This document shows, one piece after another, positions 1 to 64,000 of a stretch of DNA of 64,000 bases. The notes beneath the pieces were generated by a model. It worked only from the letters and a program-made list of their open reading frames with translations, did not search any database and was not told the DNA's origin. The DNA comes from an uncultured Microbulbifer sp. (GTDB taxonomy: Bacteria; Pseudomonadota; Gammaproteobacteria; Pseudomonadales; Cellvibrionaceae): assembly GCF_947504145.1 (NCBI RefSeq), contig NZ_CANNGQ010000001.1, forward strand, positions 1,238,737 through 1,302,736, in the 5' to 3' direction. The first letter of the stretch is position 1; each line of letters begins with the position of its first letter. The translations under genes and the position numbers were made by a program.

Positions 1-848
1 ATACCGCCGATGAAACCGGCTGCCGTGTTACCGATACCCTGACCAATCAGCTCTTTATTACTGTGGTGACGGGTGCGGGTCATGTTGTCGGACACCAGCG
101 AGGTGAGCAGGCTGTCCAGCGAGCCGAGGATCGCCAGGATAATCGCCGCTTCAATCACCAGCGTCATGTTCTCGCCACCGAGTACTGGCATGTGCAATTC
201 CGGCAGTCCCGTCGGAATGGTGCCGAGGATCGGAACATCCAGCGCGAAGAACGCAATCACAGTACCGACCACCAGAGCCGCCAGCGGGCTGGGCACATAG
301 CGCCCCCACTTGGCCGGCCACAGATAGACCATTGCCAGAGTACCAATACCCAGCAGCAGGTTAATCGGGTGAATATCCGACAGCGCTTCCGGGATATTAC
401 CCAATGCCCCCAGGGTGCCGCTCGGAGACGCGTGCCCAAGCAGTGGGTTCAACTGCAGGATGATGATGATGACCCCGATACCGGTCATAAAACCGGAAAT
501 CACCGGGTATGGCACCAGGCGGATATAGTGCCCTATGCCGAAAATACCAAAGGCGACCTGCAACAGGCCGGCGAGAATAACCGCAGTGAAAATCAGCGAG
601 GCATCGCCAGACAGGCTGGCGAAGAGACCGGCCAGCACCACCACCATCGGCCCGGTAGGACCTGAGATCTGCGGCCCGGTACCACCGAAGAGCGCAGCAA
701 AAAAGCCCACCGCAATGGCGCCGTACATACCGGCCATGGGGCCAAGCCCAGAGGCCACACCCAGCGCCAGCGCGAGGGGCAGCGCAACCACGCCGGCAGT
801 CACGCCACCGGTGATGTCACCGCGCAAATTAGATAAATCAAACTTCAT
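1..848 (-). CDS. BicA-like SulP family anion (bicarbonate) transporter, partial at window edge
   Basis: Inner-membrane SulP/SLC26 transporter. The visible 282 codons start at an ATG at 848 and run off the left edge. The N-terminus shows RGDITGGVTAGVVALPLALA, then GGTGPQISGPTGPM, typical of the transport core, and the last visible residues include NKELIGQGIGNTAAGFIGG, the family signature. The N-terminal residues recall cyanobacterial BicA more than the two STAS-bearing SulP proteins further right. The C-terminal STAS domain, if present, lies outside the window. The gene lies 95 bp downstream of a beta-carbonic anhydrase on the same strand, so bicarbonate is the likeliest substrate (inference); sulfate or another anion cannot be excluded. 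Confidence 0.85.
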   Translation of the reverse strand, partial: MKFDLSNLRGDITGGVTAGVVALPLALALGVASGLGPMAGMYGAIAVGFFAALFGGTGPQISGPTGPMVVVLAGLFASLSGDASLIFTAVILAGLLQVAFGIFGIGHYIRLVPYPVISGFMTGIGVIIIILQLNPLLGHASPSGTLGALGNIPEALSDIHPINLLLGIGTLAMVYLWPAKWGRYVPSPLAALVVGTVIAFFALDVPILGTIPTGLPELHMPVLGGENMTLVIEAAIILAILGSLDSLLTSLVSDNMTRTRHHSNKELIGQGIGNTAAGFIGG

Positions 849-895
849 GAACTGAAACCTTTTGTACTTCTCATACTTCCGTGAACACGCAATAC

Positions 896-916
896 GCCCC
901 GATCAATTCTCGGGGC
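896..916 (-). other. intercistronic hairpin between carbonic anhydrase and SulP gene
   Basis: A perfect 7-bp inverted repeat (GCCCCGA / TCGGGGC, 7-nt loop) lies between the carbonic anhydrase stop and the SulP start. No T-run follows on the minus strand, so it looks like a processing or stabilising hairpin or a partial attenuator rather than a full terminator. Confidence 0.4.
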
Positions 917-943
917 ACTCACTAAACGCTTTTCACAGGCAAA

Positions 944-1618
944 TCAGCTACCGCAGGCCTCTCCGGTAACTGCCGCAGGCAGCTCGCCGAACTTCGCGCG
1001 GTAGGCTTCGTCCATGGGTGTGAACTCACGTGTTTCTTCGTCGAGGCAGAGCACCTCACCGCTGCCGATGTTGTACACCCAGCCGTGCAGGGTAATACGA
1101 CCACTGGCGAGGCCCGCAGCAACCGAGGGGTGGGTGCGCAGGTGTTGCATCTGCTGGATCACATTCTCTCCGGTCACTTCGTCGAGATGATCTTTGCACA
1201 GGCTGCCGTGACGATCGCGAACTACCTCGGTGGCGGAACGGCAGTGGCCCAACCACTCCTTAACGTGCGGCAGGCTATCGAGGTTTTCCGGATGGATAGC
1301 GCCCTTCATTGCGCCGCAGTCGGTGTGACCGCAAACCACAATGTGGGATATGCCGAGTGCTGCCACGGCAAATTCGATGGAAGCGGTCATGCCGCCAGTC
1401 TGGCTACTGTGGGGTGGAACCACGTTGCCGGCGTTGCGGCAGATGAAAAGTTCACCGGGCTCGGTCTGTGTGACCAGGTTCGGATCGATGCGGGAATCCG
1501 CGCAAGTGATGAATAGAACTTCGGGGCTCTGCCCGTCTGCCAACTCAGAAAAACGGGCCTGCTTGGTGGGGAAAACTTCCTTCTGAAACTTCGCCACACC
1601 GGAAATCACATGTTCCAT
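944..1618 (-). CDS. can: beta-class carbonic anhydrase
   Basis: Cytoplasmic zinc enzyme interconverting CO2 and bicarbonate. The 224-aa length is typical of the bacterial beta class. Zinc ligands are visible: Cys39 in CADSR, with Asp41 and Arg43 forming the catalytic dyad, and His98 and Cys101 in CGHTDCGAM. The GNVVPP and TASIEFAV segments between them are also family features. It is transcribed before the SulP gene and is divergent from a LysR regulator starting at 1743, with 124 bp between. The pairing suggests supply of bicarbonate for anaplerotic carboxylases or pH balance. Family assignment is firm; the transporter partnership is inferred from context. Confidence 0.95.
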   Translation of the reverse strand: MEHVISGVAKFQKEVFPTKQARFSELADGQSPEVLFITCADSRIDPNLVTQTEPGELFICRNAGNVVPPHSSQTGGMTASIEFAVAALGISHIVVCGHTDCGAMKGAIHPENLDSLPHVKEWLGHCRSATEVVRDRHGSLCKDHLDEVTGENVIQQMQHLRTHPSVAAGLASGRITLHGWVYNIGSGEVLCLDEETREFTPMDEAYRAKFGELPAAVTGEACGS

Positions 1619-1742
1619 GAATACTCCTTACTGATGAACAAGACTGGGCAATCAGGTTGGAAAGCATTATTTTGTGATAGCTTAATAAGTTAAAACACTA
1701 ATTGCTGATAACATAACGTTAACTAAAAATTGTGGAACGCAC
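1619..1742. promoter_or_regulatory. divergent promoter region between carbonic anhydrase and LysR gene
   Basis: A 124-bp AT-rich region between two divergent starts, including a dyad around ACGTTAAC near 1716. LysR regulators usually bind such regions next to their own gene, so it probably holds the operator for both directions. I could not assign -35/-10 elements or a T-N11-A box with confidence. Confidence 0.45.
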
Positions 1743-2684
1743 GTGCCAACCTCGAGAAAAACACCGAGTTTCAAGCAGCTGGAATACTTTGTGACCATCG
1801 CGTCACACTCCAGTTTCCGCCGCGCTTCCGAAGAGCTGGGGGTCAGCCAACCGGCGCTCACCACGCAGATTCGAACGCTGGAAAGTACCCTTGGGCTCAC
1901 CCTGTTCGAGCGCTCCCGGGCGGGCACCCTGCTCACCCCCGAAGGCCGGGAACTGCTGGTCCAGGCGCGCCAGCTCATACTCGGAATCCGCGAATTCGGC
2001 GAGCATGCGGAGCTGATTTCCCAAGGCCACCAGAGCACCTACAAACTGGGGGTTCCTCCCACATTGGGCCCCTACCTTCTTCCCAATGTCCTGCCCGCCC
2101 TGCACGCCCGCCATCAAAAACTGAAACTCTACGTGCGTGAGGCACCGCCGAGGCAACTGCAAAAAGCACTCATGGAGGGCACCTACGATCTCGCCATCGT
2201 GCCCCTACCGGTCACGCGCGATGAACTCGCGGTCGAACCGTTGTTTACGGAACCGCTGAAATTCGTCGTGCCCGCGGACCACCGCCTGGCAGGAAAGGCT
2301 CAGGTCACATCGTCTCAGCTGCGCGGCGAGCAGGTTCTGACTCTCGAAGGCCAACACCACTTTCACCATCAGGTGCAGGAAATATGCCAGCTTGTAGGAG
2401 CGCACTTACAAAGGGATTACGAGGGCACCAGCCTGGACACACTGCGCCAGATGGTGGTGATGGGATTGGGCGTGGCATTTTTACCTGGACTGTACGTCCA
2501 CTCCGAAATGCACGACCCGGAAGCCCTGCATGTCAGCGAAATCAAATCAAAACCGATTCGTCGCCAGCACGGACTGGTGTGGCGCGCGAGCGCGCCAGCC
2601 AGGGGGTTTTACCGCGGATTAGCCGCTGATTTGCGGGAAATCATCGAAGAGCGCTTGGGGGATGTGGTCACGGTAGATCGCTAA
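1743..2684 (+). CDS. LysR family regulator, OxyR-like but without the peroxidatic cysteine
   Basis: DNA-binding transcription factor of 313 aa (GTG start). An N-terminal winged HTH (about residues 10-70: FVTIASHSSFRRASEELGVS) is followed by a LysR substrate-binding domain. The effector domain resembles OxyR: VLTLEG at 198-203 precedes the redox loop, and SLDTLRQMVVMGLGV follows it. Aligned without gaps to E. coli OxyR from memory, the peroxidatic Cys199 position is His206, while the resolving Cys208 position is Cys215. The protein therefore probably cannot sense peroxide by the normal disulfide. It is divergent from the carbonic anhydrase/SulP operon, which is its likely target. It could still be an OxyR paralogue with another signal. 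Confidence 0.85.
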   Translation: MPTSRKTPSFKQLEYFVTIASHSSFRRASEELGVSQPALTTQIRTLESTLGLTLFERSRAGTLLTPEGRELLVQARQLILGIREFGEHAELISQGHQSTYKLGVPPTLGPYLLPNVLPALHARHQKLKLYVREAPPRQLQKALMEGTYDLAIVPLPVTRDELAVEPLFTEPLKFVVPADHRLAGKAQVTSSQLRGEQVLTLEGQHHFHHQVQEICQLVGAHLQRDYEGTSLDTLRQMVVMGLGVAFLPGLYVHSEMHDPEALHVSEIKSKPIRRQHGLVWRASAPARGFYRGLAADLREIIEERLGDVVTVDR

Positions 2685-2738
2685 CCCGGCCGATTGCCAG
2701 GCGGGCCGGATTCTAGCCCCGGCCCAGGTATAAATGGC

Positions 2739-3359
2739 TCAGGCTGTGCCCGGTACGCCACTGTGAAAACGGAAGTCACCGTCTCCGCTCTGCACCAATC
2801 CCCGTTCAACTTCCAACAATGCCTGGACGCGCGGGCCGATATCCTCATCGGCCGCCTTCTGTGCCAGAGCCAGGTAATCGCGAAAATGGCGCGCTTCGGA
2901 CTTCAGGAGTGACAGGTAGAATTTCTGCAGCTCATCGTCCAGATGCGGCGCAATACGGGCGAACCGTTCGCAAGAGCGCGCCTCGATAATCGCGCCGCAA
3001 ATCAGTGTATCCACCAGACGGCCCGGCTCTACCTTGCGAACCTGATCCCTCAGGCCCGCGGCATAGCGCGACGCACTGATATGCGGGTACTGGATGCCGC
3101 GCTTTTTCATGATCGCGATAACCTGCTCAAAATGCCGCAACTCTTCCCGTGCCAGGCGTGACATTTTGTTCAGCAACTCGAAATTGTCGAGGTAACGAAA
3201 CATCAGATTCAACGCCGTTCCCGCCGCTTTCTTTTCACAATTGGCATGGTCCACCAGCATCAGTTCCGGCTCGGCCAGTGCCGCCTGCACCCAGGCGTCG
3301 GGGGTCTCGCACAGCAGAAACTCGTGAATGGCGGAGAGGTCGGGCACTTCGTAACTCAT
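2739..3359 (-). CDS. miaE: tRNA-(ms2io6A)-hydroxylase MiaE
   Basis: Non-haem diiron monooxygenase that hydroxylates 2-methylthio-N6-isopentenyladenosine at position 37 of tRNAs reading U-starting codons. The 206 aa form a ferritin-like four-helix bundle with a full set of putative iron ligands: Glu42 (DHANCEKKAAG), Glu73 and His76 (REELRHF), Glu126 (IIEARSCERF), Glu155 and His158 (KSEARHF). Length and motifs fit MiaE of gammaproteobacteria. The gene stands alone on the minus strand, convergent with the LysR gene. The assignment is firm at family level. Confidence 0.93.
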   Translation of the reverse strand: MSYEVPDLSAIHEFLLCETPDAWVQAALAEPELMLVDHANCEKKAAGTALNLMFRYLDNFELLNKMSRLAREELRHFEQVIAIMKKRGIQYPHISASRYAAGLRDQVRKVEPGRLVDTLICGAIIEARSCERFARIAPHLDDELQKFYLSLLKSEARHFRDYLALAQKAADEDIGPRVQALLEVERGLVQSGDGDFRFHSGVPGTA

Positions 3360-3478
3360 ATCAAGACCGGCGCATAAGTGAATGGACGGGTGTAAATCCG
3401 GTGGCGCAGTATAACGCCCCTCCCCCGCTCTTGTTTAACCGATTCAGCCAGGGGTGGGTAAGAATGGAGCCCGCCATA

Positions 3479-3494
3479 TTTGATAACGACTTAT
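3479..3494 (-). promoter_or_regulatory. weak Ter-like sequence upstream of the tus-like gene
   Basis: On the minus strand this reads ATAAGTCGTTATCAAA, which agrees with the E. coli Ter consensus (GTATGTTGTAACTAAA, from memory) at 10 of 16 positions. In E. coli a Ter site overlaps the tus promoter and mediates autoregulation, which is why this position was examined. The TTGTAAC core is not conserved, so the call is tentative. Confidence 0.2.
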
Positions 3495-3539
3495 TAAGTG
3501 GATTATATTTACCACCCAAGTGCATAAATACCCGAGGCC

Positions 3540-4472
3540 ATGCCGGTGACCAAACCCAGCCCAAACAAGCTAGCCCTGAAACTGCCCGCCTCACTTAGCG
3601 CTCTGCACCAAGAAGCCGCACAACTGGCCGAAATACTGGCACAACAGGAAAACGCCACGCGGCCCTGGCAGCACTATCTACTACAGCCGACCTTTGCCCA
3701 GTTTGCCGCCGAGCAACTGGGGCACCCCTTCGATACGCCTTTCCGGCTTGCTGCCGCACTGCTGGCGCGCCTCGATTACGAGGAAGAGCCCGGGCACAGC
3801 GACGCGCGCAACACCCTGCAAATTCCCGGATTACTGGCTGTGCCACCGCAAGCCATCACGCAGGCCCAGGCACTAAATAAAGCCAAAGCTGAGTTTCAGA
3901 ATCTGACCACTGAAATCAAGGCTGCACTGGCGCCCCGCCCTACACTGGAACGGGACCGGCAACTGAGGGAAATGCTCGCCGACGCAGGCTACCCACGAGC
4001 CCACCTGCGGCAGTGCTATCGACAGGTATTGCTGTGCCCGGAGAAACCGGATGCACTCACGCTGAGTTGGATCAAGGCGCGAAAATCCATTCGCAAGGTC
4101 ACCGTGGACTGGTGCGAGCGTAAACTGGTCCAGCTGGACGCTCAGGGGCAGGACACCGGCATCCAGTATCAACGACAGTTACTAGCCGACCTGCCCGGGA
4201 GCCGGCACCAGAGCCTGCGCCAGGTGCAGATACAGAGCCGGCCCAATCTACAGGTCGCCGAGATATTCCGGAATGACGAGGAAGAGCAATATCGACAGGT
4301 GGGCTATTCGGCCATGCCTGTGTTGGTACACGGCGGCAAAGATCGGTTATTGCCGGACTTTACCCGGGTAGATCACAACCCGCCGACCAGCCAACGCAGG
4401 ACCCGCCGGGACCTGAAGATCGAAAAGACGCCTTTTCTCGCAGCACTCAGGGTGCACCTAGTGTCGGAATGA
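3540..4472 (+). CDS. tus: Tus-family DNA replication terminus site-binding protein
   Basis: A 310-aa protein; E. coli Tus is 309 aa. Several blocks align in order with recalled E. coli Tus: IPGLLAVPPQAITQAQALNK (residues about 95-114) with the LPGVL...LSQAALVSHI block; CYRQVLLCPEKPDALTLSW followed by ARKSIRK with the AYRTLTVLHDPATLRFGW and NKHIIK block; the basic VQIQSRPNLQVAEIF region; and the C-terminal LRVHLVSE with LHLYVAD. Tus binds Ter sites and arrests replisomes with polarity. The Phe140/His144 locking-pocket residues could not be placed with confidence; gapless alignment puts other residues there. It is convergent with the downstream minus-strand gene. No other family fits as well. 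Confidence 0.75.
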   Translation: MPVTKPSPNKLALKLPASLSALHQEAAQLAEILAQQENATRPWQHYLLQPTFAQFAAEQLGHPFDTPFRLAAALLARLDYEEEPGHSDARNTLQIPGLLAVPPQAITQAQALNKAKAEFQNLTTEIKAALAPRPTLERDRQLREMLADAGYPRAHLRQCYRQVLLCPEKPDALTLSWIKARKSIRKVTVDWCERKLVQLDAQGQDTGIQYQRQLLADLPGSRHQSLRQVQIQSRPNLQVAEIFRNDEEEQYRQVGYSAMPVLVHGGKDRLLPDFTRVDHNPPTSQRRTRRDLKIEKTPFLAALRVHLVSE

Positions 4473-4487
4473 CGACGAAGCACCCAT

Positions 4488-4943
4488 TTAACCGGAAACA
4501 ATTTCATCCAGGATTCTGCGGGCACGCTCAGCGCTGTCTGCGCAGGCGCCGCGCAAAGACTCGTGATCGCTACCGCTCAATACTGCGGCGTCTTCCTGAA
4601 CCACCGTCTGCAACTGCCGCTCCATTTGCTGACAGTGCTCTATCATCGCCGCCGCACCATTTTCATCGAACAAGCCTGATAGCTGGCTGACCAGCTCATC
4701 CTGCAGTTGTCGGGCGGCCTCCAGGTCACGGTCCGGCTCCGCCGGCAAGTCCCCGGTCTTTCGGATCGCCTCCGCCAACTGGCCCGCCAGCTGATCACGC
4801 TCTTCGGCCAGCTCATCACAGCGCTTGGCGCCCTCCCCTCGGGCGCAGTGCTCAACCACAAAACGGTAGTGCGCTGCACTCTCCCGAATCACTTTATGCA
4901 AGGCCTGCAGGGCAGCCTGGGTATCGGTGCGCAACAAACTCAT
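4488..4943 (-). CDS. small helical protein, possibly DUF2383/PA2169-like
   Basis: A 151-aa, mostly alpha-helical, acidic protein without signal peptide or membrane segment. The N-terminal half (LHKVIRESAAHYRFVVEH, then ELAEERDQLAGQLAEAIRK and TGDLPAE) has the rhythm of the DUF2383/PA2169 ferritin-like bundle, but I do not see a clear set of metal ligands. The C-terminal half continues with further helices and a few cysteines. It lies convergent to the tus-like gene with only 15 bp between, and about 100 bp after the lipid-kinase gene on the same strand. Function unknown. Confidence 0.6.
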   Translation of the reverse strand: MSLLRTDTQAALQALHKVIRESAAHYRFVVEHCARGEGAKRCDELAEERDQLAGQLAEAIRKTGDLPAEPDRDLEAARQLQDELVSQLSGLFDENGAAAMIEHCQQMERQLQTVVQEDAAVLSGSDHESLRGACADSAERARRILDEIVSG

Positions 4944-5040
4944 GAATGGACTCCTTACCTGAAATTGAGGGAGAGCAGGGGCGAGGCCGACTGAACCATA
5001 TAGATCAAATTGCAGCTCGAATAGTAGCTAACGTCGAGCG

Positions 5041-5994
5041 CTACTCACTGTCTGCTTTGGCTTCATCGGCATCCTGAAGCGCCGCGGCAGGCTGCTCTGG
5101 CACCACCACCGTCAATACATCCGCGCACACCGAAATGGTTACCGGCGTCTGCCCCACGGGCTCTCCATCCGCGTGTACCGCCATCGCGGAAGGACGCGTA
5201 TCGATACGCATCTTCCTTCCCGAGGCAGAAAATACCCGTGCGGAAACCCTGTGCTGCCCCAGACGAAGCATTGGAGCCAACGTCAGCAACTCCATCACCC
5301 CCTGTGGTTTAACACTGTACATATGCAGGAGGCCATCGTTGATTGCGGCCGCCTCATCAATCACATTCCCACCGCCATAAAAGCGGCCACTGCCCACCGC
5401 CAACTGGATGGACCGGAAATGATGCCGCTTGCCATCCACATCAAGATCTACGCGAAACTGGTGCCGATGGGTCAATGCTTCGCTGACCGCCTTGAGGTAA
5501 CTGAACACGCCCCAACGTCGTTTAAGCTCCGGGGTCAGCGCTTCGGTTACCCGTACACCCAGCCCCAAATTGGCGACATTAAAGAAATATTGGCCGTTGA
5601 TTTCCGCGAGGTCGATGGTTGCGGTATGGCCGGAAAGAATGGCAGAAAACGCCTGTTCCAGCGTCAGAATGCCCAGGGAGCGCGCCAGGTCATTAGCCGT
5701 TCCCAGAGGGAGCACCGCAAAAGGGAGCTTACAGTCCTTCAGGACACCCGCGCAGGCGGAGATAGTACCGTCACCACCACCCAGTGCGACCAGGTCTACT
5801 CGGTCGCATTGTTCACGAATGGTTCGCTCAGCGTGGTCAGGGCTCTCGGTTTCGATGACCTCTACACTGCAACCCGCGCGCCGTAATGCCTCGATACCGC
5901 GGGTGACTTCCGCCTCGCCCTCACCGCCACTACGGCTGGATGGATTGAGCAACAGAAGGACGTTCTTACCTGAGAAGGCACATTGCAGGGTCAA
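5041..5994 (-). CDS. YegS/DAGK-type lipid kinase
   Basis: A 317-aa soluble kinase of the diacylglycerol-kinase catalytic family, which phosphorylates lipid hydroxyls such as phosphatidylglycerol or diacylglycerol at the membrane surface. NPSSRSGGEGEAEV near residues 17-30 and the nucleotide-binding GGGDGT at 72-77 are clear; LGTANDLAR at 97-105 is the second signature. The C-terminal sandwich ends in a segment with HADGEPVG. The only start upstream of the conserved N-terminus is TTG at 5994, supported by a GGAG 8 nt before it. Exact substrate is unknown. Confidence 0.88.
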   Translation of the reverse strand: MTLQCAFSGKNVLLLLNPSSRSGGEGEAEVTRGIEALRRAGCSVEVIETESPDHAERTIREQCDRVDLVALGGGDGTISACAGVLKDCKLPFAVLPLGTANDLARSLGILTLEQAFSAILSGHTATIDLAEINGQYFFNVANLGLGVRVTEALTPELKRRWGVFSYLKAVSEALTHRHQFRVDLDVDGKRHHFRSIQLAVGSGRFYGGGNVIDEAAAINDGLLHMYSVKPQGVMELLTLAPMLRLGQHRVSARVFSASGRKMRIDTRPSAMAVHADGEPVGQTPVTISVCADVLTVVVPEQPAAALQDADEAKADSE

Positions 5995-6070
5995 GAGCGA
6001 AACTCCATTTCATATCGCAGCCGGTTACCCACCGCCCGCGGAACAATTCAGCCAACGGCCGAAAGTCGAA

Positions 6071-6538
6071 TCAACCGGCCTGACTCGCGAGTCCCGGCGC
6101 CACAAAGCGCTGATAATAGGCCAATGACAGCGCGTAAAAATCTTCATCTATACGCCGCCGCAGCTCGACCAGGGATACACCGCGCGCCATCGGCGTGGGC
6201 AACAGGCCATAGGCGGCCGGCTCCCCGATTTGGCTGGCACCAGCGCGAAGCAATTCAAACACCCAGCAATAGGGATTCTGATCTTCGTTAAAACGGATCT
6301 GCTGATGGCGCATCTGTGACAGCAGCAGGTTTTGATCGACGATCTCCAGCTGACTTCGCACGGCATTTGCAAGATAACCGTCACGGCGCTCCGCTATGAT
6401 ACGGCGCTGCTCTTCGGAATAGGCGTTCCAGTCGATCACTTCGTGGGCAAAGCGCTTGCAGCCCCGGCAGACGTCGTCACCGATTCCCGTAGAACAGACC
6501 CCGATACAGGGCGTGCGCACTTTTTTATAGATTGCCAT
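6071..6538 (-). CDS. DUF1289 cysteine-motif protein
   Basis: A small protein of 155 aa if started at the ATG at 6538; an in-frame ATG at 6571 gives 166 aa. The N-terminus carries the DUF1289 cysteine pattern: Cys11 and Cys15 (TPCIGVC), then Cys24 and Cys27 (DVCRGC), followed by KRFAHEVIDWNAYSEEQRR. The pattern suggests metal binding, but the family has no established role. The C-terminal extension (about residues 60-155) is longer than in minimal DUF1289 proteins and is unrecognised. It lies upstream of the lipid kinase on the same strand with a 76-bp gap. Confidence 0.8.
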   Translation of the reverse strand: MAIYKKVRTPCIGVCSTGIGDDVCRGCKRFAHEVIDWNAYSEEQRRIIAERRDGYLANAVRSQLEIVDQNLLLSQMRHQQIRFNEDQNPYCWVFELLRAGASQIGEPAAYGLLPTPMARGVSLVELRRRIDEDFYALSLAYYQRFVAPGLASQAG

Positions 6539-6916
6539 GCGGCGGGAATACCTCATCTTCTGCCCGAACATCTTCCCGCGGGCCGAAATAAAACAGTGTG
6601 AAAGTAAGCGGCACAGAATAGCATTTTTGATGGCGGGTTTCGTCCATTCACCTTATGGATATTGGGGGCGACAAATGCGATTGATTCTCAGGATCAAAGC
6701 GGGAATTTATCGACCTTTATTCACGAAATGAATGACCACAATTCGCGTAAGTTATTGATTTTTCAACGAACTTAACAGCACCAAGCGATTAATGTAGAAT
6801 TCGCCACCCGCTTCCAGCGGCCATCGATGTAAATCGGAGTCTGGTTGACGAAAAATCCCATCCGGATTCCAGGAAAGCTGTTGGTTCCACCCCATACACC
6901 AAAGAGGGAATTATCC
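6539..6916 (+). other. upstream region of acnB
   Basis: About 380 bp without a gene between divergent DUF1289 and acnB starts. It carries the acnB promoter candidate at 6772-6800 and a roughly 110-nt leader ending in GAGGGA just before the GTG. Nothing else was recognised. Confidence 0.5.
6772..6800 (+). promoter_or_regulatory. candidate sigma-70 promoter of acnB
   Basis: TTAACA (6772-6777), a 17-nt spacer and TAGAAT (6795-6800). Each hexamer differs from consensus at one position. It would give a leader of about 110 nt before acnB. Confidence 0.5.
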
Positions 6917-9532
6917 GTGCTTGAAGCCTATCGCAAACACGTCGCCGAGCGCGCCGAACAAGATATCCCACCCAAGCCCCTGAACGCCGAACAGGTTGCC
7001 GGGCTGGTTGAACTGCTGAAAAGCCCACCCGCCGGTGAAGAGCAGGAACTGCTGGACCTGATCACCAACCGCGTACCGCCGGGTGTGGACGAGGCCGCCT
7101 ACGTTAAAGCCGGTTTCCTCACCGCCATCGTCAAGGGCGAGGCCGAGTCCCCGCTGATCGATAAAGAACACGCCACCAAACTGCTGGGCATGATGCTCGG
7201 CGGCTACAACATCGCCACCCTGGTAGACCTGCTGGACGACAAAGACCTGGCAGAACTCGCCGGTGAGCAGCTGAAAGGCACCCTGCTGATGTTCGACGCC
7301 TTCCACGACGTGGAAGAGAAAGCCAAAGCAGGCAACGAAGTGGCCAAGGCCGTAATCCAGTCCTGGGCCGACGGCGAATGGTTCACCAAGCGCAACAAGG
7401 TTGCCGAGAGCATCAAGGTTGCCGTATTCAAGGTGACCGGCGAAACCAATACCGACGACCTGTCTCCGGCTCCGGATGCCTGGTCCCGCCCGGACATCCC
7501 CCTGCACGCGCGCGCCATGTACAAAATGACCCGCGACGGCCTCACGCCTGAAGAACACGGCGTAACCGGCCCGATGAAGCAGGTTGCCGAGGTACAGGAA
7601 AAAGGCTACCCGGTTGCCTTCGTGGGCGACGTTGTGGGTACCGGCTCTTCCCGTAAGTCCGCCACCAACTCCGTACTGTGGTTCTTCGGTGACGACCTGC
7701 CGGGCGTACCGAACAAGAAAGGCGGTGGTATCTGTATCGGCGGTAAAGTAGCCCCGATCTTCTACAACACCATGGAAGACGCCGGTGCACTGGTCTTCGA
7801 AGCGCCGGTTGACGACCTCAACATGGGCGACATCATCGAGATCCGCCCCTACGAAGGTAAAATCCTCGCCGAAGACGGCAAGGTTCTGTCCGAGTTTGAA
7901 CTGAAGTCTGACGTACTGCTGGACGAAGTGCAGGCTGGTGGCCGTATCAACCTGATCGTTGGCCGCGGTCTGACCACCAAGGCCCGCGAATCTCTGGGCC
8001 TGCCGGCGTCTGACCTGTTCCGCCTGCCGGAGCAGCCGAACGACACTGGCAAGGGTTTCACCCTGGCACAGAAAATGGTCGGTAAAGCCTGCGGTATCGA
8101 CGGCGTTCGCCCCGGCACCTACTGCGAGCCGAAGATGACCACCGTCGGTTCCCAGGACACCACGGGCCCGATGACCCGCGACGAACTGAAAGACCTGGCG
8201 TGTCTCGGCTTCCAGGCCGACCTCACCATGCAGTCTTTCTGTCACACCGCGGCTTACCCCAAGCCCGTTGATATCGACACCCAGCACACCCTGCCGGACT
8301 TCATCATGAACCGCGGCGGCGTTTCCCTGCGTCCGGGCGACGGCATCATTCACAGCTGGCTGAACCGCATGCTGCTGCCGGACACCGTCGGTACCGGTGG
8401 TGATTCCCACACCCGCTTCCCCATGGGCATCTCCTTCCCGGCCGGTTCCGGTCTGGTTGCCTTTGCCGCGGCCACCGGCGTAATGCCGCTGGATATGCCG
8501 GAATCCGTACTGGTGCGCTTCAAAGGCGAAATGCAGCCGGGCATCACCCTGCGCGACCTGGTACACGCCATTCCTTACTACGCGATCCAGGAAGGCCTGC
8601 TGACCGTCGAGAAGAAAGGCAAGAAGAACATCTTCTCCGGCCGCATCCTCGAGATCGAAGGTCTGGACGCTCTGACCGTAGAGCAGGCGTTCGAACTGTC
8701 CGACGCCTCCGCCGAGCGCTCCGCCGCTGGCTGTACCATCAAGCTGCCGGAAGACTCCATCTCCGAGTACCTGCGTTCCAACATCACCCTGCTGCGCTGG
8801 ATGATTGCGGAAGGCTACGGCGACAAGCGCACCCTGGAGCGTCGCGCACGCGCCATGGAAGCCTGGCTGGAAAAACCGGAACTGATGAGCGCCGACGCCG
8901 ACGCGGAGTACGCGGCCGTGATCGAAATCGATCTGGCAGAAGTGAAAGAGCCCATCGTGTGCTGCCCGAACGACCCGGACGACGCCAAGCTGCTGTCTGA
9001 CGTGGCCGGCGACAAGGTAGACGAAGTGTTCATCGGCTCCTGCATGACCAACATCGGTCACTTCCGCGCCGCAGGTAAACTGCTGCAGCAACATAAAGGT
9101 GGTATCTCCACCCGCATGTGGATCTCGCCGCCTACCAAGATGGACGAGCACCAGCTGATGGAAGAAGGCTACTACAACATCTACGGCGCAGCCGGTGCAC
9201 GCACCGAAATGCCCGGATGCTCCCTGTGCATGGGTAACCAGGCACGTGTAGCCCCGAACAGCACCGTACTGTCCACCTCCACCCGTAACTTCCCGAACCG
9301 CCTCGGCGACGGTGCCAACGTGTACCTGACCTCCGCGGAACTGGCCTCTGTAGGCGCCATCCTGGGCAAACTGCCGACCCCGGCGGAATACCAGGAATAC
9401 GCCCAGAACCTGAACTCCATGTCTGCGGAAATCTACCGCTACCTGAACTTCGACCAGATTGAAGACTTCCAGAAGTCTGCCGAAGAAGGTAAGCGCATTG
9501 CCGCGACCGAGATTCAGGATGTTGCGGTTTAA
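6917..9532 (+). CDS. acnB: bifunctional aconitate hydratase 2 / 2-methylisocitrate dehydratase
   Basis: TCA-cycle [4Fe-4S] enzyme isomerising citrate and isocitrate via cis-aconitate. The chosen GTG at 6917 (871 aa) begins [15 protein letters not shown], matching the E. coli AcnB start [13 protein letters not shown], and has GAGGGA 7 nt upstream; an ATG at 6845 would add 24 residues with no family counterpart. AcnB order is visible: HEAT-like domain, swivel domain, then catalytic domains. The cluster cysteines are in [15 protein letters not shown] and [13 protein letters not shown] near the C-terminus. It is a single-gene unit ending at a strong terminator. Identification is firm. Confidence 0.97.
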
Positions 9533-9567
9533 GGTTTTCACCTAAATCGTGAGCTGAAGCTCTACAG

Positions 9568-9600
9568 AAAGCCTCGCTTGTAAAAGCGGGGCTTTTTTTT
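9568..9600 (+). terminator. rho-independent terminator of acnB
   Basis: Stem AAAGCCtCGCTT / AAGCGgGGCTTT with a GTAA loop, followed by a run of T, starting 36 bp after the acnB stop. Confidence 0.9.
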
Positions 9601-9635
9601 CGCTGCTGACAAACCTTTGACGGAGAAGAGCGACT

Positions 9636-10067
9636 ATGAAATTGAACTGGGAAATCAGTAAAGAGTCTGGGCCGACGGATGCTGCAGAGGGGAAGGATCG
9701 CGAACAAATCATTCATCGTTCGATGATCAATTGCGCATCGGAGCAGGAGGTGCAGAGTGCCATCGATGCCAGTATTGCGAAGGCCTGTGAACTTCTGGAG
9801 CGCTCCGTTCAGGACGATTCAAGGTATCTGCTGTTCGGCTGGGCGGCCGACACGTCAACGCTAACCGTTGTCGTCACCGACGACGACAAAGTGCGGGACT
9901 CCGAAGATGTGGTGCTGTGTCGTTTCGTCACGAACGATCTGCAGCTCGATACCGAAGATATTCAATTCTGGATCAAAGACTACCTGACAACCTGCTCCGA
10001 ATTTTTACGTTATTCGCTGATTGCGGCATTTCATCAAAACACCAGAGCAACCTGCACACTACTTTGA
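9636..10067 (+). CDS. hypothetical protein
   Basis: A 143-aa acidic soluble protein with no signal peptide or membrane segment and no recognised domain. A helix-rich first half (SEQEVQSAIDASIAKACELL) is followed by beta-like stretches (RYLLFGWAAD, STLTVVVTDDD, EDVVLCRFV). A GGAGAAG precedes the ATG by 8 nt. It lies just after the acnB terminator and 12 bp before the next gene, so the two probably form a small operon. Its codon use looks looser than that of acnB, as expected for a weakly expressed accessory gene. Function unknown. Confidence 0.65.
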   Translation: MKLNWEISKESGPTDAAEGKDREQIIHRSMINCASEQEVQSAIDASIAKACELLERSVQDDSRYLLFGWAADTSTLTVVVTDDDKVRDSEDVVLCRFVTNDLQLDTEDIQFWIKDYLTTCSEFLRYSLIAAFHQNTRATCTLL

Positions 10068-10079
10068 TCGGGAACGCCA

Positions 10080-10550
10080 ATGCCTACGTTCAATTACCTG
10101 GGTACTGACACCCCATCACTGGTGCTCTACCTTCCCCATCGCCCACAGGGCCTGGATCAACTGGTAAACACGCCCGATGCCGGGCTATTGATGGAGAACA
10201 ATTCCAACCACTGGCGTAAAATTGTGACGCTTCTGGCCAAGGTAGCCAGCCCGGATGAGGATTGGCGCCGCTTTCGCGACGGCGCCTTGTTTCAGCATAC
10301 CGCGTTGTGCTTTGCCGAAGCACTGGTGGATCGGAGTACATGGCACTGGATTGGTGGGAAAGAAAATATACAGCGTTTCGATCTCGATGGCCTGAACGCG
10401 CCACCGCTGCCAGAAGCCCCTGACATAGCCATCGACTGTAAAAAACGGATACTTCTGACGCCCTACCCCGACTACCGTCAGATCAGCAATACAAAGGTAA
10501 GCCAGATACGCGCGGCGCTGGATAAAGAGGGCTTCTATACACCGGTTTAG
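10080..10550 (+). CDS. hypothetical protein
   Basis: A 156-aa soluble protein. Recognisable local features are LVLYLPHRPQGLDQLVN near the N-terminus, a tryptophan-rich centre (NHWRKIV, DWRRFRDGALF, STWHWIGGKEN) and a C-terminal VSQIRAALDKEGFYTPV. It may belong to a conserved gammaproteobacterial family of unknown function, but I cannot name it with confidence. It follows the preceding hypothetical gene by 12 bp and is convergent with the next minus-strand gene. Confidence 0.65.
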   Translation: MPTFNYLGTDTPSLVLYLPHRPQGLDQLVNTPDAGLLMENNSNHWRKIVTLLAKVASPDEDWRRFRDGALFQHTALCFAEALVDRSTWHWIGGKENIQRFDLDGLNAPPLPEAPDIAIDCKKRILLTPYPDYRQISNTKVSQIRAALDKEGFYTPV

Positions 10551-10605
10551 GGGCCATTTTCAGCAACAGCCCCTGAGATAGTCGGGCATTAACAGCAATG
10601 CTGAA

Positions 10606-11175
10606 TCAACGACGGGAGAGCGTCGATCCGCGGGCATCCAGCCCTGCGAGAATACGCTTCATTTCATCCGCTTCTTCCTGCACCTTCTTCGCTTTCGCGG
10701 CAGCAATACGCGCTTTTTCCGCTTCAATACCTTCCTTGATTGCGCGCTCTTTGGCGGCACTGCCGGTGCGGCCGGTCGCAAGCTTTTCTTTTACTGGCTT
10801 TGCGGTCTTGGGTTTCGCGGATGCGCCGGACGTGGCCTTGACACGACTCGCTCGTGGCTTCGGCTTGGGCGCCAGGGCGGACTGGGTAGTGCCGGGCTTT
10901 ACAGTCTTGATGCCAACGAGGCTTTTGGCGTTGAGCGAGTCCAGCGCCTCGTCCACCATCTCCAGCAGCTCGATGCGGTCTTCAGCAACGGCAAACAGGC
11001 TTGGGGTAAAGGAGGATGCACCGAATTTCTTTAGCTCGTCAAAAAAGGGGTGATCGATGCCCAACGGAAGCGCAGCCTGGATCTGCTGAAAGCGGTCCTC
11101 CGGGGTAATCCCTTCGCGCGCGGTGCCCACCCATACTTGATCCGTATCTTCATTGGTCAGGGTAAATACGATCAT
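10606..11175 (-). CDS. GIY-YIG-like domain protein with Ala/Lys-rich tail
   Basis: A 189-aa protein in two parts. Residues 1-93 look like a divergent GIY-YIG fold: IVFTLTN takes the place of GIY, VWVG the place of YIG, DRFQQI could supply the catalytic Arg helix, and ELKKFGASSF followed by a Glu-rich helix matches the end of the domain. The two signature tyrosines are replaced, so nuclease activity is doubtful. Residues 94-189 are a basic, low-complexity tail (PKPKPRASRVKATSG, AKERAIKEGIEAEKARIAAA), which could bind nucleic acid or form a coiled coil. The family name is inference from pattern only. Confidence 0.65.
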   Translation of the reverse strand: MIVFTLTNEDTDQVWVGTAREGITPEDRFQQIQAALPLGIDHPFFDELKKFGASSFTPSLFAVAEDRIELLEMVDEALDSLNAKSLVGIKTVKPGTTQSALAPKPKPRASRVKATSGASAKPKTAKPVKEKLATGRTGSAAKERAIKEGIEAEKARIAAAKAKKVQEEADEMKRILAGLDARGSTLSRR

Positions 11176-11350
11176 AGAATCTCAGTCAACCTCTTCAAGC
11201 TCAAACGCACAGGTCAAATGTGACGCGAACATGCACAATTATGACCTGCCAAAAGGCCGCGCATTCTAATGATATAAAAGTAAAAGTGCAGACTTGACTT
11301 GTAGATCGACCTCATTACATTTGCGCGAGAATATTTATCACTGCGAAACC

Positions 11351-12196
11351 ATGAATCTCCCCTATTTCCTCGGCTGCCCCCAATGGCAACACCCCGCGTG
11401 GAATGCCCGCTTGCCCGCGGGCTCGGCGCCTCTCGAACGCTACAGTCAGGTGTTGAACTGCGTGGAAGGGAATACGACGTTCTACGCCACCCCGAGTCAG
11501 GCGCAATGTGCACAGTGGCGGAGTCAGGTTTCCGATGATTTTCGCTTCTTGCTGAAATTCCCGCGCAGTATCAGCCACGACCATTTGCTGGCGCCACCGG
11601 AAAAGGACGTACGGGACTTTTTTGAAATTGTTTCGCCGCTATACGATGTACTGGGCCCATTTCTACTGCAGCTGCCGGCAAATTTCGGGCCTCAGCACCT
11701 CAGTAACCTGTGGCGCTTTATCGATGAATTGCCACCGCCGCTGACCTGTACGGTGGAAGTCCGCCACCCTGCGTTTTTTCACAAAGGCGATGCAGAGCGC
11801 ACGCTGAACCGCGGGCTGCGGGAGCGCAAATGTGCCCGAGTATGCCTGGACAGCCGCGGTCTGTTTGCGGCAAAAGCGGAGTCTCCGTCGATGATCGACG
11901 CCCAGCGCAAGAAACCCAATGTACCGGTGCACCTGCTGCCGGTGGATGCGCCACCGGTAATTCGCTATATCGGCCACCCTGACCTGGAGAGCAACCGGGA
12001 ATATCTAACGCCCTGGGTCGAGCGCGTGGCGCAGTGGATCGAGCAGGGACAACGGCCGTTTATGTTTATCCATATGCCGGACAATGGGGACGCACTGAAT
12101 CTGGTCACCCTCTGGAGCGAACTGCTGCACGCCCGCCTACCGCAAGCACCCGTGCTGAACTTCAACGCAAAACAGCCCCAGATGGGGCTGTTTTAA
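11351..12196 (+). CDS. DUF72 (YecE-like) TIM-barrel protein
   Basis: A 281-aa protein of the DUF72 family, a TIM-barrel fold of unknown enzymatic role. Family features are FLGCPQWQHPAWNA at the N-terminus, VEGNTTFYATPS near residue 40, RFLLKFPRSISHD, and the conserved TVEVRHPAFF in the middle, ending with FIHMPDNGDA. The ATG at 11351 fits the family start; an in-frame TTG at 11294 would add 19 residues with no counterpart. The stop codon lies inside a terminator stem. Confidence 0.88.
   Translation: MNLPYFLGCPQWQHPAWNARLPAGSAPLERYSQVLNCVEGNTTFYATPSQAQCAQWRSQVSDDFRFLLKFPRSISHDHLLAPPEKDVRDFFEIVSPLYDVLGPFLLQLPANFGPQHLSNLWRFIDELPPPLTCTVEVRHPAFFHKGDAERTLNRGLRERKCARVCLDSRGLFAAKAESPSMIDAQRKKPNVPVHLLPVDAPPVIRYIGHPDLESNREYLTPWVERVAQWIEQGQRPFMFIHMPDNGDALNLVTLWSELLHARLPQAPVLNFNAKQPQMGLF
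12169..12194 (+). terminator. terminator overlapping the DUF72 gene stop codon
   Basis: AAAACAGCCCC and GGGGCTGTTTT form an inverted repeat around a short loop. The stop TAA at 12194-12196 begins at the last base of the 3' arm, so the terminator is encoded by the last codons. Confidence 0.75.
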
Positions 12197-12216
12197 CAGC
12201 ATCGCAGGCCAAACAG

Positions 12217-13374
12217 TCAGAACGTATAGGTCAACGCGGCAAAGCCCTTGAGCACATAATCGTCGCCCACAATGGGGCTATCCGATATATCATCGCCGAG
12301 ATACTCGGCATTGACATCCAACACCAGCCGCCAGTGCTCGGTTATTTCCAGCATACCGCCAATACCCGCTTCCACGGTTACGGTACTGCCCACATCGTAA
12401 ACGGGGCGGCCGGGCAAAGCGGCCCAGGCTGGCACGCCAAAATCATAGTTGGCAAGATCGCTACTCAACCAGTTCACCCCAATGGACGGCGCCCAGCTGA
12501 CAGTGCCGGTCTGAAACCCTCTGGAAAGCCGCAGTTCGGCGGTGCCACCGCCGAAACGGTCGAGTACGTCGTGTTGATAGCGAAAATCCACATCGATTCT
12601 GTGTGGGCCGTCGTAGACCAACCCGACCCCGGCCATCAGTGTGCCATCCCGGTCACCCAACCCCACAAGAGCCGGGCTGTCGTTTTCCTCGTAAGCGCCA
12701 ACCCGATAGGTAGCATTGACCGCGAAGCGGAACGTATCGCTGCCCCAGAGACCATAACGCAAGCTGGGGCCGACCCACTGCAGGCGCTCGCCGAAATAGG
12801 TAATAGCGGGAATCACCTGAGTCACTGTGGAGTCTGAACCCACATACGGGCTACTGCGGCCAATCACCCCGAGACCCACACCCCACTGGCCCGACTCACC
12901 AAGAACCTGATACAGCTCGACCGAGACAGATTTGGTTTCTGTCTCCGCCAGCGGGAAACTCGCGCGCTGGAAGCTGGGTGGACCTTTTGGGCGGTACCCG
13001 TTGGACAGGCCGATTGGCTCTTTGGGAATACCGATAAACGTGCGATCAAGCGCACGATTATTGTTGTGATCGGCGTAGACAAGCAATGCCACGGCGCCAG
13101 AGGGTAAACCCGTGAGCTGGTAGACGCCCTCCGAGTTGACTGGTTGCACAACTTCCCGGATTGGGTTGCGAAAATCGCCGAACGCATCCGGGTCGTCATA
13201 GACCTGAAAAACCAGGGCGCCCTCGGTCGGTGGGTTCAGCACGCGCACTTGCAGCTCTGCCGCCGAGACGCCGCTCACTTGCAACATGGCCAGAGCGATT
13301 GCCACAAAACTCAAGATGGCCAGATTTGGTACTTTTTTAGGTACTGTTTTTGGTACTTGGTGCAGGACAGACAT
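12217..13374 (-). CDS. outer-membrane MipA/OmpV family protein with N-terminal DUF2141 domain
   Basis: A 385-aa exported protein. Residues 1-38 form a signal peptide (basic VPKKV, hydrophobic core, VSAAE cleavage region). Residues about 39-135 are DUF2141-like (VFQVYDDPDAF, YADHNNNRALDRTFIGIP), and the rest is a MipA-type beta barrel with alternating aromatic strands ending in the C-terminal Phe (FAALTYTF) typical of outer-membrane proteins. MipA proteins are linked to murein-synthesis scaffolding and OmpV to porin function. The ATG at 13374 has GGAGA 5 nt upstream; an in-frame start at 13416 is less likely. The two-domain arrangement is uncommon. Confidence 0.82.
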   Translation of the reverse strand: MSVLHQVPKTVPKKVPNLAILSFVAIALAMLQVSGVSAAELQVRVLNPPTEGALVFQVYDDPDAFGDFRNPIREVVQPVNSEGVYQLTGLPSGAVALLVYADHNNNRALDRTFIGIPKEPIGLSNGYRPKGPPSFQRASFPLAETETKSVSVELYQVLGESGQWGVGLGVIGRSSPYVGSDSTVTQVIPAITYFGERLQWVGPSLRYGLWGSDTFRFAVNATYRVGAYEENDSPALVGLGDRDGTLMAGVGLVYDGPHRIDVDFRYQHDVLDRFGGGTAELRLSRGFQTGTVSWAPSIGVNWLSSDLANYDFGVPAWAALPGRPVYDVGSTVTVEAGIGGMLEITEHWRLVLDVNAEYLGDDISDSPIVGDDYVLKGFAALTYTF

Positions 13375-13444
13375 CGAGTCTCCGTTTCCCCGGGAATTTC
13401 TCAGTATGGTACGCAAATTTCAGTGGCTGGATCACTGCTGGCGC

Positions 13445-13473
13445 TAAAAAAAAGGCGCCCCTCAGGGCGCCCA
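13445..13473 (-). terminator. rho-independent terminator of katG
   Basis: On the minus strand, GGCGCCC and GGGCGCC enclose a short loop and are followed by a run of nine T. It lies directly after the katG stop. Confidence 0.88.
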
Positions 13474-13499
13474 TTGGATTCAATAAAGAGCCGAAAGCG

Positions 13500-15999
<2,500 letters not shown>

Positions 16000-17127
16000 A
16001 TGCGGCCATTCCAACTCTTCACTGCAGCCCTGTGCGTTGCCCTCGCCACTTTTCCAGTGCGAGCGGCAGACGACATCACCGCAACGGCCCCCATTGCCGT
16101 TGAGGCCGTTGTAGCGCAACAGCGGCCAATCGTTGAAGAGGTGCCTGTCACCGGTACCATCAACCCTCTGCGGCAGGCGCTGATTTCCGCGGAAGTGGCA
16201 GGTTTGATTGAGGATATCCACGCAGATATCGGCGACCGGGTACAAAAAGGCGCCCCCCTGCTGAAACTGGACCCGGAACTCACCAGTATCAGCCGCGATG
16301 CCGCACTGGCCGAGGTGGATCGGGTGCGGGAGACACTGGCAGACAGCCGGCGGCGTCTGGCGGAACTGCAACGGCTGGTGGGCGACAATCATGTGGCCGA
16401 GACGGAAGTGGAAAGCCTGGGGTCAGAAGTACGCGAGCGCAGCGCACAACTGCAGGCGGCCCAGGTGGAAACCGCGCGCCTGGGTGCCCTGCTCCAGCGC
16501 CACCAGGTAAAAGCACCGTTCTCCGGCACCATCAGCCTGCGCGAGGTGGATCTGGGAGAGTGGGTGGAACCGGGGACCGCTCTGTTCGAGCTGGTCGATA
16601 CGGAGTCCCTGCGCGCAGACTTTCAGGTGCCACAGCGCTTCTTTCCCCGCCTTCGCCCGCAAACCCGTGTACGCGCCACCCTCGACACCGGCCACACGCT
16701 GGATACCCGGGTAGAACACAAAATCCCGGTGAGCCGCAGCGGCAGCCGCACGTTTCTGTTGCGTACGCGCATCACCCCCAACACACAAGATCGCCATACC
16801 CTGATACCGGGCATGTCTGTGTCCGCCGTGTTGCAATTGCAAAGCGACCGAGAGGGGGTCGCCGTGCCCCGGGATGCGGTATTGCGCTACCCGGATGGGC
16901 GCGTCACCGTATGGACTGCAGCGCCAGACAGTACCTGGGGCTCAACCGCTCAAGTGCAGGAGCGGCAGGTGACCACCGGACTCGGTTTTAACGGGCTGAT
17001 CGAAATCAAATCCGGCCTGGAAGCAGGCCAGCGGGTGATAGTACGGGGCAACGAAAGCCTGCAGCCCGGGCAGAAGGTGGTGCTCACGCGCGCAACAAAA
17101 TCCGATCCCGGGCCAGGCAGCCGCTGA
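16000..17127 (+). CDS. RND efflux periplasmic adaptor (membrane fusion) protein
   Basis: A 375-aa periplasmic adaptor linking an RND pump to an outer-membrane channel. A signal peptide covers residues 1-22 (cleavage near VRAAD). The lipoyl halves flank an alpha-hairpin: ALISAEVAGLIEDIHADIG, then a coiled-coil stretch with ETLADSRRRLAELQRL, then VKAPFSGTISLREVDLGEWV. Beta-barrel and membrane-proximal domains follow (LIPGMSVSAVLQL, GLEAGQRVIVRGNESLQPGQ). No lipobox is evident. Its stop overlaps the start of the pump gene by one base, so translation is coupled. No TolC-type gene is present nearby. Confidence 0.92.
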   Translation: MRPFQLFTAALCVALATFPVRAADDITATAPIAVEAVVAQQRPIVEEVPVTGTINPLRQALISAEVAGLIEDIHADIGDRVQKGAPLLKLDPELTSISRDAALAEVDRVRETLADSRRRLAELQRLVGDNHVAETEVESLGSEVRERSAQLQAAQVETARLGALLQRHQVKAPFSGTISLREVDLGEWVEPGTALFELVDTESLRADFQVPQRFFPRLRPQTRVRATLDTGHTLDTRVEHKIPVSRSGSRTFLLRTRITPNTQDRHTLIPGMSVSAVLQLQSDREGVAVPRDAVLRYPDGRVTVWTAAPDSTWGSTAQVQERQVTTGLGFNGLIEIKSGLEAGQRVIVRGNESLQPGQKVVLTRATKSDPGPGSR

Positions 17128-20100
17128 TGTTCGAACAGATCATCAAGAACGGCATTCTGGTGACGGTATCGGTGTTGATTATCGCCATCCTCGGCCTGGT
17201 TGCCGCCTTCCGTATCCCGGTACAGATGATTCCCGATCTGGAGGTGCGCACCATCTCCATCCGTACCAGCTGGCCCGGAGCTACACCACAGGATATCGAA
17301 AAGGAAATCCTGATCGAGCAAGAAGAATATCTGCGCAACATTCCTTATTTACAGGAACTTCAGTCCACCGCCGATCTGGGTTCGGCCGACATCGAACTCG
17401 AATTCCCCTTCGGTGTGGACATTCTGGAGACCCAGATTCGCGTCAACAACGCCCTCACCCAAGTACCCTCTTACCCCGAAAATGTGGACGAACCACGGGT
17501 CTACGCGACTTCGTTTTCCTCCAATGCGTTTATGTATTATCGAGTCGCGCCCCTGCCGGGCAATCCGCGCGAACTGGATATGGATATGTTGCGGGACTAT
17601 GTGGAAGACAATGTGCGCCCACGTATGTCTGGCGTGCCCGGGGTGGCGCAGGTGGATGTATATGGCGGCGCGGAGCGCCAGATCCAGATTCGCCTCAAGC
17701 CGGAACGCCTGACCGAGCGCAACCTCACGCTTACCGAAGTGCGGGCGGCGATCAGCGCCCGCAACCGGGATATATCCGGTGGCGAGGTGGAAAGCGGTAA
17801 ACGACGCTACCTGTTGCGCACCCTGGGGCGCTTCAAAGACCTCCAGGAGCTGCGCGCGCTCATCCTGCGCCGCGATGGCGACGGTATTGTGCGCCTTGGG
17901 GATGTGGCCGAGATCAAGCTGGACCACTTCAAGGTTCGCAGCAGTGCCTACGTTAACGGGCAGCCGGTGATCTTTCTTTCCATTCGCCGGGAAAGTGGTT
18001 CCAACGTGATAGCCATCAAGCGAGCCATGATGCAGGCGGTTACACAGATCAATAAGGAACTGCTGGAACCCCAGGGCATGCAGCTGGCGCTGACCGCCGA
18101 CGATGTAGGCTATGTCGAGTCGTCGGTATTCAACGTGTGGAAGAACCTGGCGCTGGGCGCCCTGTTAGCCACCGCCATCATGTATGCCTTCCTGCGCTCC
18201 CTCCGAACCACCGCACTGGGTGTGGTGGGTATTCCCATCTGTACCATCGCCGCGTTTATCGGCCTGCTGATTGCAGGGCGCACCATCAATGTGATCTCGC
18301 TCGCCGGGGTCGCCTTTTCAATTGGCATGACACTGGATAACAGCATCGTGGTGCTGGAGAGTATCGAGCTGGAGCGCCGCCGCGGCCTGGATCGACTGCA
18401 GGCCGCCATCAGCGGCGTTAAAAAAGTCTGGCCCGCCGTGCTCGCGTCTACGCTCACTACGGTGATGGTATTTCTGCCAGTGGTGTTTATAGCCGAGGAA
18501 GCCGGCCAGCTCTATTCGGATATCGCAATCGCCATTTCCGCGTCGATTCTGGTGTCTATGCTGGTGGCAATTACGGTAATCCCCACCGCCAGTGCACGCC
18601 TGAAATTCGACAGCACCTTGGATAGCAACCCCAAAAAACAGACCACCGACAAGCTGGCACACAGCAGGCTCCGCCGCGGTGTAATCGACCGGATTCATTG
18701 GTTACTGGCGTCGCCCACACGCCGGCTTTTCTGTATCGCCATCACCGCGCTATCCAGCCTGGCCATCGTTGTATTACTCACCCCGCCCGCTGAGTACCTG
18801 CCGGAGGGCGAAGAAGCCAAAACCTTTGCCAGTATGAACGCGCCGCCGGGCTACAACCTGGCCACCATGGAAGAAATCGGTCTGGAGCTGCAGGAGTACT
18901 TTTTGCCATTTCTGGATCAGCAACCAGAGGTGTTTGAGCGCGGTGAGGCGGAAGTACCGGCAATGAGATTTTTCATCATCCGGGTCTCGCCCCAGAGCCT
19001 GCGCATTATTGCCGAAACCAAAGACCCGCGGCACATCGACGAGCTGATGAACGCCATCGTGCGCAAATACGAGAGTTACCCCGGCATGCGTGCCTTCGCC
19101 ACCCGCGGCTCAATTATCAGCAGCAATGATGGCGGCACCCGCAGTGTGAACCTGGATATTTCTGGAGCCAACCTGGCAGACCTGTATCAGGTTGCCCGCA
19201 CCGCCTACAGCCGCGCGCAGGAAATTTTCGACAACCCGAATATTCAGACCCAGCCCGCCAGCCTGTCTCTGGCCCAGCCACTACTGGAAGTAAAACCGAA
19301 CTGGGAGCGTGCCGCGGAAGTGGGCATGAGTGCGGAAGATATCGGCTTTGCGGTGGCCGCGCTGACCGATGGTGCCTTCGTCAATGAGTTCTTTCTGGAC
19401 GACGACAAGATCGATATTTACCTCTACAACCAGCAGGGGCCGGAGGCCACGGTCGAGACCCTGGAACAGATCTTCGTCTACACCCCCACCGGCGCCGTAC
19501 TGCCGCTGTCGGAGCTGGCCCATATCGAAGAGTCCGTAGACACCGCCACGGTGCGCCGTATCGACGGCCGTCGCACCGTTTCCCTGAATATTATCCCGCC
19601 CCGCTCTGTGGCCCTGGAAACCGGCGTGGCCGCGGTGCGTACGCAACTGGTCCAGTACATGCGGGACAACGGACAGATCCCCCGCGGCGTATCCCTGAAT
19701 ATCTCCGGCGCTGCCGATCAACTGGATGCCACCCGCGCCTCGCTCAGCAGTAACTACCTGGTGGCACTCGCCATCATCTATCTGCTGATGGTCGCCATCT
19801 TTGCCCACTGGGGTTACCCGCTGCTAATCATGACCACCATTCCCCTGGGCATTGCCGGGGGTATCGCCGGTCTCGCGTTGCTGAATCTGGTGGGCGCGAT
19901 TCTGCGCAGCATGGGTTTCGAAGGGGTCCATCAGCCGTTCGACATGATCTCCATGCTGGGCTTTCTCATACTCATGGGTACCGTGGTCAACAACCCGATC
20001 CTGATCGTGCACCGGGCCATAGCCAACGTGAAGGAAGACGAAATGGAGGCAGTAGCGGCGGTTCAGGAGGCCGTGGACTCCCGCCTGCGCCCGATTGCGA

Positions 20101-20300
20101 TATCTACACTCACGACCATCTTTGGCCTTGCCCCACTGGTGTTTCTGCCCGGGGCCGGTACGGAACTCTATCGCGGGGTGGGTGTGATTGTGATGGCGGG
20201 GATTATCGGTGCAACGGTGGTAACACTGACCATGCTGCCATCATTGACGGTGTTTGCCCTGGAGTGGCACCAGCGCCACACTCAGACCCATCAGCCATGA
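17127..20300 (+). CDS. RND family efflux transporter (inner-membrane pump)
   Basis: A 1057-aa AcrB-type pump with two repeats of one transmembrane helix, a large periplasmic loop and a helix bundle. The N-terminus (VAAFRIPVQMIPDLE, IRTSWPGATPQDIE) is typical of the superfamily. In TM4, GMTLDNSIVVLESIE keeps the first of the two AcrB proton-relay aspartates (Asp407) with Asn at the second; in TM10, GTVVNNPILIVH has Asn where AcrB has Lys940. This pattern occurs in many non-AcrB RND subfamilies. Substrate is unknown. It overlaps the adaptor gene and the ExoD-like gene. Confidence 0.93.
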   Translation: MFEQIIKNGILVTVSVLIIAILGLVAAFRIPVQMIPDLEVRTISIRTSWPGATPQDIEKEILIEQEEYLRNIPYLQELQSTADLGSADIELEFPFGVDILETQIRVNNALTQVPSYPENVDEPRVYATSFSSNAFMYYRVAPLPGNPRELDMDMLRDYVEDNVRPRMSGVPGVAQVDVYGGAERQIQIRLKPERLTERNLTLTEVRAAISARNRDISGGEVESGKRRYLLRTLGRFKDLQELRALILRRDGDGIVRLGDVAEIKLDHFKVRSSAYVNGQPVIFLSIRRESGSNVIAIKRAMMQAVTQINKELLEPQGMQLALTADDVGYVESSVFNVWKNLALGALLATAIMYAFLRSLRTTALGVVGIPICTIAAFIGLLIAGRTINVISLAGVAFSIGMTLDNSIVVLESIELERRRGLDRLQAAISGVKKVWPAVLASTLTTVMVFLPVVFIAEEAGQLYSDIAIAISASILVSMLVAITVIPTASARLKFDSTLDSNPKKQTTDKLAHSRLRRGVIDRIHWLLASPTRRLFCIAITALSSLAIVVLLTPPAEYLPEGEEAKTFASMNAPPGYNLATMEEIGLELQEYFLPFLDQQPEVFERGEAEVPAMRFFIIRVSPQSLRIIAETKDPRHIDELMNAIVRKYESYPGMRAFATRGSIISSNDGGTRSVNLDISGANLADLYQVARTAYSRAQEIFDNPNIQTQPASLSLAQPLLEVKPNWERAAEVGMSAEDIGFAVAALTDGAFVNEFFLDDDKIDIYLYNQQGPEATVETLEQIFVYTPTGAVLPLSELAHIEESVDTATVRRIDGRRTVSLNIIPPRSVALETGVAAVRTQLVQYMRDNGQIPRGVSLNISGAADQLDATRASLSSNYLVALAIIYLLMVAIFAHWGYPLLIMTTIPLGIAGGIAGLALLNLVGAILRSMGFEGVHQPFDMISMLGFLILMGTVVNNPILIVHRAIANVKEDEMEAVAAVQEAVDSRLRPIAISTLTTIFGLAPLVFLPGAGTELYRGVGVIVMAGIIGATVVTLTMLPSLTVFALEWHQRHTQTHQP

Positions 20301-20902
20301 AACCACAGCGCCCGGAAATGCAGGAAGAAATCAGGAACCTGACGCAACTGCTGTTTCAACTGGAGCAGGGAACTCGTGCAAAGGGTCGTGTGTCTCTTGC
20401 ACAGGTCCTTGAGGCATTGGGGCAGCGTTCTTTTGCCCCGCTATTGCTGGTTGCCGGGCTCATTCTGTTCTCCCCGCTTTCAGGTATCCCCGGCGTTCCC
20501 ACCCTGATGGGGCTTCTGATACTGCTCACCTCGGTGCAAATGCTGATGCTGCGGCGCCACCTGTGGCTACCGCAGTGGCTGCTAAGGAAATCCATTGCCG
20601 GCCCCCGCTTCCACCGCGCCCTGCGCTGGCTGCAACGGCCGGCTTCGTTCATCGACCGCTGGCTGAAACCCCGCCTGCCCGCACTGGTGCATCGCGTTGG
20701 CACCTACCTCACCGCACTTCTGTGTACGGCGATCGCGGCGGCGCTACCGGTTATGGAGCTACTGCCCTTCTCCGCCACCATCGCCGGGCTAGCACTGACC
20801 GCATTCGGGCTGGCGCTGGTTGCCCAGGACGGACTGGTTGCTCTGCTCGCCCTGGCGGTGATGGGCTCACTGGCCGGGCTGGCGATGCTGACGTGGGTCT
20901 GA
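20297..20902 (+). CDS. ExoD-family membrane protein
   Basis: A 201-aa inner-membrane protein of the ExoD family, first linked to exopolysaccharide production and alkaline tolerance in rhizobia. An N-terminal cytoplasmic helix (IRNLTQLLFQLEQG) is followed by hydrophobic segments including FAPLLLVAGLILFSPLSGIP and a C-terminal pair of membrane helices. The ATG at 20297 overlaps the pump stop as ATGA, so it is the third gene of the RND operon; an earlier in-frame start would lie inside the pump gene. A role with the pump is inferred only from operon structure. Confidence 0.82.
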   Translation: MKPQRPEMQEEIRNLTQLLFQLEQGTRAKGRVSLAQVLEALGQRSFAPLLLVAGLILFSPLSGIPGVPTLMGLLILLTSVQMLMLRRHLWLPQWLLRKSIAGPRFHRALRWLQRPASFIDRWLKPRLPALVHRVGTYLTALLCTAIAAALPVMELLPFSATIAGLALTAFGLALVAQDGLVALLALAVMGSLAGLAMLTWV

Positions 20903-20929
20903 AGGGCGCGGGTTAACAACCCACGGGAA

Positions 20930-22246
20930 TCAGGCGTCCACCGGAACCTTCTTTTCCGGCACACTAACAAGGCGCACATCGCGTTGCGGAAATGGAATCT
21001 CGATGCCATGTTCCTGCAGAGTCTCGAGGATCATCAACAACAGGTCACCACCGACCCGGTTGCGCCCGTCATCGATCCCCTCCATCCAGAACTCCACAAA
21101 CATATTCACCCCGTTATCACCGAAACTGTCGATTTCACAGTCGGGGCGCTCTTCAAAGGCCACCTCAGGGCCGCTCAAGACTTTGGGATGACTGGTAACG
21201 GTTTCCTTGATGATTTCCACTAACTCGCGGACGTTGGTGTTGTAGCCAACCCCGAAGTCCACACGGTAGCGCTGTTTCTTATTTTTGTGCGTCCAGTTGA
21301 TAAAGGAATTCGATACGAACTTTTCATTGGGCACCACGATGTCTTTGCCATCGAAGGTTTCCAGTGTAGTCGAGCGCATATTGAGCTGCGTCACCAGCCC
21401 CTTACGGCCATCCTCCATCTCGATGTAGTCACCGACGGATACCGAGCGATCGAGGATAATGATGATCCCCGAAATGAAATTCGAGGCAATTGTCTGCAGA
21501 CCAAAGCCAATACCCACACCTACCGCGCCACCGAACACGGCAAGCGCAGTGAGGTTGATCCCCATCAACTGCAGAATCAGCACCGCGATAATGACGAACA
21601 GGCCAATCTCAAACAGTTTGGCCACAACTTCACGGGTGCGGAAATCCAGGGTTTCCTGCTTGCGAATGATGGTCTGCCCGGTGGAATTGGAGACCCGCCC
21701 CAGCCAAAACAACAGCGAGCCAAAGATGGCGGTGCGCACAATGCCATAGGCGGTCAGGCGAATATTCCCCACCTGTATGGCCATTGAGTCCAACACCTGT
21801 ACCACGTCATCCAACACCCCCAGCACATAGAGGAACAGGATCGGCATCCCCACCCAGAGAAACAGCTTCGCCACCGTGCCATTGCGGATCACCGTGCGCA
21901 CGAACGAGCGGAATAGCAGCACCAGCGCCACTGCCAGCGCAAACTGCACCAGCCAATTACCGCCGCTCACCATAGGGACAAACGCCGCCGCTATTTTCAG
22001 CAGTAAAATCGCGAGGAGTGGAAACAGCAACTTTCCGCAGCGGAAGAGCAACAGGCGAAAAGGCTGATTTTCCGGAGACGCCGGCGGACCTGCCAACACC
22101 GGCAGCAGCTTCAGAATACGCTGAGCCAAAACCCAGGCGAGCCCGTAGACCAGCAGAATGATGACGGCCTGGCTGAACGCCTCTGGCGAAGTGAGTGCGG
22201 CCTGCCAATGCGGCCACGTGCTTGCTAAATCGAACTCGGTGTCCAT
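20930..22246 (-). CDS. MscS-family mechanosensitive channel
   Basis: A 438-aa inner-membrane channel with several N-terminal helices before the MscS core. The pore helix region (VFGGAVGVGIGFGLQTIASN, then FISGIIIILDRSVSVGDYIE) and the beta domain (TTLETFDGKDIVVPNEKFVS) are diagnostic. The C-terminal alpha-beta domain ends near PQRDVRLVSVPEKK. The channel likely releases solutes on hypo-osmotic shock, useful for a marine organism. It is convergent with the RND operon with a 27-bp gap. Extra N-terminal helices place it among the mid-sized MscS paralogues rather than the 286-aa MscS. Confidence 0.93.
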   Translation of the reverse strand: MDTEFDLASTWPHWQAALTSPEAFSQAVIILLVYGLAWVLAQRILKLLPVLAGPPASPENQPFRLLLFRCGKLLFPLLAILLLKIAAAFVPMVSGGNWLVQFALAVALVLLFRSFVRTVIRNGTVAKLFLWVGMPILFLYVLGVLDDVVQVLDSMAIQVGNIRLTAYGIVRTAIFGSLLFWLGRVSNSTGQTIIRKQETLDFRTREVVAKLFEIGLFVIIAVLILQLMGINLTALAVFGGAVGVGIGFGLQTIASNFISGIIIILDRSVSVGDYIEMEDGRKGLVTQLNMRSTTLETFDGKDIVVPNEKFVSNSFINWTHKNKKQRYRVDFGVGYNTNVRELVEIIKETVTSHPKVLSGPEVAFEERPDCEIDSFGDNGVNMFVEFWMEGIDDGRNRVGGDLLLMILETLQEHGIEIPFPQRDVRLVSVPEKKVPVDA

Positions 22247-22435
22247 TGCTTAAATCCAGATAACTGTCTGTGGATCAGCGCCAGCGACCCGCTCGCGTGA
22301 TCGCGCCGGCCGCCATGGGGCTGGCCAGCGCTCCGATTTTACGGGAAGAGTGAATCACAGGCCGCGCCGCCCGGATAGCGAACCGTTGGCACAAATAGCC
22401 GGCGCTCACCCGAGCACTCAGTCCAGCCCTGTCGG

Positions 22436-23650
22436 CTACTCCAGCACCTCGGCATCCGCAGTGCTATAGGCATCCGCGGGCAGGTCCGCAACCTCTGGCT
22501 GACGGCGGCGGCGAGTCTTGGCGGGCACCATGCCACGCATGGCTTCCAGCTTGCCAAAACACAACAGTTTGTCGTTTGGTTCAAGCTCTCTCGAGTGCTT
22601 GGGGTTTGGAATGATCTTCGCACCGCGGTACAGGGTAAGCACATTGATGTCGTGTTCATCCAGCTGAGTCTCGGCAATCGTCTTGCCCACAAACCTGGAC
22701 CCTTCCGGGATATAGATTTCGCTGACACCGTAGCCTCGGCTGACCGTCAGCCGCTGGCGCACATCGATCTCGGGGAAATCCACCTGCGCGGCAATATATT
22801 CAATCACCGCACCCGCCACATCGAGGCCGGTGCAGGTTTCGATACCCTCGAGCCCGGGAGAGGAGTTCACTTCGAGAATTTGCGGGCCAGTACTGCCTTC
22901 CAGCATATCCACCCCCGCCACCTGCAGCCCCATAATCTGGGTGGCTCGCACGGCGGTGTCGATATACTCCTGCGGCAAGTCCACGGGCTCCGCTATACCA
23001 CCGCGGTGCACGTTACTGCGAAATTCCTGCCCCTGCGCCACTCGGCGCATGGCGGCCACCACCCGGTCGCCCACCACAAACGCGCGGATATCCTTGCCCT
23101 TGCTCTCGGCAACGAATTTCTGGATCAGCACATTCTGCTTTTGCGCCTGCAGCAACTCGATGATGGCTTCCGCCTGTTTAACGGTGTCGGCCAACAGGAC
23201 GCCGATACCCTGGGTCCCTTCAATCAGTTTGATCACCACCGGCGCCCCGCCCACGCGCTCGATCGCCGGCAATACGTCTTTTTTGTTGTGCACAAAGGTG
23301 GTCCGGGGAATGCCGACTTGATGCCGGCTAAGTAGTTGCAGGCTGCGCAACTTGTCGCGGGAGTTGTTGATACCGTGGGCGGTATTTGCACAAAAGACAT
23401 CCATCTCCTGAAACTGGCGTACAACCGCCGTGCCGTAATAGGTAATGGAGGCGCCGATACGCGGCAATACCGCATCGAAATCAGCAATTTGCTTTTGCCG
23501 GTAGTAGAGGTCGGGGGCGCCGCGCTCAAGGTCGATGGCGAATTTAATGGTATCCAGCACGCTGACATCATGACCGCGATTGACCGCGGCCTCCTTCAAA
23601 CGACGGGTGCTGTAACAGTTGGGGCCTCGAGAGAGTATGGCAAGTTTCAT
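22436..23650 (-). CDS. RimK-type ATP-grasp ligase fused to a TrkA_C (RCK_C) domain
   Basis: A 404-aa protein. Residues 1-300 are a RimK-like ATP-grasp amino-acid ligase: MKLAILSRGPNCYSTRRL, the nucleotide-binding VVIKLIEGTQGIGV, and Mg-binding PQILEVNSSPGLEGIE. RimK of E. coli (300 aa) adds glutamates to ribosomal protein S6. Residues 309-375 form an added domain (VSEIYIPEGSRFVGKTIAET to NDKLLCFG) with the TrkA_C/RCK_C pattern, which senses ligands in potassium-transport proteins. A basic/acidic tail follows. The fused domain suggests ligand control of the ligase; the substrate may not be S6. Confidence 0.85.
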   Translation of the reverse strand: MKLAILSRGPNCYSTRRLKEAAVNRGHDVSVLDTIKFAIDLERGAPDLYYRQKQIADFDAVLPRIGASITYYGTAVVRQFQEMDVFCANTAHGINNSRDKLRSLQLLSRHQVGIPRTTFVHNKKDVLPAIERVGGAPVVIKLIEGTQGIGVLLADTVKQAEAIIELLQAQKQNVLIQKFVAESKGKDIRAFVVGDRVVAAMRRVAQGQEFRSNVHRGGIAEPVDLPQEYIDTAVRATQIMGLQVAGVDMLEGSTGPQILEVNSSPGLEGIETCTGLDVAGAVIEYIAAQVDFPEIDVRQRLTVSRGYGVSEIYIPEGSRFVGKTIAETQLDEHDINVLTLYRGAKIIPNPKHSRELEPNDKLLCFGKLEAMRGMVPAKTRRRRQPEVADLPADAYSTADAEVLE

Positions 23651-23981
23651 AACGCGCTCCTTGGCTACATGGCGAGTAACGTGCGGTGATTTTCCGACGA
23701 GCGCGGGTAGGCCAGATATTTTTTGTTTTCAGGTTGCCAAGTGGCGGGAGCGCCACCGGGGCAGTCGGCGATTACCGCACTTTATCATTTTTATCTGACC
23801 GGACTCGCCGTGCGTGTAAACACGCCTGACAAGCGTAGATCAATACCCGCCGAATACAAAAACAGCGCCGCCAGCTCTCTAGCGCCCTCAGCGCCGCTGC
23901 AAGTGGGCCCGCCCCTCACCCAGACCAGGGCATGCGCGCCTCACCTTCCAGAACGCAAAAACTATCCGAATGGCAACCATG

Positions 23982-24018
23982 ATAGCCAACAGCAATCACC
24001 GCCATATAAATCAATAAT
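23982..24018 (+). promoter_or_regulatory. candidate OxyR operator upstream of ahpC
   Basis: Four tetranucleotides at exact 7-nt intervals: ATAG (23982), CAAT (23993), ATAT (24004) and TAAT (24015). The OxyR pattern ATAG-N7-CTAT-N7-ATAG-N7-CTAT is matched at 12 of 16 positions, with the first element perfect. It ends directly at the candidate -35 of the ahpC promoter, the usual placement for OxyR activation. Confidence 0.5.
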
Positions 24019-24047
24019 TTTAATTAACAATCAATCGCTAATAGTAT
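24019..24047 (+). promoter_or_regulatory. candidate ahpC promoter
   Basis: TTTAAT (24019-24024), 17-nt spacer, TAGTAT (24042-24047). The -35 is poor, as expected for an activator-dependent promoter, and abuts the candidate OxyR operator. Confidence 0.4.
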
Positions 24048-24116
24048 TTCCCTCGTACCCAACAACCCATGCCCAAAACACAGGGCAAAATTTCTCTCAG
24101 GAGATAAGGAAATACC

Positions 24117-24683
24117 ATGGCTAACTACATCAACAGCGAAATCAAACCGTTCAACGCCAAGGCCTACCAGTCTGGTGACTTCTTCGATGTGTCTGACGCG
24201 GACCTGAAAGGCAAGTGGTCTGTGGTCTTCTTCTACCCGGCGGACTTCACCTTCGTATGCCCCACCGAGCTGGGTGACCTGGCGGACAACTACGCCGAAT
24301 TCCAGAAACTGGGCGTCGAGATCTACTCCGTGTCTACCGACACCCACTTCACCCACAAGGCGTGGCACGACACTTCCGACACCATCGGCAAGATCCAATT
24401 CCCGATGATCGGCGACCCCACTGGCACCATCACCCGCAACTTCGGTGTGATGATCGAGGAAGAAGGCATCGCCGACCGCGGCACCTTCGTGATCGACCCG
24501 GAAGGCAAGATCCAGATCGTTGAGATCAACGCTGGCGGTATTGGCCGCGACGCTCAGGACCTGCTGCGCAAGATCAAGGCCGCCCAGTACGTTGCCGCCC
24601 ACCCGGGTGAAGTTTGCCCGGCCAAGTGGAAAGAAGGTGAAGAAACCCTCGCTCCTTCCTTGGACCTCGTAGGCAAAATTTAA
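24117..24683 (+). CDS. ahpC: alkyl hydroperoxide reductase subunit C (typical 2-Cys peroxiredoxin)
   Basis: Cytoplasmic peroxidase reducing hydrogen peroxide and organic hydroperoxides. 188 aa, the family norm. Peroxidatic Cys48 is in [17 protein letters not shown] and resolving Cys167 in [10 protein letters not shown]. The strong double purine-rich RBS (CAGGAGATAAGGAAAT) and even codon use suggest high expression. AhpF, its reductase, is encoded 204 bp downstream on the same strand beyond a large palindrome. Likely controlled by OxyR through the operator at 23982-24018 (inference). Confidence 0.97.
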
Positions 24684-24723
24684 GTACTACTTCGCTTTTA
24701 CGAAGCAGTGAAGTCCCCGAGCA

Positions 24724-24837
24724 GGTGCTGATGACGGGGGCAGCCTTGCGAAACCTTCCGCGAGAGGGACCTCGCGGAAGAGCCCCCATGGATGGGTTCA
24801 CGGCGTGTTTCGCAAGGCTGCACCCGTCAGCAGTACC
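24724..24837 (+). repeat. 114-bp nested palindromic element between ahpC and ahpF
   Basis: Outer imperfect inverted repeats of 31 bp (24724-24754 and 24807-24837) match at 28 of 31 positions. They enclose a perfect 10-bp hairpin (CTTCCGCGAG at 24755-24764 and CTCGCGGAAG at 24771-24780) and a 26-nt unpaired stretch containing CCCCCATGGATGGGTTC. There is no T-run. The layout fits a miniature mobile or REP-like intergenic repeat, or an RNA structure tuning ahpF relative to ahpC. No second copy was noticed in the window. Confidence 0.8.
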
Positions 24838-24887
24838 GCCCCAAGACTTCGCAAAAACCACGAATTACCGAACTTCAGGACACACCG

Positions 24888-26489
24888 ATGTTGGACGCAA
24901 ACGTAAAGAAACAATTGGACACCTATCTGCAGAATATCGTCACTCCGATCGAGATCAGTGTGTCCGCCGACAGCAGCCCCAAGGCTGTTGAACTGAACAA
25001 TCTCGCCAGCGAAATTGCCGGCCTCTCCAGCAAGATTGAATTGAAGCAAGAGAGCCGCAAGCGCACCCCGAGCATGGCCATTGCGCCCGCAGGAGAAACC
25101 ACGCGGGTCAGCTTCGCTGGTATCCCCATGGGACACGAATTCACCTCCCTGGTGCTCGCCCTGCTGCAAGCCGGCGGTCACCCGTCCAAGGCGGCCCCGG
25201 AACTGCAGGAGCAGATCCGCAAACTCCAGGGTGAATTCCACTTTGAAACCTATATCTCGCTGTCCTGCCAGAACTGCCCGGACGTAGTGCAGGCGCTGAA
25301 CCTGATGGCGAAACTGAACCCGAGCATCACCCACGAAATGATCGACGGTGCTTTGTTCCAAGAAGAAGTGGACCAGCGCCAGATCATGGCGGTACCCGCG
25401 GTCTACCTGAACGGCGAACACTTCGGCCAGGGCCGCATGGATCTGGAAGAAATCGTCGCCAAGATTGATACCGGCGCCGAGGCGCGCAAAGCGGAAGAGC
25501 TGAACGAACGCGAACCCTACGATGTACTGGTTGTGGGCGGTGGCCCGGCGGGTGCCGCTGCAGCGATTTACGCGGCCCGGAAAGGCATTCGCACCGGACT
25601 TGTCGCCGAGCGCTTCGGTGGCCAGGTGATGGATACCGTGGGGATCGAAAACTTTATCTCCGTGCCCTACACCGAGGGCCCGAAACTGGCCGCGAGCCTG
25701 GAGCAGCATGTCAAAGAGTACGGTGTGGACATCATCACCGGTCAGCGTGCCGCCGAGCTGAAGCGCGACAAGCTGATCCAGCTGCAAATGGAGAGCGGCG
25801 CGACGCTGGCAAGCAAATCCGTGGTGCTTGCTACCGGTGCCCGCTGGCGCGAGCTGGGCGTCCCCGGTGAGGCGGAATACCGCACCAAGGGCGTGGCCTA
25901 CTGCCCCCACTGCGACGGCCCCTTCTTCAAGGGCAAACACGTGGCCGTGATCGGCGGCGGCAACTCCGGTATCGAGGCGGCGATTGATCTCGCCGGTATC
26001 GTCAAGCAGGTCACCGTGCTGGAATTTGCCGACACCCTGCGCGCCGACGAAGTGCTGGTGCGCAAGGCGCGCTCTATGCCGAATATCGACATCGTTACCA
26101 ACGCCCAGACCACCGAAGTACTCGGCGACGGCAGTAAGGTGAATGGATTGCAATACACCGACCGTGTGAGCAGCGACAGCAAAAAGCTGGAGCTGGCTGG
26201 TGTATTTGTACAGATCGGCCTGGTGCCCAACACCGAGTTCCTGAAAGGCAGTGAGCTGGAAATGAACCGGGTCGGCGAGATCGAGATCGACAGTCGCGGC
26301 GCCACCTCCATGCCCGGCGTGTTTGCCGCGGGTGACGCCACCACTGTGCCCTACAAGCAGATTGTCATCTCCATGGGTGCGGGCGCCTCTGCGGCGCTGG
26401 GTGCTTTCGACTATCTGATCCGCAACTCTGTGGATGACCCCGTCGACAACACGCCCAGCGAACCCACGGAAGTGGCGATGGCAAGCTGA
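24888..26489 (+). CDS. ahpF: alkyl hydroperoxide reductase subunit F
   Basis: Flavoprotein that passes electrons from NADH to AhpC. 533 aa from the ATG at 24888, where [15 protein letters not shown] matches the E. coli AhpF start and AGGA lies upstream; earlier in-frame starts fall inside the palindrome. The N-terminal double thioredoxin-like domain carries a CxxC (SLSCQNCPD), followed by the FAD-binding [17 protein letters not shown], the redox-active CPHC ([10 protein letters not shown]), the NAD-binding [15 protein letters not shown], and [13 protein letters not shown]. Complete and typical. Confidence 0.97.
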
Positions 26490-26514
26490 TCGCGCCGCTC
26501 TAACAGCGCATCCC

Positions 26515-26539
26515 GGGTATCGGCCTCCGGTCGATACCC
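26515..26539 (+). other. hairpin downstream of ahpF
   Basis: Perfect 8-bp inverted repeat GGGTATCG / CGATACCC with a 9-nt loop, 26 bp after the ahpF stop and without a T-run. It precedes the true terminator and may protect the 3' end of the mRNA. Confidence 0.45.
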
Positions 26540-26596
26540 GACCCCTCCCTGTGGGGAACACCTTCTGTCATTTACGGGAAACATCCTCAACCTTAC

Positions 26597-26619
26597 GCCG
26601 GCATTTGCCGGCTTTTTTT
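26597..26619 (+). terminator. rho-independent terminator of ahpF
   Basis: GCCGGC-ATTT-GCCGGC followed by seven T. It separates ahpF from the YceI gene. Confidence 0.88.
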
Positions 26620-26765
26620 GCGGCAAACACCGACTATCTCTGGCCAGCAGGCACACTGACTGATAGTGTTTCTCACTTGGAACTGTTGGGTCGATTCTGG
26701 TCGACCTTAGCTACCATTGGTTGAAACAGCGGACTACAACTGTGCGCTGAAACAGGAGAATCACC

Positions 26766-27344
26766 ATGTCTTTCAAGTCCATTGCCCTGGCATCCCTGCT
26801 TGTACTACCCGTTTCTGCGCTCGCCGACTGGCAACTGGCCGGCGACGCCTCCAGCGTGAACTTTGTTTCCGTGAAAAAAGCGAATATTGCCGAGATGCAC
26901 CACTTTAAAGGCCTGAACGGCAGCATCTCCGATGATGGCAAGGCAGAGCTGACCATTGATCTGGCCACGGTTGAGACCAACATCCCGATCCGTAACGAAC
27001 GCATGCAGAAGATGCTGTTCAACACCACGAAATTCGCCAAAGCGACCATCAGTACCAGTGTCGACACAGCAAAACTGAAAGCGCTGAAAGCCGGCCAGAG
27101 CATGGCCGTTGACGCGGATGTTACTGTTAACGTCCACGGTGAGACAAAAACTGAAAAAGCAGCCCTGCAGGTCACTGGCCTGGAAGGCGGCAAGCTACTG
27201 GTAACCACCAGCGCACCAATTATCGTTAACGCCGGCAATTACAAGTTGCTCGAAGGCATCGAAAAACTGCGCGAAGTCGCTGGTCTCGACAGCATCAGCC
27301 CGATTGTGCCGATAACAGCCAAGCTGGTGTTTACCCAGAACTAA
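26766..27344 (+). CDS. YceI-family periplasmic lipid-binding protein
   Basis: A 192-aa exported lipocalin-like protein. The signal peptide covers residues 1-20 (SIALASLLVLPVSALADW). The YceI fold starts with WQLAGDASSVNFVSVKKANI, and the family pattern continues through DLATVETNIPIRNERMQKML and FNTTKFAKATI. YceI proteins bind amphiphiles such as isoprenoid quinones in a beta-barrel. An AGGAG precedes the ATG. It stands alone between two intergenic gaps. Ligand unknown. Confidence 0.9.
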   Translation: MSFKSIALASLLVLPVSALADWQLAGDASSVNFVSVKKANIAEMHHFKGLNGSISDDGKAELTIDLATVETNIPIRNERMQKMLFNTTKFAKATISTSVDTAKLKALKAGQSMAVDADVTVNVHGETKTEKAALQVTGLEGGKLLVTTSAPIIVNAGNYKLLEGIEKLREVAGLDSISPIVPITAKLVFTQN

Positions 27345-27524
27345 AAGATCTGTCGCTTTGAAGCACTTTCGTGGCGGCGCTACTACCGGGACCACCGCAC
27401 AAGCCAGGGCCCGGTAGCGGCACCGCCAGCACCCCGAACAACGCCAAGATCGTCTAACTTACTGCGCTCCCCACCCCAAATCCGCTAGAATTCCCGCCAG
27501 AAGATCCCCAGCAGGTAAACAGAG

Positions 27525-28073
27525 ATGGCATCACTCCAGGACCAACTGCTCAATGCAGGTCTGGTAGACGGCAAGAAAGCCAAGAAAATCAGCAAAGAAA
27601 AGCGCAAACAGAACAAGGTGGCCAAGAAGTCTGGCGAGGCCCAGGTTGACGAGGCCAAGCTCGCCGCCGAACAGGCTCGCGCCGCCAAGATCGCCCGTGA
27701 CCGCGAGCTAAACGCCCAGCGCGAAGCCGCCGCCCAGGAAAAGGCTATCCTCGCCCAGGTCAAACAGCTGATCGAGCGCAACAAGCAGCCCAAAGGTGCC
27801 AACGGCAAAAACGATATTGCCTACCACTTTACCTTCGACAAGAAGGTCAAGAAGATCTATGTGTCCGCCGCCGTACAGGACCACCTGGTTGCCGGTCGAC
27901 TGCTTATTGTGGGCGAAGGCGAACACTTTGAGCTGGTACCGAAAATCGTCGCCGACAAGATTGCCGAGCGCAATCCCGCCATGGTGGTACAGCCACCGGA
28001 AAACAGCAGCGCCGCACCAGAGGAAGACGACCCCTACGCGGGCTACGAAATCCCCGACGATCTGATGTGGTAA
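27525..28073 (+). CDS. DUF2058 (YaiL-like) nucleoprotein
   Basis: A 182-aa highly charged soluble protein of the DUF2058/YaiL family, described as nucleoprotein or polynucleotide-associated. It begins MASLQDQLLNAGLVDGKKAK with a basic KEKRKQNKVAKKS stretch, then a long alanine/charged helix (about residues 40-90) likely forming a coiled coil, and a C-terminal globular part (DIAYHFTFDKKVKKIYVS) ending in an acidic tail DDPYAGYEIPDDLMW. It lies 31 bp before the DUF1415 gene. Role unclear. Confidence 0.85.
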   Translation: MASLQDQLLNAGLVDGKKAKKISKEKRKQNKVAKKSGEAQVDEAKLAAEQARAAKIARDRELNAQREAAAQEKAILAQVKQLIERNKQPKGANGKNDIAYHFTFDKKVKKIYVSAAVQDHLVAGRLLIVGEGEHFELVPKIVADKIAERNPAMVVQPPENSSAAPEEDDPYAGYEIPDDLMW

Positions 28074-28104
28074 CCCGGCACCTGGATTGGCAACTGGTAC
28101 AAAC

Positions 28105-28659
28105 ATGACTGACAGCGACCCTGTCATCGCCCAGGTGCAGCGCTGGCTGCAGGATGTGGTGGTGGGCCTCAATCTTTGCCCTTTCGCGCGCAAACCAATG
28201 CGCGCAGGTCAGATACGTTTTGTCGTGAGCGATGCCACTAGTGATGAGGTATTGCTGGAAGATCTACAACAGGAGTTTGAGGTTCTGGATCGTTGTGGCG
28301 AAACCGAGGTGGAAACTTCGCTGTTGGTCGTCCCAAACCACTTGCAGGACTTTCACGATTACAATTTTTTTCTTGGCGAGGCGGAAATACTGCTCAAACG
28401 CGAGGGCCACGAAGGCACTTACCAGATTGCCAGCTTCCATCCTCACTACCAGTTTGCGGATACACAACCGGAAGACGCGGAGAACCTGACCAACCGCGCG
28501 CCCTACCCTATTTTGCACATACTGCGCGAGGTGAGCCTTGAGCACGGACTGAAAAACTACCCGGACCCGGGATCCATTCCTCACAACAATATTGTGCGGG
28601 TCGAATCACTCAGCGATGAAGAAAAACAGGCACTGTTTCCCTATCTGTTTTCATCATAA
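28105..28659 (+). CDS. DUF1415 family protein
   Basis: A 184-aa soluble protein of the DUF1415 family. Conserved stretches are VQRWLQDVVVGLNLCPFARK, VPNHLQDFHDYNFFLGEAE, YQIASFHPHYQF and a C-terminal RAPYPILHILREVSLE. The ATG at 28105 is preferred to a TTG 18 bp upstream. It follows the DUF2058 gene closely and is convergent with the SulP gene at 28680. No biochemical function is established; the Cys in NLCPFAR and the His in FHPHYQF are candidates for catalytic or metal roles (inference). Confidence 0.88.
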   Translation: MTDSDPVIAQVQRWLQDVVVGLNLCPFARKPMRAGQIRFVVSDATSDEVLLEDLQQEFEVLDRCGETEVETSLLVVPNHLQDFHDYNFFLGEAEILLKREGHEGTYQIASFHPHYQFADTQPEDAENLTNRAPYPILHILREVSLEHGLKNYPDPGSIPHNNIVRVESLSDEEKQALFPYLFSS

Positions 28660-28679
28660 CCCTAGTTAAACTATGGCAT

Positions 28680-30437
28680 TCACCTTGAGCACCCCTCGGT
28701 GTTCTCACGCAGTTCGTTAAATGCCTGAAACTGTGTAAAAAACACTTTCCCGGAGATTTCCCTCAGAAAGCCACAGCGCTCAAGGTTATCCATCACCGGC
28801 CCTTTCACCTCCGAAAGGTGTAAGCAAACCCCGGTTTCCGCCAGCTGGATATTGATGGATTCCAGCGTTTCCAATGCACTCCAGTCAATCTCATTGACTG
28901 CGCTGCAAATCAGGATCACGTGGCGAATGTCCGCATTGGCGGCAACATCCGCATAAATTCGTTCTTCCAGAAACGCGGCATTGGAAAACATCAGGCTCTC
29001 GTCCACGCGGATCGCGAGAACCTGGGGCACCGTAACAACCTTGTGTCGTTTGATATTGCGAAAGTGCTCGGTGCCCTCCACCAGGCCAACTTCGGCAATA
29101 TGCGGTTTGGAAGTGCGGTACAGAAACAACACCACAGATGCGCCGACACCGCAGGAAACCCCCGCCTCTACCCCGAACAACAGAGTGACGACGATGGTAA
29201 CCAACACCGCAAAGAAGTCGCTGGGCGAGAAGCGCCAGGTTTTCCGCAAAATGGAAAAATCCACCAGGGCCAGCACCGCAACAATAATGGTCGCCGCCAG
29301 TGTTGCCTTGGGCAGATAGTAGAGAAATGGGGTTAGGAACATTGCCGCCAGCGCAATGCCCAGTGCGGTAAACACACTGGCCATTTGCGTTTCCGCACCC
29401 GCATCAAAGTTGACCACGGAACGGGAAAAGCCCCCGGTAACCGGGAAGCCGCCAGACACACCGGATGCCAGATTGGCGGTACCGAGCCCAATCAGCTCCT
29501 GATTCATGTCCACCTTCTGGCGGCGCTTGGCCGCCAGGGTTTTGCCGACGGAGATGGATTCCACATAACCAATGATCGAGATCATGACGGCGGGCAGCCA
29601 CAGTTGCCGAACGAGTTCCATGGAAAAATTCGGCCAGCCAAAACTCGGCAATCCGCTGGGTATTTCTCCCACCAGTTTTACGCCCCGGGCCTCCAGGTCC
29701 AGTCCGCTGGCAAGCAGAATGGTAATGAGCACTCCCACGACGGGTGCGGCTTTCACCAGCAGCGCGGCAGTGCTTTCTGACACAGAGAGACGCTGCAGCA
29801 AGCGCACGGCACCGGCACGTGACCAGAATAAAAAGAGGACGACACCCCCGCCCAACAGCAGCGAATACAAATTCGTCTCGCCCATACCGGTGTACATGGA
29901 GTGCAGGAATGCCGGCAAGTTATCTCCGTTTGCCGGAATCCCCATCAGGTGCTTCAGCTGGCTAAATGCGATCAGCACACCGGAGGCGGTGATAAATCCG
30001 GAGATCACCGGGTGAGAAAGGAAGTTGGCCAGGAAGCCCAAGCGCAACACGCCCAGCAACAGGAGAAACAGACCGGACAAGGTAGCTAGCAGCGTCGCTG
30101 CCACAAGATAGTCTGCGGCATTCTGAGCGGCAACCTGGCCAAGAGCCGCTGCGCTCATCAACGAGGCAACAGCAACCGGCCCCACCGACAGGGTGCTGCT
30201 GGAGCCAAACATCGCGTAAGCGACCAGCGGTGCGATACTCGCGTAAAGCCCCACCTCAGGCGGCAATCCAGCCAGTAATGCATAGGCCAGAGACTGCGGA
30301 ATCAGCATGATGGTGACAATGACGGCCGCGAGCAGATCCCTTTGCAGGGATCCCATTGAATATACGGGCAACCAATTGGCGGCGGGAAGAAACCGACCAA
30401 TGCTGCGCTGCAAACCGTTATTGGAAACTTCTCTCAC
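28680..30437 (-). CDS. SulP family anion transporter with STAS domain
   Basis: A 585-aa inner-membrane SulP transporter. The transport core shows IPQSLAYALLAGLPPEVGLY, GSSSTLSVGPVAVASLM, NQELIGLGTANLASGVSGGF and PVTGGFSRSVVNFDAGAETQ. A C-terminal cytoplasmic STAS domain occupies about residues 430-550 (HKVVTVPQVLAIRVDESLMF, HVILICSAVNEIDWSALETL). It is the last gene of a minus-strand operon with DUF442 and persulfide dioxygenase genes, so sulfate, sulfite or thiosulfate is a plausible substrate. A close paralogue ends the divergent plus-strand operon at 33260-35002. Confidence 0.92.
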   Translation of the reverse strand: MREVSNNGLQRSIGRFLPAANWLPVYSMGSLQRDLLAAVIVTIMLIPQSLAYALLAGLPPEVGLYASIAPLVAYAMFGSSSTLSVGPVAVASLMSAAALGQVAAQNAADYLVAATLLATLSGLFLLLLGVLRLGFLANFLSHPVISGFITASGVLIAFSQLKHLMGIPANGDNLPAFLHSMYTGMGETNLYSLLLGGGVVLFLFWSRAGAVRLLQRLSVSESTAALLVKAAPVVGVLITILLASGLDLEARGVKLVGEIPSGLPSFGWPNFSMELVRQLWLPAVMISIIGYVESISVGKTLAAKRRQKVDMNQELIGLGTANLASGVSGGFPVTGGFSRSVVNFDAGAETQMASVFTALGIALAAMFLTPFLYYLPKATLAATIIVAVLALVDFSILRKTWRFSPSDFFAVLVTIVVTLLFGVEAGVSCGVGASVVLFLYRTSKPHIAEVGLVEGTEHFRNIKRHKVVTVPQVLAIRVDESLMFSNAAFLEERIYADVAANADIRHVILICSAVNEIDWSALETLESINIQLAETGVCLHLSEVKGPVMDNLERCGFLREISGKVFFTQFQAFNELRENTEGCSR

Positions 30438-30491
30438 CAGCGTAAATCCTCGGGGGCATTCCCCACCGCATAGTTTCTCAGAACGCGCGCT

Positions 30492-30902
30492 TCAGTAGGT
30501 CACCAGTATGCCGCTGATATCGAAGCCCGCCTGTTGTGCAGCCTGATGCAGTATTTTTTTATCCATTCCGTTCAGGCAACCCGCTGCCGCCCAAAGGTTG
30601 CAAGAGCGGTTACCGGTACGACAGAAGGCGTGGACTTTTTTACCACTGCGCAAGAGGCTGGCAAATTCCTCACTGTGCGCCTGTTGCATCTGGCCACGGG
30701 AAAAAGGTATGGCGACAAACGTCATGCCTGCCGCGCTAACCGCCTGCTCCAGCTCGGCAAAGGAAGGTTGCCCCTCCGCCTCCTGTTCGGGGCGATTGCA
30801 CACGACGACCTCCACTCCGGTCTCAGCCAGAGACGCCATCTCTTCCAGTGCGGGTTCCGCAGATACGGATACCTGTTCGTCCAACTGCTTTCTATCCATC
30901 AT
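30492..30902 (-). CDS. DUF442/TIGR01244 sulfur-transferase-like phosphatase domain
   Basis: A 136-aa protein of the Blh-associated DUF442 family, with a DSP-like fold and a rhodanese-like active loop: Cys94 in HAFCRTGNRS, with Arg95 and Arg99. In many bacteria this domain is fused or adjacent to a persulfide dioxygenase. Here it is separate: the persulfide dioxygenase is 16 bp upstream and the SulP gene 54 bp downstream. It probably transfers sulfane sulfur between thiols and its neighbours (inference from context). Confidence 0.85.
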   Translation of the reverse strand: MMDRKQLDEQVSVSAEPALEEMASLAETGVEVVVCNRPEQEAEGQPSFAELEQAVSAAGMTFVAIPFSRGQMQQAHSEEFASLLRSGKKVHAFCRTGNRSCNLWAAAGCLNGMDKKILHQAAQQAGFDISGILVTY

Positions 30903-30918
30903 TCGAGCACTCCCGTTA

Positions 30919-31797
30919 TCACAGTTTGTTGATTGGCACTTTCAAGTACACGGTGCCGTTGTCTTCCGCCGGCGGCATTTGTCCTGCACGGATATTGACC
31001 TGAATGGACGGCAGGATCAGGCGCGGCATCCCCAGGGTTGCGTCCCTGGCGCTGCGCATTTTCACGAATTCGTCTTCGCTGATACCGTCATGCAGGTGAA
31101 TGTTGTCGCGTTTCTGCGCGCCCACGGTGGTTTCACACTGATGTTCGCGGGCTCCGTTTGGCGGGTAGTCGTGACACATGTACATGCGCGTGTCCTCCGG
31201 CAGCGACAGCAGTTTCTGCACCGATTGGTACAGTGCCCGGGCATCGCCACCGGGGAAGTCGCAGCGAGCGCTGCCCACGTCCGGCAGGAACAGGGTATCG
31301 CCAACAAACAGCGCGTCGCCAATAAGCCACGCCATATCCGCAGGCGTGTGGCCCGGCACGTAGATCACCTTCCCTTCCAGCGTGCCGATATTGAAGGTGT
31401 CGCCATCGTGAAACAGGTGGTCAAACTGGGAGCCATCCACCAGGAACTCTTTTTCCAGGTTAAACACCTCGCGGAAAATGCCCTGCACCTGGCGAATATG
31501 GTCGCCGATCGCGATCTTGCCGCCGAGCTGTTCGCGGATAAACGGTGCCGCAGACAGGTGATCGGCGTGGGCATGGGTTTCCAGCACCCACTCAACGGTC
31601 AGGTCATTGTCACGCACAAAAGCGACGATCTTCTCCGCGCCACCGGTACAGGTACGACCGGACGCCTGGTCGAAGTCCAGCACCGCATCGACCACCGCGG
31701 CACTCCCACCAACCCGGTCGTAAATCACGTAGCTCCAGGTTTCGGTCCCGGGATCAAGGAAGGCCTGTACCTGCGGGCGAGCTTCAGTTGCGGTCAT
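30919..31797 (-). CDS. persulfide dioxygenase, ETHE1/Blh-type metallo-beta-lactamase fold
   Basis: A 292-aa non-haem iron enzyme expected to oxidise glutathione persulfide to sulfite and GSH. The metallo-beta-lactamase motif is ETHAHADHLSAA with His75, His77, Asp79 and His80; further ligands lie in VIYVPGHTPADMAW and GDTLFLPDVGSARCDFPGG, and YMCHDYPPNG is characteristic of the ETHE1/Blh clade. It is the first gene of the minus-strand operon, divergent from an ArsR-type persulfide sensor. The assignment beyond the MBL fold rests on these motifs and the context. Confidence 0.9.
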   Translation of the reverse strand: MTATEARPQVQAFLDPGTETWSYVIYDRVGGSAAVVDAVLDFDQASGRTCTGGAEKIVAFVRDNDLTVEWVLETHAHADHLSAAPFIREQLGGKIAIGDHIRQVQGIFREVFNLEKEFLVDGSQFDHLFHDGDTFNIGTLEGKVIYVPGHTPADMAWLIGDALFVGDTLFLPDVGSARCDFPGGDARALYQSVQKLLSLPEDTRMYMCHDYPPNGAREHQCETTVGAQKRDNIHLHDGISEDEFVKMRSARDATLGMPRLILPSIQVNIRAGQMPPAEDNGTVYLKVPINKL

Positions 31798-31976
31798 GGT
31801 CGGCTCCGGTCTGTCTGTCGCAAAAATCTATCGCAAAAACAAGTTATGCAATTTAGATATAAGATAATAACCCTGAGAAATATATCTTCCAATACTATAC
31901 TTTTCAATATAATATTTTTTCCGCAACTATTAGCGTATCGCTATCGATCTCTCTCAATCAGTGAGCAATTGCCTCC
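31798..31976. promoter_or_regulatory. divergent AT-rich promoter/operator of the sulfur module
   Basis: A 179-bp region markedly richer in A and T than its surroundings. It contains a widely spaced inverted repeat AGATAT (31855) / ATATCT (31882) and a TATAAT at 31908-31913 that could serve the ArsR gene as -10 with a weak -35. SqrR/BigR-type repressors bind AT-rich inverted repeats in such divergent regions. The operator itself was not pinned down. Confidence 0.5.
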
Positions 31977-32291
31977 ATGCCCGATACCAGCCAGCTCCAG
32001 CTAGACAAAATGCGCGATGCCGCGGGGGAGGCCTCGCTCCTGCTGCGCTCACTGGGAAACCAGGATCGACTGCTGCTGCTTTGCCAGCTAAGCCAGGAGG
32101 AGCTGTGTGTGAGTGACATCGAAGAGCGACTGGATATACGGCAGCCAAGCCTGTCGCAGCAGCTGGGCATTTTGCGTCGGGAAGGCCTGGTTACCTCTCG
32201 CAAGGAAGGCAAGCGGGTCTACTACCAAGTTGCCGACCCGAAAGTCCTGGCCCTACTGCAAACCCTGTATCAACTGTATTGCGCGGAGTAA
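31977..32291 (+). CDS. ArsR-family regulator, SqrR/BigR-like persulfide sensor
   Basis: A 104-aa winged-helix repressor. The HTH region shows VSDIEERLDIRQPSLSQQLG and the wing GLVTSRKEGKRVYYQV. Three cysteines are present: Cys36 (LLCQL), Cys44 (LCVSD) and Cys102 (YCAE). Cys36 and Cys102 sit where SqrR has its two persulfide-sensing cysteines (Cys41 and Cys107), which form a polysulfide bridge and release DNA. It is the first gene of the plus-strand operon, facing the persulfide dioxygenase gene, and probably represses both directions. Confidence 0.88.
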   Translation: MPDTSQLQLDKMRDAAGEASLLLRSLGNQDRLLLLCQLSQEELCVSDIEERLDIRQPSLSQQLGILRREGLVTSRKEGKRVYYQVADPKVLALLQTLYQLYCAE

Positions 32292-32300
32292 CACGCCACC

Positions 32301-32744
32301 ATGAACATAGACTGGAACGCATTTACCCCCCTATCCGCCCTCGCCGGTGGCGTCCTGATTGGACTCGCCAGTGGGTGGCTGATCCTGATGAACGGACGCA
32401 TAGCTGGTATCTCGGGCATTCTCGGTGGACTGATGAATAACGGTCACGATACCCAGGGCAATCGCGGCTGGCAGCTGGCCTTTATTCTCGGCCTACTGAC
32501 AGGCCCGGCGATCTGGGGGCTGTTCTACGCCCTGCCACTCATCGAGATCCACGCAAGCTACCCGGTTCTTATTACCGCCGGCCTGCTGGTGGGTATTGGT
32601 ACCCGCTATGCGTCGGGCTGCACCAGCGGGCACGGCGTCTGTGGGCTATCGCGACTGTCACCGCGGTCGCTGGCCGCCACCATGACATTCATGTTGGGTG
32701 GCTTTACCACCGTCTATATCGTGCGTCATCTGTTGGGGGGCTGA
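32301..32744 (+). CDS. YeeE/YedE (PmpA-like) sulfur-compound permease half
   Basis: A 147-aa inner-membrane protein with about four helices and the conserved YeeE/YedE cysteine motif TRYASGCTSGHGVCGLSRLS (Cys107 and Cys114). Proteins of this family move thiosulfate or sulfane sulfur across the membrane by cysteine relay. It is 9 bp after the regulator gene and 4 bp before the second half. Together, PmpA and PmpB correspond to the two halves of full-length YeeE. Direction and exact substrate are not determined by the sequence. Confidence 0.9.
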   Translation: MNIDWNAFTPLSALAGGVLIGLASGWLILMNGRIAGISGILGGLMNNGHDTQGNRGWQLAFILGLLTGPAIWGLFYALPLIEIHASYPVLITAGLLVGIGTRYASGCTSGHGVCGLSRLSPRSLAATMTFMLGGFTTVYIVRHLLGG

Positions 32745-32748
32745 AGCC

Positions 32749-33171
32749 ATGAATAAAGCGACGATTTCCGCGTTCATTGCCGGTCTGATTTTCAGCGTTG
32801 GCCTGCTGCTCTCTGGCATGGCCAATCCAGAGAAAGTACTCGGCTTCCTCGACCTCTTTGGTGCCTGGGATCCTTCACTGGCACTGGTGATGGGCGGCGC
32901 CATCGCCGTGGGGTTACCAGCGTTTACCATCGCAAGGAAACGTGAGCGCGCAGTACTGGGCGGACCTGTTCACTTGCCCGGCAATCGAAAACTAGACCGG
33001 CGTCTGCTGCTCGGCAGCCTGGTGTTCGGCATCGGCTGGGGCCTGGCCGGCTTTTGCCCCGGTCCGGGTATTGTCGCTACGGGCGCACTGGAACCAGGCG
33101 GACTGGTGTTTGTGCTCGCAATGCTTGCGGGCATGTTTGTATTCCGCTTGCTCAACAGCCGCACTAGCTGA
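32749..33171 (+). CDS. YeeE/YedE (PmpB-like, DUF6691) permease half
   Basis: A 140-aa inner-membrane protein, the second half of the two-gene YeeE-type permease. Features are FIAGLIFSVGLLLSGMANPE at the N-terminus, GFLDLFGAWDPSLALVMGG, and the conserved LAGFCPGPG with Cys103. The ATG at 32749 is 4 bp after the PmpA stop and preferred over an earlier in-frame start inside PmpA. The pair with the ArsR gene and persulfide dioxygenase is a known arrangement in sulfide-responsive bacteria. Confidence 0.9.
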   Translation: MNKATISAFIAGLIFSVGLLLSGMANPEKVLGFLDLFGAWDPSLALVMGGAIAVGLPAFTIARKRERAVLGGPVHLPGNRKLDRRLLLGSLVFGIGWGLAGFCPGPGIVATGALEPGGLVFVLAMLAGMFVFRLLNSRTS

Positions 33172-33259
33172 TCGACCGGGGCACCAGCAACTGGCCCTGC
33201 GCGATCAGCAGCGGCTATCCTGAAGAAACGTTTCCCACCGACGGATGAAAACTGCGTAA

Positions 33260-35002
33260 GTGATTCGGGCAAACCGACTAATTCCCCATTGGCTTAGAAA
33301 TTATCGCCTCCAGCTGCTGCCCTCAGATATGACCGCAGCACTGGTTTCGGGAATGCTGCTGGTGCCGCAGGGGCTCGCGTATGCGCTATTGGCAGGGCTT
33401 CCACCGCATTTCGGGCTCTATGCCTCTCTGATCCCTCTCATTGCCTACGCCGCATTTGGCAGCAGCAGCGCCATGTCGGTAGGGCCGGCGGCGGTCCTGT
33501 CCCTGATGACCGTATCGGCACTTACACCGCTGGCGACGATCGGCAGCCCCGAATATATCGGCGCCGCCATCGTACTGACCCTGCTGAGCGGGCTTTTCCT
33601 GTTCACCATGGGGCTGTTCAAAATGGGCGCCCTTTCCAACATGCTCAGCCATCCGGTGATCAGCGGCTTCGTGTCCGGTGCCGCGGCACTCATTATTGTC
33701 GGTCAGCTGCCCGCACTTTTGGGTATCGAGGCGGAAGGTGATACCGCGTCACTCAAGCTGTTTCACGTTGTGGAGCGTCTGCCGGATGCGCATTTGCCCA
33801 CCATGGCCTTTGGTGTCGCCACTGCGTTGCTGCTGATCTTCAGCCGCCTGTGGTTACCGATGCTGTTGTTCCGCCTCGGCGCACCCAAACAGATAGCACG
33901 ACTGGCGGCAAAGGTGACGCCGATGCTGCTGGTGTTGTGCGCGATCGCGCTGGTTCATTGGCTGAAACTCGGCGACCAGCTGAAAATCGTAGGCGACATT
34001 CCCGCGGGGCTCCCCAAAATCGTCATTCCCGAGTGGAACGGAAGCCTGGTTTACCGGCTGCTGTTACCAGCTCTGATCATTGCCCTGCTGACCTTTGTCG
34101 AGAGCCTTTCCATTGCCCAGGCACTGGCGGCCCGCCGCGGTGAGCGGCTGAATGCGGATGGGGAACTACTTGGCCTGGGTGCAGCCAATATCACCAGTGC
34201 CTTCTCGGGCGGACTGCCGGTGGCGGGGAGCTTTTCTCGCACGGCGGTCAATGCCGAAGCCGGCGCGGTGTCGCCACTGGCCGGGGTGTTGGCTGCGCTG
34301 TTGATGATACCGGTGCTGCTGTACCTCACCGGAATGTTCAGCGAGCTGCCGCTGACAGTGCTCGCCGCCATTATCATTGTCGCCGCGGCGAGCCTGTTCG
34401 ATTATCGCGGCTTCATCCACAACTGGCGCTACGACCGCACCGACGGCATCGCCATGCTGTGCACTTTTCTCGGGGTACTGCTGTTCGGGGTCGAGGTGGG
34501 TATCGCGCTGGGGATCGGTCTCTCATTCGCCACACTCATATGGCGCAGTAGCCGGCCACATATCGCCGTGGTGGGACGGATGCCCGGTACCGAACATTTC
34601 CGAAACGTGCTGCGCTACGACGTGGAGACCCACAGCGAGATTCTTTTTCTTCGCATTGATGAGAGCCTGTTTTTCAGCAATATCAGCGCGGTAGAAGATC
34701 GACTGCTGAGTGAGCTGAAACGCCACCCGGACACCCGTGAACTGGTGCTGATCTTGTCGTCAGTCAGCCGTATCGACGGCACAGCACTGGAACGCATGCA
34801 CCAGATTAATAAGGACCTGAAAAACCGTGAAATCCGACTGCATCTTGCCGAAGTCAAAGGCCCGGTGCTGGATCGCCTGAGTCGCTCACGGCTTCTGGAA
34901 AAACTGAGCGGCCGAATTTTTCTCTCCTCCTACATTGCCGAACTTGCGCTGCTACGCGCAGACGCCCCACCTGCACCCGATCAGGAAGAGCCGCCCGTAT
35001 AA
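33260..35002 (+). CDS. SulP family anion transporter with STAS domain
   Basis: A 580-aa inner-membrane transporter (GTG start), a paralogue of the one at 28680: both contain AYALLAGLPP, GLYAS, SVGP, PHIA and GTEHFRN in the same places. The core shows VPQGLAYALLAGLPPHFGLY and GLGAANITSAFSGGLPVAGS; the C-terminal STAS domain spans about 435-550 (ETHSEILFLRIDESLFFS, RELVLILSSVSRIDGTALER). It is 88 bp after pmpB on the same strand and probably in the same operon. A sulfite or sulfate exporter/importer role is inferred from context. Confidence 0.92.
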   Translation: MIRANRLIPHWLRNYRLQLLPSDMTAALVSGMLLVPQGLAYALLAGLPPHFGLYASLIPLIAYAAFGSSSAMSVGPAAVLSLMTVSALTPLATIGSPEYIGAAIVLTLLSGLFLFTMGLFKMGALSNMLSHPVISGFVSGAAALIIVGQLPALLGIEAEGDTASLKLFHVVERLPDAHLPTMAFGVATALLLIFSRLWLPMLLFRLGAPKQIARLAAKVTPMLLVLCAIALVHWLKLGDQLKIVGDIPAGLPKIVIPEWNGSLVYRLLLPALIIALLTFVESLSIAQALAARRGERLNADGELLGLGAANITSAFSGGLPVAGSFSRTAVNAEAGAVSPLAGVLAALLMIPVLLYLTGMFSELPLTVLAAIIIVAAASLFDYRGFIHNWRYDRTDGIAMLCTFLGVLLFGVEVGIALGIGLSFATLIWRSSRPHIAVVGRMPGTEHFRNVLRYDVETHSEILFLRIDESLFFSNISAVEDRLLSELKRHPDTRELVLILSSVSRIDGTALERMHQINKDLKNREIRLHLAEVKGPVLDRLSRSRLLEKLSGRIFLSSYIAELALLRADAPPAPDQEEPPV

Positions 35003-35070
35003 ACCCCTGTACCCTCGCGCCCCACACTGGCAATATATACAGTGTTTCACCCAGCGATTGCAGAGTTTTC

Positions 35071-37344
35071 ATGTCAGGCACAGAGTCCGATTTCAAGGAA
35101 GCGCTCACGGAAGAGCAACAGGCCATAGCCAGCCATGCGGGTGGTCATGCAAAGATCATCGCGGTCGCGGGCTCCGGTAAAACCACCGCCCTGCTGCACT
35201 ACATCAAAAACCGGCTGGCGTCCGGTACGGCACCCCAACGTATGCTGGTACTGATGTACAACCGCAATGCCAAGGAGGATTTTTCTCGGCGCCTTGGTGC
35301 GCTGTGTGGCGACCGGATACCTCGCGTCAACACCTTCCACAGCCTTGGCTTTCAACTTTATCAACGCATGATTGCCCGCGGCCATCTGGAGAGCGCCAAC
35401 CTTACTCCCCTGCCCCAGTCCCTGGTTCAGCTGCAAGTCTGGAAAGCCATCGAAGCCTGTGCGCCGCCGGCGGACATTGAAGATATCCGCGCGCGTAAAC
35501 AGTCTGAGACTGAGGCCGCTGAGTTTTTCATCGACTACACCAAAACCATTCTCAGCGGAGACCTGAGCGCATTCCAGCGGCTCAAGCTCGGCGATGAATA
35601 CATGTACTTCCTGAAAGTCTTCCGCCATTTCGAAGAGTGGCGGCGAGAGAGAAACGCCGTTACCTATGCCGACCTGATTTACGATCCAGCCATGCTGCTC
35701 AGCCAGCAACCGGAAATCGCCGAGCAGTATGGCGGCTTCTACGATGACATCCTGGTGGACGAATACCAGGACATCAACGAGATCCAGCATCACCTCCTGC
35801 GCGTCTTGCACGGCAAGTCTGGCAATGTGATCGCCATCGGTGACCCGGACCAGACCATCTACGAATGGCGCGGTTCGCGGCCCGAATTTTTGCTGCGGCT
35901 GTTCGATGGCGATTTTCCGCCGTCCAACGTGTATCAGCTAAGCCACACATTTCGCTACGGCCACAGCCTCGCTCTCGCCGCCAACCACTTCATTCACAAC
36001 AACCGTGAGCGCGCGGATATTTTCTGTGTCTCCGGCAAAGCCGAGGCGCAAACACAGCTACAGCAGGTTAATACCGCGAACGAAGGAAAGTGGCTGGTCG
36101 AGCACATCCTCCGCTGCCAGCGGCGGGGGGATTCGCTGGGGGAAATCGCGATACTGGTGCGTCTGTGGTCACTGGCCGCACCGCTGGAACTGGCACTGCT
36201 GGCCAACAATATTCCCTACCGCTCCGGCAACCGCAACACGGTGCTTTCCCGGCGCGAACTGCGCCCCCTGTTCTGGAGCCTGAATATTGCCGCCGGTCGA
36301 TTTGCGGAGCAGACCAGCACGCGTCGCGCCCAGGGGTTGTACGAGTGGCTGACCGCACCGCATATCCGGATTGCCCGCGCAGTACTGGAACCAATATGCG
36401 AACGGCTCAGCCAGCATGAGAAAGGCTGGGGGAAGCAATTGCTCAAACTGATCCCGGAGTCCCTCAGCCAACCTCAAAGTAAACGCCTGCGCCAGCGCGC
36501 GGAATTGCTACAACAGGTAGAAAAATGGCGCGGACATGGCGGCGAGCTGGTGCGCCGCCAGTTGGGAGAGCTCGACTACCTGAGCGGTATTGGTGACGAC
36601 GCCTTCAACCGTCAGCAGGCCGAGGAAAAACAGCACACCATTCTGGCGTTTTGCCAGTACCTGGATCAATTGCGACTGCCAGCGAAAGAAACCCTGGAGC
36701 ACCTGCAACAGCTGCAACAACAACATCAGCAACAAGATCTACAAGAGAACCACGGCGAACACTCTGCGCCGGCGGACGTCATCCAGATCACCACCATGCA
36801 CCAGGCAAAGGGGCTGGAGTGGGATCACGTTATTCTTCCCTCACTGACCGTACACAACATGCCGTACCAGCCCCAGAGGGACTTCTCGACGCCCGCGTCC
36901 ACCGAGAGCGAACGCCGATTGATGTATGTGGCCATGACCCGCGCTCGCAAGCAGCTATACCTGCTGACACCACCGGTAGAAACCGACAAACCCAGTGTAA
37001 ACAGCATGGACTCGGATCAGAAACCTTCTCTTTTTCTCGACGAGATGCACCTGCCCCTCAGTAACCTGCTGGGCGAAACCCTGCAGACGCGCCCCCAGAA
37101 CATCAAGACTCAGGTCCCAGTGACCCGTCTGGCTCTGCGGTATCTGGAGGCCTGTGACTACAACCCGGAAATCAACGCGCCGCGCGCCGCGCTGCGAAAA
37201 CCGGAATTGGGGGAAGGTATTCAGCACGAGAAGCTGGGCTACGGGCGGGTGACCAGATGGGAGGACTCGAAGGTGGAAATTCTGTTCAGCGACCGCAAGA
37301 CACGTCGCTTTGAGTGGGAAAAACTTGCGCAGTTTTTAGTATAA
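35071..37344 (+). CDS. UvrD/Rep family superfamily 1 DNA helicase
   Basis: A 757-aa ATP-dependent 3'-5' helicase. Motifs in order: Walker A AGSGKTT near 33-39, motif Ia VLMYNRNAKEDF, DEYQDIN (Walker B), GDPDQTIYEWRGSRP (motif III), QLSHTFRYG (motif IV), TTMHQAKGLEWDHVILPSL (motif V) and YVAMTRARKQL (motif VI). The C-terminal tail (GYGRVTRWEDSKVEILFSD) resembles the Tudor-like ending of PcrA/UvrD that contacts RNA polymerase. It is not the canonical uvrD or rep by length or tail; the exact role is unknown. Single gene. Confidence 0.9.
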   Translation: MSGTESDFKEALTEEQQAIASHAGGHAKIIAVAGSGKTTALLHYIKNRLASGTAPQRMLVLMYNRNAKEDFSRRLGALCGDRIPRVNTFHSLGFQLYQRMIARGHLESANLTPLPQSLVQLQVWKAIEACAPPADIEDIRARKQSETEAAEFFIDYTKTILSGDLSAFQRLKLGDEYMYFLKVFRHFEEWRRERNAVTYADLIYDPAMLLSQQPEIAEQYGGFYDDILVDEYQDINEIQHHLLRVLHGKSGNVIAIGDPDQTIYEWRGSRPEFLLRLFDGDFPPSNVYQLSHTFRYGHSLALAANHFIHNNRERADIFCVSGKAEAQTQLQQVNTANEGKWLVEHILRCQRRGDSLGEIAILVRLWSLAAPLELALLANNIPYRSGNRNTVLSRRELRPLFWSLNIAAGRFAEQTSTRRAQGLYEWLTAPHIRIARAVLEPICERLSQHEKGWGKQLLKLIPESLSQPQSKRLRQRAELLQQVEKWRGHGGELVRRQLGELDYLSGIGDDAFNRQQAEEKQHTILAFCQYLDQLRLPAKETLEHLQQLQQQHQQQDLQENHGEHSAPADVIQITTMHQAKGLEWDHVILPSLTVHNMPYQPQRDFSTPASTESERRLMYVAMTRARKQLYLLTPPVETDKPSVNSMDSDQKPSLFLDEMHLPLSNLLGETLQTRPQNIKTQVPVTRLALRYLEACDYNPEINAPRAALRKPELGEGIQHEKLGYGRVTRWEDSKVEILFSDRKTRRFEWEKLAQFLV

Positions 37345-37367
37345 AAAATCAATATTTAAAGGGGGAA

Positions 37368-38066
37368 TCACTCCCCCTTGGAACCCTGCGCAAACTGCTG
37401 GCTGACATTGAAAAACAGCGGATACTCTTCACCGGACTCCGGATCGCGCACCTGCATTTTGTCGTAGATACCCTGCTTGTCATAAACGATGGACTGATCC
37501 AGAACCTGCAGCCCTTTCAGCCGCACAAAGCCTCGTAGCTCTGAGGTGCTGATGGTGAGAAAAGCGCTCTCCTGAGACTTGCCATCGCCACTGTTTTCGA
37601 TAGAGGTCATCAACCCCTCTACCATATAGCGGTGCTGGTCTTCCCGCTCAAATTCGCCCGCCTGCCCACTGCACAACACACCGATCATGTGTGCTTCCAG
37701 GCTCATATAATTGTGTTTGAGTACCTTGTCGACATTGCGCAGGCAATCGTCAAAATCCGCCTGCTCCACAGAGCTGTACGCCTGGGGTAAACCTTCCAGC
37801 TTCACACCGCCGTACGGGTTGTACTCAGACGACTCGACGTACGCCTTGCGCAAGCGATCAAAATCCAGCGTGAAACTCAGCTGGTAGGCCTCTTCCAGCA
37901 GCTGGCGGTATTCACTCTGGTTTTGCTGGCGCAAGCCTGGCTCGCCATCAGTATCCTTGACGCCTTGGCCACTACAAGCCGCTAATATGGCAGCGAGCGT
38001 CAAAGCAAATCCACGCAGTGCTAAACCGCGAAAGTTGAGCGAGTGGTTAGAGGGGTGTATTGCCAT
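37368..38066 (-). CDS. lipoprotein with DUF4919-like domain
   Basis: A 232-aa predicted lipoprotein. After a short N-terminus (MAIHPSNHSLNF), a hydrophobic stretch ends at the lipobox LAAC (AAILAACSGQ), followed by a soluble part of DUF4919 type (YQLSFTLDFDRLRKAYVESS, EYNPYGG). It starts at ATG 38066, overlapping the 3' end of the patatin gene by 20 bp, so the two are likely co-transcribed. Longer in-frame starts upstream are inside the patatin gene and would hide the signal peptide. Role unknown. Confidence 0.78.
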   Translation of the reverse strand: MAIHPSNHSLNFRGLALRGFALTLAAILAACSGQGVKDTDGEPGLRQQNQSEYRQLLEEAYQLSFTLDFDRLRKAYVESSEYNPYGGVKLEGLPQAYSSVEQADFDDCLRNVDKVLKHNYMSLEAHMIGVLCSGQAGEFEREDQHRYMVEGLMTSIENSGDGKSQESAFLTISTSELRGFVRLKGLQVLDQSIVYDKQGIYDKMQVRDPESGEEYPLFFNVSQQFAQGSKGE

Positions 38067-39309
38067 TACTTGCTTCCGTTGCGGGTTTGACCCGTATTCC
38101 AAAAAGACTTTTCTGCTGGGTAGATACCAGTTGCGTCCGCGGGCGCATGAAATCCCGTAATTTTTCCTGCTCCCACATAGCATCCTGATATCCCAATTCG
38201 ATCAGCTCACCCAAATAGGGCTTTTCAAACAGGAGATAACTGGCGGCAGAGGCACCACCTCCCGAGGTGGTGGCACCGGTAGAGCGGAACAACCAGCGCA
38301 GTGCCGGAGGCAGGTAGCGCACCTTGCGCCCGGCGATACGATCCAGACTCTGGCTGGGCTCAATTACCGCGGACTCTACCGCACGCAGAGGCGCCAGCCC
38401 CGGCAAGTCTTTTTCATCCACCGAGTCCAGTAACAGGTTGACCCTGTCCAGATGCTCGAGATCCCCTTCCAGGCTGTCAATAAACGCCGCGTTGAACAAC
38501 TGCCCGCCAATCTGCGCCAGAGACGGAGAGTGCCTGGCCACCTTGCGGTTTTTACCCCAGTGCACCGGGGAGCGGTTGTCGGACACCCCAACCACGAAAA
38601 CCCGCGAGGCGCCGAGGTGCAGTGCGGGGCTGATGGGCGCCAGCTGGCGTACAGCGCCGTCACCGAAGTATTCGTCGCCAATTTTCACCGAAGGGAACAG
38701 CGTGGGGATGGCAGCAGAAGCCATCAGGTGCTCCACCGTAAGATCGGTACGTTCACCACAACGGCGGAATCGCCGCCACTCCTGCAGGTCGTCGCTGCCC
38801 TGGAAAAAACTGACCGACTCCCCCTCGCTGTAAGACATGGCATTAACGCTGACCGCACGCAGGCGCCCTTCGTCAATATTGCGCTGGATGTTGCCGAAGG
38901 GAACCACTTCGGTCACCAGATCCCGCAGGGGGCGATTATCCAACAGCGCCAGCGGTTTGCGCCGGGCTACGCCCTGATTAAAAAACGAACTGGAAATGGT
39001 CAGCACATTACCCAGCAGGCTGGTCCAGTTACTGCGGTAGATACGGTCCACCGTAAGCCCCATCCAGAGGTCATACAGGCGCGCCACAGCTTCTTTAAAG
39101 GTACCCGGGTGGGTCGCCAGTACCAGCGCATTGACGGCACCAGCGGAGGTACCACAGATAATCTTGAATGGGTTTTCTTCGGTTTCCGGAGTCAGCTCGG
39201 CGAGCGCCTTCAGAACGCCGACCTGATAAGCCGCGCGCGCGCCACCGCCAGACAGCACGAGTGCGCCGGCATCGAGTACTTGAGGAGTAGGCGGGGTGTT
39301 CACCGACAA
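38047..39309 (-). CDS. patatin-like phospholipase
   Basis: A 420-aa lipid acyl hydrolase of the patatin family. The oxyanion motif SGGGARAAYQVG (20-31), nucleophile elbow GTSAG with Ser55, and the catalytic Asp217 in GDGAVRQ are all present. No signal peptide is visible, so the protein may be cytoplasmic or peripherally membrane-bound. It is followed by an overlapping lipoprotein gene. The substrate is unknown; related proteins act on membrane phospholipids. Confidence 0.9.
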   Translation of the reverse strand: MSVNTPPTPQVLDAGALVLSGGGARAAYQVGVLKALAELTPETEENPFKIICGTSAGAVNALVLATHPGTFKEAVARLYDLWMGLTVDRIYRSNWTSLLGNVLTISSSFFNQGVARRKPLALLDNRPLRDLVTEVVPFGNIQRNIDEGRLRAVSVNAMSYSEGESVSFFQGSDDLQEWRRFRRCGERTDLTVEHLMASAAIPTLFPSVKIGDEYFGDGAVRQLAPISPALHLGASRVFVVGVSDNRSPVHWGKNRKVARHSPSLAQIGGQLFNAAFIDSLEGDLEHLDRVNLLLDSVDEKDLPGLAPLRAVESAVIEPSQSLDRIAGRKVRYLPPALRWLFRSTGATTSGGGASAASYLLFEKPYLGELIELGYQDAMWEQEKLRDFMRPRTQLVSTQQKSLFGIRVKPATEASNGNTPL

Positions 39310-39516
39310 AGCTTGCTACCAGATCGAGAAATCCGGGACATTATTTCTGATTCACCCATTTTACGAGCGATCCATCCCATCGAAAATTATTGTGGCCATT
39401 AAGCCTTTAGAACATTGTAGGTCAGGATAGCAGCCAACATCGTGACCCGATACTGCCATCACGGCACTCGATTGGCGCGGTTTGCGCACTACTCCACAGT
39501 TTTGACCCAAACTGCG

Positions 39517-40521
39517 CTACCGGGTCATATCCACAACATAGCGCCCGATACCGTGTCCGCGATGCAGCCGGGCTAGAAATTCTGGCGCCTGCTCGAGGGA
39601 AATATCTTCGGCGATTTTTTTCAGTTGCTCGCCAATATACCAGTCTCCGGCGAGCCTGCCCCAGACATCAGACTTTTTCTGCAGCGGCAGCTCGACGCTG
39701 TCGACGCCAAGCAGGCTGATACCGCGGAGGATAAACGGAAAGACATTCGCCTGAAATTGCGCGCCAGACGCCATACCACACGCGGCAACGCCACCGCCGT
39801 ACTTGAGACATTTGATGACATTGAACAAGGTTTCGCCACCCACCGTATCCACCGCCCAGGCCCACAGTGGCTTCGCAATGGCCTTGTTGGCAAAAGGCGC
39901 CAGGGTTTCCCGATCCAGTACTTTCCACGCACCGAGACTGGTAAGAAATTCGGCAGATTCGAGTTTGCCGGTTACCGCCGCCACTTTGAAGCCAAGCTTG
40001 CCTAACAGAGCGACCGCTATCGAACCGACACCACCGGTGGCTCCGGTCACCAACACTTCGCCATCCGCGGGGCGCGCGCCGGCCTCTAGTAATTTCTCCA
40101 CACACAGCGCCGCCGTCAGGCCCGCGGTACCGAGCACCATGGCTTCCCGGGCTGTGAGCCCTGCAGGCAGTGGCGCCACCCACTCTGCCGGTACAGCGAT
40201 CTGTTCGGCAAGACCGCCGGACGTGTTCATGCCCAGGTCGTAGCCGGTGACAATCACCTGATCACCCGCGGAAAAGGTACCGCTCTCGTCCGCAAGCACA
40301 GTGCCAACGGCATCAATGCCCGGTGTGTGGGGGTAATCCTTGGTGACCGCTCGATTGCCAAATGCCGATAGCGCGTCTTTGTAGTTCAACGATGAGTGGG
40401 AAACCCCGATTCTGACGGGGTTTGGCGGTAGGTCGGACGATGTGCGGGTAACAATCGTTTGATCGTATTTACCCGCGGCAACTTCCTCTACCAGCATTGC
40501 ACGAAACGTGTTGTCAGACAT
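39517..40521 (-). CDS. acryloyl-CoA reductase-like (AcuI/YhdH) MDR oxidoreductase
   Basis: A 334-aa zinc-independent medium-chain dehydrogenase/reductase. SLNYKDALSAFGNRAVTKDY, HTPGIDAVGTV and GYDLGMNTSGGLAEQIAVPA match the YhdH/AcuI clade; the NADPH-binding GATGGVGSIAVALLGKLGF is clear. AcuI reduces acryloyl-CoA, protecting against a toxic product of DMSP catabolism in marine bacteria; YhdH is the E. coli form. The start ATG at 40521 is preferred to one 6 bp upstream. Substrate is inferred from family. Confidence 0.88.
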   Translation of the reverse strand: MSDNTFRAMLVEEVAAGKYDQTIVTRTSSDLPPNPVRIGVSHSSLNYKDALSAFGNRAVTKDYPHTPGIDAVGTVLADESGTFSAGDQVIVTGYDLGMNTSGGLAEQIAVPAEWVAPLPAGLTAREAMVLGTAGLTAALCVEKLLEAGARPADGEVLVTGATGGVGSIAVALLGKLGFKVAAVTGKLESAEFLTSLGAWKVLDRETLAPFANKAIAKPLWAWAVDTVGGETLFNVIKCLKYGGGVAACGMASGAQFQANVFPFILRGISLLGVDSVELPLQKKSDVWGRLAGDWYIGEQLKKIAEDISLEQAPEFLARLHRGHGIGRYVVDMTR

Positions 40522-40577
40522 AAACAAACCGTAATCCGATCCGATTCAACAGGCTAGCTACCGGGCTACACTGGGAC

Positions 40578-41795
40578 TCACTGGGCCTGATGTCGCCAGG
40601 CGGCCAGTCGGGAAAATAACCGGGCCAGTGCGCTCTCGATGCCAGACTGGGTGGCAAAGCCTATTTTCTTGGCAATATTCTGCCGCTCCTTGTACGCCAC
40701 CTGGTAGAGGTCGGCGTTCTGCGCCCGCGACGTCAGGTATTCGTCGGAGGTTTTCAGCTCGTCCACCAGCGCGAGATCCAGTGCGCGTTGCCCAAACCAC
40801 ACTTCGCCAGTAGCGACCTTTGCGATATCCAGCTGCGGACGATATTCCGAGACAAAATGCTGAAACAGGGTATGAATTTCTTCCAGGTCACTCTGGAATT
40901 TTTCCTTACCTTCCTCAGTATTTTCGCCAAACATGGTCACGGTGCGCTTGTATTCCCCGGCGGTGAACAGCTCAAAATCCACATCATTACGCTGCAACAA
41001 ACGGTGGAAGTTTGGCAGCTGGGCCACCACACCGATCGAACCGAGCATGGCGAAAGGCGCTGCTAGAATGCGGTCGGCGACACAGGCCATCATATAGCCA
41101 CCGCTGGCGGCGACCTTATCTACCACGATGGTGAGCTTCACGCCGGCACTCCGTACCCGGGCCAGTTGGCTGGCCGCAAGTCCGTAATTGGCTACCATGC
41201 CGCCGGGGCTTTCCAGGCAGACCACCACTTCGTCGTCTTTCTGGGCAATCTGCAAAATAGCAGTGATTTCTTCGCGCAGGTTATCGAGCGCGCTGGCTTT
41301 GATATCACCATCAAACTCAACCACAAACAGGCGCTTGCGCTTGGTATCGCTATCCGGGCTGCTTGCTTCGCCTTCTGCCGTAGCCGAGGATTCAGTACCC
41401 GCTTCCGCGTCTGCCGCGGCCTGCTCTGGTACTTTTACCTCGGGAGCGTCGCCGGTTTCGGATTTTTTGTTTTCCTTGCGTGCTTTCGCCTGCGCTTTTG
41501 CCTGCTCCTTCAATTCTGCTTTACGCTTTTTTGCCTGCGCCTTGGCTTCCGCTTTGCGATCTTTATCTTGCTGCTTTCTGCGCTCGGCGTAATCGCCCTC
41601 ATCCATTACCGCTTCCAGCAGGGCTTCTTTCATATTCTCGTAGCGATCGTTCAGATGTGTCACCGCGATATGCCCAGGCTGCCGGTCTTTCATCTGCGCC
41701 CGATTGGCCACGATGATCCCGATCACTACAAGTAACGCGACCACAATGGTCACTACTTTGGCCAGAAACAATCCATATTCACTGAGAAATTCCAC
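40578..41795 (-). CDS. sohB: SohB inner-membrane serine protease
   Basis: A 405-aa protease of the signal-peptide-peptidase (S49) family. An N-terminal membrane anchor (residues 9-30) is followed by the SohB N-domain, then a charged low-complexity insert from about 75 to 150 (KAEAKAQAKKRKAELKEQAK, then an Ala/Glu/Ser-rich part), then the catalytic domain starting LFVVEFDGDIKASALDNLRE. VDKVAASGGYMMA carries the likely nucleophile Ser, and GEYKRTVTMFGENTEEG the likely Lys. E. coli SohB is 349 aa; the excess is mainly the insert. Confidence 0.92.
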   Translation of the reverse strand: MEFLSEYGLFLAKVVTIVVALLVVIGIIVANRAQMKDRQPGHIAVTHLNDRYENMKEALLEAVMDEGDYAERRKQQDKDRKAEAKAQAKKRKAELKEQAKAQAKARKENKKSETGDAPEVKVPEQAAADAEAGTESSATAEGEASSPDSDTKRKRLFVVEFDGDIKASALDNLREEITAILQIAQKDDEVVVCLESPGGMVANYGLAASQLARVRSAGVKLTIVVDKVAASGGYMMACVADRILAAPFAMLGSIGVVAQLPNFHRLLQRNDVDFELFTAGEYKRTVTMFGENTEEGKEKFQSDLEEIHTLFQHFVSEYRPQLDIAKVATGEVWFGQRALDLALVDELKTSDEYLTSRAQNADLYQVAYKERQNIAKKIGFATQSGIESALARLFSRLAAWRHQAQ

Positions 41796-41842
41796 TCAAC
41801 CCCCAATTCCGGTTATCTGATTTTTTTGCTCAGGCACAACGG

Positions 41843-42493
41843 CTATTGCCACTCATTTAGCGCAGAACGCGCCTGCTGATTCAGTGGCCGCGCCAGCAGC
41901 CCCGTATGACTGATTCGCACTTCGTACACAGCACCGTCCTGCATGGGCAGGAAGGTTGCACTACCGTACACCGCATCCACCATCGGCACCCGGTTATCCA
42001 TATTGCGCAGCATGTTCCAAACGTCTACACCGTGATCGCTGTCGCCCAGGGCATAGACGGAACGCTCCTTGTTGCGTTCGTCTTGCAGAGTGAGATAGCG
42101 ACCACTGAGACGATCCAGACGGTAAGCGGGCTCGATTCCCCAGCGGGCCAATACCCCTTTCCACTTCAACATCCGCGCATCCAGCTGCCACTGGTCGCCG
42201 TACAATTCAAACTCCTGAGAGATGCCGTCTTCATCGGCAAATTTCACCATAAAGTGCTGGTCACCCATGCGCTCAAAGCTCACCGTACCCACGCTGTGCT
42301 CATTCGCCAGGTTGCGGTAACTATAGACATCCAACGCGACCAGGACGATCATCAGGGCACCCGCCAACAGCAACAAACCGACTGCCCCGCGCAGAAACCC
42401 CAATAGCCAGTTGCCTTTTAACAGCACTTTCCCGCCCCAGAACACCAGCAACAGAGCGACAAAGGCAATCAGAAACGTAATGGCGATATACAT
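41843..42493 (-). CDS. inner-membrane protein of unknown function
   Basis: A 216-aa protein with two N-terminal membrane helices (residues about 3-20 and 34-55: FLIAFVALLLVFWGG and GAVGLLLLAGALMIVLVALD) followed by a soluble domain of mainly beta character (FMVKFADEDGISQEFELYGD). Homologues in related bacteria are often labelled multidrug or cation efflux pump, but nothing in the sequence supports transport. It lies between nudC and sohB on the same strand with gaps near 45 bp, so co-transcription is likely. Function unknown. Confidence 0.72.
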   Translation of the reverse strand: MYIAITFLIAFVALLLVFWGGKVLLKGNWLLGFLRGAVGLLLLAGALMIVLVALDVYSYRNLANEHSVGTVSFERMGDQHFMVKFADEDGISQEFELYGDQWQLDARMLKWKGVLARWGIEPAYRLDRLSGRYLTLQDERNKERSVYALGDSDHGVDVWNMLRNMDNRVPMVDAVYGSATFLPMQDGAVYEVRISHTGLLARPLNQQARSALNEWQ

Positions 42494-42537
42494 TATTTTT
42501 GCCTCGATTTATGACGGGCCAATACCACGCCCATGGG

Positions 42538-43359
42538 TCAACCCTTCTCTATAAAGGTGCGAATCAATTGTCCCGACAAGGTCTCAACGGGTGGGATGGC
42601 CTGGGGGATTTGCGTCCGGTCAAACCAGTGAGCCTCGGAAATTTCTTCCAGGTCCGGCACCAGCGCGCCACCAGAAGCCTCTACCAGATAGCCGATCATC
42701 AGCTGCCCCGGGAATGGCCACGACTGGCTACCAACATACTGCACTGCGCCGGTTTCAAGCCCCACTTCCTCTCGCACTTCTCGCGCCAGCGCCTGCTCCG
42801 CATTTTCTCCCGGCTCAATAAATCCGGCCAGTGCGGTATACAGCGCATTGCGGTGCCGGGTATGGCGGGCCAGAAGGCACTGATTGCCACGGGTAACCAG
42901 CATAATGACACAGGGCGAGATACGGGGGTACACCACCAGCGAGCAGTGGTCGCAGACTCGCGCACGATCCCGCGGGTGATATTCCGTCTGCAGTCCACAG
43001 CGGCCGCAAAAACGGTGGTCGAGATCCCAGTTCACAACCTGCATCGCTCGCCCCACCAGAAAGAACAGCGGCTCTTCCACCGCGCCCAGCAGGCTCCGCA
43101 GCCCCAACCACTCAAAGCCCGGGATATCGACACGAATAGGCAAATGGTGGACAGCACAGGCTTCACCGCACCACTCGCCGAGGTAGTGGCTGGCGGCAGT
43201 ACCCTGCTCTGGCGACGGACGGGCGGCGGGGATCTGAACAGGGAGTGCGCGGTGAAGAGGACCCTGCGCAGAGCACAGCACTTCACCGCCGGAAACGACG
43301 ATATGCTGCTGAAAGTCCGGGTGCGGCAATACACACCCGGCGGGACTGAATGGCGTCAT
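42538..43359 (-). CDS. nudC: NAD(+) diphosphatase NudC
   Basis: Nudix hydrolase cleaving NADH/NAD+ and removing NAD caps from RNA. From the ATG at 43359 it is 273 aa; a TTG at 43392 would add 11. A zinc ribbon has Cys118, Cys121 (FCGRCGLQ), Cys136 and Cys139 (VCDHC). The Nudix box GFIEPGENAEQALAREVREE plus VGL lies at 180-202, and the NADH-pyrophosphatase signature follows as SQSWPFPGQLMIGY, with Ser where Pro is usual. It lies just downstream of fimL on the same strand. Confidence 0.92.
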   Translation of the reverse strand: MTPFSPAGCVLPHPDFQQHIVVSGGEVLCSAQGPLHRALPVQIPAARPSPEQGTAASHYLGEWCGEACAVHHLPIRVDIPGFEWLGLRSLLGAVEEPLFFLVGRAMQVVNWDLDHRFCGRCGLQTEYHPRDRARVCDHCSLVVYPRISPCVIMLVTRGNQCLLARHTRHRNALYTALAGFIEPGENAEQALAREVREEVGLETGAVQYVGSQSWPFPGQLMIGYLVEASGGALVPDLEEISEAHWFDRTQIPQAIPPVETLSGQLIRTFIEKG

Positions 43360-43412
43360 AACACGTTTAGGTTGGCTGGATATCGGGTCCAAGACTGAAT
43401 CATCGTGGGATA

Positions 43413-45110
43413 TCAGGCAACCTCCACCGGATAGCCGAGGGCTTCCAGGCTCTCAACCGCCAGATCCAGAGACTGCTTGTCCGCCTGACGGTGGAGTTTC
43501 ACCTCGCCCAGATAGTACTCCAAGCTGATAATCGCATCGGCAAAAATCTCCAGTGACTGCTCGACTGCGGGAGCGACGTTTTTTTGATCAATCACGGCGT
43601 CCACAAAATGTGCCAAGCGCTCCACCACCGCAGCGGCTCGCGCAAGGCTCAGCACAACGAGCCCACCGCGGACACTGTTCAGAGTGGTGGAAACGTTGCG
43701 GATGTGCCCGTGATCAAACCCGGATTCTGCGTAGGAACCGAGCGCGCGCTTGATCAGTGACAAGCCGGACTCTGCCTCCTTCAATACTGCGAGCTCGGCC
43801 TCTGCCAGCTGACTGCGCTCCAGTGCTATATCCGCCTGCCCGGTTTCATCTAACTCTATGCTGGAGCTCTGGCGCAAAGCGCGAATGGTGCTGTCGACAG
43901 TAAGAATCTGGTTGGTAAGCTGCTGCAGGGCGTTGTCTGCCGCGCGGCCGCCGGTGTGTACGCAACTCTGGTAAGCAGTGAGCGAGCCCGACAGGTTTTC
44001 GCCGATACGACGAAAGTTGAGTAGCACCAGGGTATTGGCGATTCGGCGCAGGGTCTCTACCAGCCCGCCCTCTTCATCAAGGTCGGTAACGCCGAGGGTG
44101 TCGGCATCGTCCAGCATCCGGCGCACACCAGAAAGCTCTTCATCCAGCGCGTTGGCCACCGCGGCAATGGCGGTGGCACCGGGACCACCGAGGCTCGCAC
44201 GATCGCGTTCCAGCTCGGGCTCGCGGTACGGCAGCGGTTTCATACCGAAAACCTGCAGCAGCTTTTCGCCCTTTTCTGCCGGCCCGGCCAGTGCGAGCCA
44301 GTAGAGACACTCTTTGATCAGCACCGGTGGTGCAGGCTGATCCAGGGCTACATCGCCCTCGCGACAGATCGTCCGCAACCGGCGATCCAGCATGCTGAAC
44401 ACCATCACGCGCTGCCGATTGACCAGCAGTTCTTTTGATGCCATGGCACTGATCGCGGTGCCGGCGACGGTCCAAAGTTTTCCATTAGGGCGACCTGCGC
44501 AGACACTGGCGATTCGCTGCAGCGCCCGGGCCATCATGGTGTAGGCAGGCCCGCGGGGCTTACCCTTGAGCAGGGCCAACAGCCCCACTTGATACATATG
44601 CCGGAAACGACGCACAAAGGTCTTGAGGTCTTCCGACATCACTGCCGAAGAGACGACGCCGGGAACATTGGCGTCCAGCCGGCAGCGCAGGAAATGACTT
44701 TCCGGTACCGGCGCCTGGGCGCGGGCAAGACGCAGGTTGTTTATATAGGGAACCAGCAGTTCCGGGCGCGGCGTTGCCCGATTCTGGACAAAGTCCAAAT
44801 AGCGGGTCAGCACATAAAAAGCCGTGCCGACACCCTCCAGCAATTCGTCCGGGGACTGCTGACGGTCCTGCAGCAGATCTCCCATGGCCACCAGCATTTC
44901 CTGAGCCAGAAGCTCTGCCGCCGCCAGCTGCACCATTTGCAGTACGCCAGTCACCTGCCGCAGCCTCTGGATACACTGCTCCAGAGCGGCTTTGTTCCCG
45001 TGGTCAGCGGCAAACTGGTCCAGGTAGCCGGTGGCTCCCTCGATACTAGCGACCAGCTCTTCTTTTACCAGGCTGACGGAAGTCAGATTGATTTCGCGCA
45101 ATTCACTCAT
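43413..45110 (-). CDS. fimL: FimL-like protein (ChpA N-terminal homologue)
   Basis: A 565-aa protein resembling FimL of Pseudomonas aeruginosa, which is related to the N-terminal Hpt region of ChpA/PilL and controls type IV pilus function and cAMP signalling through CyaB and the pilus hub FimV. The start (LVKEELVASIEGATGYLDQ, then LRQVTGVLQMVQLAAAELLA) matches the ChpA/FimL pattern. No histidine kinase, CheW or receiver domain follows. I see no clear phosphorylatable Hpt histidine signature in the C-terminal helical part. It sits between nhaB and nudC, as recalled for P. aeruginosa. Confidence 0.85.
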   Translation of the reverse strand: MSELREINLTSVSLVKEELVASIEGATGYLDQFAADHGNKAALEQCIQRLRQVTGVLQMVQLAAAELLAQEMLVAMGDLLQDRQQSPDELLEGVGTAFYVLTRYLDFVQNRATPRPELLVPYINNLRLARAQAPVPESHFLRCRLDANVPGVVSSAVMSEDLKTFVRRFRHMYQVGLLALLKGKPRGPAYTMMARALQRIASVCAGRPNGKLWTVAGTAISAMASKELLVNRQRVMVFSMLDRRLRTICREGDVALDQPAPPVLIKECLYWLALAGPAEKGEKLLQVFGMKPLPYREPELERDRASLGGPGATAIAAVANALDEELSGVRRMLDDADTLGVTDLDEEGGLVETLRRIANTLVLLNFRRIGENLSGSLTAYQSCVHTGGRAADNALQQLTNQILTVDSTIRALRQSSSIELDETGQADIALERSQLAEAELAVLKEAESGLSLIKRALGSYAESGFDHGHIRNVSTTLNSVRGGLVVLSLARAAAVVERLAHFVDAVIDQKNVAPAVEQSLEIFADAIISLEYYLGEVKLHRQADKQSLDLAVESLEALGYPVEVA

Positions 45111-45430
45111 TGCCTACACCACTGCAATTTTCTTAATATTATTTAGCCCCAGCCACCCTTCCTTCCCTGGGTGACAATCCCGCAAACGCACATCGTGCGC
45201 CGCAGGTACCTCTATTGGCAAGGTATCTTCAGGCAGAAAAGCAATTTATACCAAACTGCCCGATATTCCACCTTTACCTCCGCGATTTCCACCGAACAAT
45301 CGACAAATTCGAAGTGCAACGGTCCAGTCACATAAAATCAATTGAATTTTTCGCAATAAATGGGTAGTTTCCCCGCGCCCCCGGCAGCAGCAGATCGGGG
45401 CTAAAGGCGAATTAAGGAAGTTGTAACAAA
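45111..45430. other. 320-bp divergent intergenic region fimL / nhaB
   Basis: No gene. It must hold promoters for both flanking genes; none was clear. The right end carries the Ter-like sequence at 45416-45431, which overlaps the nhaB ribosome binding site. Confidence 0.5.
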
Positions 45431-45431
45431 A
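45416..45431 (+). promoter_or_regulatory. Ter-like sequence overlapping the nhaB ribosome binding site
   Basis: GGAAGTTGTAACAAAA matches the E. coli Ter consensus (GTATGTTGTAACTAAA, from memory) at 13 of 16 positions; the first 12 bases equal the core of E. coli TerI as recalled. The conserved G corresponding to the locking C6 is at 45416. The same bases (AAGGAAG) serve as the nhaB Shine-Dalgarno, so chance resemblance is possible. If functional, forks moving rightward would meet the blocking face. Confidence 0.35.
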
Positions 45432-46963
45432 TGACCCCCCCCAATAATACCCACTCCACCCCCGGCGGCACTTTTAGCCGCGCCTTCACTGCCAACTTTC
45501 TCGGTGAGGCTCCCGACTGGTATAAGCTGACCATTGCTGCATTTTTGCTCATCAACCCAATTATTCTTTATACCACCTCACCCTTTGTTACCGGGTGGGT
45601 ACTGATCGCCGAATTTATATTCACCCTCGCCATGGCACTCAAATGCTACCCGCTGCAGCCCGGCGGCCTGCTGGCCATTGAAGCGGTGCTACTCGGAATG
45701 ACGAGCAGTGATGCCGTATTCCACGAGGTGAAGGAAAATATCCAGGTAATCCTGCTCCTGATGTTTATGGTCGCCGGCATCTACTTTATGAAGAGCCTGC
45801 TGCTGTATGTGTTTACCAAGCTGCTGATCAAAGTTCGCTCAAAAACCACGCTATCTTTGCTGTTTTGCGGGGTATCGGCCATTCTGTCCGCATTCCTCGA
45901 CGCCCTGACCGTCACCGCCGTACTAATCGCCGTAGCCGTGGGTTTTTATGCGGTGTACCACAAGACTGCTTCCAACCGGCAGGCGCACCCGGAACACGAC
46001 CACTCCAAAGATGACGATGTAGTCGAGTACCACCGCTCCGACCTGGACCAGTTCCGCGCTTTTCTGCGCAGCCTGATCATGCACGGGGCCGTCGGTACCG
46101 CGCTGGGCGGGGTCTGCACCCTCGTCGGCGAGCCACAAAACCTGCTGATTGCGGAAAAAGCGGGCTGGGACTTCCTGGAATTTTTCGTCAACATGCTGCC
46201 GGTTACCATGCCCGCATTTGTCGCAGGGCTGGCGACCTGCTTCCTGCTCGAGAAAACCAAGATTTGCGGGTATGGCGCCAAGCTACCGGACGCAGTGCGC
46301 GAAGTTTTGTCCAACTTTGCCAGCGAACAAGAACGCAAGCGCACCAAGCGCGACGTGGTGGAGCTGTGGGTACAGGCCGTAGTCGCCGTAATTCTGGTTC
46401 TCTCTCTCGCATTTCACGTGGCGGAAGTGGGCATTATCGGCCTGATGATTATCGTGCTGCTGACCTCCTTCAATGGCATCATTCAGGAGGCGCGTATCGG
46501 CCACGCATTTGAAGAGGCGCTCCCCTTCACCGCACTGCTGGTTGTGTTTTTCGCGATCGTCGCGGTGATTCATCAGCAGCATCTGTTTGAGCCAGTCACC
46601 CACTTCGTACTGAGCCTCGAGCCGGAACAACAGCCGGGTATGCTGTTTCTCGCCAATGGCGTTCTGTCCATGATCAGTGACAACGTCTTCGTTGCCACCG
46701 TATATATCAACGAGGTCAAAACCGCTCTGGATGCCGGCGACATCACCCGCGAACACTTCGACAAACTGGCAATCGCGATCAACACCGGCACCAACCTGCC
46801 CAGTGTTGCCACTCCGAACGGCCAGGCGGCCTTCCTGTTCCTGCTGACCTCGGCACTGGCGCCGCTGATTCGCCTGTCTTACGGGCGCATGGTGATCATG
46901 GCGCTGCCGTATACCGTCGTGCTCACCATCGTTGCTCTCTTCTTCGTGGTCAACGCCCTCTAG
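45431..46963 (+). CDS. nhaB: Na+/H+ antiporter NhaB
   Basis: A 510-aa inner-membrane antiporter exporting sodium in exchange for protons. The NhaB start ([20 protein letters not shown]) and core ([60 protein letters not shown]) match the family, with around 12 hydrophobic segments. Such a pump fits a marine or salt-adapted lifestyle. Single-gene unit on the plus strand, convergent with dnaQ, sharing a bidirectional terminator. The ribosome binding site AAGGAAG overlaps the Ter-like sequence. Confidence 0.95.
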
Positions 46964-46991
46964 ATCAGACCGACGAATCCGGTTACCCAAC

Positions 46992-47025
46992 AAAAAACGG
47001 GGCCCCTGAAAGGGCCCCGTTTTTT
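46992..47025. terminator. bidirectional terminator between nhaB and dnaQ
   Basis: AAAAAACGGGGCCC and GGGCCCCGTTTTTT form a 14-bp inverted repeat with T-runs on both strands between two convergent genes. Confidence 0.93.
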
Positions 47026-47061
47026 GTTTTCAGCTACATGCGCCGTTCGGCTTCTGGATTT

Positions 47062-47787
47062 TTACCAGTAGTGTTTGCCCGCGGCCTTTTCCAGCAGCGA
47101 AAGAAACTCTGTGTGTGCCTGCTGCTCATCCGCACTCGCCCGCACCACACTGAGCGGTGCACGGTCCGCAGTCAGGCGGCGAATAGACCCCGCTTCGGCC
47201 TGCTCGGTCTCACTACTGTCTCCGTCTTCACCGCCACTTCCGCTACCCGCCAGCGCCAGATCGGTCTGCCCGCCAGTCATCAGCAAGTAGACGTCGGCGA
47301 GAATCTCCGCATCCAGCAAAGCGCCGTGCAGATCCCGCTGGGAATTGTCTACGAAGTACCGCTTGCACAGCGCGTCCAGATTGTTTTTTTGCCCAGGGTG
47401 TTTTTCCCGCGCCATGGTGAGCGTGTCAAGCACACTGCAATGAGCCGCAACCATCTGCCAGCGCGGACTCCGAAGGCGCTTGAGCTCTGCATCGATAAAG
47501 CCAACGTCGAACGGGGCATTGTGAATGACCAGCTCTGCACCATCACAGAACGTCATGAACTCGTCCGCAATCTGGGAAAAGACCGGCTTGTCGACCAGGA
47601 ACTCGTTGGTGATCCCGTGAACTTCGATCGCACCATCATCAACCTCCCGCTCGGGATTAATGTACTGATGATAGTGCTTGCCGGTGAGCTTTCGATTGAC
47701 CAGTTCCACACAGCCGATCTCAATGATACGGTGCCCCGATTTCGGATCCAGGCCGGTGGTTTCTGTATCGAGTACGATCTGACGCAT
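47062..47787 (-). CDS. dnaQ: DNA polymerase III epsilon subunit (3'-5' proofreading exonuclease)
   Basis: A 241-aa DEDDh exonuclease. The start ATG at 47787, with GGGGGA 8 nt upstream, gives MRQIVLDTETTG; catalytic Asp7 and Glu9 are Exo I, HNAPFDVGF is Exo II and HGALLDA is Exo III. The C-terminal tail (AHTEFLSLLEKAAGKHYW) corresponds to the alpha-subunit binding segment. Upstream in-frame starts would overlap rnhA. rnhA ends 4 bp upstream on the same strand, the usual rnhA-dnaQ pair of gammaproteobacteria, here in co-directional rather than divergent order. Confidence 0.96.
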   Translation of the reverse strand: MRQIVLDTETTGLDPKSGHRIIEIGCVELVNRKLTGKHYHQYINPEREVDDGAIEVHGITNEFLVDKPVFSQIADEFMTFCDGAELVIHNAPFDVGFIDAELKRLRSPRWQMVAAHCSVLDTLTMAREKHPGQKNNLDALCKRYFVDNSQRDLHGALLDAEILADVYLLMTGGQTDLALAGSGSGGEDGDSSETEQAEAGSIRRLTADRAPLSVVRASADEQQAHTEFLSLLEKAAGKHYW

Positions 47788-47791
47788 AAAA

Positions 47792-48229
47792 TTATTCCCC
47801 CAGCTCATCGATACCGCGGTTCGCGAGCGCGTCTGCCCGCTCATTCCCCGAGTTGCCAGCATGCCCTTTAACCCAATGCCACTCCACATCGTGATTGGTA
47901 ATCGCGACATCCAGAGCCTGCCAGAGATCAGCGTTTTTTACCGGCTTCTTGCTCGCTGTTTTCCAGCCGTTGCGCTTCCAGTTGTGGATCCAGGCAGTAA
48001 TGCCCTGACGCACATACTGGGAATCAGTGTGCAGGTCCACCTGGCAACGCTGATTGAGCGCATCCAGCGCCTTGATGGCCGCCAGTAATTCCATGCGATT
48101 ATTGGTGGTCATGGACTCGCCGCCGCACAGCTCTTTTTCCGCATCGCCGCTCAATAGCAACGCGCCCCAGCCGCCCGGGCCGGGGTTGCCCCGGCAAGCG
48201 CCATCGGTATAAATGGTAACCTGTTTCAA
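47792..48229 (-). CDS. rnhA: ribonuclease HI
   Basis: A 145-aa enzyme removing RNA from RNA-DNA hybrids. The catalytic set is visible: Asp9 ([17 protein letters not shown]), Glu47 ([12 protein letters not shown]), Asp69 ([11 protein letters not shown]), His123 ([11 protein letters not shown]) and Asp133 ([10 protein letters not shown]). It is 4 bp before dnaQ and 60 bp after the methyltransferase gene on the same strand, and probably part of one operon. Confidence 0.96.
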
Positions 48230-48289
48230 GTCGGACTCTTGTAATTCGAATTGGATTCAGCGGCGCTTATCGCAGCGGTAGATGCTTGC

Positions 48290-49108
48290 CTATCGTTTCT
48301 GCTGACGACGACGCTCGTGGCGATGCTTGGCGGCCACCCGCGGGCTACTGGGCACTGCGCTCAGGGCCGGTTTTTTATCGCCATTCCAGTTGAGCTTGAT
48401 GGTGCGCATCCGCGCCACTTCTTTGCGCGCGACTATGATGTAAAAGCCCCCACAGGGCAAGTGCCAGCGGTTGCCCATGCGCTCCATCCAGGACGTCTTG
48501 GCCAGGAACTCAGAGTGCTGTAACGGCAAGCGGAAAAAACCGCGCTCAACCGGCCCCGCCTGCAGATCCAGTAGATTCATCCAGTCGGCAATGCGTGCCG
48601 CACGCAGCTGATTTCCCTTCTGATACGCATTGGACGATCGGAAAATTCTCGACAAGCCCAGCAACGAGTATGGGTTAAAGCCGATCAACACCATGTGACC
48701 ACCGGGGATCAACACCCGCGCGGCCTCGCGCAGCACTTGGTGCGGCTGCGGCGAAAAGTCCAGCAAGTGGTGCAGCACTGCAACGTCAATCGATTCAGAC
48801 GGCAGAGGCAACTGCTCAAACTCGACCACTGCCGCACCACCGCTGTCGGCACACGGACTCAAGCGAAACCGGTGATTGATACGACTGCAGGCAGCAAAAT
48901 CGACCTGTCGCGCCACACTGGCCTGCATCAGGTGGTAACCAAACAGCCCCTCCACGAGTGGCTGGGCAAGTGCGAGCTGCTGGGTGAGGATTTCCTGACC
49001 CAGCGCAGACTCAAACCAGTCTCCCAGGCTGGCACAGGACTGCGCCAGCGAGACATTCTGATCTTTACCGCGGTTGAACAGGGGGGTCCGCCCCGGTGTT
49101 TTTCTCAT
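48290..49108 (-). CDS. class I SAM-dependent methyltransferase (YafS-like)
   Basis: A 272-aa methyltransferase. The SAM-binding fold is visible in the middle (LPLPSESIDVAVLHHLLDFS, EAARVLIPGGHMVLIGFNPY), a type-11 methyltransferase pattern; the first glycine-rich motif is weak. The C-terminus is strongly basic (AAKHRHERRRQQKR), suggesting contact with RNA. In E. coli the yafS gene occupies the same place between gloB and rnhA. Substrate unknown. Confidence 0.85.
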   Translation of the reverse strand: MRKTPGRTPLFNRGKDQNVSLAQSCASLGDWFESALGQEILTQQLALAQPLVEGLFGYHLMQASVARQVDFAACSRINHRFRLSPCADSGGAAVVEFEQLPLPSESIDVAVLHHLLDFSPQPHQVLREAARVLIPGGHMVLIGFNPYSLLGLSRIFRSSNAYQKGNQLRAARIADWMNLLDLQAGPVERGFFRLPLQHSEFLAKTSWMERMGNRWHLPCGGFYIIVARKEVARMRTIKLNWNGDKKPALSAVPSSPRVAAKHRHERRRQQKR

Positions 49109-49287
49109 CTGCAGCTCCTGCCCCTTAAAGGCGCTCTTGCTCTGCTCGACTAACCTGGCACAGGTAGCGCCCGAGTATTATTCGACCGCGCTAGCCACAG
49201 CACCTCTCGGCCCGCGCTTGGGCCCTATGTTAAGGTTACCCGATCGAAACCGGGTTCTACACAAAGGTAGGTTAGCGGGGAGCACCA

Positions 49288-50046
49288 ATGATCACAATCC
49301 GCCCGATACCAGCATTTACCGACAACTATATCTGGTATTTACAACAGGATCGCGAACACTGGGTGGTAGACCCGGGAGATGCCAAACCTGTCATCCAGTC
49401 ACTGGGGGATGCGCGACTTAGCGGTATTCTACTCACCCACCACCATTTCGATCATACCGGTGGTGTGAAAGCCCTGAAAGCCAAATATGACTGCGAAGTC
49501 TACGGGCCCGGATCCATTGAAGGCGTCACTACGCCCCTGACTGACGGCGACCGTTTTTCCCTGATGGGACGCGACTGGACCGTGCTCGCCGTACCGGGGC
49601 ACACCCTCGACCACATCGCACTCGTTCTCGACGGACAGGACGGCAGACACCTGTTTTGTGGCGACACCCTCTTTGCTGGGGGCTGTGGACGCCTGTTCGA
49701 GGGCACACCGGAACAGATGCACGACTCATTGTCCCGGCTGGCATCCCTCCCCCGGGACACAAAGGTTTACTGCGCACACGAGTACACCCTCGCCAATCTG
49801 GCTTTCGCCAAGGCGGCCGAGCCGCGGAACCCGGCACTGGACGAGCGTATTGAAGAAGCACGGGCAGCGAGGGCAAAAGACCATCCGACCCTCCCCTCCA
49901 CCATTGGCGAAGAACTCCAGACCAACCCCTTCCTGCGCACCCAGTCTGCAGAGATTCGATCGCAGTCCGCGGCACAGGGAGCCAACCCTGAGGGATCTGC
50001 TGTAGAAATATTCGCCACTTTGCGCCATTGGAAGGACACTTTTTAA
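49288..50046 (+). CDS. gloB: hydroxyacylglutathione hydrolase (glyoxalase II)
   Basis: A 252-aa metallo-beta-lactamase-fold enzyme hydrolysing S-lactoylglutathione, the last step of methylglyoxal detoxification. The binuclear metal motif THHHFDH has His51, His53, Asp55 and His56; further ligands are in VPGHTLDHIALVL, GDTLFAGGCGRLFEGTPEQM and YCAHEYTLANLAFA. The C-terminal helical domain ends LRHWKDTF, typical of GloB. It is divergent from the methyltransferase gene, a conserved arrangement. Confidence 0.96.
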   Translation: MITIRPIPAFTDNYIWYLQQDREHWVVDPGDAKPVIQSLGDARLSGILLTHHHFDHTGGVKALKAKYDCEVYGPGSIEGVTTPLTDGDRFSLMGRDWTVLAVPGHTLDHIALVLDGQDGRHLFCGDTLFAGGCGRLFEGTPEQMHDSLSRLASLPRDTKVYCAHEYTLANLAFAKAAEPRNPALDERIEEARAARAKDHPTLPSTIGEELQTNPFLRTQSAEIRSQSAAQGANPEGSAVEIFATLRHWKDTF

Positions 50047-50247
50047 GCAATTTGCATTGACCGGAACCAAACTCCCTCTTTAGAATCAGACAATTACAAA
50101 TCAAAGCTCATGCGTCTTACTCGATAACAGAGGCAATAGACCCGCACCCGCCGCGGCCCAACACAGGCCCGACAGGAACGCAGGGCAGCCATAAAAAATT
50201 GTCAGATCACCAGAGCAGAAAGATAACAACAGACTGCGGACACCAGA

Positions 50248-51828
50248 ATGGTTTATAAAAAATTTGCCGTTGCCCTACTGGCAGCGGCAGTGGGGGCCTG
50301 CGCGCAAATCGATCACGCGCCACAATCCGCTAGCACCACACCGGCTGAATCAGATACTGACGGTAAAAGCAGTGAGCTGACGGCCATCAGCCAGAACATC
50401 ATGCAGGTGCCCGAGCCGGCCCTGCCGCCAAAAGACATCTGGCAGCGACTGCGCCAGGGCTTCTCCCTGGATCGCGAGACCGGGCGGCCGAAAGTGAAGG
50501 ACTACGTCAGCTACTTTTCCTCCAACCAGGGCTATATGGCCCGGGTGACCGAGCGTTCGCGCCGTTACATTTTTCATGTGGCCGAGCAGCTTGAGCAGTC
50601 CAATGTACCGATGGAGTTTGCCCTGTTACCCATCGTGGAGAGTGCCTACGACCCCTTCGCCTACTCTCATGCCCAGGCGTCTGGAATGTGGCAATTCATT
50701 CCCGCAACCGGCCGCTCTTTTGGACTGAACCAGAACTGGTGGTACGACGGCCGCCGCGACGTGGTGGAGTCCACCCGTGCCGCAAGTGAATACTTCAACT
50801 ACCTATCGGCAAAATTCGACGGTGACTGGCTTCTGGTGCTCGCCGCCTATAATGCCGGCGAAGGTACGGTACGGCGCGCTATGGAGCGCAACCGTCGCAA
50901 GGGTAAAGGCACCAGCTTCTGGGATCTGAAACTCCCCCGCGAGACCCAACGCTATGTACCCCAGCTGCTGGCGCTTGCCGAAGTAGTCGCGCGATCAGAC
51001 CACTACCGCATTCCCCTTCACGATGTAGGCAACACGCCTTACTACACCGCCGTCAATGTAGGCAGCCAGATTGACCTGGCCCAGGCCGCAGAGCTGGCAG
51101 GTGTGGAAATCGAAGAACTCTATCTTCTGAACCCCGGATACAACCGCTGGGCGACCGACCCCAATGGCAACCACCGCCTGCTGATCCCGAATGACAAAAG
51201 CGCACGCTTTATTGAAGAACTGGAGAAGCTTCCCGCTGATCAACGGGTCAGCTGGCAACGCTACAAAGTTGCCAGTGGCGACTCTCTGTCGGTGATTGCG
51301 CGGCGCTACGAAACCACCGTGGCAGCCATCCAGCAAACCAACAAGCTTCGCGGAAGCCGTATCCGCGCGGGCCAGACACTGCTGATTCCCAGCGCATCCG
51401 GTCCCAGCGCGCAATATGCCTACTCCATCGACCAACGTGTGCAGAACAAGCAGGCATCCGGAAAAGGCAAAAAATCCAGCTACACAGTGCGCCCCGGCGA
51501 CACGCTCTGGGCCATCGCCCGATCTATGGACGTCAAAGTGCGCGACCTGGCCAGCTGGAACAGCATGGCCCCCGGCGACACCCTGCGCCCGGGCCGCAAA
51601 CTGGTGGCCTACTCCAGCTCCGGCAGCTCCAGCACTAGTGATGAGCGCAGCCGCACCACCCGCAAGATGTCTTACCGCGTACGCAGCGGTGACTCCCTGT
51701 ACCGTATCGCGCGCAAGTTTAGTATCGACATCAGCGACATCGTTCGCTGGAACAAGATCAGCAAGAACAGCTACCTGCAGCCTGGCCAGCGGCTGACCCT
51801 GTTTGTGGACAGCGCCTCCAGAGGCTGA
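50248..51828 (+). CDS. mltD: membrane-bound lytic murein transglycosylase D with three LysM repeats
   Basis: A 526-aa cell-wall enzyme cleaving glycan strands. A lipoprotein signal ends at Cys18 (AAVGAC). The SLT/GH23 domain holds catalytic Glu131 (LLPIVESAYDPFAYS) and ASGMWQFIPATGRSFGL, then LAAYNAGEGTVRRAM. Three LysM repeats follow at roughly 343-385 (SGDSLSVIARRYETTVAAI), 411-453 (RPGDTLWAIARSMDVKVRD) and 478-520 (SGDSLYRIARKFSIDISDI). E. coli MltD has two LysM repeats, so the third is an addition. It follows gloB on the same strand, 201 bp away. Confidence 0.95.
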   Translation: MVYKKFAVALLAAAVGACAQIDHAPQSASTTPAESDTDGKSSELTAISQNIMQVPEPALPPKDIWQRLRQGFSLDRETGRPKVKDYVSYFSSNQGYMARVTERSRRYIFHVAEQLEQSNVPMEFALLPIVESAYDPFAYSHAQASGMWQFIPATGRSFGLNQNWWYDGRRDVVESTRAASEYFNYLSAKFDGDWLLVLAAYNAGEGTVRRAMERNRRKGKGTSFWDLKLPRETQRYVPQLLALAEVVARSDHYRIPLHDVGNTPYYTAVNVGSQIDLAQAAELAGVEIEELYLLNPGYNRWATDPNGNHRLLIPNDKSARFIEELEKLPADQRVSWQRYKVASGDSLSVIARRYETTVAAIQQTNKLRGSRIRAGQTLLIPSASGPSAQYAYSIDQRVQNKQASGKGKKSSYTVRPGDTLWAIARSMDVKVRDLASWNSMAPGDTLRPGRKLVAYSSSGSSSTSDERSRTTRKMSYRVRSGDSLYRIARKFSIDISDIVRWNKISKNSYLQPGQRLTLFVDSASRG

Positions 51829-51854
51829 CCTCGACAGGAATCCCCGAATAGAAG

Positions 51855-51892
51855 GCACAAAAAAACCGGCGTATTCGCCGGTTTTTTTGTGC
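51855..51892. terminator. perfectly symmetric terminator between mltD and ppiD
   Basis: A 17-bp perfect inverted repeat (GCAC, seven A, CCGGCG and its complement) with a 4-nt loop. T-runs on both strands serve the convergent mltD and ppiD genes. Confidence 0.93.
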
Positions 51893-51919
51893 CTGTATTT
51901 GAGGATGCCCCCAAGAGGA

Positions 51920-53812
51920 TCAATCCCCCGGGGTAGACACCTCAATATCGGCCCTGCTCGCAAGATACGTCTGCACGGCTGTCAATTCAGAAGTGCCTTG
52001 CATGGATGCCAGCTGCTGCATCAGCGCTTCACGCTGCTCTTTGCTCTGGCGAGACAGGTCACCGGCGCGCACATCTCGCAACTGCACGACAACCACATCC
52101 CCTGTACCCAGGGTAAATTGCCCCAGATTCTTCGCGCCCGGCTTGGGTGCATCCATAGCGAAAACATGATTCACCACTTCGCCCCGCGCGCCAAAGCCGC
52201 CGCGACGAGTCTTGTCACTGGTTTCCAGGGTCAAGCCTTCAGCTTCAGCCACATCGGCAAGCGCTTCACCAGATTCCACCTGGGACTGGATAGTAGTGGC
52301 TTTACCGGCCAACTGCTCACCGGCATTATCACGCTTCAAGCGTTGGGTAATCTCCTGCTTCACCTCTTCCAGTGGCTTCACGCCCGCGGGCTTATGCTCC
52401 ACCACCTTGAGTACCACAGCGTGGTTTTCAGACAGGTTGAGGACATCCGATGCGTTGCCATCTTCCAGCACTTCCGGGGAGAAAGCGGCTTCGATTACCT
52501 TGCCTTCTGAAGCGATGCCTGCCCCACCCTGACGGGAGAACAGCGGAGATTTCTGCACTGGAACACTCAAATCCTCTGCCGGCCCGGACAGCGACTCGGC
52601 GTTATACGTGAGATCGCCCAGACGGCTGACTGCACCAACGAACTCGCGCTCGGCCTCAGCGTTACGCAGACGCGCTGCGATCGCCGCCTTTCGCTCCTCA
52701 AAAGTTGGCGGCTCTGCATCTGCCACTTCGATCAACTTAATAAAGTGGGTGCCGGCATCGGTTCTGACCGCACCGGAGACCTGGCCAACTTCCAGCTCGG
52801 TCAAAGCATCCTCGAAAGGCTCAGGGAAAACATCACCACTGGTGAAGCCGACATCACCGCCCTCTTCACGAGAAACAATATCGTCGGAATACTCCTTCGC
52901 CAGCGCATCAAAGGCTTGCCCCTCTGACAACTTGGCCTGCACTTCATCGACTTTTTTCTGCGCCGCTTCGTCATCGCCTTCAATCAGAATATGCGCCGCA
53001 TGTCGGCGAATATTCGCTTGGAAATTTTTCACTTCCTGATCGTATTGCGCACGCAGATCCTGTTCAGATACATCGATATTTGCAGCGAACTGTTCAGGGG
53101 TCAGCTCAACATACTCGATGGCCACCTGCTCTGGACGCTGAAAATTCTGCTGATTCTCATCGTAATAAGCCTGAATTTCATCGTCACTCACCTGAATATC
53201 GGCCAACAGTGGCGAGGCCGACAGCGTCAGATAGTCAAAATCGCGCTCTTCCATGGAAACGGAAACTACTTCTTCGGCTTCAGCGCGGGTGGCAAAGGCG
53301 CTATCGGAAATACTTCCGATAAACTGCTGCATGACCATTTCCTGTTCGAGCAACTGGCGGAAACCGGCGGGGCTGTAGCCCATCCGACGCAGACCATCGC
53401 GGAACATCTGCTGATCAAACTGGCCATTTACCTGGAAACCAGGCATCTGCACAATTTCCCGGTCTACCGACGCTGCACTCATGACCATGCCGCGCTCTTG
53501 CGCCGCCTGGCGCATCACAGAACTGTTCACCAGCTGCTGCAGCACCGGGCCACGAAGCTGCTCGTCGGTGAGCAGATCGGCAGGTACATTTTCGCCGTAC
53601 TGGCTCTCGATCATCGAGCGGCGATTCTGGATCGCCCGCTGCAGATCAAGATTGGAGATCTTCTCTCCATTGACGTCGGCCACCTGGTCCGCCGACCCGC
53701 CACTGGCACCGGTGAAGAAATCAATCCCACCGATCACCATGATAAATCCAAAGAACGCCGCCACGATAATCGCCGCCGTTCCTTTCAAGTTGTCACGCAT
53801 GGACTGAAGCAT
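51920..53812 (-). CDS. ppiD: periplasmic folding factor PpiD
   Basis: A 630-aa SurA/PpiD-type chaperone anchored in the inner membrane by one N-terminal helix (TAAIIVAAFFGFIMVIGGID). The SurA-like N-domain (about 35-190) is followed by a parvulin PpiC domain at roughly 268-362 (HILIEGDDEAAQKKVDEVQA, EYSDDIVSREEGGDVGFTSG). PpiD assists outer-membrane and secreted proteins leaving the Sec translocon. It is transcribed after hupB, with the hupB terminator between, so it has its own promoter near 53830-53900. Confidence 0.95.
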   Translation of the reverse strand: MLQSMRDNLKGTAAIIVAAFFGFIMVIGGIDFFTGASGGSADQVADVNGEKISNLDLQRAIQNRRSMIESQYGENVPADLLTDEQLRGPVLQQLVNSSVMRQAAQERGMVMSAASVDREIVQMPGFQVNGQFDQQMFRDGLRRMGYSPAGFRQLLEQEMVMQQFIGSISDSAFATRAEAEEVVSVSMEERDFDYLTLSASPLLADIQVSDDEIQAYYDENQQNFQRPEQVAIEYVELTPEQFAANIDVSEQDLRAQYDQEVKNFQANIRRHAAHILIEGDDEAAQKKVDEVQAKLSEGQAFDALAKEYSDDIVSREEGGDVGFTSGDVFPEPFEDALTELEVGQVSGAVRTDAGTHFIKLIEVADAEPPTFEERKAAIAARLRNAEAEREFVGAVSRLGDLTYNAESLSGPAEDLSVPVQKSPLFSRQGGAGIASEGKVIEAAFSPEVLEDGNASDVLNLSENHAVVLKVVEHKPAGVKPLEEVKQEITQRLKRDNAGEQLAGKATTIQSQVESGEALADVAEAEGLTLETSDKTRRGGFGARGEVVNHVFAMDAPKPGAKNLGQFTLGTGDVVVVQLRDVRAGDLSRQSKEQREALMQQLASMQGTSELTAVQTYLASRADIEVSTPGD

Positions 53813-53956
53813 ATTCAGCTCCGAAATTTAACTCTGTCTGTACACATCTGGATCGTTGATTATTGTTATTGCAGCAGAACGATTGGGGCTTCGCCCAGCT
53901 CTGACTGAATACGGCGCATATACGCTGAACCAGATAAAATTCGATCTTTCAGAAAC

Positions 53957-53988
53957 AAAAAAGGCGCATCCATCTGATACGCCTCTTT
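53957..53988 (-). terminator. rho-independent terminator of hupB
   Basis: On the minus strand GGCGTATC / GATGCGCC (one G-T pair) is followed by six T, just after the hupB stop. Confidence 0.85.
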
Positions 53989-54013
53989 GAAGCATTGCAG
54001 GTTACAAGGCTTC

Positions 54014-54286
54014 TTAATTTACCGCGTCTTTCAAAGCTTTACCGGCTTTGAAATTAGGGATTTTAGCCGCAGCGATTTCGATGGGATCACCGGTGCGCGG
54101 GTTACGGCCAGTACGCGCAGCACGCTCTTTAACGGCGAAAGTGCCAAAGCCAACCAGGGCTACCTGATCGCCTTGTTTCAGTGCGTCGGTAATGCTGTCT
54201 ACCATGGCGTCCAAAGCACGGCCAGCGGCTGCCTTTGGAATGTCGGCAGATGCGGCAATGGCTTCAATCAGTTCGGACTTGTTCAC
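54014..54286 (-). CDS. hupB: DNA-binding protein HU-beta
   Basis: A 90-aa nucleoid protein. The sequence begins [20 protein letters not shown] and carries the DNA-binding arm signature [19 protein letters not shown], ending [11 protein letters not shown]. The length is the family norm. It lies between lon and ppiD, the conserved position of hupB in gammaproteobacteria. A good sigma-70 promoter is visible at 54429-54457, giving a leader of about 130 nt. Confidence 0.97.
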
Positions 54287-54677
54287 GCTATATCCCTCTG
54301 TTCTTTATCTAGGTTTCTAGGTGTGTATGTTTGGTCTATTGCAGCCTCGATCAACAAGGCGCAATTGTGCAATTTTTTGCAGTTAATTTTTGATCGCCTG
54401 CGGTTCCCCGCAGCGCAACAAGCCCCGTTTTATACCAACTGCCTGTTGGTGGGTCAAGGAACCATGCGGCTTTGCGGGGAGTTGGACATTTTTGAACCAC
54501 ACTTGTTCAGGCAATGTCCGTCGAGATCATTTTTTAACCTGCAGTTAAGCAGGCTGCGTACTCTACGCGAGTTCACACACTCTATTCAACGCTTTTTTTC
54601 ACGCGTTAAAACAACCACCCCGGATTTTTCCTACCCGGGAACGGTCGCTGTAATAAAGTGTAATTGCAGTAGTGTGA
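54287..54677 (-). other. 391-bp upstream region of hupB
   Basis: Contains the hupB promoter (54429-54457), several T-rich stretches and a CCTGCAGTTAAGCAGG dyad near 54539-54554. No clear rho-independent terminator for lon was found here. Confidence 0.5.
54429..54457 (-). promoter_or_regulatory. sigma-70 promoter of hupB with a dyad in the spacer
   Basis: On the minus strand TTGACC (54452-54457), 17-nt spacer and TATAAA (54429-54434). The spacer overlaps the dyad ACCAAC-N5-GTTGGT (54434-54450), a possible operator. Confidence 0.65.
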
Positions 54678-57083
54678 TCAGTGTGTCTGGATTGATCTTT
54701 GCGAGCGCTCTTCCGCCTGCTTTTTCAGCGCAGAGTATTCTTCATCGCTCAACGGGCTCGGCATTTTTTCCAGAGCGTATTCCAGCACCTGGTCGATCCA
54801 CTTCACCGGCTTGATCACGAGATCCTGCTGGATGTTGTCGGGGATATCCTTCAGGTCCCGCTCGTTGTCTGCGGGAATCAAAACGGTTTTGATTCCGCCG
54901 CGATGAGCAGCGAGCAACTTCTCTTTAAGACCACCAATACGCAACACTTCACCGCGCAGCGTAATCTCCCCAGTCATAGCGACATCGGAACGCACCGGAA
55001 TGTTGGTCAGCACCGAAGCCAGCACTGTGCACATGGCAATACCCGCAGACGGGCCGTCTTTGGGGGTAGCGCCTTCTGGTACATGGATATGAATATCCCG
55101 GGTTTCATGGAAATCCGGCGGTATACCCAGTGCCTGCGCGCGGGCGCGCACCACAGTCAGCGCAGCCTGAATTGACTCCTGCATGACATCGCCCAGAGAA
55201 CCGGTCTTGATCACCCGCCCTTTGCCCGAAACCGCAGATGACTCAATGGTAAGGAGCTCTCCCCCCACTTCAGTCCAGGCCAGACCCGTGACCTGACCGA
55301 TCTTGTTTTCATCTTCGGCACGACCGTAATCGAATTTGCGCACGCCAAGCAATTCTTCCAACTGCTCCGGCTTGACCACGACCTTGCTGGTGGTGGACTT
55401 ACGCACATGTTCGGTGACCACCTTACGGCAGATCTTTGCCATCTCGCGGTCCAGCCCGCGCACACCGGCTTCACGGGTGTAGTACCGAACCACATCGCGC
55501 ACGGTTTCATCGGTCAATTCCAGCTCTTCGGGCTTGAGCCCCGCAGCTTTGCGCTGCTTGGGAATCAGATAGCGCTGGGCGATATTCATTTTTTCATCCT
55601 CGGTGTAACCGGGGATGCGGATAACTTCCATGCGGTCCAGTAGCGGTCCAGGAATATTCATGGAGTTGGACGTACAGACGAACATGACATCGGAAAGGTC
55701 GTAATCCACTTCCAGATAGTGATCGTTAAACGATTTGTTCTGCTCGGGGTCCAACACTTCCAGCAATGCAGACGCCGGATCACCGCGGTGATCCATTCCC
55801 ATTTTGTCCACTTCGTCGAGCAGGAACAGCGGGTTCTTCACACCCACTTTGGAAATTTTCTGTACCAGCTTGCCCGGGAGCGAACCGATATAGGTGCGGC
55901 GATGGCCGCGAATTTCTGCTTCATCACGCACACCACCGAGCGCCATGCGCACATACTTGCGGTTGGTGGCACGGGCAATGGATTCACCCAGGGAGGTTTT
56001 ACCAACACCGGGCGGGCCCACCAGACAAAGGATCGGGCCCTTCACTTTCTTGACCCGTTTCTGCACGGCAAGATACTCGAGAATACGCTCTTTCACTTCT
56101 TCCAGGCCGTAGTGATCCTTATTCAGGATCTCTTCTGCCTTGATCAGATCGTGGCGCACCCGGCTGGTTTTTTTCCACGGGACACTGAGCATCCAGTCGA
56201 TATAACTGCGCAGCACAGAAGCCTCTGCAGACATAGGCGACATCATTTTCAGTTTGCCCAATTCCGCGCGGGTTTTCTTCTCGGCTTCCGCAGACATACC
56301 GGAGTCGGCAATTTTCTGCTCGAGCTCTTCAATCTCATTGGGCTCTTCGGTGATTTCGCCCAACTCCTTCTGAATGGCTTTCATCTGCTCATTCAGGTAG
56401 TACTCGCGCTGGCTCTTTTCCATCTGCTTTTTGACACGCCCGCGGATACGCTTTTCCACCTGAATCAGGTCGATCTCGGAATCCATCAGGCCGAGCAAAT
56501 GCTCGAGGCGCTCTTTGACACTGACCGTCTCGAGCAATTCCTGCTTCTGCGGAAGATCCAGCGACATGTGTGCAGCGATAGTATCCGCCAAGCGACCGGG
56601 CTCATCGATCCCGGACAGCGAGGTCATCACCTCGTTCGGCACCTTTTTACTGACGGTCACGTACTGTTCAAACTGCGACATGGCAGAACGTACCAACGCC
56701 TCGGCTTCCGCCTCGGGCAGGTCCTCGGAATCCAGCGGGGAAACGGTCGCACGGTAGTGTCCATCGCCCTCCTGAATCTCCTCCACCTTTACTCGGTGGC
56801 CACCTTCGACCAGCACTTTGACGGTGCCGTCCGGAAGTTTGAGTAATTGCAGCACACTGGCCACAGTACCCACTCGATACACATCGTCTGCGCCCGGGTC
56901 ATCTTCCGATGCCTGGCGCTGGGCGACCAGGAGTACTTGCTTATCACTGCGCATGGCCTCTTCCAGCGCATCGATGGACTTCTCTCGCCCCACAAACAAT
57001 GGAATCACCATATGGGGATACACGACCACGTCACGCAGTGGCAGCAGGGGGTATTCGTTCAAGGTCTCGGATGGCTGGTCCAT
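54678..57083 (-). CDS. lon: ATP-dependent protease Lon
   Basis: A AAA+ serine protease degrading misfolded and regulatory proteins, 801 aa from the ATG at 57083, which has GAGGAG upstream and aligns with the E. coli start ([19 protein letters not shown] at the same distance). Walker A is [11 protein letters not shown]; the catalytic dyad is Ser679 ([11 protein letters not shown]) and Lys722 ([14 protein letters not shown]), the same numbers as in E. coli. An ATG at 57119 would add 12 residues. It lies downstream of clpX beyond a strong terminator and upstream of hupB. Confidence 0.97.
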
Positions 57084-57459
57084 AAAACTCCTCTCGGCCT
57101 TCAGGTGGCTCTCGGCCACCAGTTTGGCGACTTATTCGTCATCGGCAGCAGGCTGTGCAAGCTACCGGTATGCGCCAGTTCAGATCCTAACTTGGGGGCA
57201 AGCCTCAGAATAACAAGCCCGCCCCGATTGACGCAGCAAAATTAGTTTAATTCAGCGCATTGATTGATGGTCATGGAACATGCAAATTCCCGTGCAACAC
57301 CTTGTATTAGCACAGAAATCTACAGGCCGGAGTATTCTTTGCCCAACGGGTCGAGCGCCCTTTTCTAGCAGGCACAAAAAAGCCCCGGAACGGGGCTTTT
57401 TTGTGCAATACCAGGGCCGGATCAGACGGCCAGATCAAATCCGGTCACCGCGGTGCTGC
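57084..57459 (-). other. upstream region of lon
   Basis: 376 bp between clpX and lon with the clpX terminator at 57372-57406. The remaining 290 bp should hold the lon promoter. A heat-shock sigma-32 site was looked for and not found with confidence. Confidence 0.45.
57372..57406. terminator. perfectly symmetric terminator between clpX and lon
   Basis: A 16-bp perfect inverted repeat (GCAC, six A, GCCCCG and complement) with a 3-nt loop and T-runs in both directions. It has the same GCAC-A(n)-GC-stem layout as the mltD/ppiD terminator. Confidence 0.93.
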
Positions 57460-58758
<1,299 letters not shown>

Positions 58759-58985
58759 CTATGTACTCCGTGGTCTGGCAGCCAGCCGAAATGCGGCGGC
58801 AAATAGGGTTCATAAGCAAGATGCGGCCTTTTGGCAGGTTTTTCAAGCTTTTTTATCTGACCCGGCGGAAGTCCGGGAGAGGTGGACCTAGAAGAAGTAC
58901 TCACCACCTCCCTGTTCACAAGAACAGGACCCCGGCTTCCACTGGATTGTTAGGCGATAGATGCCCGGTATTCAAAAAACCAGCG

Positions 58986-59630
58986 TTACTTGCCCATAGC
59001 CTGACGGCTCGCCAACACATCATCCACGAGGCCGTACTCTTTTGCCTCGTCGGCGCTCAGGAAGCGATCCCGGTCAGTATCGCGCTCGATATCCTCCACG
59101 GTGCGCCCGGTATGGTGCGCCATCAGCTCATTCAGGCGCGCGCGAATCTTGAGGATCTCCTGGGCGTGGATATGAATATCCGATGCCTGCCCCTGGGCAC
59201 CACCGCTGGGCTGGTGAATCATCACCCGCGAGTTGGGCGTGGCATAGCGCTTACCTTCAGCACCGGCGGTCAGCAGAAAAGCACCCATGCTGCAGGCCTG
59301 ACCGATACACATGGTGCTCACATCCGGCTTGATGAACTGCATAGTGTCGTAGATGGACATACCGGCAGTAACGGATCCACCCGGCGAATTGATGTACAGG
59401 TGAATATCCTTGTCGGGGTTCTCCGCCTCCAGGAACAACAGCTGGGCAACAACCAGGTTGGCCATATGGTCTTCCACCGGGCCTACCATAAAAATCACCC
59501 GCTCTTTTAATAGACGGGAGTAAATATCAAAAGAGCGCTCCCCTCTCGCGGTCTGCTCAACCACCATGGGCACCAGGCCACCAGTGGCGAGAATTTCTTT
59601 GGGGTTTGCGGAATTATCAATATATGCCAT
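58986..59630 (-). CDS. clpP: ATP-dependent Clp protease proteolytic subunit
   Basis: A 214-aa serine peptidase forming the tetradecameric chamber that partners ClpX. Catalytic triad: Ser114 ([11 protein letters not shown]), His139 ([14 protein letters not shown]) and Asp188 ([13 protein letters not shown]), each offset by three from E. coli. The N-terminus probably includes a short propeptide. It sits between tig and clpX, the standard order tig-clpP-clpX-lon-hupB-ppiD. Confidence 0.97.
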
Positions 59631-59928
59631 GGATACGATGCTTCCTTTTTCGGCGTACTAGGCGACTACAGAACGGGTGTGCTCAAAAAAGGCACAACCC
59701 TGAAACATAGGGTCAATATAGGTTCAAGAATGATTCAATCTGAGCTTAACTGCTCATTGGCTATAAAGCCAGTTTGGGATCAGCGGGAAAATAAAAGGAC
59801 AGGGAAAGATAGATTCAAATGAAGGCGGGGGGCTCAGAACCAGGAAGCACTAGCAGGGGCGTTGTGCATTTCCGAGTCTTGCGATCAAAGAAAAAACGGC
59901 CACCCTGAGGTGGCCGTTTTTTACGCTA
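59631..59928 (-). other. intergenic region tig / clpP
   Basis: 298 bp with the tig terminator at 59891-59922 and, upstream of clpP, a segment with TTGAAT and CTTGAAC elements near 59718-59740 on the minus strand. No promoter could be assigned firmly. Confidence 0.45.
59891..59922. terminator. terminator of tig
   Basis: AAAAAACGGCCACC and GGTGGCCGTTTTTT with a CTGA loop, 7 bp after the tig stop; T-runs lie on both strands. Confidence 0.93.
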
Positions 59929-61242
59929 TCAAGCCTGTTTTTGAGGCTTGATCACGTCGTCGTAGGTGCTTTCCACTTCACTGACTTTGGCCTTATCCAG
60001 GACAAAATCCACAACCTGATCTTCGAGCACGACAGACTCGACACCAGCCAGTAACTCGCGGTTGTTGAAGTAGTATTCAACCACTTCTTCCGGCTGCTGA
60101 TAGGTAGAGGCCAGCTCTTCCACTTTCGCTTTTACGCGATCGCCATCTACGGCGAGCTTGTTCTCTTTAACGATCTCACCAACAACGAGACCGAGAACGA
60201 CGCGGCGTTTGGCCTGATCTTCAAACATGGTGTCCGGCAGCATTTTGGCCGCATCTTCCGGATTGATCTGACCGCCGAACTGCTGAACCATCTGGCCGCG
60301 CAGGGTTTGCACTTCACCCTGAACGAGCGCCGCAGGAATTTCTACTTCGTGCTTTTCAAACAGCTGGTCCATGACCTGGGTCTTGACCTTATTCAGCGCG
60401 GCGTTTTTCAGTTCGCGCTGCATGTTGCCGCGAACCTCTTCACGGAACTTGTCTTCACCGCCCTCTTCCACACCGTAACCGGCGAAGAACTCGTCGTTCA
60501 GCTCAGGCAGCTCCGGCTTCTCGGACGCGGTTACCTTGATGGTGAACACGGCTTCGGCGCCTGCCAGGTTTTCCGCCTGGTAGTCTTCCGGGAAAGTGAC
60601 TTCCACTTCCTTTTCTTCACCGGGCTTCATACCCAGGATGCCATCTTCAAAACCGGGGATCATGCTGCCAGAACCAAGTACCAGCTGCTGACCTTCACCC
60701 TTACCACCTTCAAATTCTTCACCGTCTTTGCGGCCAACGAAGTCGATGGTTACGCGGTCGCCTTTCTGGGCTTTGCGCTTGGTTTCTTTCCAGCTGGACT
60801 GCTGTTTGCGCAGCACGTCGATCATGTTGTCGACGTCAGCGTCAGTCACTTCTGCTTTCGGGCGCTCGATAGTCACTTCACCGAGATCGGTCAGAGCAAC
60901 TTCCGGGTAAACTTCAAAGGTCGCAACGTACTCCAGGTTCTCACCCGGGGTTACGTTTTTCGCTTCGATGCTCGGCTGACCAGCCGGCTTTACCTGCTCT
61001 TTCTGCACGGCGTCGTAGAAAGAGCGACTCATCACTTCACCCAGGACTTCCTGACGCACACCAGCGCCAAAACGCTGACGGACGACTTTCATCGGCACTT
61101 TACCCTTGCGGAAGCCGTTGATGCGCACGGTTTTGGACGCCTGCTGAAGGCGCTTGTCAACTTCCTTATCGACGACCTCTGCCGGCAAATTGACCGTTAA
61201 TCGACGTTCCAGACCGGAAGTTGTTTCAATGGAAACCTGCAT
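59929..61242 (-). CDS. tig: trigger factor, ribosome-associated chaperone
   Basis: A 437-aa peptidyl-prolyl isomerase and chaperone at the ribosome exit tunnel. It starts at the ATG at 61242 with GAGGAT upstream, giving MQVSIETTSGLERRLTVNLP; the ribosome-binding signature is GFRKGKVPMKVVRQRFG. The FKBP-type domain shows GDRVTIDFVGRKDGEEFEGG and MIPGFEDGILGMKPGEEKEV, and the C-terminal arms follow. The frame stays open to 61599, but that would run through the tRNA-Leu gene and is rejected. A tRNA gene lies 175 bp upstream. Confidence 0.97.
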   Translation of the reverse strand: MQVSIETTSGLERRLTVNLPAEVVDKEVDKRLQQASKTVRINGFRKGKVPMKVVRQRFGAGVRQEVLGEVMSRSFYDAVQKEQVKPAGQPSIEAKNVTPGENLEYVATFEVYPEVALTDLGEVTIERPKAEVTDADVDNMIDVLRKQQSSWKETKRKAQKGDRVTIDFVGRKDGEEFEGGKGEGQQLVLGSGSMIPGFEDGILGMKPGEEKEVEVTFPEDYQAENLAGAEAVFTIKVTASEKPELPELNDEFFAGYGVEEGGEDKFREEVRGNMQRELKNAALNKVKTQVMDQLFEKHEVEIPAALVQGEVQTLRGQMVQQFGGQINPEDAAKMLPDTMFEDQAKRRVVLGLVVGEIVKENKLAVDGDRVKAKVEELASTYQQPEEVVEYYFNNRELLAGVESVVLEDQVVDFVLDKAKVSEVESTYDDVIKPQKQA

Positions 61243-61417
61243 GATAATCCTCGTGAGACTTGTTCTCTTCACAGATGCTGGGCTTCGGGAAGCCCCGGCA
61301 CCAGCGACTAGCGTTGCGCCGGCAATCACTGGCCGACCGCCAAATACAAGCAGCCCGCGCCACACACGCCCCCTCAAGAGGAAGTATGTATCTGGGCACG
61401 GACTGCAAAAACCTGTT

Positions 61418-61502
<85 letters not shown>

Positions 61503-61650
61503 GCAACCTCGCTGCTCTAAGCCGTTGATTTGCTTGAATTTTTAATAAAAAACCAAGCTGGCCTGCAACGAGGGGAGCAGATTGTGCCACAGTGGACACA
61601 GGGCTTCAACAAAACTGCACCTCCTATCGGCGCAGCAAGCCTGAAATACA

Positions 61651-61676
61651 ACGGGGCGCCCAGATGGGCGCCCCGT
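61651..61676 (-). terminator. terminator downstream of fadA
   Basis: ACGGGGCGCCC and GGGCGCCCCGT around a short loop, 33 bp after the fadA stop. The T-run is strongest on the plus strand; on the minus strand the stem is followed by the T-rich TTGTATTTC. It most likely ends the fadBA transcript. Confidence 0.75.
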
Positions 61677-61708
61677 TTTTGGTCAGACTCGGTCGAATCA
61701 ATCGGGCA

Positions 61709-64000
<2,292 letters not shown>

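Follow-up and report, generated by a model that had tools for sequence, protein, structure and literature searches.

The stretch analysed here, called the window throughout, comprises 64,000 nucleotides of an uncultured Microbulbifer genome (G000:C1:1238737-1302736). Close to its start lies an open reading frame for a protein of 310 aa, with miaE on one side and a DUF1289 protein gene and acnB on the other. It is preceded by a short asymmetric sequence that overlaps the predicted promoter and that had not been part of the initial annotation. The features are as follows.

2739-3359, minus strand: miaE, divergent neighbour (Pfam MiaE, 9.9e-80)
3480-3502, plus strand: Ter-like site TTGATAACGACTTATTAAGTGGA, with its TTGATAACG end towards dif (conserved upstream block, opposite copy across dif, genus-wide arrangement)
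3480-3509, plus strand: predicted sigma-70-like promoter TTGATA-18-TATATT, overlapping the Ter-like site (consensus scan, 10 of 12 matches, in itself no sign of function)
3540-4472, plus strand: gene for a Tus-related putative terminator protein, 310 aa (open reading frame, translation, family alignment A1, hhalign comparison with Tus)
6071-6571, minus strand: DUF1289 protein gene, downstream neighbour (Pfam)
6845-9532, plus strand: acnB, downstream neighbour (Pfam aconitase B domains)

The frame at 3540-4472 is open from an ATG that has GAGG a few bases 5' of it, and the opposite strand of the same stretch is rich in stop codons. It is a genuine gene that is conserved in Microbulbifer, since relatives at 57-63% identity occur in six other genomes of the genus; M. 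hainanensis and M. sediminum are among the hosts. With the window protein as single query, relatives were found in 44 of 194 genomes sampled across its order, which we take to be Pseudomonadales (GTDB), and a profile of 30 relatives (A1) detected the gene in 52 of them, spread over 32 of the 96 genera sampled. In the class sample, this profile detected it in 26 of 369 genomes, among them three members of the order (G000, which is the window's genome, G036 and G073). Relatives of the clade are also carried by 27 plasmid records (H1-H27), at least four of whose proteins bear the annotation "DNA replication terminus site-binding protein", which means that annotation pipelines recognise part of the clade. 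The hosts of these plasmids include Halomonas, Pseudomonas, Vibrio and Methylophaga, among others, and several are megaplasmids of 0.9-1.2 Mb. No relatives of the family were found in scans of viral contigs. One genome holds a second, more distant copy (G132:C3:5976-6848), which resembles the only copy of G006 (G006:C13:131001-131870) with equal alignment range and length and is perhaps a mobile version. Weak matches to the uncharacterised family DUF6586 (PF20227), possibly a distant relative, were seen in two of 30 family members (best 0.002); neither name is mentioned in the papers searched.

The neighbourhood of the gene is largely constant within the genus. It is adjoined by miaE in six of seven Microbulbifer loci, the exception being the short locus L005, in which miaE was not found, and DUF1289 and acnB lie downstream in six other Microbulbifer loci besides the window's own. 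Locus L009 of family f30 has miaE and acnB in common with the window, and the context is missing from five other short loci checked, all from other families. Conserved genomic context, by which Galli et al. (2019) recognise resident tus genes, is thus found within the genus and at L009. Elsewhere in the window, two genes a few kb apart look by eye like SulP-type anion transporters (28680-30437, minus strand; 33260-35002, plus strand), and a carbonic anhydrase lies at 944-1618.

Relationship to Tus and the lock residues

The initial annotation had assigned the protein to the Tus family, outside its best-known hosts, on the strength of equal length and in-order resemblance to E. coli Tus, and had looked to a Tus profile search for confirmation. 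The length indeed agrees (309 aa for Tus of E. coli K-12). Searches of Pfam, NCBIfam and PDB with the window protein alone gave nothing at E <= 1, PF05472 and the RTP family PF02334 included, and the family profile likewise retrieved no Tus from the PDB sequences; because of these results, homology had to be established by profile-profile comparison. Aligned with hhalign against A3, which consists of E. coli K-12 Tus and three PF05472 proteins from the window's order, A1 gave an E-value of 2.7e-15 and a probability of 98.5 over 258 colinear columns, compared to 0.036 for reversed A3, 0.095 for reversed A1 and 0.32-0.94 for five column shuffles of A3. The expected profile match therefore failed for the single sequence and held for the family, and the in-order resemblance was borne out. 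Removal of the Microbulbifer rows from A1 left the match to A3 intact (6.1e-15), and the remaining rows matched the seven Microbulbifer rows at 4.9e-37. Used by themselves, the latter form too shallow a profile for a match to Tus (E 0.0069, probability 5.6), and A1 matched E. coli Tus alone at 1e-5.

Direct recognition by PF05472 was seen at E <= 1 for eight of 30 family members (best 9.4e-7) and at E <= 0.1 for eight of ten class-level relatives, four of which exceed the cut-off (L108, L111, L115, L120). In a tree of 47 proteins, whose deep branches include several long ones marked as uncertain, classical Tus together with L120 (5 rows) was split from the clade of the window protein (42 rows) with support of 98/90. 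Within that clade, 29 of the 30 order rows grouped (94/94), L030 falling outside; families f1, f36 and f30 formed single clades, which f6 and f38 did not. Classical PF05472 proteins exist in eight of the 194 order genomes, six of them over the cut-off, and none was found in G000; the one in G093 lies 61 kb from dif. An AlphaFold2 model built with three sequences was poor (mean pLDDT 44.7). Judged from the profile comparison and the tree, the window protein and Tus have a common ancestor; the protein falls below the PF05472 cut-off and is placed in a clade that is sister to classical Tus. The earlier assignment is thereby supported and refined: the window represents one case among the 32 of 96 sampled order genera that contain the gene.

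Phe140 and His144 are the cytosine-lock residues of E. coli Tus. The hhalign pairing places Asp139 opposite Phe140 and Arg143 opposite His144, and both residues are invariant in all seven Microbulbifer rows, in agreement with the earlier remark that the Phe/His pair was not evident. Across the family, the lock positions were located at a constant distance from the conserved Arg161, a procedure that agrees with the hhalign pairing for the window protein. Phe does not occur in any of the 30 members at the position of Phe140 (His 9, Asp 8, Tyr 3, Asn 3, Ser 3, Pro 2, Gly 1, Ala 1), and His is present at the position of His144 in four. The positions of R139, L147 and G149 are mostly retained. Compared with E. 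coli Tus, the loop is extended by about five residues, and its R153 and H155 are kept in at least 90% of rows. Since two of the three PF05472 rows of A3 carry Arg for His144, the pocket varies even in classical Tus. The lock of the window's protein is probably altered, as the initial annotation had suspected from the same residues, and arrest would then proceed via a pocket of residues other than Phe140 and His144.

Asymmetric sites about dif

The surmise that the window lies near the replication terminus was confirmed: a dif-like site with three mismatches to the E. coli-type dif lies on the same contig, 253 kb from the gene locus. In a sample of 20 stretches of 20 kb, of which stretch L161 contains dif, GC skew was positive in nine of ten stretches to the left of dif and negative in nine of nine to the right, and the polarity of KOPS flips at dif (33 against 4 left of it and 1 against 31 right of it). 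A position matrix detected two strong sites, at 723,230 on the minus strand (32.7 bits) and at 1,242,216 on the plus strand (42.5 bits), and the next best score in the 20 stretches was 10.0. The minus site lies 266 kb to the left of dif, between larger ORFs, and the plus site 253 kb to the right; they are 519 kb apart, with their midpoint 6.6 kb from dif. A genome-wide pattern search returned the same two sites and one match with three mismatches. The genome thus contains Ter-like sites, the presence of which the initial annotation had tied to its proposal, and they are polar about dif.

The plus site is the one upstream of the gene in the window. Its 19-base core has a single match in the window at up to three mismatches (0.02 expected). 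The common block reads TTGATAACGACTTATTAAGTGGA in the window and AGATAACGGTATA in most other families. A site was seen at the gene, within its first 60 called bases or no more than 200 bp upstream of it, in 18 of 32 loci and not in the other 14; in G073, G177, G005 and G103 the nearest site is not adjacent to the gene. The position is equivalent to that of TerB before E. coli tus. In an ungapped overlay on TerB, the Microbulbifer sites share G6 and the AAGTG at 20-24, and the promoter copies L043 and L047 also match the TAATATT of TerB beyond; the retained G at Ter position 6 has to be seen in the light of a G built into the search patterns and of few core matches in the overlay. By analogy with TerB and tus, the promoter site at 3480-3502 may serve autorepression. 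Upstream regions of class-level relatives contain other candidate motifs. Among them is GGTTATGGGATAA, which precedes the gene in L111, L112 and L113 of family f76 and may represent a Ter site of different sequence.

The same arrangement recurs throughout the genus, where sites alone were scored in 48 genomes. At up to two mismatches, 45 genomes have at least one site (1-4 per site-bearing genome) and 38 have two or more, with 100 sites in total compared to one for the reversed-pattern control. No site at this threshold was found in G569 (complete), G589 (80% complete) and G593 (88%). Both orientations occur on 23 contigs, and 22 of these are ordered minus then plus with innermost distances of 168-767 kb; the 23rd (G590) fits this arrangement if its contig represents an opened circle. 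In the rest of the order, the site reads AGATAACGGTATAAW, and all 15 contigs with both orientations are again ordered minus then plus, up to an array of five minus and five plus sites in G111. At up to one mismatch, the order pattern gave 89 matches in 18 genomes compared to nine for the control.

Of 55 sites in 14 genomes, 53 are directed away from dif or the antipode of dnaA, and agreement among 54 of the 55 was 27 of 29 by dif and 25 of 25 by the antipode, the remaining one being the site of G069. The two that do not comply are the three-mismatch match of G000 and the single match of G185. Such weak sites are unreliable because the reversed control yields eight matches against 24 at three mismatches, and the agreeing sites also include some three-mismatch matches. 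A dif at up to three mismatches was not found in six of the 18 genomes; the antipode was used for G144, G189, G048, G075 and G005, and G138 was judged by order on the contig only. For G168 and likewise for G069, the one of three matches that shares its contig with dif was assessed. In G036, dif and the antipode are 222 kb apart, and the switch in orientation follows dif. The gene match of this genome (L023/L097, G036:C1:3012235-3013065) is broken by two stop codons, yet all eight sites of the genome keep their polarity about dif. In G176, repeated copies of AGATAACGGTATATT occur far from the main array (C1:180532 and 648786; C3:534319; C4:187742), and the C1 copies are in minus orientation on the minus side.

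The gene itself follows the same geometry. It lies 75-599 kb from dif in all eight genomes with both on one contig and is transcribed away from dif (8) or the antipode (5) in 13 of 13 genomes, on either side, as would be expected if its promoter holds a site obliged to face dif. Two of the genes, in G028 and G185, lie 80 and 599 kb from dif in genomes with no recognisable site array. Exact AGATAACGGTATAAW was found in 27 of 194 order genomes, of which 25 are among the 52 that carry the gene and two among the 142 that do not (Fisher p 6e-15); the latter two, G112 and G175, have one site each, and the control gave seven exact matches compared to 92. The 27 gene-positive genomes without exact AGATAACGGTATAAW include Microbulbifer, the sole group for which a variant site was found. 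The p-values treat related genomes as independent and thus overstate the evidence; the polarity, however, is seen in several families and to either side of dif.

A predicted polar fork trap

We propose that the locus encodes the terminator of a polar fork trap of the Tus-Ter type, in which the protein would bind asymmetric sites with a Ter sequence of their own, and we put the probability of this reading at roughly 93%. The terminator protein would recognise an asymmetric sequence roughly 20 bp long. Bound to the copy that overlaps the promoter of its own gene, it would act as autorepressor; the second strong copy is found beyond dif and is inverted relative to the first. A fork past dif would meet what we predict to be the blocking face of the bound site, its TTGATAACG face, and be stopped, a fork arriving from the origin would meet the other face and pass, and both forks would thus be confined to the 519-kb interval. 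The components of such a trap are present and arranged as it would need.

A protein of this kind could also be a sequence-specific regulator or a terminus-organising protein, whose polar sites serve segregation, membrane attachment or transcription without arresting forks. The overlap of the site with the promoter, the missing lock residues of Tus and the example of KOPS, which are likewise polar about dif, would fit this view. However, the protein is homologous to Tus, and the sites are few (1-4 in 45 genus genomes) and in Ter-like order, whereas KOPS are frequent. Moreover, the promoter copy obeys the same polarity and the gene points away from dif in 13 of 13 cases, as in E. coli, so that we consider a role without fork arrest very improbable. 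That both protein and promoter resemble a Tus-Ter system by chance is suggested by nothing but the failure of single-sequence database searches. The controlled profile comparison, the polarity of the sites, their co-occurrence with the gene and the rarity of reversed-pattern matches (one in 48 genus genomes and seven in 194 order genomes) make this explanation negligible.

If the fork trap is accepted, its age and its lock can still be read differently. The gene might have come in recently on a plasmid, as a 'mobile' tus in the terms of Galli et al., and not form a resident trap, given the 27 records of relatives on plasmids and megaplasmids, its patchy presence in the order (52 of 194 genomes) and the five loci of other families that lack the window's context. 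Against this stand the context common to the Microbulbifer loci and L009 of another family, the single clades formed by f1, f36 and f30, if not by f6 and f38, and the placement of the site arrays about dif, which together render a recent arrival improbable. Slightly less improbable, although still unlikely, is a classical cytosine lock whose pocket residues are merely misaligned. This view could draw on the G kept at the place of Ter G6 in the ungapped overlay of the Microbulbifer sites on TerB and on the mostly retained R139, L147 and G149 positions, but it has to contend with the absence of Phe from all 30 members, with His in four of 30, with the invariant Asp and Arg of Microbulbifer and with the longer loop; the Arg at His144 in two of three PF05472 rows also shows a variable pocket. 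A fork trap with a probably altered lock remains our preferred reading. Its most far-reaching form, to which we would give even chances, is a second, old and chromosomally resident Tus clade that provides fork traps across much of the order, with its own Ter code and no Phe/His cytosine lock; in its place would act, in Microbulbifer, an Asp139/Arg143 pocket, or else the near-invariant Arg153-x-His155 loop of the clade.

Comparison with known fork traps

In the published view, resident tus genes are assigned to most Enterobacterales, to Pseudoalteromonas (on the second chromosome) and to Aeromonadales and are traced to recent domestication from plasmids, and most orders are described as having no fork trap (PMC6549158; PMC10331603). 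The accessible text of PMC13220808 and PMC12809603 adds no further host. Galli et al. searched UniProt with PF05472 (PMC6549158), a profile that misses the window protein. Neither a fork trap or Ter site in the window's order nor the sequence GATAACGGTATA was found in the papers searched, a body of literature outside which most subscription papers and all preprints fall. One-way fork traps are probably more widespread than reported, because the window's genome combines a distant cousin of Tus with two matching, outward-pointing sites that flank the expected end of replication, and the latch may be a different one. If several families of another order do have traps with two to ten polar sites and a divergent Tus, the published picture would change; and if the clade is indeed old and resident, fork traps would be older and commoner than three recent plasmid domestications imply. 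Such traps would also offer natural variants for three questions, namely whether polar arrest needs the lock with its flipped cytosine, how terminator and Ter code co-evolve and what purpose fork traps have.

The closest known system is Tus-Ter of E. coli (PF05472), with a homologous protein of like length. Both systems have asymmetric sites oriented away from dif, one of them before the terminator gene, and a gene transcribed away from dif. They differ in the protein, which here falls short of the PF05472 cut-off as a member of the sister clade, lacks the Phe140/His144 pair and has a longer loop, in the core site, which reads GATAACG-[ACG]-... here and GTTGTAAC in E. coli, and in the number of sites, with two strong ones in the window's genome compared to about ten.

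The RTP-ter system of Bacillus subtilis, as described in PMC10331603, also combines polar arrest sites about the terminus with an autoregulated terminator gene, and both tus and rtp are stated there to be autoregulated through a ter site in the promoter. RTP is, however, an unrelated dimeric protein, and the window protein has no match to the RTP profile. The two-site, Type I Tus-Ter traps of Edwardsiella tarda and Cedecea neteri are described in PMC8707476. Their Tus proteins are classical, whereas the window protein is not, and the sites of E. tarda are 56 kb apart compared to 519 kb here, but the layout is the same: two sites about the terminus, near-symmetrical about dif, one of which lies upstream of the terminator gene.
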